A stretch of DNA of 64,000 nt from Pirellula staleyi DSM 6068 (lineage in GTDB: Bacteria; Planctomycetota; Planctomycetia; Pirellulales; Pirellulaceae): the NCBI GenBank assembly GCA_945875845.1, contig CAMCMB010000002.1, positions 123,936 to 187,935 on the forward strand. The letters run 5' to 3'. Within the stretch, counting starts at the first letter, position 1. Each line of letters begins with the position of its first letter. A model generated the notes under the pieces. That model searched no databases. It was not told where the DNA came from and worked only from the letters and a program-made list of their open reading frames with translations. Shown in pieces: positions 1 to 64,000 of the stretch. The position numbers were made by a program, and so were the translations under genes.

Positions 1-384
1 TTTGCGAAAGTCTCGCATCGGAATTAAGTCCTCGCCTTCCTTGCGGTCCGGTCGTCGCACATTGGTCGCTGCATGTCGCAAAAAGTCTGCGGTCTTTACT
101 CCCGGAATGGCCACTGGCCTCTGAAAGGCCATAAAGATTCCGGCGCGTGCACGTTGGTCGGCTTCCCAGGCGGTAATGTCCTCACCATCAAGAGTGATGG
201 TCCCTTCCGTGATCACGTAGTTGGGATGTCCCGCGATCGCCAATCCAAGGGTGCTTTTTCCGGAGCCGTTCGGCCCCATCATCGCATGGGTTTCGCCAAA
301 CTTCATTTCTAAATTGACGCCACGTAAGATTGCTTTCCCATCGACAGCGACATGCAAATTTTCAATTCGAAGAATATGGGACAT
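1..384 (-). CDS. sufC: Fe-S cluster assembly ATPase SufC (3' end lies outside the window)
   Basis: Reverse-strand reading from ATG at 384 gives MSHILRIENLHVAVDGKAILRGVNLEMKFGETHAMMGPNGSGKSTLGLAIAGHPNYVITEG..., with a Walker A GPNGSGKST and SufC-like context. It runs off the left edge of the window. Confidence 0.88.
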   Translation of the reverse strand, partial: MSHILRIENLHVAVDGKAILRGVNLEMKFGETHAMMGPNGSGKSTLGLAIAGHPNYVITEGTITLDGEDITAWEADQRARAGIFMAFQRPVAIPGVKTADFLRHAATNVRRPDRKEGEDLIPMRDFRK

Positions 385-484
385 CAGTATTTTTGATCCA
401 AAAGTCAGTTTGAAAAAGAAGGTTAATAGGTTAAAAGGTTAATGGATAGGATTGCAATGGTTTTCAGCGAATAGATCCTGGACT

Positions 485-1153
485 TTAGTTGGCAACGACT
501 TCCGTGGTAACCGCAGGTTTGAACTGGCAGCAACTGTGCCCATCAAGTCGACATTGCGACAACTCCATATCGTGTCCCAACGCAGCGCTCATCACCTTGG
601 TTTCAAGATTGCATACGCTTCTGTCATGCCCATCTCCGACAAGATCGGGATAAGGACACGCTTGAACCTCCAAAACAGGCAAACCAAAGCCGTTCGTTAT
701 GCAAGTAGGTATCTTTCGATTCGAAAGTACGCTAGCCATGACCCGCATTCGCTCCTCGAGCGGAGCGTCTGGCAACATATCTCGAAAGGCTCCTCCCATT
801 CGCTGGGAAACGCGATCGATCAAGCTAGCCTTGAAAACCTCGTTGTCTAGCTTGCTAATCTCACCCCAAATAGCAATGGCTAAATCGCTATAGGTCACAC
901 CCGCCTGCCGCCATCCGAGACCAGTCAAAAAATAGCTGAAGGAAGGACGCCCTCGACCGACGCTCTGTTTGCGACGCTCGATAAAGCCACATTCTTCAAG
1001 GCGATCCAGCCTCTGGCGAATGGCAGTTGCTGTTACTTCAAGCCGCTCCATGAGATCGGTAACCGACAGCCCCTCTTTTTTACGGAGTAAATCGAGAACC
1101 AGTTGATCCACCGGACGGACCGGGGATTCGCTTTGCTTTTCTGGTAAATCCAT
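485..1153 (-). CDS. SufR-like winged-helix transcriptional regulator with Cys-rich C-terminus
   Basis: N-terminal HTH (LSVTDLMERLEVTATAIRQRLDRLEECGFIERR) and a C-terminal Cys cluster (CPYPDL...VCNLE...SQCRLDGHSCCQF). Lies directly upstream of sufC on the same strand. Confidence 0.82.
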   Translation of the reverse strand: MDLPEKQSESPVRPVDQLVLDLLRKKEGLSVTDLMERLEVTATAIRQRLDRLEECGFIERRKQSVGRGRPSFSYFLTGLGWRQAGVTYSDLAIAIWGEISKLDNEVFKASLIDRVSQRMGGAFRDMLPDAPLEERMRVMASVLSNRKIPTCITNGFGLPVLEVQACPYPDLVGDGHDRSVCNLETKVMSAALGHDMELSQCRLDGHSCCQFKPAVTTEVVAN

Positions 1154-1378
1154 GTAAATTTGGCGATCGATACTCTAGGATAGGGGTGCTTCCCCAAGCG
1201 CTCTGAATAACAGGAACTCGTCGAATTCTATCGCTATGCCTATTTTTGACAAGCTGCGATGCGAAAAAAGATCAACGATGCGAAAAAGGATCTGGGGAGC
1301 ACATAGTTCTTCGACCCGCGCGACGAGAACAACCCCCCGCACCAAACCCACATTTTAGGGACAGAAAACTGCGGTTTC

Positions 1379-2041
1379 TTAGTTTCGTTCCATCTCAAAG
1401 CCATTGTGCTTTAGCCTGCCAGCTAGGTCACAACAACTGCAGTTAATGAAGAGAGTTTCGTCGCGAGTCAACGTTCCGTAGTTGTGAAATGCCTTTTCAT
1501 CGTGAATGTGACCAAAAGCGTGGATTGTCGGCTTGATACGCTCCAAAACGTGTCGAAAAAGAGATTTGGAGCCGACATGGACTGGCTCGCGAGAGTCTAA
1601 ATCGCGAGTCACATCCAGGATTCCTTTGGGCGGTCCGTGTGTGATCAATATGTCGATATCGTCAGGAATCGACTGCCATACGAGGTCGAGATCCTTGCGT
1701 TCTTTCATGTATGCCCAATCGAAGAACTTCGGAGTGTAGGGCGAGCCGAAGATTTTGATCCCGTTCCATTCCATCTGTGCGTGAATGAGAAATTTGATTT
1801 TCGGGTAATCGTCTTCCCGAATCAAACCTTGTTCGATTGCAGTCGAATGGTTTCCAGGTACGAAGATTTTGGTTGGGATATCAAGTGCAGAGTACCATTC
1901 GAGGAATCGTCGTGATTCAGGCTCATTCAGCCAAGCATTTCCGGATTCGGATTCGTCTCCGCAATGAATGACCAAATCCACTTCGGGCGGCTTGAGACTC
2001 TCGTGTTTGTTGTGCGTATCCGAGATGAACCAGATTTTCAT
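1379..2041 (-). CDS. Metallophosphoesterase
   Basis: Motifs FISDTHNKHE, VIHCGDESESG, FVPGNHS, ITHGPPKG and HAFGHIHDE typical of calcineurin-like phosphoesterases. The ORF opens at 2071; MKIWFISDTH at 2041 is the likelier start. Confidence 0.85.
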   Translation of the reverse strand: MKIWFISDTHNKHESLKPPEVDLVIHCGDESESGNAWLNEPESRRFLEWYSALDIPTKIFVPGNHSTAIEQGLIREDDYPKIKFLIHAQMEWNGIKIFGSPYTPKFFDWAYMKERKDLDLVWQSIPDDIDILITHGPPKGILDVTRDLDSREPVHVGSKSLFRHVLERIKPTIHAFGHIHDEKAFHNYGTLTRDETLFINCSCCDLAGRLKHNGFEMERN

Positions 2042-2234
2042 GGAAATGGATGACCGATCGCAGGAACACAATGAATCACGTTTGCTAGCTGGATCTTATT
2101 GCCGATTTGAGGTGGATGCAAACCCAATCTCTACCGTAGTAAAAGGGACAGCTCTCACGCCGATTCATGGTAATCGCTTCCCTCTTTCCCGGCTTGAATT
2201 CCAAAGCGCTAAGAGATTCAGCTAAACTATATGT

Positions 2235-2270
2235 AGGCGAGCGGCAGATTGCAGGCGAGCGGCAGATTGG
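2235..2270. repeat. 18-bp tandem duplication (AGGCGAGCGGCAGATTGc/g x2)
   Basis: Two adjacent near-identical 18-mers read directly from the sequence. Confidence 0.85.
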
Positions 2271-2302
2271 AAACGACCAGATGACGCGGTTGGCATGCTC
2301 AG

Positions 2303-2327
2303 AGGCGACGATTTTTTATCGTCGCCT
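2303..2327. repeat. Perfect 10-bp stem hairpin (AGGCGACGAT-TTTTT-ATCGTCGCCT)
   Basis: Read directly. The right arm plus following bases (ATCGTCGCCTTTCGC) recurs at about 21141-21155. Confidence 0.8.
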
Positions 2328-2361
2328 TTCGCCCCTGGGCTGTGAAAACATGCTTGGGTCA

Positions 2362-2427
2362 TCACCGGAGGGCTCGCGCCCTGCCGCTACCATTTTTGTT
2401 GGCAGAACGGCGCGAGCCGTCCGGTGA
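2362..2427. repeat. REP-like hairpin, TCACCGG...CCGGTGA family, copy 1
   Basis: Arms TCACCGGAGGGCTCGCGCC and GGCGCGAGCCGTCCGGTGA. A related copy is at 56877-56940. Confidence 0.8.
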
Positions 2428-2467
2428 GTCCATCAGAATACATTCACATTTTTAGAATCGATCCGCA

Positions 2468-5152
2468 ATGTTCAAGTCGCTGCAACAAGATCAACGCGAA
2501 TGTTGGCAGCGAGGTGATCGAGTTACCGTCCAAAGCTATCTCGCCAAGTACCCAGCTCTTGCTTCGGACGACTTGGCACTCACGGATTTGGTTTGCAGCG
2601 AAATCGCTTTACGTCAAGCGCACGGGGAATCCCCAAGCCTGGATGATTATAGGGACTATCCTCAGTGCGCCGAAGCGCTTCGCAAGCAGTTCACGCTGAT
2701 TCCAAACGATCCACTGGAGACCGTTCGAATCCCTGAAGTGCCGTTGCCCTCACTCAACACGGACTTCGCAACCATCAACGCCGACTTCGCAACGATTCAA
2801 GTCGAGTCGCAAGGTGAACTGCTAGTCACGCATCAAGCTGAAATGACTGGTTATCCCAAGATCCCTGGTTTTGAGATCTTGGGGGAATTGGGGCGAGGTG
2901 GGATGGGACTCGTTTACCGTGCCAAACAAATCTCCGCGAATCGCATCGTCGCCTTAAAAGTCGTTCGCAACGAACTCCTCGACGCGATGCCTATGGATAC
3001 GCGTGCGAGCACTTTAGAGCGCTTTCGGACGGAAGCTCAAGCGGCCGCTCATTTGCAGCACGACAACCTCGTCTCCGTGTATGAGATCGGCGAAGTGCCT
3101 TCGGGGACTCCGGGTGCATGTCCATTGCGATACTACGCGATGCGATTCGTCCAAGGGAACAGTTTATTCGAAATCGTACGCGACGGGCCGTTAGAAAATA
3201 AACGTGCTGCCACTTACATGGCACCCGTCGCTCGTGCGCTTCAGGCAGCCCATGAGCAAGGGATTTTGCATCGCGATCTCAAGCCTCACAATATCATGGT
3301 CGATGAGAAATCCGACCGCCCGTTGGTCACGGACTTTGGGTTAGCGAAATTCGTCGAGGGGCAAGACGCTCTGACATATGCTGGAGAAGTCATGGGTACC
3401 CCATCCTACATGTCTCCAGAGCAAGCCCAGGACGCAGGCAAAGTCACCGCCTCAGCCGATCTCTATTCGCTCGGGGCAACGCTGTACCATCTCCTCACTG
3501 GCCGTGCTCCGTTTCAAGCATCGAACATTGCTGAGACGATACGCCAGATCATCGACAAAGAGCCCGTCGGTCTTCGGCAGCTCAACGCATCGATTGATCG
3601 CGATCTGGAAACGATTTGCCTCAAGTGTTTGCGCAAGAACCCGTCTGGGCGGTACGCGTCCTGCGCAGCGTTAGCAGAAGACTTGGAGCTCTATCTAAGT
3701 GGGCGTCCCATCATCGCTCGCCCGGTGGGTACGATAGAACGAGTCTGGAGATGGTGCCATCGCAATCCCATACCAGCGGCTCTCACCGGCACCGCCATCG
3801 CCCTTGCATTCGCGACGATGATGTCGATCGTGATTGGGTACCGAAATACTACAGCAGCCCTGGCCGCTTCCGAGTCGCGATTGCAGCAAGCTCTCCAAGT
3901 CGTGGACGAACTGTTCACGCGTGTAAGCGAGGACGAACTGCTTAACGAACCAGGAATGCAGCCGCTTCGCAAAGATCTGCTGGGGAAAGCCCTCAAACAC
4001 TATCAATACTTTTTGACGGAGAGCGGTGGAAAAGAGGCATTGAGGGAAGAAGTTGCTTCGAGCCATTTTCGGGTTGGATTGATCTCGCAAACATTGGGAG
4101 AAATCGAAACCGCCTTGTCTGAACTCTCGATGGCGAGGAATATCCAGGAGAAACTCCTCAACGCTCACCCGGATGACCTACGTCGGCTGAAGGCACTAGC
4201 GGACACATTCAATGCCTTAGGCAGTCTCTACAACTCAAAAAACCAATTCGACTTGTCCTCGAAAATGTTTCACGAGTCGACAACGGTCCGAGAGCGATTG
4301 GTTGCCCTCCAATCAAACAACATTGAATTCAAACGACTGCTCGCCAATTCGATTATGAACCTAGGTTTGGCCAAAGTGGAAGATGGTAATACCGAGGAGG
4401 GAATACTGGATATGCGAGAAGCCCAATCGAGTCGACAAGCTATCTTGAAAGACAATCCGGAAATGGAAAGAATTCATCGCGACTTAGCGATGGGCTGGTA
4501 TATGCTTGGGAAAACAGAGGTGTCTCAAAAAAGTTTTGAAGCTGCCATCGATCATTTTGACGACGCAATTTTGGAATTCCAAGCTCTCGTGAAACGCGAT
4601 CCTCGTTCGATGAGCATCCGGTATTATCTTGGGGTCTCGTACCGATTGAAGGGAAGCGTTTTGGCCGAAATCGAGGAAACAGCATCGGCATTGGAAGCGT
4701 TTGAAGCGGCCACCCATACCATACAGTCCCTTGCAACTGCTAATCCCGACGTGGTTGCATATCAAGCGGAATTAGCAGTTCTGGCTATGAATCGAGGGAC
4801 TGGCTATTTAGATATCAATGATCCTGTTAGCTCCAAGCAGGCTTGGCTGGAAGCCCGAACTCTGAATCAGCAGCTTCTGAAACAAGATCCATCGAATCCA
4901 GGTCATAAAGGCGACCTGGCTGCAAGTCTAGGAGCTCTTGGCGATATCGAACAGCTTGCGGAGAATAGGGATGAGGCTCGGGTTCTTTTTGAAGAAGCAC
5001 AAACTTACTTAGGCGAACTTTTGAAAGCCTACCCTCAAAATGAGTGGTACAAGAGCCAACTGGAGCAAAACAAACAGGACCTTGAGGATTTGGTAAAGCC
5101 AGCATTGCTAAACCTGCAGGAAAAGGAATCTGAATTACCAAACGCAATGTAG
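2468..5152 (+). CDS. Serine/threonine protein kinase with C-terminal TPR-like repeats
   Basis: GRGGMGLVYRAK, VALKVV, HRDLKPHN, DFGLAKF and GTPSYMSPEQA motifs, then a TM segment (IPAALTGTAIALAFATMMSIVIGY) and TPR-like helices. Confidence 0.94.
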   Translation: MFKSLQQDQRECWQRGDRVTVQSYLAKYPALASDDLALTDLVCSEIALRQAHGESPSLDDYRDYPQCAEALRKQFTLIPNDPLETVRIPEVPLPSLNTDFATINADFATIQVESQGELLVTHQAEMTGYPKIPGFEILGELGRGGMGLVYRAKQISANRIVALKVVRNELLDAMPMDTRASTLERFRTEAQAAAHLQHDNLVSVYEIGEVPSGTPGACPLRYYAMRFVQGNSLFEIVRDGPLENKRAATYMAPVARALQAAHEQGILHRDLKPHNIMVDEKSDRPLVTDFGLAKFVEGQDALTYAGEVMGTPSYMSPEQAQDAGKVTASADLYSLGATLYHLLTGRAPFQASNIAETIRQIIDKEPVGLRQLNASIDRDLETICLKCLRKNPSGRYASCAALAEDLELYLSGRPIIARPVGTIERVWRWCHRNPIPAALTGTAIALAFATMMSIVIGYRNTTAALAASESRLQQALQVVDELFTRVSEDELLNEPGMQPLRKDLLGKALKHYQYFLTESGGKEALREEVASSHFRVGLISQTLGEIETALSELSMARNIQEKLLNAHPDDLRRLKALADTFNALGSLYNSKNQFDLSSKMFHESTTVRERLVALQSNNIEFKRLLANSIMNLGLAKVEDGNTEEGILDMREAQSSRQAILKDNPEMERIHRDLAMGWYMLGKTEVSQKSFEAAIDHFDDAILEFQALVKRDPRSMSIRYYLGVSYRLKGSVLAEIEETASALEAFEAATHTIQSLATANPDVVAYQAELAVLAMNRGTGYLDINDPVSSKQAWLEARTLNQQLLKQDPSNPGHKGDLAASLGALGDIEQLAENRDEARVLFEEAQTYLGELLKAYPQNEWYKSQLEQNKQDLEDLVKPALLNLQEKESELPNAM

Positions 5153-5242
5153 AGTTTGTTGCGGATATGACGATGAAAAAAGCTGGTGCATTGGGCGAAT
5201 GGCGTTGTCTCCACTCCATCCGCCCTTGATTCCCAATTGGGA

Positions 5243-5294
5243 GTGCGAGGCTCCTGCCGAGCTTGAGATGCAATCGTTCGGCAGGAGCCTCACC
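5243..5294. repeat. REP-like hairpin (GCGAGGCTCCTGCCGAGC / GTTCGGCAGGAGCCTCAC)
   Basis: Inverted repeat read directly in the intergenic region. Confidence 0.8.
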
Positions 5295-5384
5295 CTCTCG
5301 AGAGAGCGATCCATTGGGCAAGTCGATGGATGTACGTTTCAAGAGGCGGTTCGAGTCCCAGCTGGTTTTGTGGAGCGTTAGCAG

Positions 5385-6572
5385 ATGCAAAAAAATCGAT
5401 CGATAGTCACTTCCGTCGTTCTGTTGACGCTGATCCTCGTTGACTCTTCGCGAACTTTTGCGCAAGTGGTGCCCAATGCCTCAGGGCAGCCAAGCAGCGA
5501 TGGCCAGGCGCGCAATCCAGACCCATCCCAATCTGGAACCGCGGATACACCGCCGCGATCCACGGCCCGTCCCGGAAGAAAAAGTGCTCGGGATTCTTAT
5601 GTTCGACTTGCACGCGCTCCGAACATGTTTGGCGATTCGCTTCGTCCCACCGGATCCCTTGTATTCAGGGATCAAACGGGCCAACTTGGATCGGATCTCA
5701 ACTTGATGCTGGCGGGTGGTAGAAGCTACAACGTCGCCGAGAATAACAAGGCTCTGCCGATGGATAGAGTCTATTTTCAGTACAACGGATTTGCCAATGC
5801 ACTCCCTTCTAATCCAGGAGGCCAGACGAGTTTGCACATGTACTCGTTAGGCTTCGAAAAAACATTCTTTGACGGGCTCTGGTCGGTTGACATGCGAATG
5901 CCTTTTAACAGTGGCTTGGCATTCAACAGCAATTCGCTTTCGAGCGACTCTGGAAATGTTGGCAATCTGTCCATGTTTCTCAAGGGGCTGCTATACAAAG
6001 ACGAAAGCCTGGCCATTTCAAGCGGTCTTGGTATTGGTCTACCTACAGGCAGCGATTCCGTCACAACGACCCAGTTCGATCAATTGACGGTGCAAAACCA
6101 AGCGATACATCTAATGCCCTTTCTCGCCTTCACAGCGGCTCCCAATGAAGATTGGTTTTTTCAGGCATTTACGCAAATCGATTTCGCAGCGTCGGGTAAT
6201 GATGTCGTGTCGTCTCAGAGTGCATCGGGAGTGTATACCGAACAAAACATTCTTCATCTCGACACGACGATTGGGCGTTGGTTCGCTCAGAATCTGGGAT
6301 ACCGCCATTTGAGTGGTATCGCAGGCGTACTTGAGTTGCACTACGCGAGCTCCATTCAGGATTCAGACAGCGTGCCTGTTTCGGGAGGCTCTCTTTTTGG
6401 AAAGATCAATGTTCCAGACAATCGATTCGATCTCCTGAATCTGACCTCCGGTCTTCATTTTCAGTTAACACCCTTGTCCAACCTTCGAGTTGGTGCGGTG
6501 GTTCCATTGCGAGCTTCTCCGGACCGCGTTTTTGACTCGGAAATTCAAGTTTCCTTCAATCGTTATTTCTAG
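5385..6572 (+). CDS. Putative outer-membrane beta-barrel protein, hypothetical
   Basis: Signal peptide (SIVTSVVLLTLILVDSSRTFAQ), repeated amphipathic strand patterns, and a terminal aromatic strand (VFDSEIQVSFNRYF). Confidence 0.6.
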   Translation: MQKNRSIVTSVVLLTLILVDSSRTFAQVVPNASGQPSSDGQARNPDPSQSGTADTPPRSTARPGRKSARDSYVRLARAPNMFGDSLRPTGSLVFRDQTGQLGSDLNLMLAGGRSYNVAENNKALPMDRVYFQYNGFANALPSNPGGQTSLHMYSLGFEKTFFDGLWSVDMRMPFNSGLAFNSNSLSSDSGNVGNLSMFLKGLLYKDESLAISSGLGIGLPTGSDSVTTTQFDQLTVQNQAIHLMPFLAFTAAPNEDWFFQAFTQIDFAASGNDVVSSQSASGVYTEQNILHLDTTIGRWFAQNLGYRHLSGIAGVLELHYASSIQDSDSVPVSGGSLFGKINVPDNRFDLLNLTSGLHFQLTPLSNLRVGAVVPLRASPDRVFDSEIQVSFNRYF

Positions 6573-6581
6573 CCCGCGAAA

Positions 6582-8426
6582 CTACTTCCCACTGAGATTC
6601 CATACGGGATCGAAGGATGTTGCCGAGCTCACAGCCATCGACAAACGCTCTAACAATCTCTGCGTTGGGAGATCGTCAGGATGACGCTGGATGATGTCCG
6701 ATAGAGTTTTCTCAGCCGCCATAAACTCTTGTCGTTCGAAATCGGCGAGTGCCTTTTCATAGTTGAGCTTGAGCGAATCCCAATCGGGACTTGGTACTTC
6801 GCATAGTTCATAAACATCGACGGGCTCAGCGATGTTGATCGTACGAATCGTGCACATGCGGCGAGCGTCAAACGATCGATTCGTACTAGACATGGTCGAG
6901 CCGGATACGAGCACGGAACCGCCCACGAATTTGGTTGCCCCCTGAATTCGGCTGGTAAGGTTGACTGTTGTGCCCAGCGCACCATACTTGAATTTCCGCC
7001 GTGAACCTATGTTGCCAACTTTGGCAGTCCCGGTGTGAATTCCGATGGAGATATCTGTCAACTCTCCTAAACGAGCTTGCCAGCGAAGGTTGATCGCGGG
7101 CAGCGTCTGGCGCATTTGCAGTGCAGCCCTGCAGGCCATGATAGCATGGTCGCGTGTGGGCAACGGAGCTCCCCAAAGTGCTTCCAGTGCGTCCCCTGCA
7201 TAGTCAACCAATACTCCTTGAAAGGCCGCCACGCAATCCGACAATTCGCTGAGCACGTCGCATACCCACTCGATGGCGAGCGAAGCACCGCATTCCGCAC
7301 TGATTCGGCTGAAGCCTTTGATGTCGCAGAAGAGAACGGTAATCTCCGCATCGCGGGCGGAGAGCATAGCGTCCCCCTCGATTGACAGCAACCGCGCCAA
7401 CTCAGGCGTAAAGAACTGCTCAAACCGGACTCGCTCGGCAACCAATAAGCGTTCCTGCTCAATCCTTGCTATGCCGGACGCGACTCCATAAGCTAAAAGT
7501 TCGACGAGCTTGGCATCGAGTTCACGGATGGCGGTTTTGGTTTGGTTGTCTAAACCAGAACGCCGTTCGCCATACAGAACGCCTAGCACTTCACCATTTC
7601 GGTCTAGAAAAGGAGCTGCCACTAGGGATTGTACATCGACGAGGCTGGCTGCGATGTTCTCGTCATGAACAGGTACATTAAAAAAGGTTCGGCGTTGCTC
7701 AAGAACTCGCGATAACATGGTTTGGCTTGCGGTCCAGTTTTCGCGAACAACATCACCTTCGCGGACTTCCCTAGCTGCAACATTCCATTGGCCCTTGCTG
7801 TAGAGCAAAACAGTGGCGCTGTTCAATCCAACAAGCTCGACTGCGGCCCGAGCCGCTTTGGACAAAAAATCCACTGAGTTCGCAGCACTTTGAAACACGT
7901 CCATCGATGCCTGCAACCAATCAAACAAAAAGGATTCTTCTTCTTTATCAAAAAGAGAAGTAACCATCCGGTGTTTTGAGGATAGCGGACTTTCAGAACG
8001 ACCTGGCGCATGAGTCGCTGCGTTCAATGTGCGGAACTGCAACTCTTCGCGTGGTACCATGTAAACGCGCACAACCCGATTTCCAATTTCGCAGGCGATC
8101 GGAAGCTCAAGCGTCAGTTTTTCACCCGGGGCGAGCCGAATATTGCCCAATAAGGGAACGCTATTTTTCGAACTGTGATTGGTGACGCCCACCGTACCGT
8201 TAGGTAGGATTTCAAAGGTCAAGTGCTTGCGCGAAACAGCCGTTTCCTCGAGTTCGGCAACGATGATACGGTCACATTCGGCCAAGGTTGTTTTTACGTA
8301 GGGCGCAGGTTCACTGGCTTGCCGCCGACCAATTTCTGTCGAGCGAATGAGTTCAAATTTTGCTACCTGTCGGTGGTTTTCGTAAATACCCAGCGTAACC
8401 GTGCCGGGTGCAGTGGATTCAGACAT
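6582..8426 (-). CDS. Class III adenylate/guanylate cyclase with N-terminal FHA-like and GAF-like domains
   Basis: FHA-like EIGRR...SRKHLTFEI...NHSSKNSV; GAF-like AARAAVELVGLNSATVLLYS; cyclase catalytic region EITVLFCDIKGFSRISAECG and KVGNIGSRRKFKYGALGTTVNLTSR. Confidence 0.9.
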   Translation of the reverse strand: MSESTAPGTVTLGIYENHRQVAKFELIRSTEIGRRQASEPAPYVKTTLAECDRIIVAELEETAVSRKHLTFEILPNGTVGVTNHSSKNSVPLLGNIRLAPGEKLTLELPIACEIGNRVVRVYMVPREELQFRTLNAATHAPGRSESPLSSKHRMVTSLFDKEEESFLFDWLQASMDVFQSAANSVDFLSKAARAAVELVGLNSATVLLYSKGQWNVAAREVREGDVVRENWTASQTMLSRVLEQRRTFFNVPVHDENIAASLVDVQSLVAAPFLDRNGEVLGVLYGERRSGLDNQTKTAIRELDAKLVELLAYGVASGIARIEQERLLVAERVRFEQFFTPELARLLSIEGDAMLSARDAEITVLFCDIKGFSRISAECGASLAIEWVCDVLSELSDCVAAFQGVLVDYAGDALEALWGAPLPTRDHAIMACRAALQMRQTLPAINLRWQARLGELTDISIGIHTGTAKVGNIGSRRKFKYGALGTTVNLTSRIQGATKFVGGSVLVSGSTMSSTNRSFDARRMCTIRTINIAEPVDVYELCEVPSPDWDSLKLNYEKALADFERQEFMAAEKTLSDIIQRHPDDLPTQRLLERLSMAVSSATSFDPVWNLSGK

Positions 8427-8521
8427 TTTGGTAGACTCTTCTGGATAGTTAAATAAGTGTCCGACTGTCGCCTTTTGCGGATAGCCTTTGGGGTTTTTGG
8501 ACGGACCACTTTTGGCGGCAG

Positions 8522-8710
8522 TTTGACAACCCGTCGCGTAAGCGAGGAGATTGACTGCAATCCCTCGCTCACCGGCTTGTTGATTTAGTGAAGTCGTTAT
8601 TGGTTACGGGAGGTATGACGGACTTCCAAGTCCGTCAATGGGGAATTCGACGGACTAGGAAGTCCGTCGTACCATTAAATCAACAAGCCGTCACGCGTCG
8701 GGTTGTCAAA
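8522..8710. repeat. Nested compound palindromic element, copy 1 (inner 118-bp module 8573-8690)
   Basis: Outer arms TTTGACAACCCGTCGCGT / ACGCGTCGGGTTGTCAAA; inner arms CGGCTTGTTGATTTA / TAAATCAACAAGCCG; core of two 20-bp palindromes GACGGACTTCCAAGTCCGTC and GACGGACTAGGAAGTCCGTC. Confidence 0.9.
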
Positions 8711-8728
8711 TCACGGTTTCGAATGGTG

Positions 8729-9262
8729 TTACCACCGCAGTTCCATCTGATCGATGATGTGATCTGCGAGTCGTTCGACGACGCGTTGGTTCGCCGTCGA
8801 GATGGACTGTCCTGCTTCCGGAACCAAGGAGACATTTTCGGCAAAGTAATACGTGGTTTCACCAGGTGGCAAAAATCGGTTGTCGAACAAGGGCTGACCG
8901 CGTCGATCGTTCCAACTCAATTCGACCGTGATCACAGACTGCAAGATACGAGGTTCGCTTGTATTTGTTTGGCTGACAACCCTCTTGGAGTCGGATGTTA
9001 GCCGGCATGTCATGATCGAATCAGCGGTTTCGATATTGGCAAGTTTGTACGGCGTACGGTGTTCAATCTCCTTTTGAACTGCTTCCGTCAGCATCACACC
9101 AAGCTCAGGCCGAAACGAATCGGACTTGATGATCGGCACATGAATGGTGCGAACGTTATTGCGGTAGAGGCTACGAGTACCGATTTGGTAACCGGCGCAT
9201 CCGGTCATCGAGGCGAAGACCAAGAAAACCGCAAATAGGCGTGCGATTTTCGACACTATCAT
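8729..9262 (-). CDS. LptE-like outer-membrane lipoprotein
   Basis: Reading from ATG at 9262: MIVSKIARLFAVFLVFASMTGCAGYQIGTRSLYRNNVRTIHVPIIKSDSFRPELGVMLTEAVQKEIEHRT..., with a lipobox and an LptE-like YxI...I.IP.F pattern. Start overlaps the upstream stop by 4 bp. Confidence 0.75.
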   Translation of the reverse strand: MIVSKIARLFAVFLVFASMTGCAGYQIGTRSLYRNNVRTIHVPIIKSDSFRPELGVMLTEAVQKEIEHRTPYKLANIETADSIMTCRLTSDSKRVVSQTNTSEPRILQSVITVELSWNDRRGQPLFDNRFLPPGETTYYFAENVSLVPEAGQSISTANQRVVERLADHIIDQMELRW

Positions 9263-10653
9263 CGTTTGCTCGAGCTGCCGTTGCCTGCGTTGGGCGTGCC
9301 GCTTGGAAAGGATCCACCTTGAGGCGTTGCGTTCGGATTTGAGGCGGTCCGTTCGTAGACGCTTCGCAAATTTTCTTCTTCGTCGACATTCGGCAACGGT
9401 TTTAGCAATGGCGCTATCTTGTCGCGAGTTGGGAACAGATCTGCGAGCCAGCTCATATGCTGTATGGGTTCGGCAGGCATACCTCCGGTCTTTTCCATCA
9501 TCGCTTTTGCTTGGTCGGCGAATGGCGTGTCGCTGTACTCCGCGAGCAATTGCGTACAATGCATTCTTGCCGCACGCGCTTCGCTCTTGTTGAAGCGGTA
9601 GGTGGCGTTGGTAAAGAGTCGTTCGGCTCGCCGGTACCGGACTTCTTTGAATGCATCCTGAATTTGGTCCTGTTCGTCTTTCGCCTTTTGAGGGAATTGA
9701 CGCACCATCTGTTTGATCATCTTCTCAGCTTTGTCCAATGATTCGCCCGAGTAATCCGCACCCTGATAGGACATGAGTGCGGATTTGACGCCGAGGAAGT
9801 GAGCATCAAACTGGTGCTCGCTGTCCGGGTAGGTTGTGATCAAGTCCTGATAAGTATCGAGCGCTTCGTTCCAGGTTCCCTTTTGGAAAGAAATATTGGC
9901 CAACTCCATGGTAATATCGTCTGCCAGTCGACCCGTCGGATTGTCCAATCGCATCTTTTCAAGAACTCGCTTGCCATGATTGTGCGTATCATTCCAAGGC
10001 CGCTTGTTGTCCGTGAGGTTGACGTGATAGAACGGGTCCTTAAATTCGAGCCAGTAAAGGCCAATCTCCATGCGGCGTTGGTCTACTTTGTCTTGGTAAC
10101 GAGTTCGAGGATAGTCTTTTAGGAGTTTAATGTAGTAGTTCTCGGCCTTTGGAAAATCTTCGGCAAAGAAGTAGCTTTCCGCAGACATCAAAAATGCGTC
10201 TTGCTCAAGGGCACTGCTCGTCCAGTTTTTTCCTGCCTCGATATATTTCTTTGCGGCTGCCCGAAATTGAACTTTTCGTTCGTCCCCTTCAAGCTTTGCG
10301 GCTTTCTTGAACAACTCGTCTGCTTGACTGTAGCTTTCGCGTGCAAGATCCTTGTTGACAGCTTTGGGTCCCATGCCAGGGATGCCCTGAAGAAATTTGG
10401 GAGTATTGCTTTCTCGCATTTTGTCGGCCCGAATGCCTTCGGGACGAATCCAGTTGCCTTCTTTGTCTTCGTAGCCTTCGATCGAGTTGCGCGCGCGGAC
10501 GTATTCGTCATCATCCTTCTTGGAAAGGCCGAGCGAAGCGCACCCTAGCTCGAAGCTCAGACCGGCAACTAGCCATACGCGAATAGCGTTTGAAAACGCT
10601 TGCCGGCTCCTATGGGCGGTGCCGATACCTTGTTGTTTGGTCAGGCTGGTCAA
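9259..10653 (-). CDS. BamD-like TPR lipoprotein (outer-membrane assembly)
   Basis: Candidate TTG start at 10653 overlapping the recO stop. Lipobox-like SFELGCASLG, then TPR-like YYIKLLKDYPRTRYQDKV and ALDTYQDLITTYPDSEHQFDAHF. Confidence 0.72.
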   Translation of the reverse strand: MTSLTKQQGIGTAHRSRQAFSNAIRVWLVAGLSFELGCASLGLSKKDDDEYVRARNSIEGYEDKEGNWIRPEGIRADKMRESNTPKFLQGIPGMGPKAVNKDLARESYSQADELFKKAAKLEGDERKVQFRAAAKKYIEAGKNWTSSALEQDAFLMSAESYFFAEDFPKAENYYIKLLKDYPRTRYQDKVDQRRMEIGLYWLEFKDPFYHVNLTDNKRPWNDTHNHGKRVLEKMRLDNPTGRLADDITMELANISFQKGTWNEALDTYQDLITTYPDSEHQFDAHFLGVKSALMSYQGADYSGESLDKAEKMIKQMVRQFPQKAKDEQDQIQDAFKEVRYRRAERLFTNATYRFNKSEARAARMHCTQLLAEYSDTPFADQAKAMMEKTGGMPAEPIQHMSWLADLFPTRDKIAPLLKPLPNVDEEENLRSVYERTASNPNATPQGGSFPSGTPNAGNGSSSKR

Positions 10654-11411
10654 CGCTGCAGTTCCTCTAAAAATTCCGTAAGTCGCAATCGTCGATCTGC
10701 TAAATTGGAGACGAATCTCTCCATCACAAATCTCACTTCGCCACGATACTCGCTGTCGATCGGTTCTGGCTCTTGGGCCCAGTCTGCGGTCGCGTACGAG
10801 ATCAAGTATCCAAGTGTTGGATTCCTGATTCGAAGCACGAAGCGTTGGCCGGGCAAACAATTTGGACATAGCACACCACCCGCAGCGATGCCGAGCCGCG
10901 TCCCATCTCCATTCCGCTCGGACTCTACAGCATTTCCGCAGCTCGCGCATAGATGAAAAGTTGGTAAATGTCCCAGCAACTTCAGCAATTGTATTTCGAA
11001 CCGCAAAACCACTTCCGGTGGGCTTTTTCCCGCATCAAGGTCCATCAGTGTTCGATCGGTCATTTCAAAGAGATCGGCCACTTTTTGATGCTCTTCGGTC
11101 ACTGTCAGCAACAACTCCGCCACGTAATACCCGCAGTAAAGCGGCAATAAGGAAATTTGAGCGGATCGAAACCGCCGAATCAGTTTGGATTCCGTTAATA
11201 GGTCGAGTGTGTCGTTGCTCTTCTGAATAAAGACAATCTGCGACTTCGCTAGCAAATCTAGAGACGACTCAAATGGACTGCGCAATCTGCGAGCCCCTTT
11301 GGCCACCGCCGAGACTTTGCCAAAATGGCGAGTAAAGAGCGTGACAACAAAACTGGTTTCACTCCAGGGGACCGCTCTGAGAACGATCGCTTCACTTTTT
11401 TCCGATGACAT
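10650..11411 (-). CDS. recO: DNA repair protein RecO
   Basis: MSSEKSEAIVLRAVPWSETSFVVTLFTRHFGKVSAVAKGARRLRSPFESSLDLLAKSQI... with a Cys pair region (CASCG...CPNC) typical of RecO. Confidence 0.9.
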   Translation of the reverse strand: MSSEKSEAIVLRAVPWSETSFVVTLFTRHFGKVSAVAKGARRLRSPFESSLDLLAKSQIVFIQKSNDTLDLLTESKLIRRFRSAQISLLPLYCGYYVAELLLTVTEEHQKVADLFEMTDRTLMDLDAGKSPPEVVLRFEIQLLKLLGHLPTFHLCASCGNAVESERNGDGTRLGIAAGGVLCPNCLPGQRFVLRIRNPTLGYLISYATADWAQEPEPIDSEYRGEVRFVMERFVSNLADRRLRLTEFLEELQR

Positions 11412-11526
11412 CGAATCCCTGAACGATTTTGGAAAGTTCCGTCAGTCGACCCACATTCCATAGCTTATGCGACCCGCAACAGCGAGCAAAGCCTAGCGGC
11501 AATCCGGTGCGTCCTTTCCTATTGCC

Positions 11527-11591
11527 AAAGTGGCGTAAGCTTCCAGCCTGCGAGGAATCACGGATGGCAAGCTGGAAGCTTACCCCACTTT
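11527..11591. repeat. Hairpin of the GTGGG-TAAGCTTCCAGCC family
   Basis: Arms AAAGTGGCGTAAGCTTCCAGCCTGC / GCAAGCTGGAAGCTTACCCCACTTT. Related to 27522-27577 and 60425-60484. Confidence 0.82.
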
Positions 11592-11703
11592 TAAGCCCTG
11601 GCCGCATTCACTCGAATTGGGGATGAATTTTTCGGAGTTGCGAATATATTGGGGAAAATTTGATTTCTCCCCGTTCAATCTACGTTGGAAAGCTTTGCCC
11701 TGC

Positions 11704-13527
11704 ATGCCGCAGATTACAATTCAAGAATTGACCATTAGCTATCGCGGTCCAAGTTTATTATCTGCCGTTTCTTGTAGGATTGAGCCCGGAGAACACATCG
11801 GATTGCTCGGCCGAAACGGGAGTGGCAAGACAACCTTTATGCGGTTGATTTCCGGTCAAGAGCAACCGGAATCGGGCAAGATCGAGCTCAGCGACGGCAC
11901 GCGAATTGCCATCCTACCTCAAGACGTCCCCCTCGACATCGCTGGCAAAGTTGCAGACGTTATTGCGAAAGGACTACCTGAAGGCCTACACGATCTGGAA
12001 CACCACTGGGAACGCGATCAGTTGGTCGATCGAACATTGTCCCAAATGGAACTGGATGGAACAGCTGATTTTCAACGGCTTTCCACAGGTATGAAGCGCC
12101 GAGTCTTGTTAGCGCAAGCCATCGTCAGTAAGCCAGATGTTTTGTTGCTGGACGAGCCCACAAACCATTTGGATATCGACGCGATCACTTGGCTCGAAGG
12201 TTTTTTGGGGTCCTTGTCGTCGACGTTGCTCTTCGTAACGCACGACCGCGCCTTCTTGACGAAACTCGCCGAACGCATTCTGGAGATCGACCGGGGCAAA
12301 CTCTTTGACTGGGCGTGTGACTACCCTACATTTTTGAAGCGAAAAGAACTCGCATTGCTGGCGGAGGAAAAGCAAAATGCGTTGTTCGACAAGAAACTGG
12401 CGGAAGAGGAAGTTTGGATACGAACGGGCGTTAAGGCGCGTCGAACTCGCAATGAAGGTCGCGTACGAGCCTTGGAAGCACTGCGTCTAACACATGCGGC
12501 ACGTCGCAAGACCGATGGAAATGTTCGCTTGCAAATCGATTCCGGCGAACGCAGTGGAATGCTTGTTTGCGATCTCAAAGGGGCTTCGTTTGGTTATGAT
12601 CAAAAGACGATCATACCACCGCTTAGCATGACGATTATGCGAGGTGACAAGCTGGGCATCATCGGACGGAACGGCGCGGGTAAATCCACTTTGCTCAAAG
12701 GCTTGCTCGGTCGACTCGCACCCATGCAAGGAACCGTCAAATTGGGTACGAAATTGGAGATCGCCTACTTCGATCAAACCCGTGAGATTTTAGACTTAGA
12801 CAAGACGGCCGAAGAGAACGTAGGCCAGGGCAAGACGAATATCATGATCAATGGCCGATCGAAACACATCATCGGCTATCTTCAAGACTTTCTCTTTACG
12901 CCGGAGCAAGCTAGATCGCCCATCCGTTTTTTCTCGGGCGGCCAACGAAACCGACTACTGCTTGCCAAGCTATTTGCAAGACCCGCAAACATGCTGGTGA
13001 TGGATGAACCGACGAATGATTTAGACACCGAATCGCTGGAGTTGCTGGAAGAACGTTTGGTCGAATATGAGGGTACTGTCCTAATCGTCAGTCACGATAG
13101 AGCCTTTCTGAACAATGTTGTTACGAGCACCGTCGTGTTCGAAGAGACGGGGATCAAAGAGTACGTGGGAGGGTACGATGACTGGCTTCGTCAACGCAAA
13201 GCAGCCAAGAAAAAGGGTGAAAAAACGACTGAAGAGAATCGCCCACCCGTCACGGCACCCAAACAGCGAACGATGGGGGCCAACGATTCGGTGGCTATCG
13301 CAAAAAAGCTGAGCTTCAAAGAGCGAAGTGAGTTGGAGAAGATCCCCAGTTTGATCGAGCAATACGAAGCGGAACAACGAGCGACCCATGCCAGAATGCA
13401 GGAACCGGAATACTTCAAGCAACCGCAATCGAAGATAACCCAAGACCAAGCACGCCTCGGCACATTGGACGACATGTTGGTTGCTGCTTACGCCCGTTGG
13501 GATGAGTTGGTGGCCCGCGAGTCGTAA
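11704..13527 (+). CDS. ABC-F family ATP-binding protein (Uup-like)
   Basis: Two ABC domains: GRNGSGKTT / LSTGMKRRVLLAQA / LLLDEPTNHLD and GRNGAGKST / FSGGQRNRLLLAKL / LVMDEPTNDLD. Start placed at MPQITIQEL (11704). Confidence 0.93.
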   Translation: MPQITIQELTISYRGPSLLSAVSCRIEPGEHIGLLGRNGSGKTTFMRLISGQEQPESGKIELSDGTRIAILPQDVPLDIAGKVADVIAKGLPEGLHDLEHHWERDQLVDRTLSQMELDGTADFQRLSTGMKRRVLLAQAIVSKPDVLLLDEPTNHLDIDAITWLEGFLGSLSSTLLFVTHDRAFLTKLAERILEIDRGKLFDWACDYPTFLKRKELALLAEEKQNALFDKKLAEEEVWIRTGVKARRTRNEGRVRALEALRLTHAARRKTDGNVRLQIDSGERSGMLVCDLKGASFGYDQKTIIPPLSMTIMRGDKLGIIGRNGAGKSTLLKGLLGRLAPMQGTVKLGTKLEIAYFDQTREILDLDKTAEENVGQGKTNIMINGRSKHIIGYLQDFLFTPEQARSPIRFFSGGQRNRLLLAKLFARPANMLVMDEPTNDLDTESLELLEERLVEYEGTVLIVSHDRAFLNNVVTSTVVFEETGIKEYVGGYDDWLRQRKAAKKKGEKTTEENRPPVTAPKQRTMGANDSVAIAKKLSFKERSELEKIPSLIEQYEAEQRATHARMQEPEYFKQPQSKITQDQARLGTLDDMLVAAYARWDELVARES

Positions 13528-13536
13528 GTTAGGCTG

Positions 13537-16518
13537 CTAGAGATTTATGCCCGTCGCGGCATGCAATAGCCAAGCGGTCACGTCGCGCATCGGACCGGTC
13601 AGTCCTGCCGTAATAACCAAAACGACCCCACCGAGAATTGGATCGCTAGAGACGGATGCATAGGGTCCTTTATCCAGTCGATTGATCAAACCAATTTGCT
13701 GGTTCAGTTTTTGCATGCAATCGTTGAACTTTTCGCGAGCTGGCGATTCCATATCGGAACTATTTGCGAGCAAATCGCTTTGCTGTTTCTCGATCAAACT
13801 CGTGACCTCGTATCGAAACCGCCGTGCCTCGGAGCGCATGACAAAGGCCGCGAGAATGGATAGCAGCATAGGTGTCATGAGCGCCGCATACCATATTTGC
13901 GGTGTGCCCCAGGAATCCAACAAGGGAAGGCGTGCCAGCGCGAGAACGATGGAGAGAGCGGCGGGTGCCATCAACGTGTAACTTGAGCTCTCGCCGATCG
14001 CCATCGCGCGAGCGAGCTCTCGTCGATAGGCTCCGCATTGTTGCAACATGTTCTGGATCTTGAGAACTGGGTCTGCTGAATTATCCGTATCGTCCCACTC
14101 CTTGATAGTCTTTGCTTGGTCCGAAATCTCCTTGCGTGCCCTAAGGATACTGATGGTGGACATAGATGCCAGTAAAAAAAGCGAGATGGCAGCCAACCAT
14201 AGTGCAATCGTGGCGGTAAAGCGAGTGATTGCCCCTCGTGCTGGCGGCTCATCCACCCAAGTGAAACCAAGGGCTGCAAAGATCCCCAAAAACAACAGAC
14301 CCGCTAAGAGAACTCCTTTGGTGAATAAGTCGGTATCCGACTCGCATTTGCTCCATTCAAGCCAGCGTCGCAGGACCATCGCACTACTCAGAACTGTTAC
14401 CAAGTAGAACATAGCAACCGATGGCCAGATGCTGGTGGATTCAAGGAAAGTAATTTTCTCACCATCCACGGAATAGTCGCTGACCCACGCCACAATGAGT
14501 CCGAAGAGGGTAAAAACGGTTATGCAAACGAACCAAATAGGAAATGCGTCCTGATCGGCGATCCGTCCACCTGTGGTGATTTTAGGCTCTGGAGCCACCG
14601 GATCTCCGGACGGTTGCGTCAATCTTTTGCCAAGGCAAATGAGCTTGTTGATTGTTTCTATAAAAAAGTCTCGCACGGATTTCATCATATGGTACGCATC
14701 AAGGTGTACCTTGGTCAAACCGTTAGAAAACGAACGCATCACGAAGGTGATTCCGACAACGATCAAGCCAAACAAAACAATCGATAGAAACGATGTGCTT
14801 TGAGTCAGGGACTTTCGAACGCTGGATTGGCGTATAACGAAAGAGCTGGGCAAGCTATCGTTCGACAACTGAATGGGCCCTGAGTTACCGATTTCAAACA
14901 ATAGCGGCTTGAGGGCTTTTTTGTTGTTGGGATCGGATCGACCACAGATATCAAATAGGTCTTGCTGCTCAAGGTTGCCCTCCCCATCAAAAAAATTCGA
15001 GTCATCGAAATACTGTTTCGTGTCATCGAAACATCGAATCGCGATTAAGGTTGCCAGATACGTCGACGTTTGGTATCCATCGCGGAAGCTAGGCATATCG
15101 TTGGTTACCCAAGTGCAATCGCATCGCAATCCGTAGTGACTTGCCACCAACAGATTGCGACATGTTCGTAGGTGTTTTGGCTCGGAAAATCGCGAATTCA
15201 ATTCCGTTGTGAAAAAGGCAGCGGTCGGAAAGACACTCCGAGCCGCTTCAAATATTCTTAACTTGTCTCGATCGTCGGAACCAAGAACACCAACAGCCAC
15301 GACGTTTTCCGGGTTGTTTTTCCTGAGATCGGCTAGTGTGCGGTCCAGATAATCGGTGATCAGGTTTTCTCCGCTCACCGTGTCTGCCACACCACGTAAG
15401 TAGGATATGACGGCGAGGTCATTACCCTTGGCTTGGAACTCCGATTTCAATCCTTCGATGTATTTTTGGGAGCTCGCTTCCACAAACAGGACCGTTTTTT
15501 TTGAACCCAAACGGTCCAGGCTTCGGCCGCGTAATTCCAGTTCCGCGAGAAGCATTTTGGTCAAGTCGGAATCCACGCCGATCGTGTGCACCAAACGAAT
15601 CTTGACGCTTTCATCTTTGGTCTCGCGTGAGTCGGGAGTCTTAGTATCTTTTCGAAACTCGAGAAATAACTGATTGGGCTTAAGACTCGTATTCGAAGCC
15701 GTGCATACGCTGTTAAATAGTGCCGTGCCGAATTTCCATTCCTTGAAAAATGCGATGGTCTCTTTGTGCAATGAGCCATCTTCGGAATTCCTTGCGCTCT
15801 CGGCCTCCTCAGCCATACGACTCAAGGTGTTCGATGAACTTGGCCCGCAAATGACCAAGCCTTTGCGATTAGAAACAGGATTCTTCGTATCGATAATTCG
15901 ATTGCATAGCTGCGCGATAGTATGCAAGGGATAATGTCCAAGGTGCTCGTCGCGAATCCAAACGACTAAAACTGCGTTGCCTGTAGAATTGCTGTACAGT
16001 TTGAGGGGTACGTCGATTTCCGACTGCGTATGTGTAGAATTGGCATGATAGTAATCGTATTTCCCCTCAACGTAGGTCATGCGATCTGGAAAACGCATCG
16101 AATACCCGCTTACCGCTAACGCAAGTTCAACGGCATGTCGATGTCTTCGTCGCGATTCACCACCCTCGTACGAATCCGATCCACCTAGCACTTTCACGAA
16201 CACAAGCAACTTCCCATCTTTTCCGGTCTGGTCGCGAATGGTATCCAGGATCGATGGTGAAGACTCAGGTAGGAACTTTTCGAACTTGAGCTTGCTCTTA
16301 ATCTTGTCAAATGGATCGCACCAATTGTTGAGCGATTTACTGATAGAGTCCGGCGTGGTTGGATACATCACATCCGATTGGTCCGCTTGAGCGGAAGCAT
16401 CTTTTGATTTGGACGGATCACTCACCCTATCTGGCAAGAACGTAGTGGTTGCAAGTCCAAACATGCCTAAAACAACCGTTGCCATAACCAACTGATTTTT
16501 ATTGAGGCGAAGATCCAT
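13537..16518 (-). CDS. Large hypothetical membrane protein with periplasmic-binding-like region and C-terminal TM segments
   Basis: Uninterrupted ORF of about 993 aa. N-terminal TM, a receptor-like middle (LVICGPSSSNTLSRMAEEAE; NVVAVGVLGSDDRDKLRIFEAARSVFPTAAFFTTEL), then several hydrophobic segments. Confidence 0.7.
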   Translation of the reverse strand: MDLRLNKNQLVMATVVLGMFGLATTTFLPDRVSDPSKSKDASAQADQSDVMYPTTPDSISKSLNNWCDPFDKIKSKLKFEKFLPESSPSILDTIRDQTGKDGKLLVFVKVLGGSDSYEGGESRRRHRHAVELALAVSGYSMRFPDRMTYVEGKYDYYHANSTHTQSEIDVPLKLYSNSTGNAVLVVWIRDEHLGHYPLHTIAQLCNRIIDTKNPVSNRKGLVICGPSSSNTLSRMAEEAESARNSEDGSLHKETIAFFKEWKFGTALFNSVCTASNTSLKPNQLFLEFRKDTKTPDSRETKDESVKIRLVHTIGVDSDLTKMLLAELELRGRSLDRLGSKKTVLFVEASSQKYIEGLKSEFQAKGNDLAVISYLRGVADTVSGENLITDYLDRTLADLRKNNPENVVAVGVLGSDDRDKLRIFEAARSVFPTAAFFTTELNSRFSEPKHLRTCRNLLVASHYGLRCDCTWVTNDMPSFRDGYQTSTYLATLIAIRCFDDTKQYFDDSNFFDGEGNLEQQDLFDICGRSDPNNKKALKPLLFEIGNSGPIQLSNDSLPSSFVIRQSSVRKSLTQSTSFLSIVLFGLIVVGITFVMRSFSNGLTKVHLDAYHMMKSVRDFFIETINKLICLGKRLTQPSGDPVAPEPKITTGGRIADQDAFPIWFVCITVFTLFGLIVAWVSDYSVDGEKITFLESTSIWPSVAMFYLVTVLSSAMVLRRWLEWSKCESDTDLFTKGVLLAGLLFLGIFAALGFTWVDEPPARGAITRFTATIALWLAAISLFLLASMSTISILRARKEISDQAKTIKEWDDTDNSADPVLKIQNMLQQCGAYRRELARAMAIGESSSYTLMAPAALSIVLALARLPLLDSWGTPQIWYAALMTPMLLSILAAFVMRSEARRFRYEVTSLIEKQQSDLLANSSDMESPAREKFNDCMQKLNQQIGLINRLDKGPYASVSSDPILGGVVLVITAGLTGPMRDVTAWLLHAATGINL

Positions 16519-16835
16519 GGTGCGAGCCTTTTGTGAACGACCGAACTCAACATGAATCCTCATTGTATTTCAAAGGATTTGAAAAGAGGGGGAAACCGGT
16601 AAAAAAGGCTCTTCGCCCATTTTCCTGGGGGGCGAACCATCGGTGATTGCCAGGGCTAGATCCTCCCGCCTTGCAGTTTGAATTAGAATCTCAAGTCATA
16701 AGGTAGGAATTGTCCGCATTGCGATTGGGGCGGGCACTACCCACTACAGTTTTCTTGCAATTAACGGTACAACAGTGGCTGAAGAATCACGGTCGGGGTC
16801 ATTGGCAAAGGTTTGCACAGGTAGAGTGTTGTTCT

Positions 16836-17948
16836 ATGAAAATCGTTACGAATCGAGAGAAATTTCTGGCTGCATTTCAGATCGCTGCAGGAATAGCACC
16901 TTCCAGAAGTCCGAAGGAAGTCTTGAACAATGTCAAGATCGACGCAACCGATGGGCGGGTTGTGCTCATGGCCACCGACTTGGAAGCTGGGATTCGATTA
17001 GTGGTCGAAGACGTCCAAATCATTGTGCCCGGCCGGGCGTTGCTGAACGTCCAACGGGTGGGCAATATTCTTCGCGAAGCCAGCGACGAAACTCTGTCGC
17101 TGGAAACGAGTGAAAACACGTTGGACATTCAGGGGGGGCATTCCGAATTTCATTTGCCGCTCGCCAATCCAGATGAGTTTCCTAGCGTAGTCGAATTCGC
17201 GGAGGACAGTTACTTTGAAGTTTCCGCTCGATTGTTCAAGGAATTGGTCAAGCGAACCATATTTGCAACCGACAACGAGAGCACCCGATACCAACTTGGA
17301 GGTGTCCTCTTTGAAATGGACGGAGACCAAATCACGACGGTTGCGACCGATGGGCGAAGACTTGCCTGCATGAACGGCAAAGGCACCTCGATCGGGGGAT
17401 TCAAAAACTCGGGAATGTCGACGATTGTGCCAACGAAAACTCTGAACTTGATGGACAGGTCCATCAGTGAGAAGGATGAGTTGGTTCACATCGCAGCACG
17501 CAGCAACGACATCTTGATCCGAACGAACCGATGCACGATCTATTCGAGACTTGTCGAAGGTCGATATCCCAATTGGCGTCAAGTTATTCCCAGTCGCGAA
17601 AACAAAACACGAATCGAGGGAATGGTTGGGCCCTTTTTGACTGCGATTCGGCAGGCGTCCATTGTTGCGGACCCGGAAAGTCGTGGCGTTGAGTTTGTCT
17701 TCGGCAATGGTACGCTCGTTGTTGCTGCCAAAACGGCGGACGTAGGACAATCTCGAATTGAAATGCCAATCGATTACACAGGCGAAGAAGTCAAAATTAC
17801 AATGGACTACCGATTCGTTTCAGACTTCTTCAAGGCCCTAGACCTGGAAAAGCCATTTGCAATCGATGTCCGCAGCAATGCGGAACCAGCCATGTTTTCC
17901 ACGGATGATGGTTATACGTATGTTGTCATGCCGATGGCCAGACAATAG
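16836..17948 (+). CDS. dnaN: DNA polymerase III subunit beta (sliding clamp)
   Basis: MKIVTNREKFLAAFQIAAGIAPSRSPKEVLNNVKIDA...TDGRRLACMNG...YPNWRQVIPS...YTYVVMPMARQ, characteristic DnaN motifs. Confidence 0.95.
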   Translation: MKIVTNREKFLAAFQIAAGIAPSRSPKEVLNNVKIDATDGRVVLMATDLEAGIRLVVEDVQIIVPGRALLNVQRVGNILREASDETLSLETSENTLDIQGGHSEFHLPLANPDEFPSVVEFAEDSYFEVSARLFKELVKRTIFATDNESTRYQLGGVLFEMDGDQITTVATDGRRLACMNGKGTSIGGFKNSGMSTIVPTKTLNLMDRSISEKDELVHIAARSNDILIRTNRCTIYSRLVEGRYPNWRQVIPSRENKTRIEGMVGPFLTAIRQASIVADPESRGVEFVFGNGTLVVAAKTADVGQSRIEMPIDYTGEEVKITMDYRFVSDFFKALDLEKPFAIDVRSNAEPAMFSTDDGYTYVVMPMARQ

Positions 17949-17981
17949 CGTCGAACGAAAGACGTTTTAGGACAAATAAAC

Positions 17982-20900
17982 GTGGTTCCAACCTCGGTTC
18001 AACTTTGGGAGAGAATTCAGGCAGCCGGGCTTGCAACAGCCGAACAATGCCGCCAATGGGTCATCGATATTTCGCGGGCTGGGGCACCCGATAAACTTCA
18101 GGATCCGACGAGCTTGGCCTCCGAATTGATTCGACTCGGAAAGATCACTCCGTTTCAGGCAAACGTCCTTTTTCATGGTTTGGCCATCCCTCTTTCGATT
18201 GGTCCTTATCGACTTGAAAGATCTCTAGAACAGGAACTCGGCAAGAATTGGTTTGAGGTTGACGAAACGAAACGCTCAAAGTCAGTTCACCGCTGGATGT
18301 ACCTGATCGTTCCAGAGTCATTCCGCGAACCCGAAAAACGCGAATGCCCACCCAGTCTGGGCTTAGCCGAAAAGCATGTCAATGTTTCACATCCTTCGTT
18401 AGACGAATGGTCTTTTGCAGGCTTGTCCGACATCAATGTCGTCGCGGTTTGTACTCCGATAGGGGGCCGACCCTTGGCGTCGTCGTTGACGCATAAACCG
18501 ATGAGCTGGAACGAAACCGCCGTCATGGTGGAGCAGATCGCAGCGGGGCTTCAAAAGTTGCATGACGCTGGACTCGTGCATGGTCGAATTAGCGCTGAAT
18601 CGGTTTGGCGCGTTGAGGATGGCGTTTTCGTTTTGAGACGCGATCCGCTCTTTCCGGTTTCAAACCCCTACGTCGGCAAAGGAGCTTCGGTCCTTGGTGA
18701 CATTGACGAGGAGTTGCTCTCGGTATCTGCTCCAGAGCTGACGCTACCGGGCACCAAGCATACCGTTCAAACTGATTTGTATGCGTTAGGATGTTTGTGG
18801 TATCGAGCCCTTACCGCAAGGAAGCTTTTCGAAGATAAAGTGGATGGTTCTTCGCAATCTTGGGCGCGCGCCCACTCACTTGAAAGGTTTGATTCGTTTT
18901 TATCGGAATCGAAGCAGAATACACTTCAGCGATGCCTTGCTCACTTGCTCGCGAAGAATCCAAAATCACGATTTGCAACGGCGAGTGATGTTATCAGAGC
19001 AATTGAGTTTGCGCTCACCGTTCCTGCGGTCGTTTTACAACCAGAACAAGACGATGCGCCGGTTGTCGCGTTTTTGGTTGGCGAACCCGCGACGGAAGTG
19101 ACTGCAAAGGCAGTTAGGAACTCGCCGAAGGATGATGCCCGGCCAGTGCCCGAACAGGCCCGGCCAGTGCCCGAACAGGCCCGGCCAGTGCCCGGTGTTG
19201 CGCAATCGTTGCCCAAGGTCGTCGAAAAGTCCGCCTCGGCCAAAAACCCTGAGGCCAAAAACCCTGAGGCCAAAAAACCTGAGGCCAGAAAACCTGAGGG
19301 CAAAAAACCTGAGGGCAGAAACGGTGGGGCCAAGACAACGAAGAAGAAGAAATCGAAGAAGTCCCGACCTGTTTGGCTGTTGCCATCCATGATTGGCGTA
19401 GCATGTCTTTTTTTAGGGGTGCTTATTTTCACGCTTACCCAAAATGGACGCTCGACAATACCAGTCAAGGGACAAACGAGTGCTGTCGTTGATAACATTG
19501 GGAATCCTGAGAAAACAGGTGATGGCTCAAAATCGCAACCGTCCAATAGTGCATCCGTCGGGAAAAATACGACAACCCAGGGAACCAAACCCATCGATCC
19601 GATCGCTGAGTATTTTTCGGTCGTTACCGACGATGGGAAAGTGCTTTGGGCGCCACCGCATGCGGGCTCCCCTTATTCATTAGAGCTATTGCCTGCGGGC
19701 CTTGAAGGGATCGTATTTGTTTCCGGAAAGGTGTGGCACATGCAGGGAGAATTAGCCAATGTGGGTAAGTGGTGGCTGGCTTCCCAGCCTGCCTTAGCGA
19801 AAGGTTTTGAGGCCTATCCTATGTTGAGTGACGAACGCATCGAGTCCGTTGCGATCGCGTTGTATCCAAGCAAGCAGTCAGGAATTCCGCAGGCACTCTT
19901 TCGACTTAATCTCAAGGCAACGACGAGCATCGATTCTATCGCCAACGCATTGCCGAACTTCTCCATGCAATTGTTTGATTCAAAAGGGGGGCGAAAGCAG
20001 GGACTGTGGAGCAATGAAGCAAATTCGGATGCGGTCGCAGTCGCCATGGAAGAGCTTCAAACAGACCGTTCCGCCATGATCAAACGGATAACAATAGGTC
20101 CACAGGAATTGGTGGCTACGCTGTCCGAGCTGAACGGAGGCGCCGCGCCGCTTCGTCGCCAGCTCGAAACGTTATTGCTGTCTACCGATAGCCGGGCGGA
20201 TATTTCTCTTTTGTTTGCTCCAAGTTTCTTGGTCGGAGATGCACGGGAATTACTTGCCGCTGTTCCGTCCGGACAAGCTCTTATGAAGGCGAGTATCGAT
20301 GAAACAATGCAAGCGGTGTTGCTCACGACAACCTTGGAGCCGCGTTGGTATACGGAGTTGCGAATGATTGGATCAGAAACGCGCGATGCGGGTAAGTTCG
20401 CTTTATCGCTCAAGCAAAAGCTCGAGAAGCTACCTGATGAGATCGAAAGTGGAATGCTCAACGCGACCGTTCATCCCTATTGGCGAGCTCTGGCGATGCG
20501 ATACCCGCAGATGCTCCGCAGCTTGAACAAGTACGGGCGATTTGGCATTGAGGACGGCCAAGTGGTTGCTAACCTTTACTTGCCGTCGGATGCAATTAGC
20601 AATCTGGCAGTCACAAGTTGGATGGCGATGAAGTTTCCGGTGGGGACAAGCAATCCTTCCGTGACGACGACGATCAAACCAGCAGTGAAACCGCAATCCA
20701 AAACGATCGATGAAATACTTGATTCCAAGATCAGTGTCGCGTTTGAGCAAGAGTCACTTGAGTCCGCGTTGCAATTGATTGCTGGCGAGGTCACCGACTC
20801 GGTGCTCTCCGGAGCGCCGATCTCAATGGCAATCAACGGGACAGCCTTTCAAAAGGGAGGAATCACTCGCAATCAGCAAATTCGCGCATTCAAGCAGACT

Positions 20901-21110
20901 GCGATTCCGTTGCGGACGATACTTACGGATCTGGTACGTCGTGCCAATCCTGTTACGACCGTTCAATCGCCCACCGAGCCGGATCAGAAGGTTGTATGGG
21001 TCGTTCTTGACGATGCGGCGAGTGCTGTCAAGAAGAAGATCGAGCTAACAACTAGGCTTTGGACAGAAGAGAATCAAGTTGCGTTGCCAAGTGAATTCAT
21101 TGCCAAGTGA
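17982..21110 (+). CDS. Kinase-fold (probable pseudokinase) protein with low-complexity linker, TM segment and large C-terminal region
   Basis: GTG start. Kinase-like helical region (LHDAGLVHGRISAESVWR...TDLYALGCLWYRALT) but HGR instead of HRD and no DFG or glycine loop; TM VWLLPSMIGVACLFLGVLIFTL. Confidence 0.75.
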   Translation: MVPTSVQLWERIQAAGLATAEQCRQWVIDISRAGAPDKLQDPTSLASELIRLGKITPFQANVLFHGLAIPLSIGPYRLERSLEQELGKNWFEVDETKRSKSVHRWMYLIVPESFREPEKRECPPSLGLAEKHVNVSHPSLDEWSFAGLSDINVVAVCTPIGGRPLASSLTHKPMSWNETAVMVEQIAAGLQKLHDAGLVHGRISAESVWRVEDGVFVLRRDPLFPVSNPYVGKGASVLGDIDEELLSVSAPELTLPGTKHTVQTDLYALGCLWYRALTARKLFEDKVDGSSQSWARAHSLERFDSFLSESKQNTLQRCLAHLLAKNPKSRFATASDVIRAIEFALTVPAVVLQPEQDDAPVVAFLVGEPATEVTAKAVRNSPKDDARPVPEQARPVPEQARPVPGVAQSLPKVVEKSASAKNPEAKNPEAKKPEARKPEGKKPEGRNGGAKTTKKKKSKKSRPVWLLPSMIGVACLFLGVLIFTLTQNGRSTIPVKGQTSAVVDNIGNPEKTGDGSKSQPSNSASVGKNTTTQGTKPIDPIAEYFSVVTDDGKVLWAPPHAGSPYSLELLPAGLEGIVFVSGKVWHMQGELANVGKWWLASQPALAKGFEAYPMLSDERIESVAIALYPSKQSGIPQALFRLNLKATTSIDSIANALPNFSMQLFDSKGGRKQGLWSNEANSDAVAVAMEELQTDRSAMIKRITIGPQELVATLSELNGGAAPLRRQLETLLLSTDSRADISLLFAPSFLVGDARELLAAVPSGQALMKASIDETMQAVLLTTTLEPRWYTELRMIGSETRDAGKFALSLKQKLEKLPDEIESGMLNATVHPYWRALAMRYPQMLRSLNKYGRFGIEDGQVVANLYLPSDAISNLAVTSWMAMKFPVGTSNPSVTTTIKPAVKPQSKTIDEILDSKISVAFEQESLESALQLIAGEVTDSVLSGAPISMAINGTAFQKGGITRNQQIRAFKQTAIPLRTILTDLVRRANPVTTVQSPTEPDQKVVWVVLDDAASAVKKKIELTTRLWTEENQVALPSEFIAK
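19137..19195. repeat. In-frame 21-bp tandem repeat encoding ARPVPEQ
   Basis: GCCCGGCCAGTGCCCGAACAG x2 plus a partial third copy. Confidence 0.92.
19239..19322. repeat. In-frame 15-bp tandem repeat encoding (A/G)K(N/K)PE
   Basis: GCCAAAAACCCTGAG and variants, about five units. Confidence 0.92.
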
Positions 21111-21124
21111 ATTCATTGCCAAGT
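21084..21124. repeat. 16-bp tandem repeat spanning the stop codon of the pseudokinase gene
   Basis: TTGCCAAGTGAATTCA x2 plus partial TTGCCAAGT; the in-frame TGA at 21108-21110 lies in the repeat. Confidence 0.92.
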
Positions 21125-21191
21125 AGGCCATGAGTTTATCATCGTCGCCTTTCGCTGCGCGAAAGACGCGTTCTCCGTCGGATAGGTTATC

Positions 21192-21390
21192 GTAACCCGA
21201 CGCATGACGGCTTGTTGATTTAGTGAAGTCATTATTGGTTGAGGGAGATATGACGGACTTCCAAGTCCGTCAATGGGGAATTCGACGGACTTGGAAGTCC
21301 GTCGTACCATTAAATCAACAAGCCGGTGAGCGAGGGATTGCAGTCGGCTCCTCGCTGCAGTCGGCTCCTCGCTTACGGGCACGGGTTACC
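21192..21390. repeat. Nested compound palindromic element, copy 2 (inner 118-bp module 21208-21325; outer module inverted relative to copy 1)
   Basis: Inner module nearly identical and same orientation as 8573-8690. The right flank (GTGAGCGAGGGATTGCAGTC...CTCGCTTACGGG...GGGTTACC) is the reverse complement of copy 1's left flank. Confidence 0.9.
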
Positions 21391-21591
21391 ATCGCGTGGC
21401 ACGAGGGTGCTCGTGAATCCATGGGCGAGACCCTCATGTTTACCCACATCTTTTGATCTTGTTCCCCTCGCCCTTCGCCCTAGCATGAAGGCAACGATCC
21501 CCTGGGGTTAACCGGCGAGACCCCATGCCACTTTCGAATACCCCCTTGTTCACAGCCTAGGCGTAGAAGGCGACTGAAGTGAATTGTCGCT

Positions 21592-21855
21592 TTAGCGCGA
21601 GATAATGAACTGGAGAACACCGGCTAGGCCGAATAGCGAGAGGCATGCGAAAGCGAGTGCGATCCAATACAAGAAGCGTCCCGGATAGGTGAGCCCGGTC
21701 TCTTCTGCAAGTTGAAAAACACTTTGCTCCGCTTGTTGCATCGAAAGCCCAAGCTCGTCGCGATAAAGGTGCACGGCCTCTGCCCAATGCCCTTGTTGGA
21801 TCAAATGTGTTGCCAATGAATCTAAGTTGGACATGCTTTGTTTGTGGACTGCCAT
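21592..21855 (-). CDS. Small hypothetical protein with C-terminal TM segment
   Basis: 87-aa ORF with a coherent TM helix (FLYWIALAFACLSLFGLAGVLQFII). Start could be 21834 (MSNLDS). Confidence 0.55.
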   Translation of the reverse strand: MAVHKQSMSNLDSLATHLIQQGHWAEAVHLYRDELGLSMQQAEQSVFQLAEETGLTYPGRFLYWIALAFACLSLFGLAGVLQFIISR

Positions 21856-22089
21856 CCCTGTTAATTTGAGTGATTTGGGATGGCTAGTACGTTTGCGTAA
21901 ATGAGGAGCTGAAAAGTTGTCAAAACGCGGTTACCTCAGCGAGGTTTATTGGCATCGGCACCTTGGAATTGCAGACTTAAGTCAAACCTTCGTCTTGAGA
22001 CGATTTTTTTGAAGTCCTATACTCCCGTGGCGTAACAAGCATTCCTGTACGAAACATTCGGCATTCGAAAACCCAATGAACTCAAGCCC

Positions 22090-25000
22090 ATGGAGAGCGG
22101 CTCGGTAGTGGAACGGACTCCCCTGACCGATTCAAACCGAAATTCTCGACCCAATATCTTGAACGCGATTTTTTTTAAGCAATCGTTGTTCCAGACGCGG
22201 TCGCGTCGCTCGGACGCCACGTCAACTGCTCACTTCGTGGGTGGTTCTTGGGCGATTGCGCTTGGACTGATCGCCCTTGTGTTTTCCGATGTCGTGTGTT
22301 CTGAATCGTTCCTTTCACGGTGCTCGTCCGCAGAGGTCGGTTTGCCCCTTTCCGATCCAAAATTTGCGATCGATGTTTTTGCGCATTCCGCGACGAAACG
22401 CACGCAAGGGATTTATGAGGTTGTCACTTTGACTGGCGGAGTCCGCATTTATCAAGGAGCGTTTGCTGCGACCTGCGAGACCGCTCACCTTTGGATCGAT
22501 CGATCTCAGCCTGAGTTAAATCGAAACGCGAAGGAGTCCGGGGATGCTAGTGAGCCACTGGCCAAAAAGATCATCATTCAAACCATCGGCAACAGCGATG
22601 TGCGTTGGTCGGATGAGCAACGGCTTCAAGATGACCAATGGATGGGTAGACTGTTTAGTCATTTCGATGTTGGTTTTCATGCGGACACTTGGGTTGAGCC
22701 GACTGGAGCGGAACCGGATCTGAATTGGAATGCGCGAAGTCCAGTGACGAATGCATTAGCATGGACATCAGCCGACATCGCATCTCACACCCGTCTTGCG
22801 TCTCAAATAGCGGGGCTTTCCGCAAGTGGAAATGGCGAGTCGTTGCCGGGCCCTGTTGTTCAATCCCCTCCACGTGGTGGAATGGAGATTCCCAACAACG
22901 CACAAGGCCAAGGCCTGACTATCGGAAACTCTCAGTTAGGCGGAACGGTACTTGATGCCGGCTCGTTGCCTCTCTTTGAGTCCATTCAATCGCCCACCGC
23001 AGCCCTAGCGAATCCTGAGCCCGTTCAGGCGTTTCAGGTTCCTAATACATTTGGACCTGCTCCTGTGGTCGCACCCGTTGCCTTGTCTGGACCTGTTTCG
23101 CCTGGTAGGCAGAGCATTGGAGCTCGATCCTTTAAATTCAGTGGACGTGGTGGGGTCGAGCCTGAACTGAAAATCAGGAATAGGCCTGAGAACGGCGATT
23201 CGGTGGTCACAATCACGCGAGGTATTCGGTTGATGTTTGAAGGAGCGTCCATTCAAACTAGTTCCGGCCCCTTGGACGTCGGCACTGTGCTCATCGAAGC
23301 GGACAGAGCCGTCATTTGGACCTCAAACTTGACGCGGCTTATGTCCGAAAAAATCGATGACTTGCCAGTCGAAGTGTACATCGAAGGGAACGTAGTTTTC
23401 CAGCAAGGTCAGCGCAGAATCTACGCGGATCGAATGTATTACAACGTTCAAGCGGAATATGGAATGATTCTAGGCGCCGAAATGTTGACTCCTGCGCCTC
23501 AGTACGAAGGGCTGGTTCGGCTGAAGGCGGATGTGATTCAGCAACGATCGCGAGAAAACTTTTTAGCCTATGGAGCTGCATTGACAAGCAGTCGCCTGGG
23601 GGTCCCTCGCTATTGGTTGCAATCGGATCGCATCGAGTTGACCGACAAAAAGTCCGAAGCTCGTACGTCGTTATTTGGGATGCCCGTCGCAGGTCAACTT
23701 GGCAATCAAACGGGTATGCAAGCCAAAGGACGTCACAATTGCGTTTATATCGAGGGTATTCCGGTTGCGTACTGGCCTGTATTCAACACCAATATCGATA
23801 CGTCTAGCTTCTATTTGAGCGGACTCGCATACAAAAATGATAGGATTTTCGGCCAACAATTCTTCGTCGACTGGGATGCCTATCAGATCTTTGGCTTGCA
23901 AGCGGTTGATGGTACTCAATGGAATTTCTCTACTGACTATTTGAGCAAACGTGGCTTCGCGGTCGGCACGAATTTCAACTACAACGTTCCGGATTTGTTG
24001 CACGGGCCGGCGCGAGGTAACCTCGACATCTGGGGCCTCTCTGATAAGGGACTCGACTATCTAGGATCCGATCGAATCGACCTCCTTCCCGAACGTGACC
24101 CGCGAGGACGACTTGCCTTCCAGCATCGCCAGGATCTAACGCCCGACACGGAGTTGTGGGCCGAGGTGGGACTGATCAGCGATCGCAATTTCCTAGAGCA
24201 GTATTTTGAACAGGAGTGGGATACGCACAAAGATTACTCTACGGCCTTGCGTTTGCGCCAGTATTATGATCAGCAGATGTTCGACTTGTCGGGACAGGTT
24301 CGCATCAATCCGTTTTTCACGGAGAACCAATGGTTGCCACGTCTGGATCACTATTGGCTTGGGCAGTCGGTTGGAGACGTATTGACTTACTATTCCCACT
24401 CCTATGTTGGCTATGCTCGGCAGGAAGTTGCAAGCACTCCGCTTAACCCCGCAGATGCGGCCAAGTTTCAGTTGCAACCTTGGGAAGTCGAAGCGTCGGG
24501 TTTAGTGGCGGTCACACGCCAGGAGTTAAGCTTGCCATTCGATACGGGCTACTACAAGTTTGTGCCGTTTATCTCGGGCGAGGCAGGTACATGGGGAGAA
24601 GACGTAAATGGTCAGCAGATCTCGCGGCTGACCGGCCAAGCTGGATTGAGATCGTCGCTGCCAGTGGTACGCGTGTTCCCAGACGTGCAAAGCAGCGTTC
24701 TCAACCTCAATGGACTTGCTCACAAAGTGAACTTCGAAAGTGAATTCCTGTATGCGGACACAACGCAAGACCTGAATTTATTTCCACTCTACAATCCGAT
24801 TGATGATAATTCACAAGAACACTTTCGACGCCGGCTTGTATTCAATACCTTCGGAGGCGTGCTACCGCCCCAATTTGATGCGACCAATTATGCGGCAAGG
24901 CAAGCGATGCAAAGGTACGTTTCTGCCTCCAGTTCTGAAATCGTAACCAATCAAGCCCAATCGCGCACCGGTATCCATCAGCGGTGGCAGACCAAGCGAG

Positions 25001-25557
25001 GTGTCCCTGGACGTGAGCGTATTGCCGATGTTGTCGCACTTGACGTAGATGCCATTTTCTTTGCCAAACCCGATCGAGACAATTTTGGCAAAGAAGTGGG
25101 CGGCATCAACTATGATTTCCGATATCACATCGGTGATCGCGTCACGCTGCTCAGCGACGGGTACTACGACTTGTTCGAGTCAGGACTCAAGGCCACAACC
25201 GTCGCCACGTTGCTTTCAAGACCGGGGCGAGGCGACGTTTACTTCGGAGCAACGAGCCTCTCTGGGCCCGTGAGTTCCTTTGTTCTTTCGACTACGATCA
25301 ACTACCGACTCAATGATAAATGGCTCGCGATGGGTGGGACCTCGGTGGATCTTGGTTCTACGGGTACCGTTGGGCGATCCATAGGTCTAACACGCATCGG
25401 CGAATCGTTCCTTATACGAGTTGGAGCGTCTTTCGATTCCGGCCGCGACAACGCGTCGTACTCTTTCAGCATCGAACCTCGATTCTTTCAAACCAAGGGT
25501 TTGAATGCAGTCGCTGGACAGTTGATTCCTCCTGCTGGACTGTATGGCCTCGAGTAA
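22090..25557 (+). CDS. LptD/OstA-like outer-membrane protein
   Basis: Long barrel-like protein with an OstA-type region (VYIEGNVVFQQGQRRIYADRMYYNVQAEYGMILGAEM...) and many aromatic strands (YFEQEWDTHKDYSTALRLRQYYDQQMFDLSGQVRINPF). Confidence 0.72.
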   Translation: MESGSVVERTPLTDSNRNSRPNILNAIFFKQSLFQTRSRRSDATSTAHFVGGSWAIALGLIALVFSDVVCSESFLSRCSSAEVGLPLSDPKFAIDVFAHSATKRTQGIYEVVTLTGGVRIYQGAFAATCETAHLWIDRSQPELNRNAKESGDASEPLAKKIIIQTIGNSDVRWSDEQRLQDDQWMGRLFSHFDVGFHADTWVEPTGAEPDLNWNARSPVTNALAWTSADIASHTRLASQIAGLSASGNGESLPGPVVQSPPRGGMEIPNNAQGQGLTIGNSQLGGTVLDAGSLPLFESIQSPTAALANPEPVQAFQVPNTFGPAPVVAPVALSGPVSPGRQSIGARSFKFSGRGGVEPELKIRNRPENGDSVVTITRGIRLMFEGASIQTSSGPLDVGTVLIEADRAVIWTSNLTRLMSEKIDDLPVEVYIEGNVVFQQGQRRIYADRMYYNVQAEYGMILGAEMLTPAPQYEGLVRLKADVIQQRSRENFLAYGAALTSSRLGVPRYWLQSDRIELTDKKSEARTSLFGMPVAGQLGNQTGMQAKGRHNCVYIEGIPVAYWPVFNTNIDTSSFYLSGLAYKNDRIFGQQFFVDWDAYQIFGLQAVDGTQWNFSTDYLSKRGFAVGTNFNYNVPDLLHGPARGNLDIWGLSDKGLDYLGSDRIDLLPERDPRGRLAFQHRQDLTPDTELWAEVGLISDRNFLEQYFEQEWDTHKDYSTALRLRQYYDQQMFDLSGQVRINPFFTENQWLPRLDHYWLGQSVGDVLTYYSHSYVGYARQEVASTPLNPADAAKFQLQPWEVEASGLVAVTRQELSLPFDTGYYKFVPFISGEAGTWGEDVNGQQISRLTGQAGLRSSLPVVRVFPDVQSSVLNLNGLAHKVNFESEFLYADTTQDLNLFPLYNPIDDNSQEHFRRRLVFNTFGGVLPPQFDATNYAARQAMQRYVSASSSEIVTNQAQSRTGIHQRWQTKRGVPGRERIADVVALDVDAIFFAKPDRDNFGKEVGGINYDFRYHIGDRVTLLSDGYYDLFESGLKATTVATLLSRPGRGDVYFGATSLSGPVSSFVLSTTINYRLNDKWLAMGGTSVDLGSTGTVGRSIGLTRIGESFLIRVGASFDSGRDNASYSFSIEPRFFQTKGLNAVAGQLIPPAGLYGLE

Positions 25558-25800
25558 AAAACGGGCCACTTGTATCCGAGACTATTTTTGAAAGAAGTAC
25601 TTAATCTATTTTTGTTCCTGCCCTTACTCGTTTCCGTTCCCGAACTTTTTTAGATTCGTGTGCGATTAGCGAAGATTAGCGTTCTAAAAGCAATCTATTG
25701 GGGGGACTTATGTTGCCGAAGCAACAGGGCTAGGGGGTTAACCGTTTGCCCTGATCGAATACAATGTGAGCACCAGTTAAGTTCCTCGTTGGAGAATACC

Positions 25801-26940
25801 ATGTCGTTTTTGCGTACCACCCTCGTTGCCTTCATTCCCGTTACTCTTGTCGCGTTCGCTGGAGTTACTTGGCTCAGCCAACCCTTTGCAGCGGTTGTCT
25901 CAGAAAAACTTGGGGTTGGCTCGGTCGCTCCAAAACTCAACGTGGAACACTGGGTCCAGAATGGGAACGGCAAATTCCCCAAGGTCACCACCTTTCAGGC
26001 CGGTAAAGTATACGTTGTCGAGTTTTGGGCGACGACTTGTGGTCCTTGTGTTCAGAGCATGCCGCATTTGGCTGCCTTGCAAACCAAGTTTGCGGACAAG
26101 GGGCTTCAAATTGTTAGCATCAGCAGCGAGCCGCTCGAAACCGTCAAAGACTTTCTGACGAACCAAGTGGATGATGGGACCGGAAAAAAGACGACGATTG
26201 ATGAGTTGACGAAGGCCTACTGCTTGACAACCGACCCAGACGGTTCATGTGATGCCGACTATATGTTAGCGGCCGAACAAAACGGCATACCTTGCTCGTT
26301 CATTGTGGGCAAAGACTCCAAAATCGAATGGATCGGTCATCCGATGGAGATGGACTCAATTCTGGAGTCTGTTCTCAACGATTCCTGGGACCGCACGAAA
26401 TATATCGCCGAACAAAAGCTTTTGGAGGAAATTCAAACGACGGTTGGAAGCCTTGCAAGAAAAAAGAAGTATGCAGAAGCCGCCACCGCGATCGATGGAT
26501 TCCTGGCGAAAGTCTCTGACAAACGCCTTCAATTCGGGTTGTACAAGTCGAAGATTGAAATGCAACTGCTCGCAAAATCCGATATCAAGCAGCTGACAAA
26601 GACGTACAGTGATCTGTTTGCAAGTTGCGAAAGCGAACCGCTGTTCGTCCAGGATGTGGCTTGGAGTGCGTTTGAGAAATACACCGAAAACAAATTCGAT
26701 AGCAAGGAGATCATTCGAATGTCGATCTCGGCGGTCGAAAAAGCTTTGGTTGAAGTGCAGGGCGCAGAAAAAGCAAACATGCATGACACGGTTGCTAGAC
26801 TTCATTTTGCAATCGGAAATCTTGATGCGGCGATCAAGGCGCAACTGCAAGCCGTGATGCTATCGGATGGGAGCGATCAAGGAAGCTTCAAGGAGTTTCT
26901 TGAAGAACTGAAGATGGAATCCGAGAAAGTGAAAAAGTAA
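25801..26940 (+). CDS. TlpA-like thioredoxin-fold protein with C-terminal helical extension
   Basis: FWATTCGPCVQSMPHLAALQTKFADKGLQIVSISSE, N-terminal signal/TM, start at MSFLRTTL. Confidence 0.85.
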   Translation: MSFLRTTLVAFIPVTLVAFAGVTWLSQPFAAVVSEKLGVGSVAPKLNVEHWVQNGNGKFPKVTTFQAGKVYVVEFWATTCGPCVQSMPHLAALQTKFADKGLQIVSISSEPLETVKDFLTNQVDDGTGKKTTIDELTKAYCLTTDPDGSCDADYMLAAEQNGIPCSFIVGKDSKIEWIGHPMEMDSILESVLNDSWDRTKYIAEQKLLEEIQTTVGSLARKKKYAEAATAIDGFLAKVSDKRLQFGLYKSKIEMQLLAKSDIKQLTKTYSDLFASCESEPLFVQDVAWSAFEKYTENKFDSKEIIRMSISAVEKALVEVQGAEKANMHDTVARLHFAIGNLDAAIKAQLQAVMLSDGSDQGSFKEFLEELKMESEKVKK

Positions 26941-26949
26941 CGAAACGAG

Positions 26950-27531
26950 ATGACTCGATTACTCCCCATCGCAGTTTTGATTTCCGGTGGCGGAACAACG
27001 CTGAAAAATTTGATTCGCCGTCGCGATCTTGGAACCTTGCCGGTGGAGTTTCGGTTGGTGATCAGTTCGCGACCGGATGCAGCAGGGCTCCAATTTGCGA
27101 ACGAAGCCTCCATTCCGACATTGGTGGTTCCGAAGCTGAGAACACAAACAGCCGAAGAGCATTCGGAAAGCGTATTTCGTCCGATTCGGGAGTCGGGTGC
27201 TCGGATTGTCGTCATGGGCGGTTATTTGCAACACGTTTTGATCCCGGACGATTTTGAGAATCGTGTTGTCAATATTCATCCATCGCTCATTCCATCCTTT
27301 TGCGGAAAAGGGATGTACGGACTTAAGGTGCATCAAGCAGCGATCGATTTTGGTGTCAAGATCACGGGCTGCACGGTTCATTACGTCGACAACCAATACG
27401 ATCATGGGCCGATCTTACTACAACGCGCGTGCGAATTACGCGAGGACGACACGGCAGAAACACTTCAAAAAAGAGTCTTTGAGATCGAGTGCGAGGCATT
27501 GCCCGACGCACTCAAACGGCTAGTGGGATAG
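26950..27531 (+). CDS. purN: Phosphoribosylglycinamide formyltransferase
   Basis: VLISGGGTTLKNLI, VVMGGYLQHVL, RVVNIHPSLIPSFCGKGMYGLKVHQAAIDFGVKITGCTVHYVD, typical of the PurN family. Confidence 0.9.
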   Translation: MTRLLPIAVLISGGGTTLKNLIRRRDLGTLPVEFRLVISSRPDAAGLQFANEASIPTLVVPKLRTQTAEEHSESVFRPIRESGARIVVMGGYLQHVLIPDDFENRVVNIHPSLIPSFCGKGMYGLKVHQAAIDFGVKITGCTVHYVDNQYDHGPILLQRACELREDDTAETLQKRVFEIECEALPDALKRLVG

Positions 27532-27577
27532 GCTTCTAGCCTGTCATTTTTTGCATGACAGGCTGGAAGCCTAACTT
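27522..27577. repeat. Hairpin (AGTGGGATAGGCTTCTAGCCTGTCAT / ATGACAGGCTGGAAGCCTAACTT) between convergent ORFs
   Basis: Inverted repeat read directly; related to 60425-60484. Both flanking ORFs stop within its arms. Confidence 0.88.
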
Positions 27578-27891
27578 AATGCTTCAGGCGATAGCCCGCA
27601 CGACGTTAGCAACGTCCGCTGAACCGTCAGGTCGTGCTCGTAGGAAAAGTCCGATGATTTTTCGCCGCGAAGGATGCGAGCCATATCAGCGGCATCATCG
27701 ACATAGCGTGTGTATTTTGGAAATGACAGGTTCTGATAGCCCTTTTTGAACTTGTCATGCGGTTCATCGAACGTCACGAGCGCCGAGGGATTGTCGAGCG
27801 GTTGAACGTGAAACGTCCCTTTGGTACCAGCCACCGTCAAGTGTCGGGCAGCAATCCATCGCAATGTGTCTCGTCGCGTGAGATTTTTCAT
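27571..27891 (-). pseudogene. Gfo/Idh/MocA-type oxidoreductase remnant (Tat-like N-terminus fused to C-terminal fragment)
   Basis: MKNLTRRDTLRWIAA (Tat-like start) runs directly into GTKGTFHVQPLDNPSALVTFDEPHDKFKKGYQNLSFPKYTRYVDDAADMARILRGEKSSDFSYEHDLTVQRTLL, which resembles oxidoreductase C-termini. The Rossmann core is absent. Confidence 0.65.
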
Positions 27892-27911
27892 TGTTTCTTT
27901 CTGCAAACGAG

Positions 27912-28766
27912 CTATTTCGGACTTTGAACTTTCACCAAGTGGTTATCGAACCATTCGACCATTTCCTTTGCGAGCAAGCGATTGCCGTCAGCGTCGAACC
28001 CGTGAGCAGCGCCTTGGATGACAACCAGCTTGCTATCCACCTTGACTCCGTCGAACGCTTCTTTGATTTTCTCACTGTGCCACAACGGAACCAGCTCATC
28101 TTGGTCCCCGTGAACCAACAAGGTAGGTGCATCGTCTGAGGTCACCTTCATGAGGGGGGAGACCGACTCCGCTTGAGATGGATCGAATCTTAGGGCTGGG
28201 AATTGCTCGCGTCTGGGGCTTTTGAAATCGACGTAAGGAGCTAGATCCGTCGGCGGAAAGACGGCGACCACAGCCGCCACTCGGGCAATCGGGTCATTCT
28301 TCTGTTTTGAACCACCAACCGTCCCAAGCATCAAGGAAAGGTGCCCCCCCGCACTGAATCCGAACACACCCAATCGCTTCGAATCGACGTGCCATTTATC
28401 TGCACTGCTTGCGATGAAGCTAAGCGCAAGCTGCACGTCGCCAACGCATTCAGGAACAAAATACCGAGGGCTGCTACCATGCCTAACAGTAAAAACCGTG
28501 TACCCGGCATCGGACAGGTGTCGAAACATTGGAGCAATCTGCTTCGGCTCAGTCCATGTGGAAACCCAACCGCCACTTACCATAAAAAGGACACCAACCC
28601 CGTTCGCTTTTTCTTTAGGTTTAAAAACATCAAAGGTCAACGCCATGCCATCTTTGTGCCCGTAAACAATGTCGGGAGTTACTTCCAAGCGATCCAGCTG
28701 CCCCCACGAGCAGTTGTTGCCCAAAAGCACAAACGCAATCGCCATAAAGATGTGGAAGTGATTCAT
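27912..28766 (-). CDS. Alpha/beta hydrolase (esterase-like, secreted)
   Basis: GVLFMVSGGWVS...RLGVFGFSAGGHLSLMLG (GFSAGG nucleophile elbow)...LLVHGDQDELVPLWHSE...GAAHGFDADG. Start at MNHFHIFMAIAF. Confidence 0.87.
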   Translation of the reverse strand: MNHFHIFMAIAFVLLGNNCSWGQLDRLEVTPDIVYGHKDGMALTFDVFKPKEKANGVGVLFMVSGGWVSTWTEPKQIAPMFRHLSDAGYTVFTVRHGSSPRYFVPECVGDVQLALSFIASSADKWHVDSKRLGVFGFSAGGHLSLMLGTVGGSKQKNDPIARVAAVVAVFPPTDLAPYVDFKSPRREQFPALRFDPSQAESVSPLMKVTSDDAPTLLVHGDQDELVPLWHSEKIKEAFDGVKVDSKLVVIQGAAHGFDADGNRLLAKEMVEWFDNHLVKVQSPK

Positions 28767-29072
28767 TTTTGCCCTAACTTGGTTGTTTCGATGGGAGGTA
28801 CTTTGGCTCGGCATTCCTATGCGTAAAAAATAGCGAGTCGGATTGTAACCAATTTTCCGAAGCGATATCGAACTCGAACGAGCTTGGCGGACTCCCTTTG
28901 GGGAGCCGGGCAGATCATTCGACGAGTTGCGAACCTCGTGGTATAATCGCGAGTCGTGTAAATCGCGAGAATTCCCTGAGTATTTAGGGAACAAACTCGA
29001 TCGCGATCAAAATTTTATCAAATGTTGATTTTTGCAACAAACTGTTCCTGCTCAGTTTAGGAGAGAAAACGA

Positions 29073-30851
29073 ATGGCTTCTGTTTCTAGCCGTCAAGCAA
29101 CCACTGTGATGACCGGCGCCGAAATCGTGGTGAAGTCCCTTGTGGATCACGGCGTAGAAGTCATTTTCGCATATCCAGGTGGATGCAGCATGCCGATGCA
29201 CCAAGCGCTGACGCGGTATTCCGATCGGCTCAGGACGATTCTGCCACGACACGAACAAGGGGGCGCCTTCGCGGCCCAGGGTTATGCTCGATCCACGGGT
29301 AAGATCGGTGTTGTTATGGCCACCAGCGGTCCAGGCGCCACGAATCTCGTGACCAGCATTGCCGATGCAAAGATGGATAGTATCCCGTTGCTGGCAATAA
29401 CCGGACAGGTTCCAACGCACGTCATTGGCACCGATGCGTTTCAAGAGACGCCAATCGTCGAGGTTTGCCGCGGAATCACCAAGCACCATTACTTGGTTAC
29501 CGACGTCAAAGATGTCCCGCGCGTAATGAAAGAAGCGTTTCACATTGCGACGACGGGGCGACCTGGTCCGGTATTGGTTGATATGCCAAAGGATGTTCAG
29601 CTCAGCAGTTGCGAAGTGGATTGGGAGGTGCCGATGAACTTGCCAGGCTATCAGCCCACGAAACACCCTAATGCAAGGCCCGAGCAAATCCGACAAATAG
29701 CTGCCGCCATCAAGCACAGCAGGCGACCGGTTATCTATTGCGGTGGCGGGGTCGTGACGGGTGAAGCCGCTGCGGAATTGCGGCTGCTGGCAGAAAAAAC
29801 CGGAATTCCCGTCACCATGACGGTGATGGGGCTGGGGCTTTATCCTGCCGATGGTCCATTGTCGCTCGATATGTTAGGGATGCACGGCAGCGCTTACGCA
29901 AACTATGCAGTTCGCGATTGCGATTTGTTGATCGCTCTAGGGGTTCGATTTGACGACCGGGTGACCGGAAACCTCGCGTCGTTTGCAAAGAATGCGAAAA
30001 TCATTCACGTCGATATCGACGCATCCGAACTCAACAAGAACAAGATTGCTCATATCTCGGTTCGAAGTGAAATTAATTTTGCGTTGAAGGAACTCAACAA
30101 GATCGTTGAAAAGCCCGATGACATTTCTGCTTGGGTAGCCAACTGTAGTGCGCTCAAGGCAAAGCACCCGTTTGCGTACGACGACAAGTTCGATGGGATT
30201 CTCCAGCAGCATGCGATCCGAACGCTGTCGAACCTGACTAAGAGCCGAGATACCTATGTCACGGTCGGTGTGGGCCAACACCAAATGTGGGCAGCCCAAT
30301 TCTTTCAGTTCCGTAGGCCGCGTACTTGGCATAGCAGCAGCGGACTTGGAACCATGGGCTTCGGCTTGCCAGCCGCCATGGGAGTTCAAGCAGCCCACCC
30401 TGGCTCGCTGGTGATCGACATCGATGGCGACGGGTCCTTTCAAATGAACATCCAAGAGCTAGCAACATTGCACTGCGAAAAACTCCCTGTGAAGGTATTG
30501 TTGCTCAACAACCAACACCTCGGCATGGTGGTCCAATGGGAGGATCGATTTGAGGGGGCCAATCGGGCTCATACCTATCTTGGCCCAATCGATCATGAAG
30601 AAGCCAAGGGACCCGGGTCGATGGTAGCACATTCCTATGCGTCCAACCGCTATCCGAACTTCGTCCAAATCGCGAAGGGTTATGGATGTGGTGCGGCGAC
30701 GGTTCGTAAAAAGGCAGATTTGGAAGCTGCATTGCAAGAAATGATTAGTTATCCCGGACCATTCGTGTTAGACGTAGAAGTCCCCTATCAAGAGCATGTA
30801 TTGCCAATGATTCCTGGGGGCAAAACGGTCGACGACATGATTTTGAAGTAA
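29073..30851 (+). CDS. ilvB: Acetolactate synthase large subunit
   Basis: [79 protein letters not shown], typical AHAS ThDP motifs. Confidence 0.93.
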
Positions 30852-30920
30852 GTGCCGGTGAACGCGTCTGAAAAACGATGGCTGACCTAGGAATGAGGAT
30901 CGTTTGAAAAGGAGAAGGAT

Positions 30921-31496
30921 TTGTCATTTATCGCAATAGCCTTGCTGTTGTTTTTGGCAGCTATGGTCATCTTTGCAATCGATTTGATGATCCCTAGTGG
31001 TGGTGTACTTGTCGGTGTCACTGCTTGCCTTGCCTTTGCGTCGGTTGTTTTCGCGTTTCGTCATAGCACGAGTTCTGGAATCTGGATGCTCATCGCTTCG
31101 ATGGGAGCCATTCCGATCATGATGTGGTTGTTTGTCGAGGTGTGGCCACGGACTCCGCTCGGGAGACGTATGATCAGCAAGCCGGAACCGTCCGGGTCGT
31201 ATGTTTGGTCCGACGCTGCCAAATCAGAAAATGCCGACTCGCTGATCGGTGCGGAAGGGATTGTGTTAAACGAGATGATTCCAAGCGGCTTGGTTCAGCT
31301 CGGCGACCAGACTTATGAAGCCTTTAGCGAAACCGGGCCGATCGACGCTGGAAAATTGGTTCGAGTCGTTCGTTTGGATGTGGGCCGATTGGTAGTGGCT
31401 GTTGTCCGTGAAAGAAAACGAATGGATGCCCCCATGTCTCAGGGGACTGGACTAGACCGCCCTATCTCCGAGCTCGACCTTGAATCAATTGATTAG
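30921..31496 (+). CDS. NfeD family protein
   Basis: TM-rich N-terminus and a C-terminal OB-like region (LIGAEGIVLNEMIPSGLVQLGDQTYEAFSETGPIDAGKLVRVVRLDVGRLVV). TTG start. Confidence 0.8.
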   Translation: MSFIAIALLLFLAAMVIFAIDLMIPSGGVLVGVTACLAFASVVFAFRHSTSSGIWMLIASMGAIPIMMWLFVEVWPRTPLGRRMISKPEPSGSYVWSDAAKSENADSLIGAEGIVLNEMIPSGLVQLGDQTYEAFSETGPIDAGKLVRVVRLDVGRLVVAVVRERKRMDAPMSQGTGLDRPISELDLESID

Positions 31497-32947
31497 ACAA
31501 GGCCAGCGATCGGTTCGCCTTGGTAAATGTGGTGCGGCCGGTCTGCGGCATCTTTCCAAACGGCCGTCGCGGGAATTCCAAGTGCATGGTAGATGGTGGC
31601 CGCAAAATTCTCGGGTTTGACTGGTAATTCGGCGGGATACGCACCATGCGCGTCCGATTTTCCGACCACGTTGCCACCGCGCACACCACCGCCGGCGAAG
31701 AAGACGGATTGAACGGCTCCCCAATGATCGCGGCCTGGCAGTTTGTAATGGGATGGAAGCAAAGTGATTTGGGGAGTACGACCAAACTCACCTGCCATCA
31801 CCACCAATGTCTCGTCGAGTTCACCTGTCGAGTGAAGGTCATCCAGCAATGCCGACACCGCGCGATCCGTGGGCGGTAGGAGGGCGTTCTTCAAATGGGG
31901 AAACGCATTGCCGTGCGTGTCCCACGTTTCGTCGTTCCCCAGATTGACTTGAACTAAGTTCACTCCAGCCGACACCAACCGACGCGCCATCAACAAAGAC
32001 CAACCAAAGGAATTGCGTCCGTAGCGGTCGAGCGTCTTCGCATCCGCATGCGTCACGTCCAAGGCTTGTTGTACAGACTGCTCGGTTAGGAGTGAAATCG
32101 CTCCCTGCCGAAGTCGATCGAAGGATTGCGTCTCGGCAAAGCCGGACAATGCACTCCGCTGATGCTTCAGCGATTCGAGCAGTTGCAGTCGGCCCGCCAC
32201 CTCCTTTAGGCCTAAGCCGTCGGGCAAAGTGAGCTGTGGAGCTTGGAAGAGACGCGCGTCTGGCTTACCACGATCTTGGTGGTCAAAACCAAACTCGGGG
32301 AAAGCACCATACGAAGTATTATGAAATGGCGAAGCCGCAATCATCCACGGGTCGTGTTGCGATCCCATCTCACCCGCGTGTTGGCCGGGAATGATTCTCC
32401 CAGTGGAATGAACCAAACGCTCAGGAAGCATAACCGCGGTGGGTAGATTGTTTCGGGGATGGGTCGCTCGACCTGCCACCGAAGCGATGGAGGGTCGATC
32501 GGTGCGATTGGAACCGTTGGGGTTGAAACCTGTCGGAAGTTGCGAATGGCCGGTAAGCATGATGTGATGCGCAGCGGAGTGATCGTTCGAACCGTGTGTT
32601 AGCGATCGACATAAGGCCCATAATGGACTTCGGTCCGCTAGCATCGGTAAGTGTTCGCAAATTTGAAGGCCGGGCGTTCGCGTGTCGATCGGCTTGAATT
32701 CCCCCCGGATATTTTCCGGAGCGTTCGGCTTCATATCGAAGCTCTCATGTTGAGCCAGACCGCCCGACAAAAAAATGAAAATACATGACTTGGCTTTGCC
32801 GTGGGGAAGAATGGACTGAGCCGCCGCATTGGCTTGACGCAGCCCAGACAGATGATTCATCCCGAGCCCAAGAATTCCAATAGCGCCCGCGTGAATCGCT
32901 GTCCGTCGCGAAACGGCAGGATGGTGCCAAGAGTGATGTGATTTCAT
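31493..32947 (-). CDS. DUF1501 domain-containing protein
   Basis: MKSHHSWHHPAVSRRTAIHAGAIGILGLGM (Tat-like), KSCIFIFLSGGLAQHESFDMKPNAPENIRGEFKPI, VVMAGEFGRTPQI, GRDHWGAVQSVFFAGGGVRGG. Confidence 0.9.
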   Translation of the reverse strand: MKSHHSWHHPAVSRRTAIHAGAIGILGLGMNHLSGLRQANAAAQSILPHGKAKSCIFIFLSGGLAQHESFDMKPNAPENIRGEFKPIDTRTPGLQICEHLPMLADRSPLWALCRSLTHGSNDHSAAHHIMLTGHSQLPTGFNPNGSNRTDRPSIASVAGRATHPRNNLPTAVMLPERLVHSTGRIIPGQHAGEMGSQHDPWMIAASPFHNTSYGAFPEFGFDHQDRGKPDARLFQAPQLTLPDGLGLKEVAGRLQLLESLKHQRSALSGFAETQSFDRLRQGAISLLTEQSVQQALDVTHADAKTLDRYGRNSFGWSLLMARRLVSAGVNLVQVNLGNDETWDTHGNAFPHLKNALLPPTDRAVSALLDDLHSTGELDETLVVMAGEFGRTPQITLLPSHYKLPGRDHWGAVQSVFFAGGGVRGGNVVGKSDAHGAYPAELPVKPENFAATIYHALGIPATAVWKDAADRPHHIYQGEPIAGLV

Positions 32948-33100
32948 CGAAAGGCATTGGTAGGTAGTTAGTGGTTTGTCGTCGAGTCCACGCACCTTTA
33001 TATCTTAGCAGCTAAAAACCATAATTGCGACCAGAGATTGGTACGACCCTAGGATTTCTACGCTTGCTAAGCACATCCGCAACTGTTTTTCAAACCAATG

Positions 33101-33173
33101 AGCCGTTGGGCGATAGCCCCGGTTTTCTAATTGCTCGACATTCGTCGAGAACCGGGGCTATCGCCCAACGGCT
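33101..33173. repeat. Long near-perfect palindrome (AGCCGTTGGGCGATAGCCCCGGTT...AACCGGGGCTATCGCCCAACGGCT)
   Basis: 24-bp arms read directly in the intergenic region. Confidence 0.92.
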
Positions 33174-33210
33174 ACCAGTTTGTTTCACTCGAAGACTCAT
33201 ACCGCTGTGC

Positions 33211-34059
33211 TTAGCGTCGGTAGAAATCCGAAAACGCATCGCGCCAGGAGGGAATTTTCGGCGCTAATCGATGGCTTAAGAAGCCGGCACCTCGCTTGTT
33301 TTGATGGTCCTGCAGGTACTTTTGGTACGTCGAACGTGTCTCGTCCGAGGAGTGGAGCAAAAAGGTTATCACGCTCCACGCGTCTCGATACTCTTTGGCG
33401 TTCAAGCCGGAACTGGAATCCATTCGCTCCAGTTTTTGCAAATCCACAACTTGCCCATACCGAACTTGCGAACGAGTCGCGTGGAAATGCGACGTGTGCC
33501 CAACAGGATTTTCGCCAATCGTCTCAAAGTACTCTGCCAATCCTTCGTCTTGCCAGAGAGGCAGGGTCAGTCCGCTCACGTCCAAAAGGGCGTGCGTGCA
33601 CTCATGCCGAACATCGCTTATCCACCCGTCATGAAAGTACGTCAGCACCAGACCAGGTCCCCTATGTCGTATGTAAAGCGCTCCGCGATTCGGCGCACCC
33701 GGAAGTATTTTATGCGCATAAGCATCTAACGATTCACGATTCTCAAGGACCACGACTTGGATCATTTCCTGTGCAACCGATACTTGCAGTGTTAGACTCA
33801 ACTCGGTTGGCAAGCTGCATAGCGACGGCAAGTACCTTTCGAATTGAGCGAGTGGAACAGTGCTATGAATGCAGAATTGCGATGCTGTGTGCTGGACCAG
33901 CCAGGTTGGTGCTTGGGACCAAGAGCAAACCGAACTGCCGATCACGGTTGCAAACCCGATTGTCGCCATTAGGCAAACCTGCAACAAATTCGTACAGCGA
34001 GACTGGGGACAGCTATCGATGAGTTCAAGTCGAACCCCTAAGTCACTTGAAGAATTCAT
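33211..34059 (-). CDS. Secreted zincin-like metalloprotease, DUF1570-like
   Basis: HECTHALLDVSGLTLPLWQDEGLAEYFE (HExxH plus downstream E). Start MNSSSDLG at 34059; alternative 34107. Confidence 0.75.
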   Translation of the reverse strand: MNSSSDLGVRLELIDSCPQSRCTNLLQVCLMATIGFATVIGSSVCSWSQAPTWLVQHTASQFCIHSTVPLAQFERYLPSLCSLPTELSLTLQVSVAQEMIQVVVLENRESLDAYAHKILPGAPNRGALYIRHRGPGLVLTYFHDGWISDVRHECTHALLDVSGLTLPLWQDEGLAEYFETIGENPVGHTSHFHATRSQVRYGQVVDLQKLERMDSSSGLNAKEYRDAWSVITFLLHSSDETRSTYQKYLQDHQNKRGAGFLSHRLAPKIPSWRDAFSDFYRR

Positions 34060-34870
34060 TTTCAGATGTCGGCTTGAACTCTTGCATCGAAGTAAGGATT
34101 TTGGCAATGCGACTTCGGTCGAGGTCCGACAAAGACTCCGTCAGGTTCAGGCGAGCGATGACTGTTTCAGGCGTGTTGCTACCCACAATCGTTCGGCGAA
34201 GTTCGGTGGGTAATTGCGATTGATCGACCAGCATCTTGTTCAATTGGAGACGCAATTGTGGCGGCACATGGCGATAGAGGCCATTGATCCTTGTTACCCA
34301 GTCTGAGAATTCGCCATAACTTGCTGCGATTTCTTTCTTAGCTGCAGTAGGCTGAAACGTATAACGGATCGATTTGTTACTGATGGAAATGAAATTATCT
34401 GCTTCGCGTTCAGGTAGGCCTTGGATCGCAAATGCGGCCTGCTGTTGGGGCGTTAGCAAACCTAGAGCTTTCTCCAGCTGGGTTTCAATGACTTGCATAT
34501 CCAGATGCACCAAGGATCGTTTTTTCTCGTCGAGCAAAGTGATTCGTCCCTTGGCAGGATCAATCACAGTGTGCCTACCCGCGAAATCATCCAGCTCAAT
34601 GGTTAGGCCATCTGAGAAGATCGTCTGCACACTGGAAATGGGTGGTTTTGTATCATCGGAGTAGATGTCCACCCGAATGTGGAAATCTTTCACTGGCAAT
34701 GCATTGTTCACATTCCGAGCACTAGCCAATTGATTTGTGGACCTTTGTTGGGAGTTGGGTTGCGATTCCGCCCGTTCCACGAACGTAAGAAAGCAAATCA
34801 TGATTGCTACATGAGTAACAGAGTGCCGAGCAACAGTCATGCATTTGAGCGGGAAATGGGAAGCAGTCAT
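34043..34870 (-). CDS. Hypothetical secreted protein
   Basis: Signal peptide-like N-terminus (HVAIMICFLTFVERAES) and a coherent ORF; no recognised family. Confidence 0.6.
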   Translation of the reverse strand: MTASHFPLKCMTVARHSVTHVAIMICFLTFVERAESQPNSQQRSTNQLASARNVNNALPVKDFHIRVDIYSDDTKPPISSVQTIFSDGLTIELDDFAGRHTVIDPAKGRITLLDEKKRSLVHLDMQVIETQLEKALGLLTPQQQAAFAIQGLPEREADNFISISNKSIRYTFQPTAAKKEIAASYGEFSDWVTRINGLYRHVPPQLRLQLNKMLVDQSQLPTELRRTIVGSNTPETVIARLNLTESLSDLDRSRIAKILTSMQEFKPTSENEFFK

Positions 34871-34899
34871 TTTGGGAACGATCGGTTCGCTGAATCGGA

Positions 34900-35613
34900 T
34901 TAACGAAAGGATTGAATTGAAGCACTACTCGCATCTTTGGCAACGTCGATCGATGGATCGTACGGATAAAATATGCGACCTACGCGCTGGGCGACTTCGG
35001 AAAGATAAAACCTCTGAAAGGTCGCTTCATCGGAATCGGTGACTGGGACGCCCATGCTTGGAAAGACGAAATCAGGGAACACTTTTCGAAAAACCGGGCT
35101 GCCACCATCCGAAACATTGTGAACCGTAACGGTGGTAGTGCTCGTCCCCTTATAGAGCGTTGGGCCGTCGCGAAGCTTCAGGTTTGCAACGTCGATCGCG
35201 ACAATGTAGTCCGCACCAAGCCGGCTGCCAATCAGCGACATGCCTTGTTCGTTCGCGGGCATATCACTGATAATACGACTGATCTCTTCTTGGTTCACCA
35301 TTTGGATTTTTTTGACATGGGTGGCCAAGAGGGCATGCACATGGTTCGACATGATGATTCCGGATGCATCTGCATTGAGTCCAGCGGATGTACTGACAAC
35401 CACCGCCACTTTTTTCTCCTTGAACTCATCAAACTCAGCGGGTGTATCGGTCCCCTTGATGACGCGAATCACGTTCGCTGCGAACGAAAGGCACCCAGAA
35501 CTACTCAAGAGTGTCGTGGACAGAAACAGGAAGATGACCAGCTTGAATACCAAGGTTCTCGTTGGGGTGACAATTTCTTTTTGTCGAACATTGGTTCGGT
35601 TGCTTGCAGCCAT
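34900..35613 (-). CDS. Hypothetical lipoprotein
   Basis: Lipobox LLSSSGCLS after a hydrophobic segment; coherent ORF. Confidence 0.65.
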   Translation of the reverse strand: MAASNRTNVRQKEIVTPTRTLVFKLVIFLFLSTTLLSSSGCLSFAANVIRVIKGTDTPAEFDEFKEKKVAVVVSTSAGLNADASGIIMSNHVHALLATHVKKIQMVNQEEISRIISDMPANEQGMSLIGSRLGADYIVAIDVANLKLRDGPTLYKGTSTTTVTVHNVSDGGSPVFRKVFPDFVFPSMGVPVTDSDEATFQRFYLSEVAQRVGRIFYPYDPSIDVAKDASSASIQSFR

Positions 35614-35685
35614 GCAGGAATCCTTTCCTAGCGCACTTTGCCATTCAAAAATCTGAGTTTTGCTCTCTCATTGACGGTGCTTGTA

Positions 35686-36156
35686 TCAAACCGATGCATT
35701 GGAAGCTAGACGGATTAGCCATTCGGCAATGGAAATCAACACGATGAGGATCAGTACAGGAACCGATACCCGCGAAATCCAATTCCGATTGCTCGTCTTT
35801 CCACGAATGGCCAAAAGAAAAAAGCACGGGACGCTTGCGCCCGTAAACAAACAAAAAAGAACGCCAGCAGTATTGCATCGGAGGCCACTCTGGATGTCGC
35901 CATTGAGGGTATGTGCCCACGAGGTAGTCATTCCGCACCCAGGGCATCGTATCCCAAAAAATGCAACCATGGTGCAACTAGGCAAACCGAGCTGACGATG
36001 CGTTCCATGTCCCGACGGGTCCGGATTTAACCAAGCGGCAATTGCAAGCAGCATAGCCAAAGCAACTCCTAGCAAAAGGAAAACAATTCGTTCCGTTCGG
36101 GTTAAGCGAATGTAACGCTGGCGAGGATGGACGGTTTGGGTGGTTGGAGTATCCAT
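35686..36156 (-). CDS. DUF2752-like membrane protein
   Basis: CTMVAFFGIRCPGCGMTTSWAHTLNGD motif and TM segments; start MDTPTTQT at 36156. Confidence 0.8.
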   Translation of the reverse strand: MDTPTTQTVHPRQRYIRLTRTERIVFLLLGVALAMLLAIAAWLNPDPSGHGTHRQLGLPSCTMVAFFGIRCPGCGMTTSWAHTLNGDIQSGLRCNTAGVLFCLFTGASVPCFFLLAIRGKTSNRNWISRVSVPVLILIVLISIAEWLIRLASNASV

Positions 36157-36178
36157 TTTGTGTCGCTCGCACGAAAAA

Positions 36179-39100
36179 CTACTCCACTTTGTGGCCACCG
36201 TTGGGATCATCGAGTCCTGCGGTTGCATTTGCGCTTCCGTCCAGAGACGACAAATAAGCCACCAAATCGCGCAATTCTCGTTTATTCAAGTATTTCATTA
36301 AGTCTGCGGGCATAGACGATGCGCCCTTTCGGCGACCTTCAATCGATTTCTTTTCAATTTGGACGAGCGCGCCTTGTGCATCCATCAACGTCAACATCGC
36401 TTCCTCTTCCGATTTTAAAATCCCTGAGAATGTGTTGCCGTTGTCATCCAGGATGACCACGGTCTCAAATCCTTGGGCGATGGTGGCATTGGGAGCAACG
36501 ATTGCCTCTAGCATATATTCGCGTGGCTTCTGCGATCCCAATGCGCTCAAATTGGGGCCGACGTTGCCTCCCGTTTGTCCCACCTTGTGACAGCGAACAC
36601 ACGACAAGCTACTGCGGGTGAAAAAAAGCTCGCGGCCACGGCCCACATCTCCCCCGTCCACGCAATCCTCAAAATATTCCTTTGGATTGGTTTCCTTGAC
36701 TCCCTCCAGAATTGCAAGCCTTTCGTTCAATTTCTTTTCTAGAGCATTGTCTAGATTTCCGTGGGCGGCTTCAACGATATTGATCCAACAATCGCGAGCA
36801 AGCGTGCCATCTAAATACGATTTTACGCCTTGAACAATTGTTTCCTTGGCTCCAGCGGAGTCGAGAATGGCTAATTGATCCCAGGCGAATTGCCGCTCTC
36901 GGACTTTGTCAGATACGATGGCTCGCCTCAACGAGGAAATCGCTGCCTCGGGGTTCGATTTCACTTGGAAGGCAATGCTCGCCATTCGGACATCTGCGTT
37001 GTCGTCCTGAATCAACGTGTCGATCAGCGGTTCAATCGAATTGGGATCCAGACTGGAAAGAGCCCGAATGGCCGCTGCGCGTCGACTTCCATCGGCGTCT
37101 TGGTCCTTAGCCGTCTTCAGAATTAATTTTGACAATTCAGTCAATCCAAGTGCAGAACCCATCTCAAAAAACTTATCGCGCACCGCTACGGGAGTTGCGG
37201 ATAGTTCTTCCATGCGTTCGCGAAGAATACTTGTGACTAGGTCGATGTTTCGAGGCTCCAGGGGTTGGTGGCGATTCATCACGCGGTCGCGGTTTCCTGG
37301 TTTCGCCCATGTAGCCAGCATCTCCAACGCTTCGATTCGCATCGAGTCCTTGCACGCGGATCTCGCTGCAAAATTGGCTAGCCTAATCGCATCTTGTTCA
37401 CGTCCCAATCGAAAATTCGCATTTAACATTCGACTAACGATCGCGTCCTCATACTCCGGTGCAACATTTAGTTTAGCTAGGGTTGGCAATTGGCTATGCA
37501 ATTGCGGCACATCGTGAATCGCTCGCACGGCCTCTTTGAGCACCCTGGGGGAGGTGTCTGTCAGATAATCCACTAGGATGGGATTGGCGTTCTTTCGCAA
37601 AGCGACGACAGCTGCCAATCGAACTGCGTCGCTAGAATGGTTCTTCAGCGACAAGAGCTTTGCATTATCTTGGATGCCAGCCAAGGCCATGATTCCGGCA
37701 TGGCGTAGAATCGGGTCGCGATTGTCGTTGTCGCTTAGGACTTTGATAATCGCAGGTAACGCTTGATCATATTCCAACAGGCCGAGCGCCAAGCAACTTG
37801 CAGATCTTACAATCGCGGATTCGTGCTCAAGCCGCTTTGAAATTTCCGGGGCGGCTTGCAGGCAATTTGCGTCTGCCAACGCTTCGATGGCTCGAGCCAC
37901 AACCATAGGTTCTTTGTCAGACAAACAAGCCAACAATGCTCTTGTCGTGACTGGATCAACGGGCGTTGCTCTCAGCAACTGGCCGAGTCCCCAAACACCA
38001 TGCAAACGCTTGACCATGGGTGCAGACGCTTCCTTTGCAGCGTTGATCAGAACGTTCAGCTCGCCACGCGAAGCAAGTTCCCACTGAGATTCGAGTCGAA
38101 CACGTCGATCCGGATGGGCCAACAATTCGCCAAGCTTTCCTGGCGACAGGTTTTTCACCCCATCATTCAAAAGCAATCGGGTACTTTTGACCAATTCGGA
38201 TGCTTGGGCCTGTTCATCGGCGAAGCGGTAAATACGTCCTTTGTTTTCGCCGTTCCAACCATTCACCCAATCGCTTAGATACATGCCTCCGTCCGGGGCG
38301 AAGGCGACGTCCGTTGCAAGGACACTCCAGATGAACTGTTCGTTGCTAGCGAGTTCAAAAAAAGCTCCCTTGGGATTGACTTTGATCATCCGAACGCCGC
38401 TGTTGGACGCCTGGCCGCGAAAGTCACACAGAAAGAACGCGTTTGCAAATTGCTTTGGATCCCCTTCGTTGGTCGAGATGCCTGTTCCTGGATAGCAAAC
38501 CAATCCAGAAGGGCCATCGCCAACGTTTTCAATGGGAGGGACCGTGTAAGCAGGTGTATTTTCGTTGAAGGGTAGCCATATTTTTTCTCGGTTGAACGGT
38601 CCGCGGTCCGAGATATATTGGTACATCATGCGCCAACCGGAGTCGCTCCCTCGAACGATGTAGACCCAGCGAGCCTTATCACCTGAGTCCGAGTTGTTGT
38701 CGCCGGTAAACAAGTTGCCGAAGTCGTCGAAAGCAAGTTCTTGTGGATTGCGAAGTCCCGATGCAACGACCTCAAGCTTTGAGCCGTCTAGCTCGCACCG
38801 AAAGACCGCGCCGCTCTCCGGGTTCGCGATTAGGCCATTCGGAGTCTCTACGTGGTATCCCCGATCACCGATCGAAAAATAGAGTCGACCGTCGGGGCCC
38901 ATGATCAAGCCGTGCATATCGTGACCTCGGAATGCGACTCGAACACCATAGCCATCCGAAAGTACGACCCGCTTATCTGCAACTCCATCGTCGTCTTTGT
39001 CGACTAGCGCCCAAAGCTTAGGAATATTGGTGTAGTAAAATGTGTCGCCACGTACAAGGACTCCCGCCCCCGTTCCTTCTTCGATGGAATTGAAGCCGGA

Positions 39101-39619
39101 CGCGAAGACCGAGGATTTGTCGGCCTTGAAGTCGCCATCGGAGTCGGTCAGGATGCGAATAAGATCATCCTGCGTTTCGTATTCGCTCGCTTGGTCACCA
39201 AGCAGTTCGCGATGGTAGCGAATCCGGTCCGCTACCGTGAAGGCCGCGAGATCCGCATCCAGCCATTTAGCATCATGGCCCCGGTTGTCCGTGACTCCTT
39301 TATTTTGCCGGTACGACTCACAAACGATAACCCTGCCGCGGTTGTCGATGGTGAAGGCGACGGGATTGCCGACCATCGGCTCGGCTGCAAACAGTTCGCA
39401 GAGCCAACCCGAGGGTTTTTTGAACGAACCAATGGCTGATGCCCCTTCGGCCGAAGCCTCGATCAACTTCGGCGTCTCCGCTTTCGGTCGTTCATCCGCC
39501 CGACTGATCGAGATGACCTGCCGTTCCAAGCCGGTGATAACAAGAATTAGCATTATCCAATTGGAAAGAATTAGCAGACGTTGACTAACGACGCTGGCGG
39601 ATCGAACCATTGATCTCAT
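36179..39619 (-). CDS. PVC-type heme-binding/membrane-bound dehydrogenase-like protein with HEAT repeats and c-type cytochrome domain
   Basis: Beta-propeller-like N-terminus (GLRNPQELAFDDFGNLFTGDNNSD), HEAT-like middle, and C-terminal heme motif SCVRCHKVGQTGGNVGPNLSALG. Confidence 0.88.
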   Translation of the reverse strand: MRSMVRSASVVSQRLLILSNWIMLILVITGLERQVISISRADERPKAETPKLIEASAEGASAIGSFKKPSGWLCELFAAEPMVGNPVAFTIDNRGRVIVCESYRQNKGVTDNRGHDAKWLDADLAAFTVADRIRYHRELLGDQASEYETQDDLIRILTDSDGDFKADKSSVFASGFNSIEEGTGAGVLVRGDTFYYTNIPKLWALVDKDDDGVADKRVVLSDGYGVRVAFRGHDMHGLIMGPDGRLYFSIGDRGYHVETPNGLIANPESGAVFRCELDGSKLEVVASGLRNPQELAFDDFGNLFTGDNNSDSGDKARWVYIVRGSDSGWRMMYQYISDRGPFNREKIWLPFNENTPAYTVPPIENVGDGPSGLVCYPGTGISTNEGDPKQFANAFFLCDFRGQASNSGVRMIKVNPKGAFFELASNEQFIWSVLATDVAFAPDGGMYLSDWVNGWNGENKGRIYRFADEQAQASELVKSTRLLLNDGVKNLSPGKLGELLAHPDRRVRLESQWELASRGELNVLINAAKEASAPMVKRLHGVWGLGQLLRATPVDPVTTRALLACLSDKEPMVVARAIEALADANCLQAAPEISKRLEHESAIVRSASCLALGLLEYDQALPAIIKVLSDNDNRDPILRHAGIMALAGIQDNAKLLSLKNHSSDAVRLAAVVALRKNANPILVDYLTDTSPRVLKEAVRAIHDVPQLHSQLPTLAKLNVAPEYEDAIVSRMLNANFRLGREQDAIRLANFAARSACKDSMRIEALEMLATWAKPGNRDRVMNRHQPLEPRNIDLVTSILRERMEELSATPVAVRDKFFEMGSALGLTELSKLILKTAKDQDADGSRRAAAIRALSSLDPNSIEPLIDTLIQDDNADVRMASIAFQVKSNPEAAISSLRRAIVSDKVRERQFAWDQLAILDSAGAKETIVQGVKSYLDGTLARDCWINIVEAAHGNLDNALEKKLNERLAILEGVKETNPKEYFEDCVDGGDVGRGRELFFTRSSLSCVRCHKVGQTGGNVGPNLSALGSQKPREYMLEAIVAPNATIAQGFETVVILDDNGNTFSGILKSEEEAMLTLMDAQGALVQIEKKSIEGRRKGASSMPADLMKYLNKRELRDLVAYLSSLDGSANATAGLDDPNGGHKVE

Positions 39620-39922
39620 GGATGAAAAATTCCCATCAAGGAAGGAATAGTGAAAGTTTTGATAGCTTCTAGAAATTCTAGCGACGCATCCCCGTTCAGG
39701 TGAAGGAATGGATTGCGCGGGTTTTAATGGGAATGAGGGTTTTTTTAGCGAAAAGGATTTCAGTTTATTTCTACCTCTAATGCAGGCGAAAGCAACACTT
39801 AAGTATCCTCCCGCGACAGCATTTGCGATTCCGCAGAGGAACTTTTTGAGGCAGGGACGCCTAAGTTATTGCCAGCACTAATTCGGTTGGCAGTGCATTT
39901 AACTATTGTGAGGCGTCCAATC

Positions 39923-41014
39923 ATGCGTGCTAAATCCTCTTTGTTACTTGTTGTTGCGTTGGGCTGCGGCCTCGTTGCAGCGGTTGCGATCAGCCAAGTC
40001 GTTCTTGCTCAAAAGGGTGGGGAAGTTCAAACGGTTGGGATCTTAGTCGTTGCCAAAGACCTTTCGGCTGCGGCGAAGGTATCCGCTGGCGCATTTAGGC
40101 TTGAACAGTGGCCAGTCGATCGCGTTCCGGTGGGTGCTCTCTCGGATCCTAAAATGGTCGAAAACAAGTTCACCAAACAACGGTTGTACGTGGGTGAGCC
40201 GATCATCGATGCCAAATTGTCAAACAAAGGCAAGGAATTCAGTGTGCCGGCGGGTTACCGGATTTTCGACATCCAAGTTCGCGATGACTCGGGAGGAGTC
40301 GGTTACATCGGCCCGGGCGACCACGTAGACGTCTTCGGTTACTTCGACAAGGGAGCCCGCGTCAGTGCTGCCAAGAGCGTCAAAGTAATGGAAAACCTGG
40401 AAGTAGTCATGATCGACGGCGTGGCGGTCGTGGATGTCGAAGCGACGACCCAAAAAAAAACCAACACCATGCAGTTGCTTGTGAAAGACACGCAGTATGT
40501 TGTGCTCGACACTGCCTCCAACCTTGCCAATGGAAAGCTGAGATTGGCCCTTCGGCCACGCGAGCAAATTGCTAATGAAAAGACACTCGATGACGGCAAG
40601 AGTTTTATGGCTTGGCTCGAAGAATCCGAGCCTCAACCGACGGTTGAGCGGCCCATCGCAGATTCGACCAAGGTCCCATTACCTGAACCCCAAAGAGATC
40701 ACGACATGATCGTCGTGACGGCAAACAAAACGTCAAAGTACCGGTTGGTCGACGGACAAATGGTTGAACGGCAACCCCAGAACACTTTCGGATCCGAAAC
40801 TCCAGCACTCGGTGGATACCAAAGCCCAAGCTATCCCTCGTTTCCGGGGAGCGAGAGGTCGCCAGCCGCTGTCTCAACTCCTCCATCCGCTCAACCGCCC
40901 CAATCCATTGCACCGGTAGACCCAGCCGAATCCGTGCAACCTAATCTGGATTGGGAGCCCACGAGCGCAGCCTGGCAAAATGGGGGCTTTAAGGCAACCA
41001 ACCTAAGCAAATAG
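39923..41014 (+). CDS. cpaB: Flp pilus assembly protein CpaB
   Basis: MRAKSSLLLVVALGCGLVAAVAISQ..., SAF-like region and the VPAGYRIFDIQVRDDSGGVGYIGPGDHVDVFGYF motif typical of CpaB. Confidence 0.85.
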   Translation: MRAKSSLLLVVALGCGLVAAVAISQVVLAQKGGEVQTVGILVVAKDLSAAAKVSAGAFRLEQWPVDRVPVGALSDPKMVENKFTKQRLYVGEPIIDAKLSNKGKEFSVPAGYRIFDIQVRDDSGGVGYIGPGDHVDVFGYFDKGARVSAAKSVKVMENLEVVMIDGVAVVDVEATTQKKTNTMQLLVKDTQYVVLDTASNLANGKLRLALRPREQIANEKTLDDGKSFMAWLEESEPQPTVERPIADSTKVPLPEPQRDHDMIVVTANKTSKYRLVDGQMVERQPQNTFGSETPALGGYQSPSYPSFPGSERSPAAVSTPPSAQPPQSIAPVDPAESVQPNLDWEPTSAAWQNGGFKATNLSK

Positions 41015-41196
41015 TGATTTCACGGTACCAATTATGTCGAAGAGAACAGTCTGAGAAGTCGCTGTTTCCCCTAGCTGGGCGTCGACGACCCGTTTGCAGG
41101 CGAAGTTATGGATGACAAACCCTATAAACGGACCTCAACGCACTGCCCATCGGGTGGCAGTAAGTTCGAATTGCGTTCACAGGGAAGTGAATTGAA

Positions 41197-42792
41197 ATGG
41201 GGCCAAAACACTACGCTTTGATACGAGGCTCGTTGGTAGCTTCCGTGGTGAGCCTGATTCTACTGGGGCCACTCAACCCAACAGAAAGCCTCTGCCTTGC
41301 TCAAGCTGAGACAATTATTCCTAGCGGACGGTTGGCGATTTCGAAACCCCAGCAGTCCTTGAAAATGATCGTTTCGACCTCGCAATATTTGACCTTTCCC
41401 CAGCCTATCCCAGTCGCGACGGTCCAGAACGACGCAGCCATTCAAGTTCAACCAACCGGCAGAAATGAAATCCTGGTTTCGGCCATGGCGACAGGGGTCG
41501 CTCAGCTTGATGTCAAAGGCGAAGATGGAACGGTCTACAATGTGCAGGTCGTGGTTATTGGCGACGCTCGCGAATTGCAAGCTATTTTGTCCCAGGAGTT
41601 TCCGAGTGCGACATTTCAAGTGCGTCCGATCCAACAAGCCGTCATTATTTCGGGACAGGTGACGGTCGACGCTCATGTTGAGCAAGCGGTCACCATCGCC
41701 GAGCAGTATTACCCTACGGTGATCAATCGCATTGAAGTCGTCGGCGTACACACGATCATGTTGCAAACGCAGGTAATGGAAGTTTCAAGAACGAAACTGC
41801 GAGAGTTCGGCATCGACTGGAGTCTTGGTTTCGGCAACGATTTTATAACGCAGTCGGTTAGTGGAACGATCGCTGGTTCGAATAACTTGAATCCCTTATC
41901 ATCGGTTCTCGGAACCGGGGGCGAGACTCTGAAATTTGGTATCGTCGACAACGGCAATCAGTTCTTCGGGCTCATGCGTTTGCTTCGTCAAAATAATTTG
42001 GCGAAAGTGATGGCCGATCCAACCGTTGTTGCTATCGATGGACGACCTGCCAGTTTCAATTCGGGTGGAGAGTTCCCAATTACGGTTCCTGCGGGCCTAG
42101 GCCAAGTTGGAATCGAGTTTAAGGAGTACGGGACGCGACTCGACTTCGTCGCCAAAGTTCGGGGCGAAAGCCGAATCTATTTGGAAGTACGTCCAACGAT
42201 CAGCGAAATCGATCCCTCTCGCAGCGTCACCATTAATGGTTTAAGCATTCCTGGTGTCAAAAGCCGCTTTGTGGAAACCGCCGTGGAATTGAAAGCCGGA
42301 CAGACACTGGCCTTGGCTGGCTTGCTCCAAACGCGAACCGAGGCGCAGTCGGTTGGTTTGCCAGGTTTGTCGGATATTCCTTATCTGGGCGCTCTGTTCC
42401 GTGCTAACCGCGAAGTGACCAACGAGGTCGAACTGTTGATTTTAGTCACACCGAATTTTGCGAGCCCGATGGATTGCCATGAAGTTCCTGCGGGAGGCCC
42501 CGGCTTCAATAGCAACAGCCCGCTCGACAAAGAGCTGTATCTCAAGGGTTACATCGAGGTTCCCAATGCGTGCGCAACCCAAAACGGGCAAGGGGAATGC
42601 GTGGCACCAGCCCAAGGTGGAACCACGTTCTACAACAATGCCTACACGCAGGCTGGAGCTCAAAAGAATAGGACGGATGGGGGAATGAACCCAACAACAC
42701 CTCCCCGAGCCCTCACTGCAAACGCGGCAAATGGATATGCCGAGGCACCCAACAGTCCGGCGACGCCCAGGCAGTTGCCCGTTCGTCGCTGA
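41197..42792 (+). CDS. Tad/Flp pilus secretin (RcpA/CpaC)
   Basis: Pilus-formation N-domain (QYLTFPQPIPVATVQNDAAIQVQPTGRNEILVSA), secretin core (VVAIDGRPASFNSGGEFPI...VETAVELKAGQTLALAGLLQTR...PYLGALFR...EVELLILVTP). Confidence 0.92.
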   Translation: MGPKHYALIRGSLVASVVSLILLGPLNPTESLCLAQAETIIPSGRLAISKPQQSLKMIVSTSQYLTFPQPIPVATVQNDAAIQVQPTGRNEILVSAMATGVAQLDVKGEDGTVYNVQVVVIGDARELQAILSQEFPSATFQVRPIQQAVIISGQVTVDAHVEQAVTIAEQYYPTVINRIEVVGVHTIMLQTQVMEVSRTKLREFGIDWSLGFGNDFITQSVSGTIAGSNNLNPLSSVLGTGGETLKFGIVDNGNQFFGLMRLLRQNNLAKVMADPTVVAIDGRPASFNSGGEFPITVPAGLGQVGIEFKEYGTRLDFVAKVRGESRIYLEVRPTISEIDPSRSVTINGLSIPGVKSRFVETAVELKAGQTLALAGLLQTRTEAQSVGLPGLSDIPYLGALFRANREVTNEVELLILVTPNFASPMDCHEVPAGGPGFNSNSPLDKELYLKGYIEVPNACATQNGQGECVAPAQGGTTFYNNAYTQAGAQKNRTDGGMNPTTPPRALTANAANGYAEAPNSPATPRQLPVRR

Positions 42793-42850
42793 GTTGTCTT
42801 AGCAATGAAAAGGGCAAGAATTCGTTCCGTCTAGTTTGAATCGATTTCAT

Positions 42851-44089
42851 ATGAGTAATGTACTAAGGCTTGCAATAGTCGACCCAAACGATCCATCACG
42901 CGAGACCCTCAAAACCATGCTGCTTGGCATGGATATTGTTTGGCTTGACGCGGAATGCTCGCGGTATGAGTTTTTTGCAGACGTAGTTATGCAATCGAAA
43001 CCAGATGCGGCGATCATCTCTTTGGACGGTGGGCCAGATCGCGCAATCCTGTTGATGGAAAAGTTGCGATCAAGCGCGCCCGATTGCACAATGCTCGCCG
43101 TTTCCAAGAGCTCAGATGGTCAACTTATCCTCAAGACCATTCGAGCAGGCGTTAAAGAGTTTTTGCCTTTACCATTGGATGTTGAAGAATTTCACTCCGC
43201 GTTGGAGCGGGTGCTTCAATCCAAATACGGCGGGGCTGATGGCAAGACCCGTGGTTGCCGAATCATCGCAATCGCTGGGGCAACCGGTGGTGTTGGCTGC
43301 ACCTCCATGGCGGTAAATATCGGATGCAACCTGGCAAGAAACACAGAAAACTCCGTAGCCCTGGTCGACCTAGACCTCGCACTGGGGGATGCCGACGTGT
43401 TTTTGGATTTGATTCCGGAATATAGTCTCGCTGACGTGACGGAAAATGTATCCCGACTCGACTTTCAATTGCTCAGGAAATCGCTAACAAAGCACTCTTC
43501 AGGACTCTACTTGCTACCAAGACCGGTCCAGCTTCAAGATCTCGAATTGATAACCCCAGACAGTTTGCGAAAAGTAATAGGACTTTTAAGAGCCTCGTTC
43601 TCGCACGTGGTTTTGGACATATCGAAATCCTACACACAGGTCGACTTGACGGCTCTGGAACTTTCCAATGAGATTATCCTAATGGTACAACTGGACCTTC
43701 CATGCTTGCGAAATATGGTGCGTCTTCTGATCAGTTTGCAACATATGGATTCCGTGCGCGAAAAAGTGAAAGTAGTTGTCAACCGAGTCGGTTTGGAGAG
43801 CGGCCAAATCAGTCTCAAAAAAGCCCGTGAAACCATTGGTGCGGAGGTTTTCTTCCAAATTCCGAATGACTATCGGACCATGGTGGAAATGAGAAACAAC
43901 GGCCAGCCTCTCACGGAACAAGCCCCGAAAGCAGCCATTACTCTGGCGGTCCAGCAGCTGACCGATTTACTCGCAGGCGCCCAAGTCGTACCCAAGCAAG
44001 AAGCCGAAAAGGCAACCGATCGAACGACTGCAAACAACTGGCTTAGTTTTTGGCCCGGAAAATCTGGGCAAAAAGCAAAAGTCAAATAG
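42851..44089 (+). CDS. CpaE/TadZ-like MinD-family protein with N-terminal receiver-like domain
   Basis: IAIAGATGGVGCTSMAVNIGCNLA...VALVDLDLALGDADVFLDL, receiver-like N-terminus, position after the secretin gene. Confidence 0.85.
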   Translation: MSNVLRLAIVDPNDPSRETLKTMLLGMDIVWLDAECSRYEFFADVVMQSKPDAAIISLDGGPDRAILLMEKLRSSAPDCTMLAVSKSSDGQLILKTIRAGVKEFLPLPLDVEEFHSALERVLQSKYGGADGKTRGCRIIAIAGATGGVGCTSMAVNIGCNLARNTENSVALVDLDLALGDADVFLDLIPEYSLADVTENVSRLDFQLLRKSLTKHSSGLYLLPRPVQLQDLELITPDSLRKVIGLLRASFSHVVLDISKSYTQVDLTALELSNEIILMVQLDLPCLRNMVRLLISLQHMDSVREKVKVVVNRVGLESGQISLKKARETIGAEVFFQIPNDYRTMVEMRNNGQPLTEQAPKAAITLAVQQLTDLLAGAQVVPKQEAEKATDRTTANNWLSFWPGKSGQKAKVK

Positions 44090-44132
44090 GCGTACGTTGG
44101 GCACTTCTCGCTGTACGTTCCAAGGCACTCTT

Positions 44133-44166
44133 TTTTTCGTGTTTTTTGTGCCTTTCGTGGTTCCAT
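44133..44166. repeat. CACGAAA-type low-complexity intergenic sequence (reverse complement ...CCACGAAAGGCACAAAAAACACGAAAAAAA)
   Basis: Read directly between cpaE and the threonine synthase gene. Confidence 0.6.
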
Positions 44167-44194
44167 TTTTTACGCTTTCCCAAGGGTCGAGGAC

Positions 44195-45424
44195 GTGCCA
44201 AACTTTGTAACGCATCTCGAAAGTGCCATGGATCAAACTCGCTTTGAACCTGGTCGTTTACTTACGTTGCATAAGGATAGGCCGATCTGGGTAAAGTACG
44301 ATTTGGCTGCTATCCGACGAACCGTTACGCGTTCCCAAATGGAATCACGCGGTCCTTCCCTGTGGCGTTGGCGAGAGTTATTGCCGGTTCAGTCCATCTC
44401 AACGGTTGTTTCGCTGGGCGAAAGTATCACTCCGCTATTGGCGATTCCACGGCTTGGGAAAATACTCGGGCTCAACGATTTATGGGTCAAGGATGATAGT
44501 CAATTGCCGACCGGCAGTTTCAAGAGTCGAGGTCAAGCTGTCGCGATTTCGATGGCAAGGGAGCTCGGAGTAAAGCGGGTCGCAATTCCAACGGCCGGAA
44601 ATGCAGGCGGGGCTATGGCGGCCTACGCGGCTCGAGCAGGCATGGAGGCTTTTGTCTTTATGCCGTCCGATACGCCTGCAATCAATAAATTTGAAGCGGT
44701 TATGGCGGGTGCACGCGTTTTCGCCGTTTCGGGTTTGATCACCGACTGCGGGAAATTGGTTCGGGCAGGAAAGGAGTCCATGGGTTGGTTCGACATGTCC
44801 ACCCTGAAAGAACCCTATCGCATCGAAGGCAAAAAAACGATGGGACTTGAAATTGCGCAACAATTCCAATGGCAACTCCCCGACGTGATCCTCTATCCTA
44901 CAGGTGGTGGTACAGGACTCATCGGAATGTGGAAAGCCTTTCAGGAACTCCTTGAGCTCGGCTGGCTCGACTCGCGCAAGATGCCTCGCATGGTATCCGT
45001 GCAAAGCTCCGGATGCGCACCCATCGTTCGAGCCTTTGAAGCGGGGCAACGATTTGCAGAACCATTCCCCAACGCCGCAACGATTGCAAGCGGAATTCGC
45101 GTTCCGTCTGCAGTGGGTGATTTCATGATTCTAGATGCCGTTCGCAGTAGTTCGGGAACAGCGATCGCCGTTCCCGAAGAGAACATCCTGCCATGGATGA
45201 AGAAAGCCATCGCCGCAGAAGGAGTTTCGTTTTGCCCCGAATCTGCAGCCTGCATCTGCGCAGCATCCATGTTGCGTGATTCGGATTGGCTCAAGCCGGA
45301 TGAGCGAGTTGTCATCTACAATTGTGGGGCAGCTCAGAAGTACCCGCACGTTTCACCGCCGGAGCTTCCAGTGCTCGATCCGAACCAAACAATCGATTGG
45401 GATTCGATTGCCAACTTAGGATAG
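44195..45424 (+). CDS. thrC: Threonine synthase
   Basis: LGESITPLLAIPRLGKILGLNDLWVKDDSQLPTGSFKSRGQAVAISMARELGVKRVAIPTAGNAGGAMAAYAARAGM, YPTGGGTGLIGMWKAF; PLP fold-type II. Confidence 0.88.
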   Translation: MPNFVTHLESAMDQTRFEPGRLLTLHKDRPIWVKYDLAAIRRTVTRSQMESRGPSLWRWRELLPVQSISTVVSLGESITPLLAIPRLGKILGLNDLWVKDDSQLPTGSFKSRGQAVAISMARELGVKRVAIPTAGNAGGAMAAYAARAGMEAFVFMPSDTPAINKFEAVMAGARVFAVSGLITDCGKLVRAGKESMGWFDMSTLKEPYRIEGKKTMGLEIAQQFQWQLPDVILYPTGGGTGLIGMWKAFQELLELGWLDSRKMPRMVSVQSSGCAPIVRAFEAGQRFAEPFPNAATIASGIRVPSAVGDFMILDAVRSSSGTAIAVPEENILPWMKKAIAAEGVSFCPESAACICAASMLRDSDWLKPDERVVIYNCGAAQKYPHVSPPELPVLDPNQTIDWDSIANLG

Positions 45425-45658
45425 CTCAACACTCTGCCCTCCTAGGTTTCTTGCCAACCATCACTTGCTAGAACCTTTCTGATGTGGGTTTGTCGCAATT
45501 TTTTTCGACAGTACGGTTGACAGATTCGCGTTTGCATATACCATTCATCGCACAAGCAATTCTATTGCAAAAGCCACATGTTTTGATATGGTTTTTGTTT
45601 CCAATTGCAAAAGCTGTGTTTTGGTTGTGTTTGCCACGTTTACCGATCGCGGAACAAT

Positions 45659-46552
45659 ATGAAAATCACTCGAGTTCGACACGGAAAGAGTAGCGTTCGC
45701 GGATTCACGCTGGTGGAATTGTTGGTTGTTATTGCAATCATTGGAATTTTGGTGGGTCTGCTATTGCCCGCTGTGCAAGCGGCCCGAGAAGCCGCAAGGC
45801 GGGCTCAATGCACAAATAATATGCGCCAATTGGGGCTTGCGCTCTCCAATTACGAGTCCGCCACGAAGAGGTTCCCGAGCGGTTGGGTGGATTGGCGCCA
45901 ATCGACATCGCCTGGATGGGCCTTTGGAACGGCCCTCCTTCCCTACATGGAACAAGCCAACGTTTTCAACCAAATCGACACGAACTCCCCTATTCAAGCC
46001 TCGGTCAACGCCATTCACTTGAAAACGGTCATTCCCACGTTCCAATGTCCGTCGGATACCGGCGAATCCATCTTTGAAATCGGAGCGGAAGCCGATGCAG
46101 AGGAAGGTACCAACGTCGATAAAGGTCCCAAGCTCTTCCAAATCGCCAAGTCCAATTATTTGGCTGTATTTGGCACGCTCGAAATCGATGAGTTTCCTTA
46201 TGCAGGCGATGGGAGTTTTTATGGTAACTCGAGAACTAGAATGGTCGATCTTGTCGATGGCGTTAGCAACACGATTCTGTTCGGCGAACGGAGCAGTCGA
46301 TTAGGTGGTTCGGTTTGGCATGGATATCTCTCTGACGTACAAGCACCTGGAGCACGATTTCTCGGAACGACAGACCACGTTCCGAACAGTCCTGAAGGTC
46401 ACTTTGATGACTTTTCAAGTCGGCATACCGGTGGCGTCCATTTTGTCTTCGGCGACTGTTCAACTAGGATGATTTCCAACAGCATTCGCTTAGAGACTTA
46501 TCAAGGCTTAGCCACACGTGCAGGTGCGGAAATCACAGGTGACTTAGAGTAG
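45659..46552 (+). CDS. DUF1559 domain-containing pseudopilin-like protein
   Basis: GFTLVELLVVIAIIGILVGLLLPAVQAAREAARRAQCTNNMRQLGLALSNYE and a C-terminal H-X9-DG-type variant (HTGGVHFVFGDCSTRMIS). Confidence 0.95.
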   Translation: MKITRVRHGKSSVRGFTLVELLVVIAIIGILVGLLLPAVQAAREAARRAQCTNNMRQLGLALSNYESATKRFPSGWVDWRQSTSPGWAFGTALLPYMEQANVFNQIDTNSPIQASVNAIHLKTVIPTFQCPSDTGESIFEIGAEADAEEGTNVDKGPKLFQIAKSNYLAVFGTLEIDEFPYAGDGSFYGNSRTRMVDLVDGVSNTILFGERSSRLGGSVWHGYLSDVQAPGARFLGTTDHVPNSPEGHFDDFSSRHTGGVHFVFGDCSTRMISNSIRLETYQGLATRAGAEITGDLE

Positions 46553-46632
46553 GAGATCATCGCGCTCGCTTCTGAAAGCCTGCAGATTCTTCCCCTAGTA
46601 TCTGCCCAGCCCAAACGAAAAGCTGCAGAAGC

Positions 46633-47640
46633 TTATTTAACTCGGACGAGCTTCATGATTCGGCCTGACACGTTCCAATCTTGAATGTACAGGTTTCCAT
46701 CCTTGTCCCAATTGGAGCCGTGCGTGCCGCTGAAAACACCTTCGACCCATTCTTCTTGGGGGATATTGTAATTCCCACCTTTCTTTGGATCTGGATTGTG
46801 GCCGAGAACTGCCATGATCGTGTTGTTCTTGTCGAGAATAACGAGCCGACCCTGCAAGTCCGGAACCGCGACGTAGTCTCCTTGAACCGATGCCGCCGTG
46901 GGCATACCGAGCCCTGTGATAACTTCGTCGATATACTCGCCATTGAGGTCGTAGTGGAGTAAACGACCTTTGGGCTGGTGATTTCGGTCGCAGATCAACA
47001 GACGCGCTGGCTCGTAGCGAGTATCGAGTGTCATGCCGTGAGCCGTGTTGAACTCCTTGAGGCCGTTGCCCTTGGTTCCGAAATGGAGCAAGTACTTGCC
47101 ATTCTTGTCGAACTTAAAAATATGATTACTTGCGTAGCCGTTCGATAAAAAGATATCGCCGTTGGGTGCGACGGTGATGGCGGTTGGATTGAATTTTGTC
47201 GTTGCCTCCAGCCCGGATTCCTTTGGAAAACCAAGTTTCAGAACAATCTCCCCACTGCGTATGTTGAACTTGATTCCCTCTGCGTTGTTGTTGCGCGCAC
47301 CGTAAATGAATTCGTTTTCGCCTTCTTGACGCATTTCCATGTCATGAATCTGGGCGTATTCTTTTCCTAGATAGCTATGGATCACTTTGCCGTCCGGCGA
47401 AAACACGAAGACACCTTGTTGGGCGCTTGTATAAATGTTTCCCGCTTGGTCGATTACGACGGATCCGTGCGTTGGTCCAATGGCCGATTTTCCATCGGGC
47501 CGGAGGCCCCAACCTGGAACAGTGTCAAAGGTCATCAACCCGCCACCCATTCGGACAGGTTTCGTTTTTTCTTGCCCTAGCACCGGCAATCCGACGCAGA
47601 GGGAGCACAGGATCGCGACGCACATGGAGAGGATTTTCAT
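46633..47640 (-). CDS. NHL-repeat/six-bladed beta-propeller secreted protein
   Basis: Repeated propeller motifs (VVIDQAGNIYTSAQQGVFVFSPDGKVI; ITVAPNGDIFLSNGYASNHIFKFDKNGKYLLHFG) and a signal peptide. Confidence 0.82.
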   Translation of the reverse strand: MKILSMCVAILCSLCVGLPVLGQEKTKPVRMGGGLMTFDTVPGWGLRPDGKSAIGPTHGSVVIDQAGNIYTSAQQGVFVFSPDGKVIHSYLGKEYAQIHDMEMRQEGENEFIYGARNNNAEGIKFNIRSGEIVLKLGFPKESGLEATTKFNPTAITVAPNGDIFLSNGYASNHIFKFDKNGKYLLHFGTKGNGLKEFNTAHGMTLDTRYEPARLLICDRNHQPKGRLLHYDLNGEYIDEVITGLGMPTAASVQGDYVAVPDLQGRLVILDKNNTIMAVLGHNPDPKKGGNYNIPQEEWVEGVFSGTHGSNWDKDGNLYIQDWNVSGRIMKLVRVK

Positions 47641-47699
47641 CGATTGTTTCCAGTCGTTAAAGATACATTAGAAGTAAAACACTTTGCACTGGGGCCCAT

Positions 47700-49103
47700 T
47701 TAGAACAGTTGCAGGATAGGTTTGCCTTCTTCCAGCAAATTGTATTTGCGACCTTGAGAGTCCGTTGCTTGCAAGTCGTTGACTCCCATCGCATGGTAGA
47801 CTGTTTTGGCGACGTCTGCTGGCGTCAGCGGTTGCAATGCAGGATATTCACCAAACCGATCGCTTGCACCAAAGGTTTGGCCACCCTGAATACCACCGCC
47901 GGCCAATAATACACTTTGGCAATGCGTCCAATGGTCACGTCCCGCTCCACCAATCCCACCCGATCTCGGGTCGCCAATTTTGGGTTTCCGCCCCATCTCA
48001 CTGGTGACCAAAAGCAGGGTTTGATCCAGCAAATTGCGAGCATGCAGATCTTCGACAAGAGCGGAAAAGCCTCGATCGAATTCCGGCAATAGATTGTCTT
48101 TCAAGCATACAAAGTTGCTTCCATGCGTATCCCAAGCTCCCGCGCTGGCACATTTCTTTGCAATCGATTCGTCCTCTTTCCAAAATACAGTGATGAACGG
48201 CACTTCGGCTTCCGCGAGTCGACGAGCAAGTAGCAAACTCATGGCATTGATTCCTTTGCCATAACGCTCCCGCGTTTCAGGCGATTCACTGCCAACATCG
48301 AACGCTTTGGTGGCCTTGGTTGACATTAGCAAATCAAATGTTCGGCCCTGATGGTGCTTCCAAGTTTTCTCCTTCTGGCTGTGATCAAAGGCAGTTCGAG
48401 CGCCATCCAACTTCGACAATAAATGTTGCCGCGACTGCAATTGCTCTGCCGTCACATCGCCAGCCAAAACCAGCGACGGAGCTTGGAATTTCAAGGGCTC
48501 ATCTGCGTTGCCAGAAACGTACAAGGGGTCAAACTCGACTCCCAGCCTAGCTGCAAACTGACCGGGGCGCGTGTAAGGAGCTTTGCTTGGTTTGTGCGGA
48601 ATCGTGATCGCATTCGGAAGATGCTCGTGAGGAGAACGACGAGCACCAACCACCGCTCCCATGTAAGGCCAATCATCTGCATAAGGCCGGCGATCATTCG
48701 CGAGGGACAAAAACGTGGCGTCGGGTACATGCCCCGTTAAATTGTAGTAGTAACCGGCGTGATGATCGTTGGTGTTCACCGTCCCACAAACCGAATTCAC
48801 GACTGCAAGGTGATGCGCCTGTTTGGCGAGCATGGGGAGATGTTCGCATAGCCGTACTCCTCCCGCGGAGGTAGCGATCGGTTGAAACGGGCCACGATAC
48901 TCAGCGGGCGCGTCTGGTTTCATGTCCCATGTATCGACATGGGATGCTCCACCACAAAGGAAGAAAAGGATGACGGACTTTGCCTTGCCCCCTTCGGTTA
49001 CGCTTTGCAAGGGATTAGCTGCATTTAACGCATTTGGCGCCCCCAACCGAAGTCCAGCCAAACCGCAACTTGAAGCTACCAAAAATGCCCTTCGACTCGT
49101 CAT
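47700..49103 (-). CDS. DUF1501 domain-containing protein
   Basis: MTSRRAFLVASSCGLAGLRLG (Tat-like), KSVILFFLCGGASHVDTWDMKPDAPAEYRGPF, LVTSEMGRKPKIGDP, GRDHWTHCQSVLLAGGGIQGG. Start at 49103 overlaps the upstream stop. Confidence 0.92.
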   Translation of the reverse strand: MTSRRAFLVASSCGLAGLRLGAPNALNAANPLQSVTEGGKAKSVILFFLCGGASHVDTWDMKPDAPAEYRGPFQPIATSAGGVRLCEHLPMLAKQAHHLAVVNSVCGTVNTNDHHAGYYYNLTGHVPDATFLSLANDRRPYADDWPYMGAVVGARRSPHEHLPNAITIPHKPSKAPYTRPGQFAARLGVEFDPLYVSGNADEPLKFQAPSLVLAGDVTAEQLQSRQHLLSKLDGARTAFDHSQKEKTWKHHQGRTFDLLMSTKATKAFDVGSESPETRERYGKGINAMSLLLARRLAEAEVPFITVFWKEDESIAKKCASAGAWDTHGSNFVCLKDNLLPEFDRGFSALVEDLHARNLLDQTLLLVTSEMGRKPKIGDPRSGGIGGAGRDHWTHCQSVLLAGGGIQGGQTFGASDRFGEYPALQPLTPADVAKTVYHAMGVNDLQATDSQGRKYNLLEEGKPILQLF

Positions 49104-50545
49104 CGCAATATCGCCTCCACTGGATGCCCTTTGCTGATTGCCAAAGGGCGGTTCAATCGGTCTCTCAATTCCGTTTCCGGCCGGAATCCTAAACAATGGT
49201 AGATGGTGGCAGTCAAGTCTTGCGGCTCGACCCGCCCATCTAACGGATAGCCGCCTTGTCGATCGGATTGTCCATAAACAGCGCCACCTTGAATGCCACC
49301 ACCTGCAAGGGCTGCTGAAAAAACATGTCCCCAGTGATCGCGGCCACCGCTCGGGTTGATCTTGGGGGACCGCCCGAATTCTCCCATCCACACGACAAGC
49401 GTCTCGTCCAGCATACCGCGTTGTTCAAGATCCGAGAGCAATGCGGAGTAGGCTTGGTCCATCGGAGGCATGAGTGCGTTCTTGAGTCGTTCCGTGTTTT
49501 TGGCATGAGTATCCCACGCCGGCGCCACATTCTCATCGGTTTCCCCTCGAGTCCAATTGACTTGCACGAGCGACACGCCCGATTCGACGAGCCGTCGGGC
49601 AAGGAGAACGCTTTGACCAAAACGATTCTTTCCATAACGCTCACGGGTCGTATCCGATTCTCGTTCGATTGCAAAAGCTTGTTGAGCCGTATTGGTGCGC
49701 AAAAGATCGATGGCTTTATTTTGCCACAGAGCCCAACGCTGCGCGGAGACACTGCTCTGCAAGGCGTCCAGCTTTTGGTTCATTAATTCTTGCAATGCCC
49801 TTCTCGCAACCAATCGTTCGGAGGTCATGTCGGAAGGCAGCGAAAGGGTGGATACTCGAAAGTCGGCTTTGCTGGGATCGCAGTGTACCAGCCATGGATC
49901 CGCATGATTGCCAAGCCAACCTGCATCCTGCCCAGGCCAAAGAATATGGCCCGTGTTCCAAATCTCTTCGGGGAGCCGAATCGATCCGGGAATGCTTGTC
50001 GCATCACCTTTTAGATGCCTCACGACGGACGCCATACTGGGCCAATCATTCGGCGCTCCCGGGAGTGCGTTTTCGCTGTTCTTCGGTGAGTGCGGATAGC
50101 CGGTCAGCATCCAATAACCACTCGAAGAATGCGCATTGTCGTCCGTTGCCATGGCTCGAAGGATGGCGATACGATCGGTCAACTTGGCTGTTTGCGGCAT
50201 CAGCTCGCCAACGCGCAAACCAGGAGTTGCAGTGGTGATCGTTCCCAAGTCACCTCGGATCTCCGCAGGGGCATCCGGCTTGGGGTCCCACGTCTCATGC
50301 TGAGGCGGACCACCCAGCATAAACAAAACGATGCAGGACTTGGCTTTTCCAAAGGAACCGCTGAGCGGATTCGGAATGCAAGGCGAAGCACTAATGGTGC
50401 GGGAGCAAACAAGTTGAGGCAAACTTAGACCGAATGCTCCCAATCCGCCTACGCGAAGCCACTCTCGTCGCGTTATACGATCGCACAACGTTGCTCCTGA
50501 TTTTGCTCCAAAAGATGTTGCGTCATGGTGGTACAGCGATAGCAT
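49100..50545 (-). CDS. DUF1501 domain-containing protein
   Basis: CDRITRREWLRVGGLGAFGLSLPQL, KSCIVLFMLGGPPQHETWDPKPDAPAEIRGDLG, WMGEFGRSPKINPSGGRDHWGHVFSAALAGGGIQGG. Confidence 0.92.
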   Translation of the reverse strand: MLSLYHHDATSFGAKSGATLCDRITRREWLRVGGLGAFGLSLPQLVCSRTISASPCIPNPLSGSFGKAKSCIVLFMLGGPPQHETWDPKPDAPAEIRGDLGTITTATPGLRVGELMPQTAKLTDRIAILRAMATDDNAHSSSGYWMLTGYPHSPKNSENALPGAPNDWPSMASVVRHLKGDATSIPGSIRLPEEIWNTGHILWPGQDAGWLGNHADPWLVHCDPSKADFRVSTLSLPSDMTSERLVARRALQELMNQKLDALQSSVSAQRWALWQNKAIDLLRTNTAQQAFAIERESDTTRERYGKNRFGQSVLLARRLVESGVSLVQVNWTRGETDENVAPAWDTHAKNTERLKNALMPPMDQAYSALLSDLEQRGMLDETLVVWMGEFGRSPKINPSGGRDHWGHVFSAALAGGGIQGGAVYGQSDRQGGYPLDGRVEPQDLTATIYHCLGFRPETELRDRLNRPLAISKGHPVEAILR

Positions 50546-50635
50546 GAGAGGCTCTATTAAATACCGGCGGGGGGATGGACGTAAAAACCATTGTAACACG
50601 CGGCCCGCTGTGCAATCCAACCACAGAGCTTTTTT

Positions 50636-51502
50636 TCAGTGCAACGGGCGATGCCGATGTGCAAATTTAAGCGATCGAGCCTTTACGACGCGAAATGCCC
50701 TCAATAAATCGTTTGCGTCCCGATAACGATGACTTGGACGCATTTCCAAAGATCGACGGATTACGGCGATCAGATCCGGATGGACTTTGCGTTTCAAGGT
50801 TACATATCCATTGGGTGGCCAATCAAAGGGCCAATCGGGTAGATGCCCAGTCAGAACTTTGTATGCGATCAGGCCTAGCGAAAAAACGTCCGAACGAGCG
50901 CTCGGGCGTCCCATGGCCTGTTCCGGTGCCATGTAACCGACCGTGCCCGATCCAGATGCGATCATCGTCTTGACAATCGTTCGCTGGGCTACTTTGGCAA
51001 TTCCAAAGTCCATCAACTGGAGCCGACCATCAGATAATAGAATCATGTTCTCGGGCTTGATGTCGCAATGAATAATTTTGTTGCGATGCGCGTAAGCAAC
51101 CCCATCGATCATTTGCTCGATGAGATGGAGGGCGGTGTCGAAGGCGATACGTTTTTTCAGTCGGTCGGCAAGTGTCCGTTCCCCTAGCCGGCAAGTAATA
51201 ACGAATCGACCATCGATAAAACTGGCATCTTTGAGGGGAAGAATATTGGGATGATCGAGCTTGGCTACCAAACGAGCTTCGCGTTGAAATGTATCGAGCA
51301 TACTTGCGGTAATGTTGTATTGGTGGGGCATTTTCAACGCGACGCGCACCCCTTCGATAGTGTCGAGGGCTTGGTACACATAGGCAAAGCCACCTTGAGC
51401 CAAGCGGCGTTCAATTCGATATTTTCCTAGACGCTGACGAACACGCAGCTGACTCGAATCACCTCGTGTTTTCGCCATTACACTGAAACTCTGTGCAATC
51501 AT
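50636..51502 (-). CDS. Serine/threonine protein kinase
   Basis: KYRIERRLAQGGFAYVYQALD, VALKMP, IIHCDIKPENMILL, LMDFGIAKV, GTVGYMAPEQAMGRPSARSDVFSLG. Confidence 0.92.
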   Translation of the reverse strand: MIAQSFSVMAKTRGDSSQLRVRQRLGKYRIERRLAQGGFAYVYQALDTIEGVRVALKMPHQYNITASMLDTFQREARLVAKLDHPNILPLKDASFIDGRFVITCRLGERTLADRLKKRIAFDTALHLIEQMIDGVAYAHRNKIIHCDIKPENMILLSDGRLQLMDFGIAKVAQRTIVKTMIASGSGTVGYMAPEQAMGRPSARSDVFSLGLIAYKVLTGHLPDWPFDWPPNGYVTLKRKVHPDLIAVIRRSLEMRPSHRYRDANDLLRAFRVVKARSLKFAHRHRPLH

Positions 51503-51741
51503 AAAGAATTAGAGATACGAATTACGAGAAGTGATTGGCGAAACGAGCGTTGATCCTTGGATTCGAATGAACGCCGTGGGTGCCGATACTCCCAGCATTA
51601 TTCTATTCATCGGCTTCATAAAAAGCGCATGACTCCGTCGGAAAAACCAGAAGACTTATCGTCATTGTGCAGAATGAGCCTGCCGAACAATACATCGAAA
51701 TCGGCAGATTCTTTCTAAACTCGTCAAATAATTGATAAACC

Positions 51742-53229
51742 TTAGCGGTTCTCGCGAAAAGGAACGCCAAACCCCGCCTTGATCTCTTTGAGCCGGGCCG
51801 CCTCGGGTGTCCCTTTGTAGTATTCATCGAGCGGATAGCACCCGGACGCCAAGCCGTTGCGAGGTGCCGTAGTGCAGTCCGAAAACGTTCGGCAAACCAA
51901 CTTTCGCTCGCTTTTGCTCAAGTAAATCGAATCCATCAACTGCTTCGGATACGACAAAACCATTCGTCCCATCCCTATGAAATCTATTGCGTTGCAACGA
52001 ATTTGCCGTTGCGCGACCTTGGGCAGGAATTCTTGAAGGTACGAGTATCCAGACCCGACCATGAGAGTGCTTGGGAATTTCGCTTTGAGCTCTTTTGCCA
52101 CGCTCATATGGCGAGCAACGGAAATGAGCGGGTCTTCGTGAGGCTGATAGCCATCCGACGGAGGGTAGGCAGCGGGCCTCAGAATGTGCGGCGTGTAGTA
52201 GGGACTTCCCGCCGAAAGATTGAGTAAATTGACGTTGTAGCGGGCTAATTTCTCGATTAGCAAGCAGACTTCGCCCAAATCCGGTTCAAGCGGATTCGAC
52301 TCGTTCATGCCAAATCCCCATACGTAAGGCAAGTATTGCTGGAAGTCGATCGGCATCCCCTGGCCTTGTTTTCCTTCGGAAGCCGAGACTGGATTTGGCA
52401 TAAAAGGGACCGAGTCGAACGTGCTAAGGCGAACCCCAATTCCAAGTCCAGGGGCTGCTTGCTGAACGGCTTGAACAATCGAGAACAATAGCCGCGAACG
52501 ATTTTCGAACGAACCACCGTACCGCCCCTTTCGCGTTTTTGCTCCTAGAAACTCATGAAGCATATACCCGTGGCAGCATTTGATGTCCACAAAATCGGCA
52601 CCTACGGACTGAGCCAGCACCGCGGCTTTCGCATAATCACCGATCAAATCGTCGAGTTCGGAGTCGGTCCAAACTTGGCTATCACTGTTAACGGAGAACT
52701 TCGCATCAAGGATCGGATGTCGGTAGGCAACGCGTGGCTCCCAACGTTTCTTATCGTTAGGGCGGCAAAACCGTCCGGAATGGGTCAATTGAAACCCGAT
52801 GAGAAGGTCGTCCGTGCGATCATAAAGTCCCTTGTGGCTTGCGACGAGGGTGGTTCTCAATTGCGCGATCGCCGCCTGATTTTCCGGCAGCAGGATCAAT
52901 TGATTGGGGTTTGCGCGACCGTCTGGGCGAACCGCCATCGCTTCGCCCCCCCAAATTAACTTTGCACCGCTTTCGCCAAAACGACTCCATCGCCGAATCG
53001 TGGCTTCCGTCGTTCCTCCTGCGTTGGTTCCGTCCCAGCCTTCCATAGGTTGTATCGCAATGCGATTTCCCACGGTTTTTGAATTCCACTCAATCGGCGT
53101 CAACAGCGGGGAGCCATTGCCTGCCGTCAATTCGTCGTCAATGGCAAGCTCAATGCCTAAAGACTCCGTGTGCTTGCGGAAATCATCCACCGATTTCAAC
53201 GAGGTCAATTTGGTCAAGGAATATGTCAT
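51742..53229 (-). CDS. NADH:flavin oxidoreductase (Old Yellow Enzyme-like)
   Basis: GNRIAIQPMEGWDGT...FQLTHSGRFCRP...GADFVDIKCCHGYMLHEFLGAKTRKGRYGGSFENRSRLLFSIV, an OYE-type TIM barrel. Confidence 0.9.
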   Translation of the reverse strand: MTYSLTKLTSLKSVDDFRKHTESLGIELAIDDELTAGNGSPLLTPIEWNSKTVGNRIAIQPMEGWDGTNAGGTTEATIRRWSRFGESGAKLIWGGEAMAVRPDGRANPNQLILLPENQAAIAQLRTTLVASHKGLYDRTDDLLIGFQLTHSGRFCRPNDKKRWEPRVAYRHPILDAKFSVNSDSQVWTDSELDDLIGDYAKAAVLAQSVGADFVDIKCCHGYMLHEFLGAKTRKGRYGGSFENRSRLLFSIVQAVQQAAPGLGIGVRLSTFDSVPFMPNPVSASEGKQGQGMPIDFQQYLPYVWGFGMNESNPLEPDLGEVCLLIEKLARYNVNLLNLSAGSPYYTPHILRPAAYPPSDGYQPHEDPLISVARHMSVAKELKAKFPSTLMVGSGYSYLQEFLPKVAQRQIRCNAIDFIGMGRMVLSYPKQLMDSIYLSKSERKLVCRTFSDCTTAPRNGLASGCYPLDEYYKGTPEAARLKEIKAGFGVPFRENR

Positions 53230-53306
53230 GATATTAAACTGCGTTGACTTTTCCGGTAAAACGGACTTTTCGTTTAAGTTAAATCGCGAGGACAGCCGAA
53301 AACGTA

Positions 53307-53933
53307 ATGAGACGCAGTGTGTCTACCTATTTCAAGTCGTTAGTTTTCGGATTGTTGATGATGAGTAGATTTTTTGAAAACGCTAGCCGTGTCGCCGTTC
53401 AAGACGGGCAATTTGAGCAAAACAAATGGGCTTCGGCAACCATGATGCTTTGCGCATGCTTGCTCTTTGGAATGTCCAGCGGTTGCTCGGCACTGCTTGG
53501 AAAGACAAAAGGCCCGCTTGACAAACTCGACATGACTGGCCTTAAACAAGCCGGCTACACCTTTGGGGAATATGGCACAAACAAACCATTGACCACAGAG
53601 GATGGGAGACCCGCGATTGTGCTGGAAGTCAACAACGGAAAACGACACTTTGAAAAAATTCCATTGGATCCAGGTCAGTCACTCTTTATCGCGGACCTGA
53701 TTCGAGATGCAAAACTGGAAAAGAAAATCGGCAGACTTCAAGCAACCGTGCTTCGACCTGACGGACACAATAAGCCACCCATTCGGATGCAGGTGGATTT
53801 TGACGCAACAGGAAAACGTGTGATGGAAGGTCAAAACTACTCTCTGCGCCCTGGCGATCACGTCGTGGTCAGTCACGACGAACGCAACTCCCTTTCCTCC
53901 ATGATGTCCAGCTTACCGTTTATGAAGCGTTAG
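53307..53933 (+). CDS. Hypothetical lipoprotein with polysaccharide-export/SLBB-like tail
   Basis: Lipobox FGMSSGCSALLG and C-terminal YSLRPGDHVVVSHDE. Start codon uncertain. Confidence 0.6.
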   Translation: MRRSVSTYFKSLVFGLLMMSRFFENASRVAVQDGQFEQNKWASATMMLCACLLFGMSSGCSALLGKTKGPLDKLDMTGLKQAGYTFGEYGTNKPLTTEDGRPAIVLEVNNGKRHFEKIPLDPGQSLFIADLIRDAKLEKKIGRLQATVLRPDGHNKPPIRMQVDFDATGKRVMEGQNYSLRPGDHVVVSHDERNSLSSMMSSLPFMKR

Positions 53934-53939
53934 GCGGAT

Positions 53940-54920
53940 ATGGAGATAGGTTCGACGAGTCAAGGCACATTCCTAAGCATCGCGACAACGGTATCCGGGG
54001 TCTTTCTGGTCATGGCCGTCGGGGCGCTGGCCCGTTATCTCAAATGGTTCACCAGCGAAGTTGACCGTTCGATGGCGGGCTTTACGACCAACGTCCTACT
54101 GCCTTCCTTTTTCTTTCACCGCATTTTGACCGATCCCAAGCTTTCCGCAAGTCTTGGGGCCTGGACCCCTGCATTGTTTGGTCTGGGGCTGACGGCCATC
54201 GGCTTTGCAATTGCTGCATTGGTGGTCTATCTTTTCGGACGATGGTTTGGGTTGCATCGAGAACCGGATTGCAGAACCTTCATCTTGTGCACAGGTCTGG
54301 CCAACTACGGGTACATTCCGATCCCACTGGCGGAAGCGTTCTATCCTGGCTGCATCGTTACGTTGCTTGTTCACAATGTAGGAGTCGATACAGCGCTGTG
54401 GAGCTTTGGACTGTTTATCATTTCCGGACTTGGTCTCAAGAAATCCTGGCGTCGCATCCTTTTCAGCCCACCCTTGATGTCGGTTGCCTTGGCGTTGACC
54501 ATTCGACAGCTCGGCTTGCTCCCCTTTCTTCCCCAACCGTTGTTGCAAATGACAAATCAATTGGGGCGATGCTCGATCCCAATGGGACTCGTTTTGAGCG
54601 GCGCAATCATCTTGGATTATGCAGGCAAAATAAAATGGTCCGAGACATGGAGGCCGCTCCTTTTGGCAATCGCAGTCCGAATGGTTCTGTTGCCGATAAC
54701 GTTTTTGTTGGTCGCCAAATTCGGGGGGGTGTCGCGAGAATTACAAGAAGTTCTGCTATTGCAAGCGGCGATGCCGGCCGCCACCTTTCCAATCGTGATG
54801 ACGCGTCTTTACAACCAAAGCCTTGAGACTGCTTGGACGGTCGTGGTGGGCACTTCGCTACTGGGAATGGTTACGATTCCACTATGGATGGTTGCGGGAG
54901 CATTTTGGCTCGGTTTTTGA
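53940..54920 (+). CDS. AEC family transporter (auxin efflux carrier-like)
   Basis: Two sets of TM helices with the pattern VFLVMAVGALARYLKWFTSEVDRSMAGFTTNVLLPSFFFHRI...LANYGYIPIPLAEAFYP...QAAMPAATFPIVMTRLYN. Confidence 0.85.
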   Translation: MEIGSTSQGTFLSIATTVSGVFLVMAVGALARYLKWFTSEVDRSMAGFTTNVLLPSFFFHRILTDPKLSASLGAWTPALFGLGLTAIGFAIAALVVYLFGRWFGLHREPDCRTFILCTGLANYGYIPIPLAEAFYPGCIVTLLVHNVGVDTALWSFGLFIISGLGLKKSWRRILFSPPLMSVALALTIRQLGLLPFLPQPLLQMTNQLGRCSIPMGLVLSGAIILDYAGKIKWSETWRPLLLAIAVRMVLLPITFLLVAKFGGVSRELQEVLLLQAAMPAATFPIVMTRLYNQSLETAWTVVVGTSLLGMVTIPLWMVAGAFWLGF

Positions 54921-55043
54921 GTCAATTCAGAGGCGAGGATCCACGAGAAGTATTGATTTTTAGGTTTTGCCCCATGGTCCTTTGTGGAATCTTTCGTCAC
55001 ACTGAGGTCGATTCGAATTGAATTTCACACAGGAAAGAGAAAA

Positions 55044-55430
55044 ATGCAGTCAGATGATGAGATGGAATCGCGGTTGGACTCATTGGTTGAAGCCATCGAA
55101 GCGGAAGACAAGGAAGCGATTATGACGTGGATCCGAGGGGAACAGTTTACGCTTGTTTCACTCAGCAACGACGAAGATTCCTTGTCCGCCATGATTTTAG
55201 AGACCGAGGAGTTTCCTGCATTGGTGGCGTTCATGAGCTCAGAGCATGCCGAGGAATTCGTCGACTCCATTGCGGATCAAATCGAGGGCGAAGAGGTCGA
55301 TCTCTTCGAGGTCTCGGGCGAAGATCTGCTGACCCCACTAGCCAAAGAATTCGGGTTGCTCATCAATCCAGAGTCCGATGATGCGGTCATGATTGAGCCA
55401 GCACTTTTGCAGATGGAATCCGATGAATAA
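55044..55430 (+). CDS. Small acidic hypothetical protein (possible SseB-like fold)
   Basis: Start MQSDDEMESRLD. Acidic 128-aa ORF translationally overlapping the next gene by 8 bp. Confidence 0.6.
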   Translation: MQSDDEMESRLDSLVEAIEAEDKEAIMTWIRGEQFTLVSLSNDEDSLSAMILETEEFPALVAFMSSEHAEEFVDSIADQIEGEEVDLFEVSGEDLLTPLAKEFGLLINPESDDAVMIEPALLQMESDE

Positions 55431-56805
55431 GGTGGTCATCGTTACCATCGAGGGATTGGGGACGAATTTGGTGGGCTGCTACGGCGGCTCCATTGGCCCA
55501 ACGAAGAACTGGGATCACTTCGCTGCTCACGCTATCGTTTTCGATCAATTCTGGACCGATACGCTTCGCCCCACCGATGTCTTGGAATCGATGTTGCGAG
55601 GCGAGCATTTCGCCAAACGGTCCAGCGGGTGCGCACACGAAACACCCGAAGCCGTTTCGAAATTGTTCGCACGTGCGCTTCTGGTAACCGACTCCATGAA
55701 CGTCATTGAGCAGATATCAGGTGAATTCTTCGGAGATACGCTGCTAGTCGAATCGCAAGTCGATGAACCCAAGATCGATGAGGATGATATCGGCGATGTG
55801 GAAGACGAAGACGAAGACGAAGACGCGTGGGGAGGCGCCGAAGCTTGGGAGGAACATCATGAGAGTTTCGACCAATCAACGGAAGAACCATCGAACGAAG
55901 AACCATCCACCCAAATCACTCGCTTATTCGAAGCTGCCTTAGGTCGTTGGGCGTCCGTGCTCGACGAATATCCCATTCTGTGGATCCATTCTCAAGGATT
56001 GAATGGCCGATGGGACGCGCCCTACGAATACCGGAACATCATGTGCGACGAAGGCGATCCGGATCCACCGATTGACACAGAGCGGGCTCAACTCAAACTT
56101 GCGCCAGACACCGATCCCGACGTGGTGTTCGGAATGGCATGCGCAGCAGGCGGTCAAGCGATCGCGATGGATGATGCTTGGGGAATGATAGAGGAAATGC
56201 TTATGCAGCTTGGTATCGCAGACGAATGCCTCCAAGTGTTGGCGGGAGTAAGCGGTTATCCGATGGGTGAACATGGATCGGTTGGCTACGGCCCTCATTC
56301 CCTGCACGCCGAAACACTGCATGCCGAATCTCTTCATTTGCCTTTGATAGTGAAACCTGCAAATCGTCTAGAGTTGGGTGTGCGAGTTCCATTTATGGTT
56401 CAGCCGAATTCGCTACGGAAAACTATTTCGTCTTGGCTCAATACGGAAGATTCGCTCAATGATTCGGTCTGCGGCGGCATCGACTTGGTCACTCAAACCG
56501 ATGCCCTGCCAGCCGATCAATGGCCTTTGGGAAATCAGCTTGCCTATTCTTGTTTTGAAAATCAGTTCCATATGGCGGTAGCTGCATGGAGTTGCAGGTG
56601 GTCCGATGCTGCAAGCGGTCGTGATCGCGTTGAACTGTTTGCGATGCCGGACGATCGATGGCAACAAAACGAAGTTTCGCAACGCGCAGTCGCAATCGTT
56701 GGAATGATGACGGAACAACGGGAAAAATGGTTGGCTAGCATCGGTGCAAACAGCGACACTGAGATGGAACCGCTTCCCGGCGACTTAACCCATCCCATGA
56801 GATAA
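55423..56805 (+). CDS. Alkaline-phosphatase/sulfatase-superfamily-like protein, probably catalytically degenerate
   Basis: MNKVVIVTIEGLGTNLVGCYGGSIGPTKNWDHFAAHAIVFDQFWTDTLRPTDVLESMLRGEH resembles a sulfatase N-terminus but without CxPSR. Later GYPMGEHGSVGYGPHSLHAETLHAESLHLPLIVK. Confidence 0.65.
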   Translation: MNKVVIVTIEGLGTNLVGCYGGSIGPTKNWDHFAAHAIVFDQFWTDTLRPTDVLESMLRGEHFAKRSSGCAHETPEAVSKLFARALLVTDSMNVIEQISGEFFGDTLLVESQVDEPKIDEDDIGDVEDEDEDEDAWGGAEAWEEHHESFDQSTEEPSNEEPSTQITRLFEAALGRWASVLDEYPILWIHSQGLNGRWDAPYEYRNIMCDEGDPDPPIDTERAQLKLAPDTDPDVVFGMACAAGGQAIAMDDAWGMIEEMLMQLGIADECLQVLAGVSGYPMGEHGSVGYGPHSLHAETLHAESLHLPLIVKPANRLELGVRVPFMVQPNSLRKTISSWLNTEDSLNDSVCGGIDLVTQTDALPADQWPLGNQLAYSCFENQFHMAVAAWSCRWSDAASGRDRVELFAMPDDRWQQNEVSQRAVAIVGMMTEQREKWLASIGANSDTEMEPLPGDLTHPMR

Positions 56806-56876
56806 TTCGACCGTGCTAAATACGCCTCCGATGGCCAGTGTCGTGGACGTAATCTCGATGGAAAATGCATTGGTCA

Positions 56877-56940
56877 TCACCGGAGAGCTCTCGCCCTGCC
56901 ACAGTAATTTGGTAGCGGAAAGGCGCAAGCCGTCCGGTGA
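56877..56940. repeat. REP-like hairpin, TCACCGG...CCGGTGA family, copy 2
   Basis: TCACCGGAGAGCTCTCGCCCTGCC...GGCGCAAGCCGTCCGGTGA; homology to 2362-2427 continues into flanks. Confidence 0.82.
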
Positions 56941-57035
56941 ATCCAACAGAATAAATTCACAGCCTAGACGCAAACTCTGAATAGCTAATCGCGACTAAAC
57001 CATTGCTCAGAGTCGCGAAGCGACGTCATGGGATA

Positions 57036-57074
57036 GCCACGGGTAAGGTGGCGACAGCCACCGCAACCCGTGGC
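57036..57074. repeat. Hairpin GCCACGGGT-AAGGTGGC-GACA-GCCACCGC-AACCCGTGGC flanked by GTCGC/GCGAC mini-palindromes
   Basis: Read directly; flanked by AGTCGCGAAGCGACGTCATG and AGTCGCAACGCGACGGCATG. Confidence 0.85.
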
Positions 57075-57157
57075 ACCGTTTGCCCCTGCTATCGTGAGTC
57101 GCAACGCGACGGCATGTGTTGGAATGGTTTCACGCGCGTGGGGATCAAAGAAGAACA

Positions 57158-57204
57158 GGGATCAAAGGGATACACCACTTTTGCATCCCATCTGACGGAT
57201 GGGG
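57158..57204. repeat. GGGATCAAAGGGAyACACCACkTTTGCATCCCATyTGACGG repeat, copy 1
   Basis: About 40 bp shared with 58908-58950. Confidence 0.85.
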
Positions 57205-57575
57205 AAGCAAAGCAAATATCAAAAGTGGTCGAGTCGCCGGGCTCTCAGAGCAGAAGGTTCACGCGTGAGGACTTTATCCGTTCCTGCCGAGCAATCTCGT
57301 GACTGACAGCGCATACTTTCAGCCAGTAGCCCCAATCGATAACCTTTATTGGGTGTTACCAAAAGATAGTTAGATTGTCGCAGCGAGCCTTGCCTTTGCC
57401 TTGCATCGGGCTGGCACATGCGATTTTACCCCGAAGGCATGGACCGCCCCGTTTTTCTATTGGATTACTACAGAATCTTAAGTTCGGTACAATCCTATAC
57501 GGTGATAGCTAACTGGCTCTCGTCGACTCTAGAACTGAGATTCGTTCGCTGAGTAGCCAATCTGAAAAACGTCTT

Positions 57576-58898
57576 GTGAAGTACTTTATGTGGACAATTG
57601 AATTGGCAGTCATGGTCTTGATGATCGGCCTGAATAGTGTTTTTGCTGCCTATGAGATTTCATTAGCCTCGATCGGTATTGGCCGACTCCATGCTCTCCA
57701 GACCGAAAAGAAACGCGGAGCGGAAGCCTCGGTACGCATGAAAGAGAATATCGAAGGTAGCTTGGCCGTGGTTCAACTCGGGATCACTTTGGTCGGTGTT
57801 ATTGCGGCCGCGACCGGCGGCGCGGGTGCAGAGGAAATATTCGAGCCTGTTTTACTGGGGTGGGGGGTTCCAGAAAGTATTTCTCAAATATTGGCAATTA
57901 TGATCGTTGTTGTGCCATTGACGATCGTGACCATTGTTGGCGGAGAACTGGTGCCCAAAGTATTTGCGTTGCGTAACAAAGAACTTGTGTGCCTGACTTT
58001 GTCGCCAATCATGGAATGGTTCGCGGTCAGCGTAAAGCCAGCTGTATGGATTCTGGAAAGCTCAGTTGCTTGGATCATGCGATTGGGAGGTCGCCGTGAT
58101 GAGGATCGCGAGGACAAAGCCGCGATTCAGGAACTGCATGGTGCTGCGGCCTACGCGCGTATTTCTAGGTTGATCGGTCAGCGTGAGGAAGGCATTATCA
58201 TGAGCGCCTCAAGACTATCAACAACTCCTGTGAAGAAGATCGCTTTGCCTGCAGAGCACATGGATATGCTGGTCGCAGATGAAACGATCTCGGACGCATT
58301 GTTGGCTGCCCACCTAAATATGCATACCCGGTACCCTGTCACCGAAGAAGCAAGCAACGCACAACGAATCATTGGTTACGTCAACTTCAAAGACATCGTA
58401 GCCAATTTGCGATTCTCGCCGCACTCATCTTCGTTTCGAAAGCTGATTCGCTCTCTCGGTTCGTTCGATTCGGAGACCCCCGTTTCGGAATGTCTCGAAC
58501 GACTAATCCGAGAAAGAAGCCACATTGCCCTGGTCAAAGATCGCAAAGGTTTGATCGTCGGAATGATCACACTGGAAGACATCATCGAAGAACTGGTCGG
58601 GGAGATTCATGATGAGTTTGATCGTATACCGACTCACCTTAACAAGGCAGGAGACGGATGGATCGCAGGTGGCTTTGTGTCTCTTAATCAGCTACGCGAA
58701 GTGGCTGGAATTGATCTAAAGGCGATTGGTGATAAGCCACTCTATACTCTCAACGATTGGGTCTTTGAGTCGCTCGGTCGACCGCCCAAAGGTGGCGATT
58801 CGGTCAAAACAGATCGTTTTCAAATCATCGTTCGTAAAACCAGAAATGTGTTGGTTCTCGAAGCCTACCTAGCAGCTAACGAAGCGACCGCCGACTAG
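57576..58898 (+). CDS. CNNM/HlyC-CorC-like transmembrane protein with CBS domains
   Basis: ELAVMVLMIGLNSVFAAYEISLASIGIGRL, GITLVGVIAAATGGAGAEE, CBS region (ALVKDRKGLIVGMITLEDIIEELVGEIHDEFD), C-terminal CorC_HlyC region. Confidence 0.92.
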   Translation: MKYFMWTIELAVMVLMIGLNSVFAAYEISLASIGIGRLHALQTEKKRGAEASVRMKENIEGSLAVVQLGITLVGVIAAATGGAGAEEIFEPVLLGWGVPESISQILAIMIVVVPLTIVTIVGGELVPKVFALRNKELVCLTLSPIMEWFAVSVKPAVWILESSVAWIMRLGGRRDEDREDKAAIQELHGAAAYARISRLIGQREEGIIMSASRLSTTPVKKIALPAEHMDMLVADETISDALLAAHLNMHTRYPVTEEASNAQRIIGYVNFKDIVANLRFSPHSSSFRKLIRSLGSFDSETPVSECLERLIRERSHIALVKDRKGLIVGMITLEDIIEELVGEIHDEFDRIPTHLNKAGDGWIAGGFVSLNQLREVAGIDLKAIGDKPLYTLNDWVFESLGRPPKGGDSVKTDRFQIIVRKTRNVLVLEAYLAANEATAD

Positions 58899-58907
58899 CT
58901 TGGAGGG

Positions 58908-58950
58908 TGGGGATCAAAGGGACACACCACGTTTGCATCCCATTTGACGG
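58908..58950. repeat. GGGATCAAAGGGAyACACCACkTTTGCATCCCATyTGACGG repeat, copy 2
   Basis: Direct repeat of 57158-57204, immediately after the CNNM gene. Confidence 0.85.
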
Positions 58951-59170
58951 CAGTCAATGAACTAGCCTCACGGGAAAATTTCGGAGGTAATTTGTCGTTT
59001 TTTTTAAATGTTTCTGCGAAACCGTGTCGCGAACACGGATTCTTTTGCGATCTTAACAACGAGGTTTAGGAGCAAATGGAATGTTTCGCGTTTGGCTAAC
59101 ACAGTGTAAACGCATCCTGCTTAGGATTTCGCCGCATCGTGCGGCGAAGGTTTATCGCATAAGCCTAAAT

Positions 59171-59217
59171 CGGAATGGAAGGGAGCGGTCCTTCGAAAAG
59201 GGCCGCTCCTCATTCCG
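59171..59217. repeat. Inverted repeat (CGGAATG...GGAGCGG / CCGCTCC...CATTCCG)
   Basis: Read directly: CGGAATGGAAGGGAGCGGTCCTTCGAAAAGGGCCGCTCCTCATTCCG. Confidence 0.8.
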
Positions 59218-59264
59218 ACTTTGGGCTCCACGACGCTCGGGTTGCAACTCTGCAGAGCCTTGAT

Positions 59265-59463
59265 GCACGATGTAGCAACTGTAGCCATCGAGCACTGAAA
59301 TCAAGAAATAGAGCGTTCCGCCGGCGTTGATGTAGCTGACGTCAACATGCCATTGTTGGTGGATTTTCGTTGGTTGAATGTAGCCTGTGCCTTTCTCACT
59401 GGGAGTCACGATCTTGAGATCCAAACGACCAGCGGTCTTGAGAACTCGATAAGTTGAACTTGG
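59265..59463 (-). pseudogene. Truncated IS3-like transposase (integrase-core fragment)
   Basis: Reverse-strand SSTYRVLKTAGRLDLKIVTPSEKGTGYIQPTKIHQQWHVDVSYINAGGTLYFLISVLDGYSCYIVH resembles the rve-type transposase start; stop upstream, core truncated. Confidence 0.78.
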
Positions 59464-59561
59464 TCATGAAAATCTCTCCGGTACCAAGTGTATGTTGAAG
59501 AGTCTACCCAAGGGATTGGAAACTGCGAATCCAAACATGTCTCAAAAACTACGCGGAGGCG

Positions 59562-60383
59562 CTAAATAGTTGACATCCGGTATTCGATCGTGCCGATATT
59601 GAACTTCTTTAATTTGCTCATACCAAACGTAGTGGTCAAGGCTACGTCTGTTGCATCGCGTCCACGGGCCATGAGAACTCGGCCAATTCGCGGGACGTTA
59701 TTGCGGGGGTCGAAGGAATACCACTGACCATCGAGGTACACCTCCATCCAAGCGCTGAAATCCATTGGACTTGCGGACGGCGGAACCCCGATATCGCCGA
59801 GATAGCCGGTGCAATACCTGGCCGGAATATTGAGACAGCGACAAAGTGTGATCGCTAAGTGGGTGTAGTCTCTGCAGACACCCACTCGCTCGCGATAGGT
59901 TTCGAGAGCTGTTCGAGTTGCACGGGCCTGCATATAATCAAATTGAACGTGCTGATGCACAAAATCGGAAACAGCCTGAACTCGTGGCCAACCGGCTGGC
60001 GTCGATTTGAACAATTTCCAGGCCAAGTCTTTCAGTTCACTGTCCACTTCGCAATAACGACTAGCAAGCAGGTAGACCAAGGCCGAGTCGGGCAGTTGTT
60101 GCACAGGCGTTTGTCTTGCACTGGGAACTTGCAGGTCAGGGAGCCCGCAATCATCCACAACTGCTTCGTTGCGGAATACAACCGATCCAGCAGGGACAAA
60201 TGCGCGCCCACATCGATTTCCAAAGCCGTCTGTAAATTGAGAAACCGCAACCGAGGGTGTCAAGGTTAACCGCTCAGGACTTCTCAGCGTCGGATCGCGC
60301 GAGGGATGCAAATACATCATCATCGCAACAGGCGTCGGCTCCAGAAACTCGAACGCAATCTCAAAATCCACTTTTATTAGCAT
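59562..60383 (-). CDS. Transglutaminase-like family protein
   Basis: GVCRDYTHLAITLCRCLNIPARYCTGYLGDIG...DFSAWMEVYLDGQWYSFDPRNNVPRIGRV (Cys-His-Asp triad context). Confidence 0.92.
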   Translation of the reverse strand: MLIKVDFEIAFEFLEPTPVAMMMYLHPSRDPTLRSPERLTLTPSVAVSQFTDGFGNRCGRAFVPAGSVVFRNEAVVDDCGLPDLQVPSARQTPVQQLPDSALVYLLASRYCEVDSELKDLAWKLFKSTPAGWPRVQAVSDFVHQHVQFDYMQARATRTALETYRERVGVCRDYTHLAITLCRCLNIPARYCTGYLGDIGVPPSASPMDFSAWMEVYLDGQWYSFDPRNNVPRIGRVLMARGRDATDVALTTTFGMSKLKKFNIGTIEYRMSTI

Positions 60384-60424
60384 AAATTAAGCATACCCAT
60401 TCGCTCATGCAAAATCCATTCCTA

Positions 60425-60484
60425 AGTGGGATAGGCTTCCAGCCTGACATTTTCCTCTTCACAGGCGGGAAGCCTATACCACTC
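60425..60484. repeat. Hairpin of the AGTGGGATAGGCTTCCAGCC family
   Basis: AGTGGGATAGGCTTCCAGCCTGACAT / ACAGGCGGGAAGCCTATACCACT. Confidence 0.87.
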
Positions 60485-60569
60485 ATGTCCCGATCATTTG
60501 CTTATTACAATGCTGCTCGGTTCAGCGTGAATCCGAATGAGAATCCACCGCCCTGGAAATTGAAATCGC

Positions 60570-61667
60570 ATGCTTGCAGACGCAAAAGATCCCTCCAAAT
60601 CCGGCTTCAGCTCGGAACAAATCATTGCGATTGTTGCTTTGGTCGGCGTCAACGCCTTGTGGGGATTATCCTTTCCCATGATCAAGTCCATGAACCAACA
60701 GATGGAGCACGGATTTGCCCTCGAAGGCATGGCTGTTTCAACCTCGCTCCATGTTGCCTTCACGTCTGGGATGATTGGATTAAGATTTTTAATTGCGCTG
60801 GCGATGCTTTGTTTAATTTGTCCACGGCTTGTTCGCCTCGCGAGCAAGGAAGAATGGCAAGCGGGTCTCGTCGTCGGACTGTTATTCTATTTTGGTCTAG
60901 TTTTGCAAGTGATGGGATTGGCAACCATCCCGGCCTCGCGAAGCGGCTTCTTGACGAGTCTAACCGCCGTTTTCACCCCTATTTTTTCGGCGTTGATCCT
61001 CCGACAACTTCCCTCTTGGAATGTGGCCCTAGGAGTTTGCATCGCGTTGATTGGGGTTTCCGTTTTAACGGGTCTAATCGTGCTCGACAGCCGAGGGTTT
61101 GGAATTGCTCCGGATGGGATGAGTAAATGGACATTTGGGGATACGCTGACAACGCTAGGTTCGGTCTTATTCACGGGCCAGTTACTGCTGGTGGACTATT
61201 ACGGTCGGCGATTGAATTCAGCGGCAATCACACCTGGAATGTTTCTTGCAGTGGCCGTTGCTGCTGGACTAACCTTTTTGGTCATGCACACGATTTCGTT
61301 GCCTGAATCGCAATTCCAAAGTGACGGAACATGGCAAATTTGGAATTTTCTGTTCCTGAACCCAATCTTTTTCGGATTGGTTGTTTTTCTAGCCTTGTTT
61401 TGTTCCGTCATCGCTTTCTTGGGTATGAATAAATATCAACCCCATATCAGTGCCGTTCAAGCGAGTGTGATTTACAGCAGTGAGCCTGCATTTGCGTCCA
61501 CTTGGGCACTTTTTTTACCTGGACTTCTTGGGCTTTTGGCCGCAAATTTCGGGTACCCAAACGAGACCGTATCACTTCCGCTTTTCCTGGGAGGTTCTCT
61601 GATATTACTGGCCAACATTGTGGCTCTGTGGCCACGGCCGGAAAGTGGGGTAGACTCGCCGATATAA
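60570..61667 (+). CDS. DMT (EamA) family transporter
   Basis: Ten-TM pattern with ALVGVNALWGLSFPMIK, TIPASRSGFLTSLTAVFTPIFSALIL, VQASVIYSSEPAFASTWALF. Confidence 0.9.
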   Translation: MLADAKDPSKSGFSSEQIIAIVALVGVNALWGLSFPMIKSMNQQMEHGFALEGMAVSTSLHVAFTSGMIGLRFLIALAMLCLICPRLVRLASKEEWQAGLVVGLLFYFGLVLQVMGLATIPASRSGFLTSLTAVFTPIFSALILRQLPSWNVALGVCIALIGVSVLTGLIVLDSRGFGIAPDGMSKWTFGDTLTTLGSVLFTGQLLLVDYYGRRLNSAAITPGMFLAVAVAAGLTFLVMHTISLPESQFQSDGTWQIWNFLFLNPIFFGLVVFLALFCSVIAFLGMNKYQPHISAVQASVIYSSEPAFASTWALFLPGLLGLLAANFGYPNETVSLPLFLGGSLILLANIVALWPRPESGVDSPI

Positions 61668-61708
61668 TGACCCGTTACGATCGGCGACATCATAAATAGG
61701 ATAGTGGA

Positions 61709-62443
61709 ATGGGACATTGGGATAGTGCTGGAATACCAGACGACTTCGATGGATTGGTGCGAATGTTTCCGTTGCCTAACCTTGTGTTATTTCCTCACGT
61801 CATCCAAGCACTGCACATTTTTGAGCCCCGCTATTGTGATATGTTAACGGAGTCGCTCGAGTCGGATCATTTGATCACGATGGCGTTGTTGATTCCGGGT
61901 TGGGAAAATCATTATCAAGGCAAGCCGAAACTAGCCAGCGTGGTCTGTATTGGGCGCATTATTTCGCATTCGCCAACCGATGATGGGCGACACAATATCC
62001 TCCTTGCTGGCCTCCAGCGAGCCAGGATCGTCGAGGAGCTGGATGTCACGTCCAGTTTTCGCCAGGCTCGGGTCGAGCTTATGCCTGATGTTATGCCAGA
62101 AGATTTTAAAGACTCGATCGATGAACACCGACGAGAATTGCTGAACGTCTTTCGATCGGTGATTCCTCGAGATTCGGCAAACTCGAAGACGATTACGGAT
62201 CTGTTAACGCAACAGTTGCCGCTGGGAATTCTTACCGACATCATTTCTTACGCCGCAAATTTGCCAATTCCCATCAAACAGTTGCTGCTTGGGGAACCGA
62301 ATGTAAAAACTCGCTACTTAACCCTGATGGAGCACATGGTACCGATCATGTGCGGTGGCCAAGACACTTTGGGGGATGATCCGACCCAATCGTCACCCTC
62401 CAAAAGCGAATTGGAATTTCCACCGCCATTCAGCGACAATTAG
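61709..62443 (+). CDS. LON peptidase substrate-binding domain-containing protein
   Basis: VRMFPLPNLVLFPHVIQALHIFEPRYCDML...VVCIGRIISHSPTDDGRHNILLAGLQRARIVEEL; no AAA or protease domain. Confidence 0.9.
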   Translation: MGHWDSAGIPDDFDGLVRMFPLPNLVLFPHVIQALHIFEPRYCDMLTESLESDHLITMALLIPGWENHYQGKPKLASVVCIGRIISHSPTDDGRHNILLAGLQRARIVEELDVTSSFRQARVELMPDVMPEDFKDSIDEHRRELLNVFRSVIPRDSANSKTITDLLTQQLPLGILTDIISYAANLPIPIKQLLLGEPNVKTRYLTLMEHMVPIMCGGQDTLGDDPTQSSPSKSELEFPPPFSDN

Positions 62444-62444
62444 C

Positions 62445-63467
62445 TCATCGACGCTCGTTTGGTCCACTTAGGCCCACGAATTGGGAATTGGCACCGGCCG
62501 TCTGCTCGACCACCGAGAACTCGGCCCAGATCGGTAAGTGATCGGAGATTCGAACCGCCACTTCGATTCTGATCCCAAACAGTTCGCACAAGTCCAGCAC
62601 TCCACTCCTGCCGGTGTATTCGTTGGTCAGGCCACGGTCGAAAAGTATGTTGTCATAGGTGTTTTTTCGAATGGTGTTGGTGGGTTCATCCTCGACAGTC
62701 CAATAGATTCCTGGCATCTGAGCCAACGTTCCGAATTGTTTGGGGCTTGCATTCAAATCGCCCATTAAAATGACATCATCTTCTCGCGCAGAAAGATATT
62801 CGAATTCTCGAATCCCTTTGAGCACGCTGTGCATTACCGGCAATTCTTGTTTCACTTCATCTGGGTCGGTGTGAATATTGACTAGGGAGAATGTGAACGG
62901 GCGAACGTTGGGTGGAACTCGGGTGACAAATCGAGCCACCAGCGGTTCGCGATGTAGTAGGTCTGCGCTGTCCTCAATCGTATACGACGCGTCTAGACTG
63001 GTAACTACCTTGGTCGTGTCGAAGATGTAAGCGTACTGCTCTTTCGAGACGCTTCTGCCAAGTCGTGGGCCGATCAGATAGTCGTACTGTGCGCCACTCG
63101 CATTGATTTGACTTAGCAGGCGCGGAATCAGAGTCTGGTCTTTGGCGCGTACTTCTTGGATAGCAACGATGTCGAATAATTGGATCACGCTTGTAATCCG
63201 CTCCATGACCCAAGGGTCCTTCATTTTCTCCTCACCGAACGCTTGAATATTGAAGCTCGCGATGAGGATGGTTTGCGGCGTTCTATTGGGCACGCGTTGT
63301 GAGCGATTAACGGCGATCGCGGTGGATGAAGAGCGGGCTAAAACCATCTGTCCAGGCGTACTGGATTGGGTTGCAACAGAGGAATTCTCGACGGGTTCAC
63401 AGCCGAGGAAGCCATGAACCAGCAAAATCACTAACACATTTAAAACATGAATCGTCTGTTGCTTCAT
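62445..63467 (-). CDS. Secreted endonuclease/exonuclease/phosphatase (DNase I-like) lipoprotein
   Basis: SFNIQAFGEEKM...DIVAIQEVRAKD...VILMGDLNASPKQF...ISDHLPIWAEF; lipobox LVHGFLGCEP. Confidence 0.88.
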   Translation of the reverse strand: MKQQTIHVLNVLVILLVHGFLGCEPVENSSVATQSSTPGQMVLARSSSTAIAVNRSQRVPNRTPQTILIASFNIQAFGEEKMKDPWVMERITSVIQLFDIVAIQEVRAKDQTLIPRLLSQINASGAQYDYLIGPRLGRSVSKEQYAYIFDTTKVVTSLDASYTIEDSADLLHREPLVARFVTRVPPNVRPFTFSLVNIHTDPDEVKQELPVMHSVLKGIREFEYLSAREDDVILMGDLNASPKQFGTLAQMPGIYWTVEDEPTNTIRKNTYDNILFDRGLTNEYTGRSGVLDLCELFGIRIEVAVRISDHLPIWAEFSVVEQTAGANSQFVGLSGPNERR

Positions 63468-63499
63468 TCCCCTCGCCTCCTTGCTCGGGTTGATTCCTG

Positions 63500-63970
63500 C
63501 TACGCTTTTTGGCTCAAAGCCAATGCGCTTTCGATGAATCGTTTGAGTCTTGGGGCTGCAGTCGGAAGCTCTTTTTCGAGAAGTTCTCGGTTTGAGCTGA
63601 CTTCCTGTCCAAGTTCACAGATCGCCCAGCCTGCTCTTTCGCGAGCAGAGAGTTCCAAGGAACTGTCGGCCACGACTGTCGTGAGACCGGCCTGCAGATC
63701 CTGGACATCGTTGCGAGCCGATGCGCTCGAACCGATCCGACCTAGCAAAGTGCTAGCCCAATACACGCACGGAGACTTTCCTGATTTCAGTTGTTGGCAC
63801 AAAAAGGGAACGTCTTCCGGCCTGGGTGGTCCGCAATTCTCGAGAGCTTCGCTGGAATAATTTTGAATCGTCTCATCATGACTCTCCAACAAAGCCAGCA
63901 GTTCGGCTAGATTTTGCAATGCCAGTTCGGGATGCTGTGCATATTCAATGAGTTGTTTTGTGTCCGTCAT
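63500..63970 (-). CDS. HEAT-repeat-like hypothetical protein
   Basis: MTDTKQLIEYAQHPELALQNLAELLALLESHDETIQNYSSEALENCGPP..., paired-helix repeats. Confidence 0.6.
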   Translation of the reverse strand: MTDTKQLIEYAQHPELALQNLAELLALLESHDETIQNYSSEALENCGPPRPEDVPFLCQQLKSGKSPCVYWASTLLGRIGSSASARNDVQDLQAGLTTVVADSSLELSARERAGWAICELGQEVSSNRELLEKELPTAAPRLKRFIESALALSQKA

Positions 63971-64000
63971 CCAGTCCTCCTTGCCCACTTTTTCCAGGAA

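Follow-up and report, generated by a model that had tools for sequence, protein, structure and literature searches.

Organisation of the two copies in the window

The stretch of DNA analysed here (64,000 nucleotides, hereafter the window) contains two copies of a composite repeat in which the inner module keeps its strand while the outer module is inverted, raising the question of whether the inner module flips in place or has inserted twice, in opposite relative orientations. The inner modules, at 8573-8690 and 21208-21325, are both 118 bp long, lie on the same strand and differ by five substitutions (module positions 24, 34, 35, 41 and 85), in agreement with the equal length and few substitutions given in a preliminary description made from the sequence alone. 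The swapped and reverse-complemented flanks of copy 2 that it described are likewise evident, as inverted repeats between 8553-8590 and 21308-21345 (38 nt, 97%) and between 8673-8704 and 21194-21225 (32 nt, 94%). It had missed, however, a 4-bp direct repeat bounding each copy, TCAC...TCAC in copy 1 and ATGA...GTGA in copy 2. One extra base between this repeat and the arm is included in the 118 bp of the window copies. We designate the inner module M and the parts of the outer module A and B; the two copies are organised as follows.

Copy 1
8528-8537 (+): left A arm of the outer REP-type repeat, AACCCGTCGC
8542-8568 (-): B hairpin, GCGAGGAGATTGACTGCAATCCCTCGC, reversed with respect to copy 2
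8569-8572 (+): left 4-bp target repeat, TCAC
8573-8690 (+): inner element M, 118 bp
8691-8694 (+): right 4-bp target repeat, TCAC
8695-8704 (+): right A arm, GCGTCGGGTT

Copy 2
21194-21203 (+): left arm (A) of the outer REP-type palindrome, AACCCGACGC, read directly; A-type hairpins flank a RAYT-type gene in L092/L278-L284
21204-21207 (+): left 4-bp target repeat, ATGA, with one mismatch to GTGA on the opposite side
21208-21325 (+): inner element M, 118 bp, MITE-like
21208-21222 (+): left terminal inverted repeat, CGGCTTGTTGATTTA
21252-21271 (+): first core palindrome, GACGGACTTCCAAGTCCGTC, half of the apparent REP pair; repeats of this type border the RAYT-type genes L090 and L093 on either side
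21284-21303 (-): second core palindrome, inverted with respect to the first
21311-21325 (-): right terminal inverted repeat, TAAATCAACAAGCCG
21326-21329 (+): right 4-bp target repeat, GTGA
21330-21372 (+): inner hairpin (B) of the outer REP-type repeat, GCGAGGGATTGCAGTC...CTCGC, whose loop contains a 17-bp tandem duplication; orientation opposite to that of B in copy 1
21373-21390 (+): TTAC and a diverged right A arm, GGGCACGGGTTACC

The window also contains 15-bp and 21-bp tandem repeats (19238-19327 and 19137-19199, respectively) within a predicted kinase-like ORF at 17982-21110.

The inner module belongs to a family of MITE-like elements

The host genome (G000) comprises 7.0 Mb in 149 contigs, of which we read 2.0 Mb (29%) in stretches for a census of the M family; these were partly picked because they contained matches, so that copy density cannot be extrapolated from them. 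They hold 122 near-complete copies, which sets the genome total at 120 or more, and 111 of these have exactly 116 bp between arms. Across the genome, the module matches itself with E values of about 1e-49 to 1e-56, and a 14-bp arm (at most one mismatch) occurs 219 times in forward and 218 times in reverse orientation, compared with 0 for a reversed-pattern control, both far in excess of chance.

M lacks coding capacity and ends in perfect terminal inverted repeats of 15 bp, separated by a single variable base, mostly C...G, from the 4-bp direct repeats outside. These tetramers, mainly CTAG, TTAC, TCAC, GTAA and GTGA, are identical on both sides in 70 of the 122 copies and differ by one mismatch in another 30, whereas 15 and 20 are obtained with randomly re-paired flanks; the remaining 22 copies show two or more mismatches. 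Together with the single tetramer of certain unfilled sites (see below), the direct repeats give M the structure of a MITE that duplicates 4 bp of its target, and we conclude that M is a non-autonomous, MITE-like mobile element with 15-bp terminal inverted repeats. We also considered M as a REPIN moved by a RAYT, and rejected it because of the 4-bp direct repeats, as Y1-type movement of a hairpin would be expected to leave no target duplication.

The core of M carries the palindrome GACGGACTTCCAAGTCCGTC as an inverted pair, matching repeats that flank each of the RAYT-type genes L090 and L093 on either side, and M therefore looks, from these sequence matches, like a REP pair enclosed by terminal repeats. 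The 2.0 Mb also include seven copies of a subfamily, N, all of 116 bp and with the same ends as M (C3:51937-52052, C10:65322-65437, C11:14914-15029, C6:89964-90079, C18:7348-7463, C20:36360-36475 and C23:9635-9750), whose core holds an A/B-type hairpin, that is, the repeat that M enters. Certain N copies themselves contain an M (e.g. C87:16964-17201). M also occurs in tandem arrays of the form M-B-M(-B-M), with gaps of 32-38 bp and every M in the same orientation (L060/C4:150443-150862, L014/C35:68009-68420, and in C8, C29, C32 and C87), which look like local duplications.

Outer repeats and landing sites

The outer module consists of A (AACCCGACGC...GCGTCGGGTT) and B (GCGAGG...CCTCGC), forming a nested hairpin. 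In the source genome, A/B hairpins devoid of M lie on both sides of L092, an IS200-like Y1 gene in contig C21, and in several other genomes of the genus they likewise border relatives of this gene on either side, as is expected of REPs. The L092 protein passes the Pfam Y1_Tnp model (26.2 bits, cut-off 23) and falls below the cut-off of the NCBI RAYT model NF047646 (21.5, cut-off 80), and we therefore call it RAYT-type and not RAYT; the L090 and L093 proteins, with 66.7 and 74.8 bits, also score below the latter cut-off. Given its position beside L092 and its relatives, the outer A/B module is most plausibly interpreted as the REP belonging to this gene family, although the A/B tetramers are GTAA/GTGA and TTAC/TCAC where a terminal, unpaired GTAG tag is expected of REPs.

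M likewise inserts at CTAG in D, a second family of palindromes (AATCAGCCGGAACGCG-CTAG-CGTCCGGTTTAT and variants). Unfilled D sites show the tetramer once, e.g. AATCAGCCGCAACGCA-CTAG-CGTCCGGTTTACG, whereas filled sites read CTAG-M-CTAG; by the pattern used, contigs C1-C4 contain eight of the former and nine of the latter. Unfilled A/B hairpins exist and are scarce, with two found by a strict pattern in the stretches read, either because these targets are heavily filled or because composites sometimes travel or duplicate together. In the same stretches, true A and D arms are mostly found adjoining either a B hairpin or a terminal repeat of M.

Other palindromic repeats were seen alongside. A D-related inverted pair (AGCCGTTGGGCGATAGCCCCGGTTTTC) without M occurs in the window at 33101-33173, and REP-like inverted pairs of other families, of the AGGCTTCCAGCCT and GAGGCTCCTGCCGA types, lie at 27522-27573, 60425-60476, 11527-11591 and 5241-5297. 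In addition, the RAYT-type genes at L090 1405-2040 and L093 1405-2088 are bordered on each side by inverted pairs of a palindrome that ends in GACG/CGTC; CGTC-tagged repeats have been reported as having no transposase association (PMC3733652).

Comparison between species

At the locus of copy 1, G014 and the source genome share the neighbouring cyclase (89% protein identity), and the composite is wholly absent from G014, so that this locus offers no M-only empty site. At another locus, G014 has an M inside the A palindrome and G000 has the B hairpin only. The only orthologous copy found to be shared is at C82, where G000 and G016 contain M in the same orientation. In G014, the corresponding site (L120 1340-1800) is occupied by a larger composite that lies between GAGA repeats and is bounded by terminal repeats; it has a different core, an A/B-like hairpin and one more palindrome, giving the impression of a core exchange within unchanged ends.

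Independent insertion or inversion in place

Tabulating the inner and outer orientations over the genomic copies, as the preliminary description had recommended, showed that both relative orientations are common: in the 2.0 Mb read, A/B contexts comprise 24 A-left and 39 A-right copies (p=0.08). The split by loop half is 11:19 and 8:7, and within D it is 14:11. The M sequences of the A-left and A-right copies are undifferentiated (254 of 300 permutations were as extreme), and those in D and A/B contexts are slightly more divergent from each other than by chance (0 of 300 permutations), which suggests separate waves. Moreover, 18 pairs of M copies that are identical or differ at a single position have mostly unrelated 40-bp flanks, and several of these pairs face opposite ways, one A-left and the other A-right. 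Near-identical copies in unrelated flanks and in both orientations indicate that M moves independently of the host repeat and that its landing orientation is free. Two insertions would thus yield a pair facing opposite ways about half of the time, and we are highly confident that the copies in the window are separate insertions at an equivalent position of the outer hairpin, in opposite facings, with no need for a flip in place. Of the two options originally offered for the locus, that of two opposite insertions is consequently upheld by the occurrence of both orientations, the unrelated flanks and the 4-bp duplications, while an inner flip has no positive support. Nor does the inversion still stand apart from any annotated feature, as had been stated, because the outer module appears to be a RAYT-associated, REP-type hairpin and the inner one is MITE-like.

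For inversion in place, the 118 bp would be turned around within a fixed outer repeat, either by a site-specific recombinase or through homologous exchange between the CGGCTTGTTGATTTA arms. The arms are indeed perfect inverted repeats, the 4-bp repeats would stay intact, and frequent flipping would also produce the roughly equal proportions of both relative orientations seen genome-wide. Nevertheless, the near-identical copies in unrelated flanks indicate that M moves between loci, from which random orientation follows without any flipping, and arms of 15-18 bp offer very little length for homologous recombination. At C82, the orthologous M also keeps its orientation in G000 and G016 despite about 12% divergence, albeit at a single locus and leaving room for rare flips. 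We thus regard flipping as extremely improbable. It is also very unlikely that the mobile unit is the whole composite, an outer A/B or D repeat plus M, which a RAYT would copy in the form of a REPIN-like hairpin, with the orientations reflecting a few founder composites. This would agree with the mostly close association of true A and D arms with M termini or B hairpins, with the tandem M-B-M arrays and with the single, strong hairpin into which the composite folds (z = -12.3). Similarity among M copies, however, does not follow the A-left and A-right classes, and near-identical copies occur in unrelated flanks that include different host repeats. Unfilled D and A/B repeats exist as well, among them the A/B hairpins flanking RAYT-type genes, and direct tetranucleotide duplications are not expected from transposition of the IS200/IS605 type.

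Search for a mobilising enzyme

We did not find a transposase with M ends, either in the 29% of the genome that was read or among the matches to DDE_Tnp_1 and Y1. In the 2.0 Mb, terminal-repeat pairs separated by 135-5000 bp and bounded by matching 4-bp repeats, as would be expected of an autonomous element, corresponded only to nested small repeats; likewise, small contigs, where a collapsed IS might appear, yielded only two terminal-repeat pairs, both of M length. M arms flank none of the 19 Y1 matches found; the five DDE_Tnp_1 matches in the genome are not tied to M arms, and there are no DDE_5 matches. M terminal repeats with an unfamiliar pattern of adjoining bases occur in only six places in the genome, although elements with a similar subterminal base are missed by this approach.

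Proposed mechanism

Beyond what is observed for M itself (its copy number, direct repeats, unfilled sites, both orientations and near-identical copies in unrelated flanks), we propose that a putative trans-acting enzyme inserts M either into the middle of short palindromic REP repeats or beside them, at a tetranucleotide (GTAA/TTAC, GTGA/TCAC or CTAG) that would be duplicated in the process. The outer module would be an older REP-type hairpin (A/B), tied to a different, IS200-like RAYT-type gene, and its near-palindromic structure could offer the same type of target in both arms. Transposition probably proceeds through a staggered-cut, DDE-like enzyme, and REP structure may steer the choice of target. 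Weighing against this reading are the lack of an autonomous element or transposase among the sequences searched, the 22 copies whose tetramers differ by two or more mismatches, the scarcity of unfilled A/B hairpins and the slight difference between M copies in D and A/B contexts.

More tentatively, the terminal repeats might constitute a shell of 116-118 bp with interchangeable REP cores, a REP pair of one RAYT family in M and an A/B-type REP in N, of the same length and ends, that lands on the REPs of other RAYT families; we consider this a possibility, and a rather doubtful one.

Relationship to known mobile elements

Insertion sequences that enter REPs are well established, such as IS1397, ISKpn1, ISPpu9/10 and ISRm22 (Tobes & Pareja 2006, PMC1525189). 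M shares with them the specific insertion into REP palindromes and the reconstruction of the REP when its flanks are joined; unlike them, it is a gene-free element of 118 bp, free in its orientation to the REP, and its core itself resembles a REP pair. Bacterial MITEs such as NEMIS, RUP, ERIC and Nezha (PMC3733652) are, like M, short, non-coding elements of high copy number, with terminal inverted repeats, a strong hairpin and the target duplication typical of transposon-derived elements. They can, however, usually be traced to an IS with the same ends, which we did not find for M in the 29% of the genome read, and the core of M looks like the REP pair of a separate RAYT family. REPs and REPINs with their RAYTs (Bertels & Rainey 2011, PMC3116915; Nunvar 2010, PMC2817692; Di Nocera 2013, PMC3733652) resemble A/B and the core of M in being palindromic repeats that adjoin RAYT-type Y1 genes and form tandem clusters, whereas M has, in addition, terminal inverted repeats and 4-bp direct duplications, and the A/B tetramers are like GTAA/GTGA instead of GTAG. 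Finally, TIRtrons, or TIR repeats of TIRYT transposases (PMC3733652), likewise form families of terminal inverted repeats scattered through genomes with many tyrosine transposases; M differs in that its terminal repeats flank 0 of the 19 Y1 matches. The literature that we searched, including that on MITEs in Rhodopirellula or Planctomycetes, did not yield a description of the M family. An element with a REP core and terminal repeats that targets the REPs of other families is thus a variant of MITEs, REPINs and REP-targeting ISs, and not a new kind of element.

The suspected DNA inversion is therefore replaced by a system that can be counted, with at least 120 copies of a small repeat-targeting element whose nested insertions can be put in temporal order. 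Within a single genus, it also becomes possible to test how REPINs and MITEs are related, since a link to a transposase gene can be established or excluded for each of the components (host REPs, inserted MITE and core REPs). Should M and N prove to be one shell with exchangeable cores, two unrelated transposition systems would be feeding on each other and building nested palindromes.
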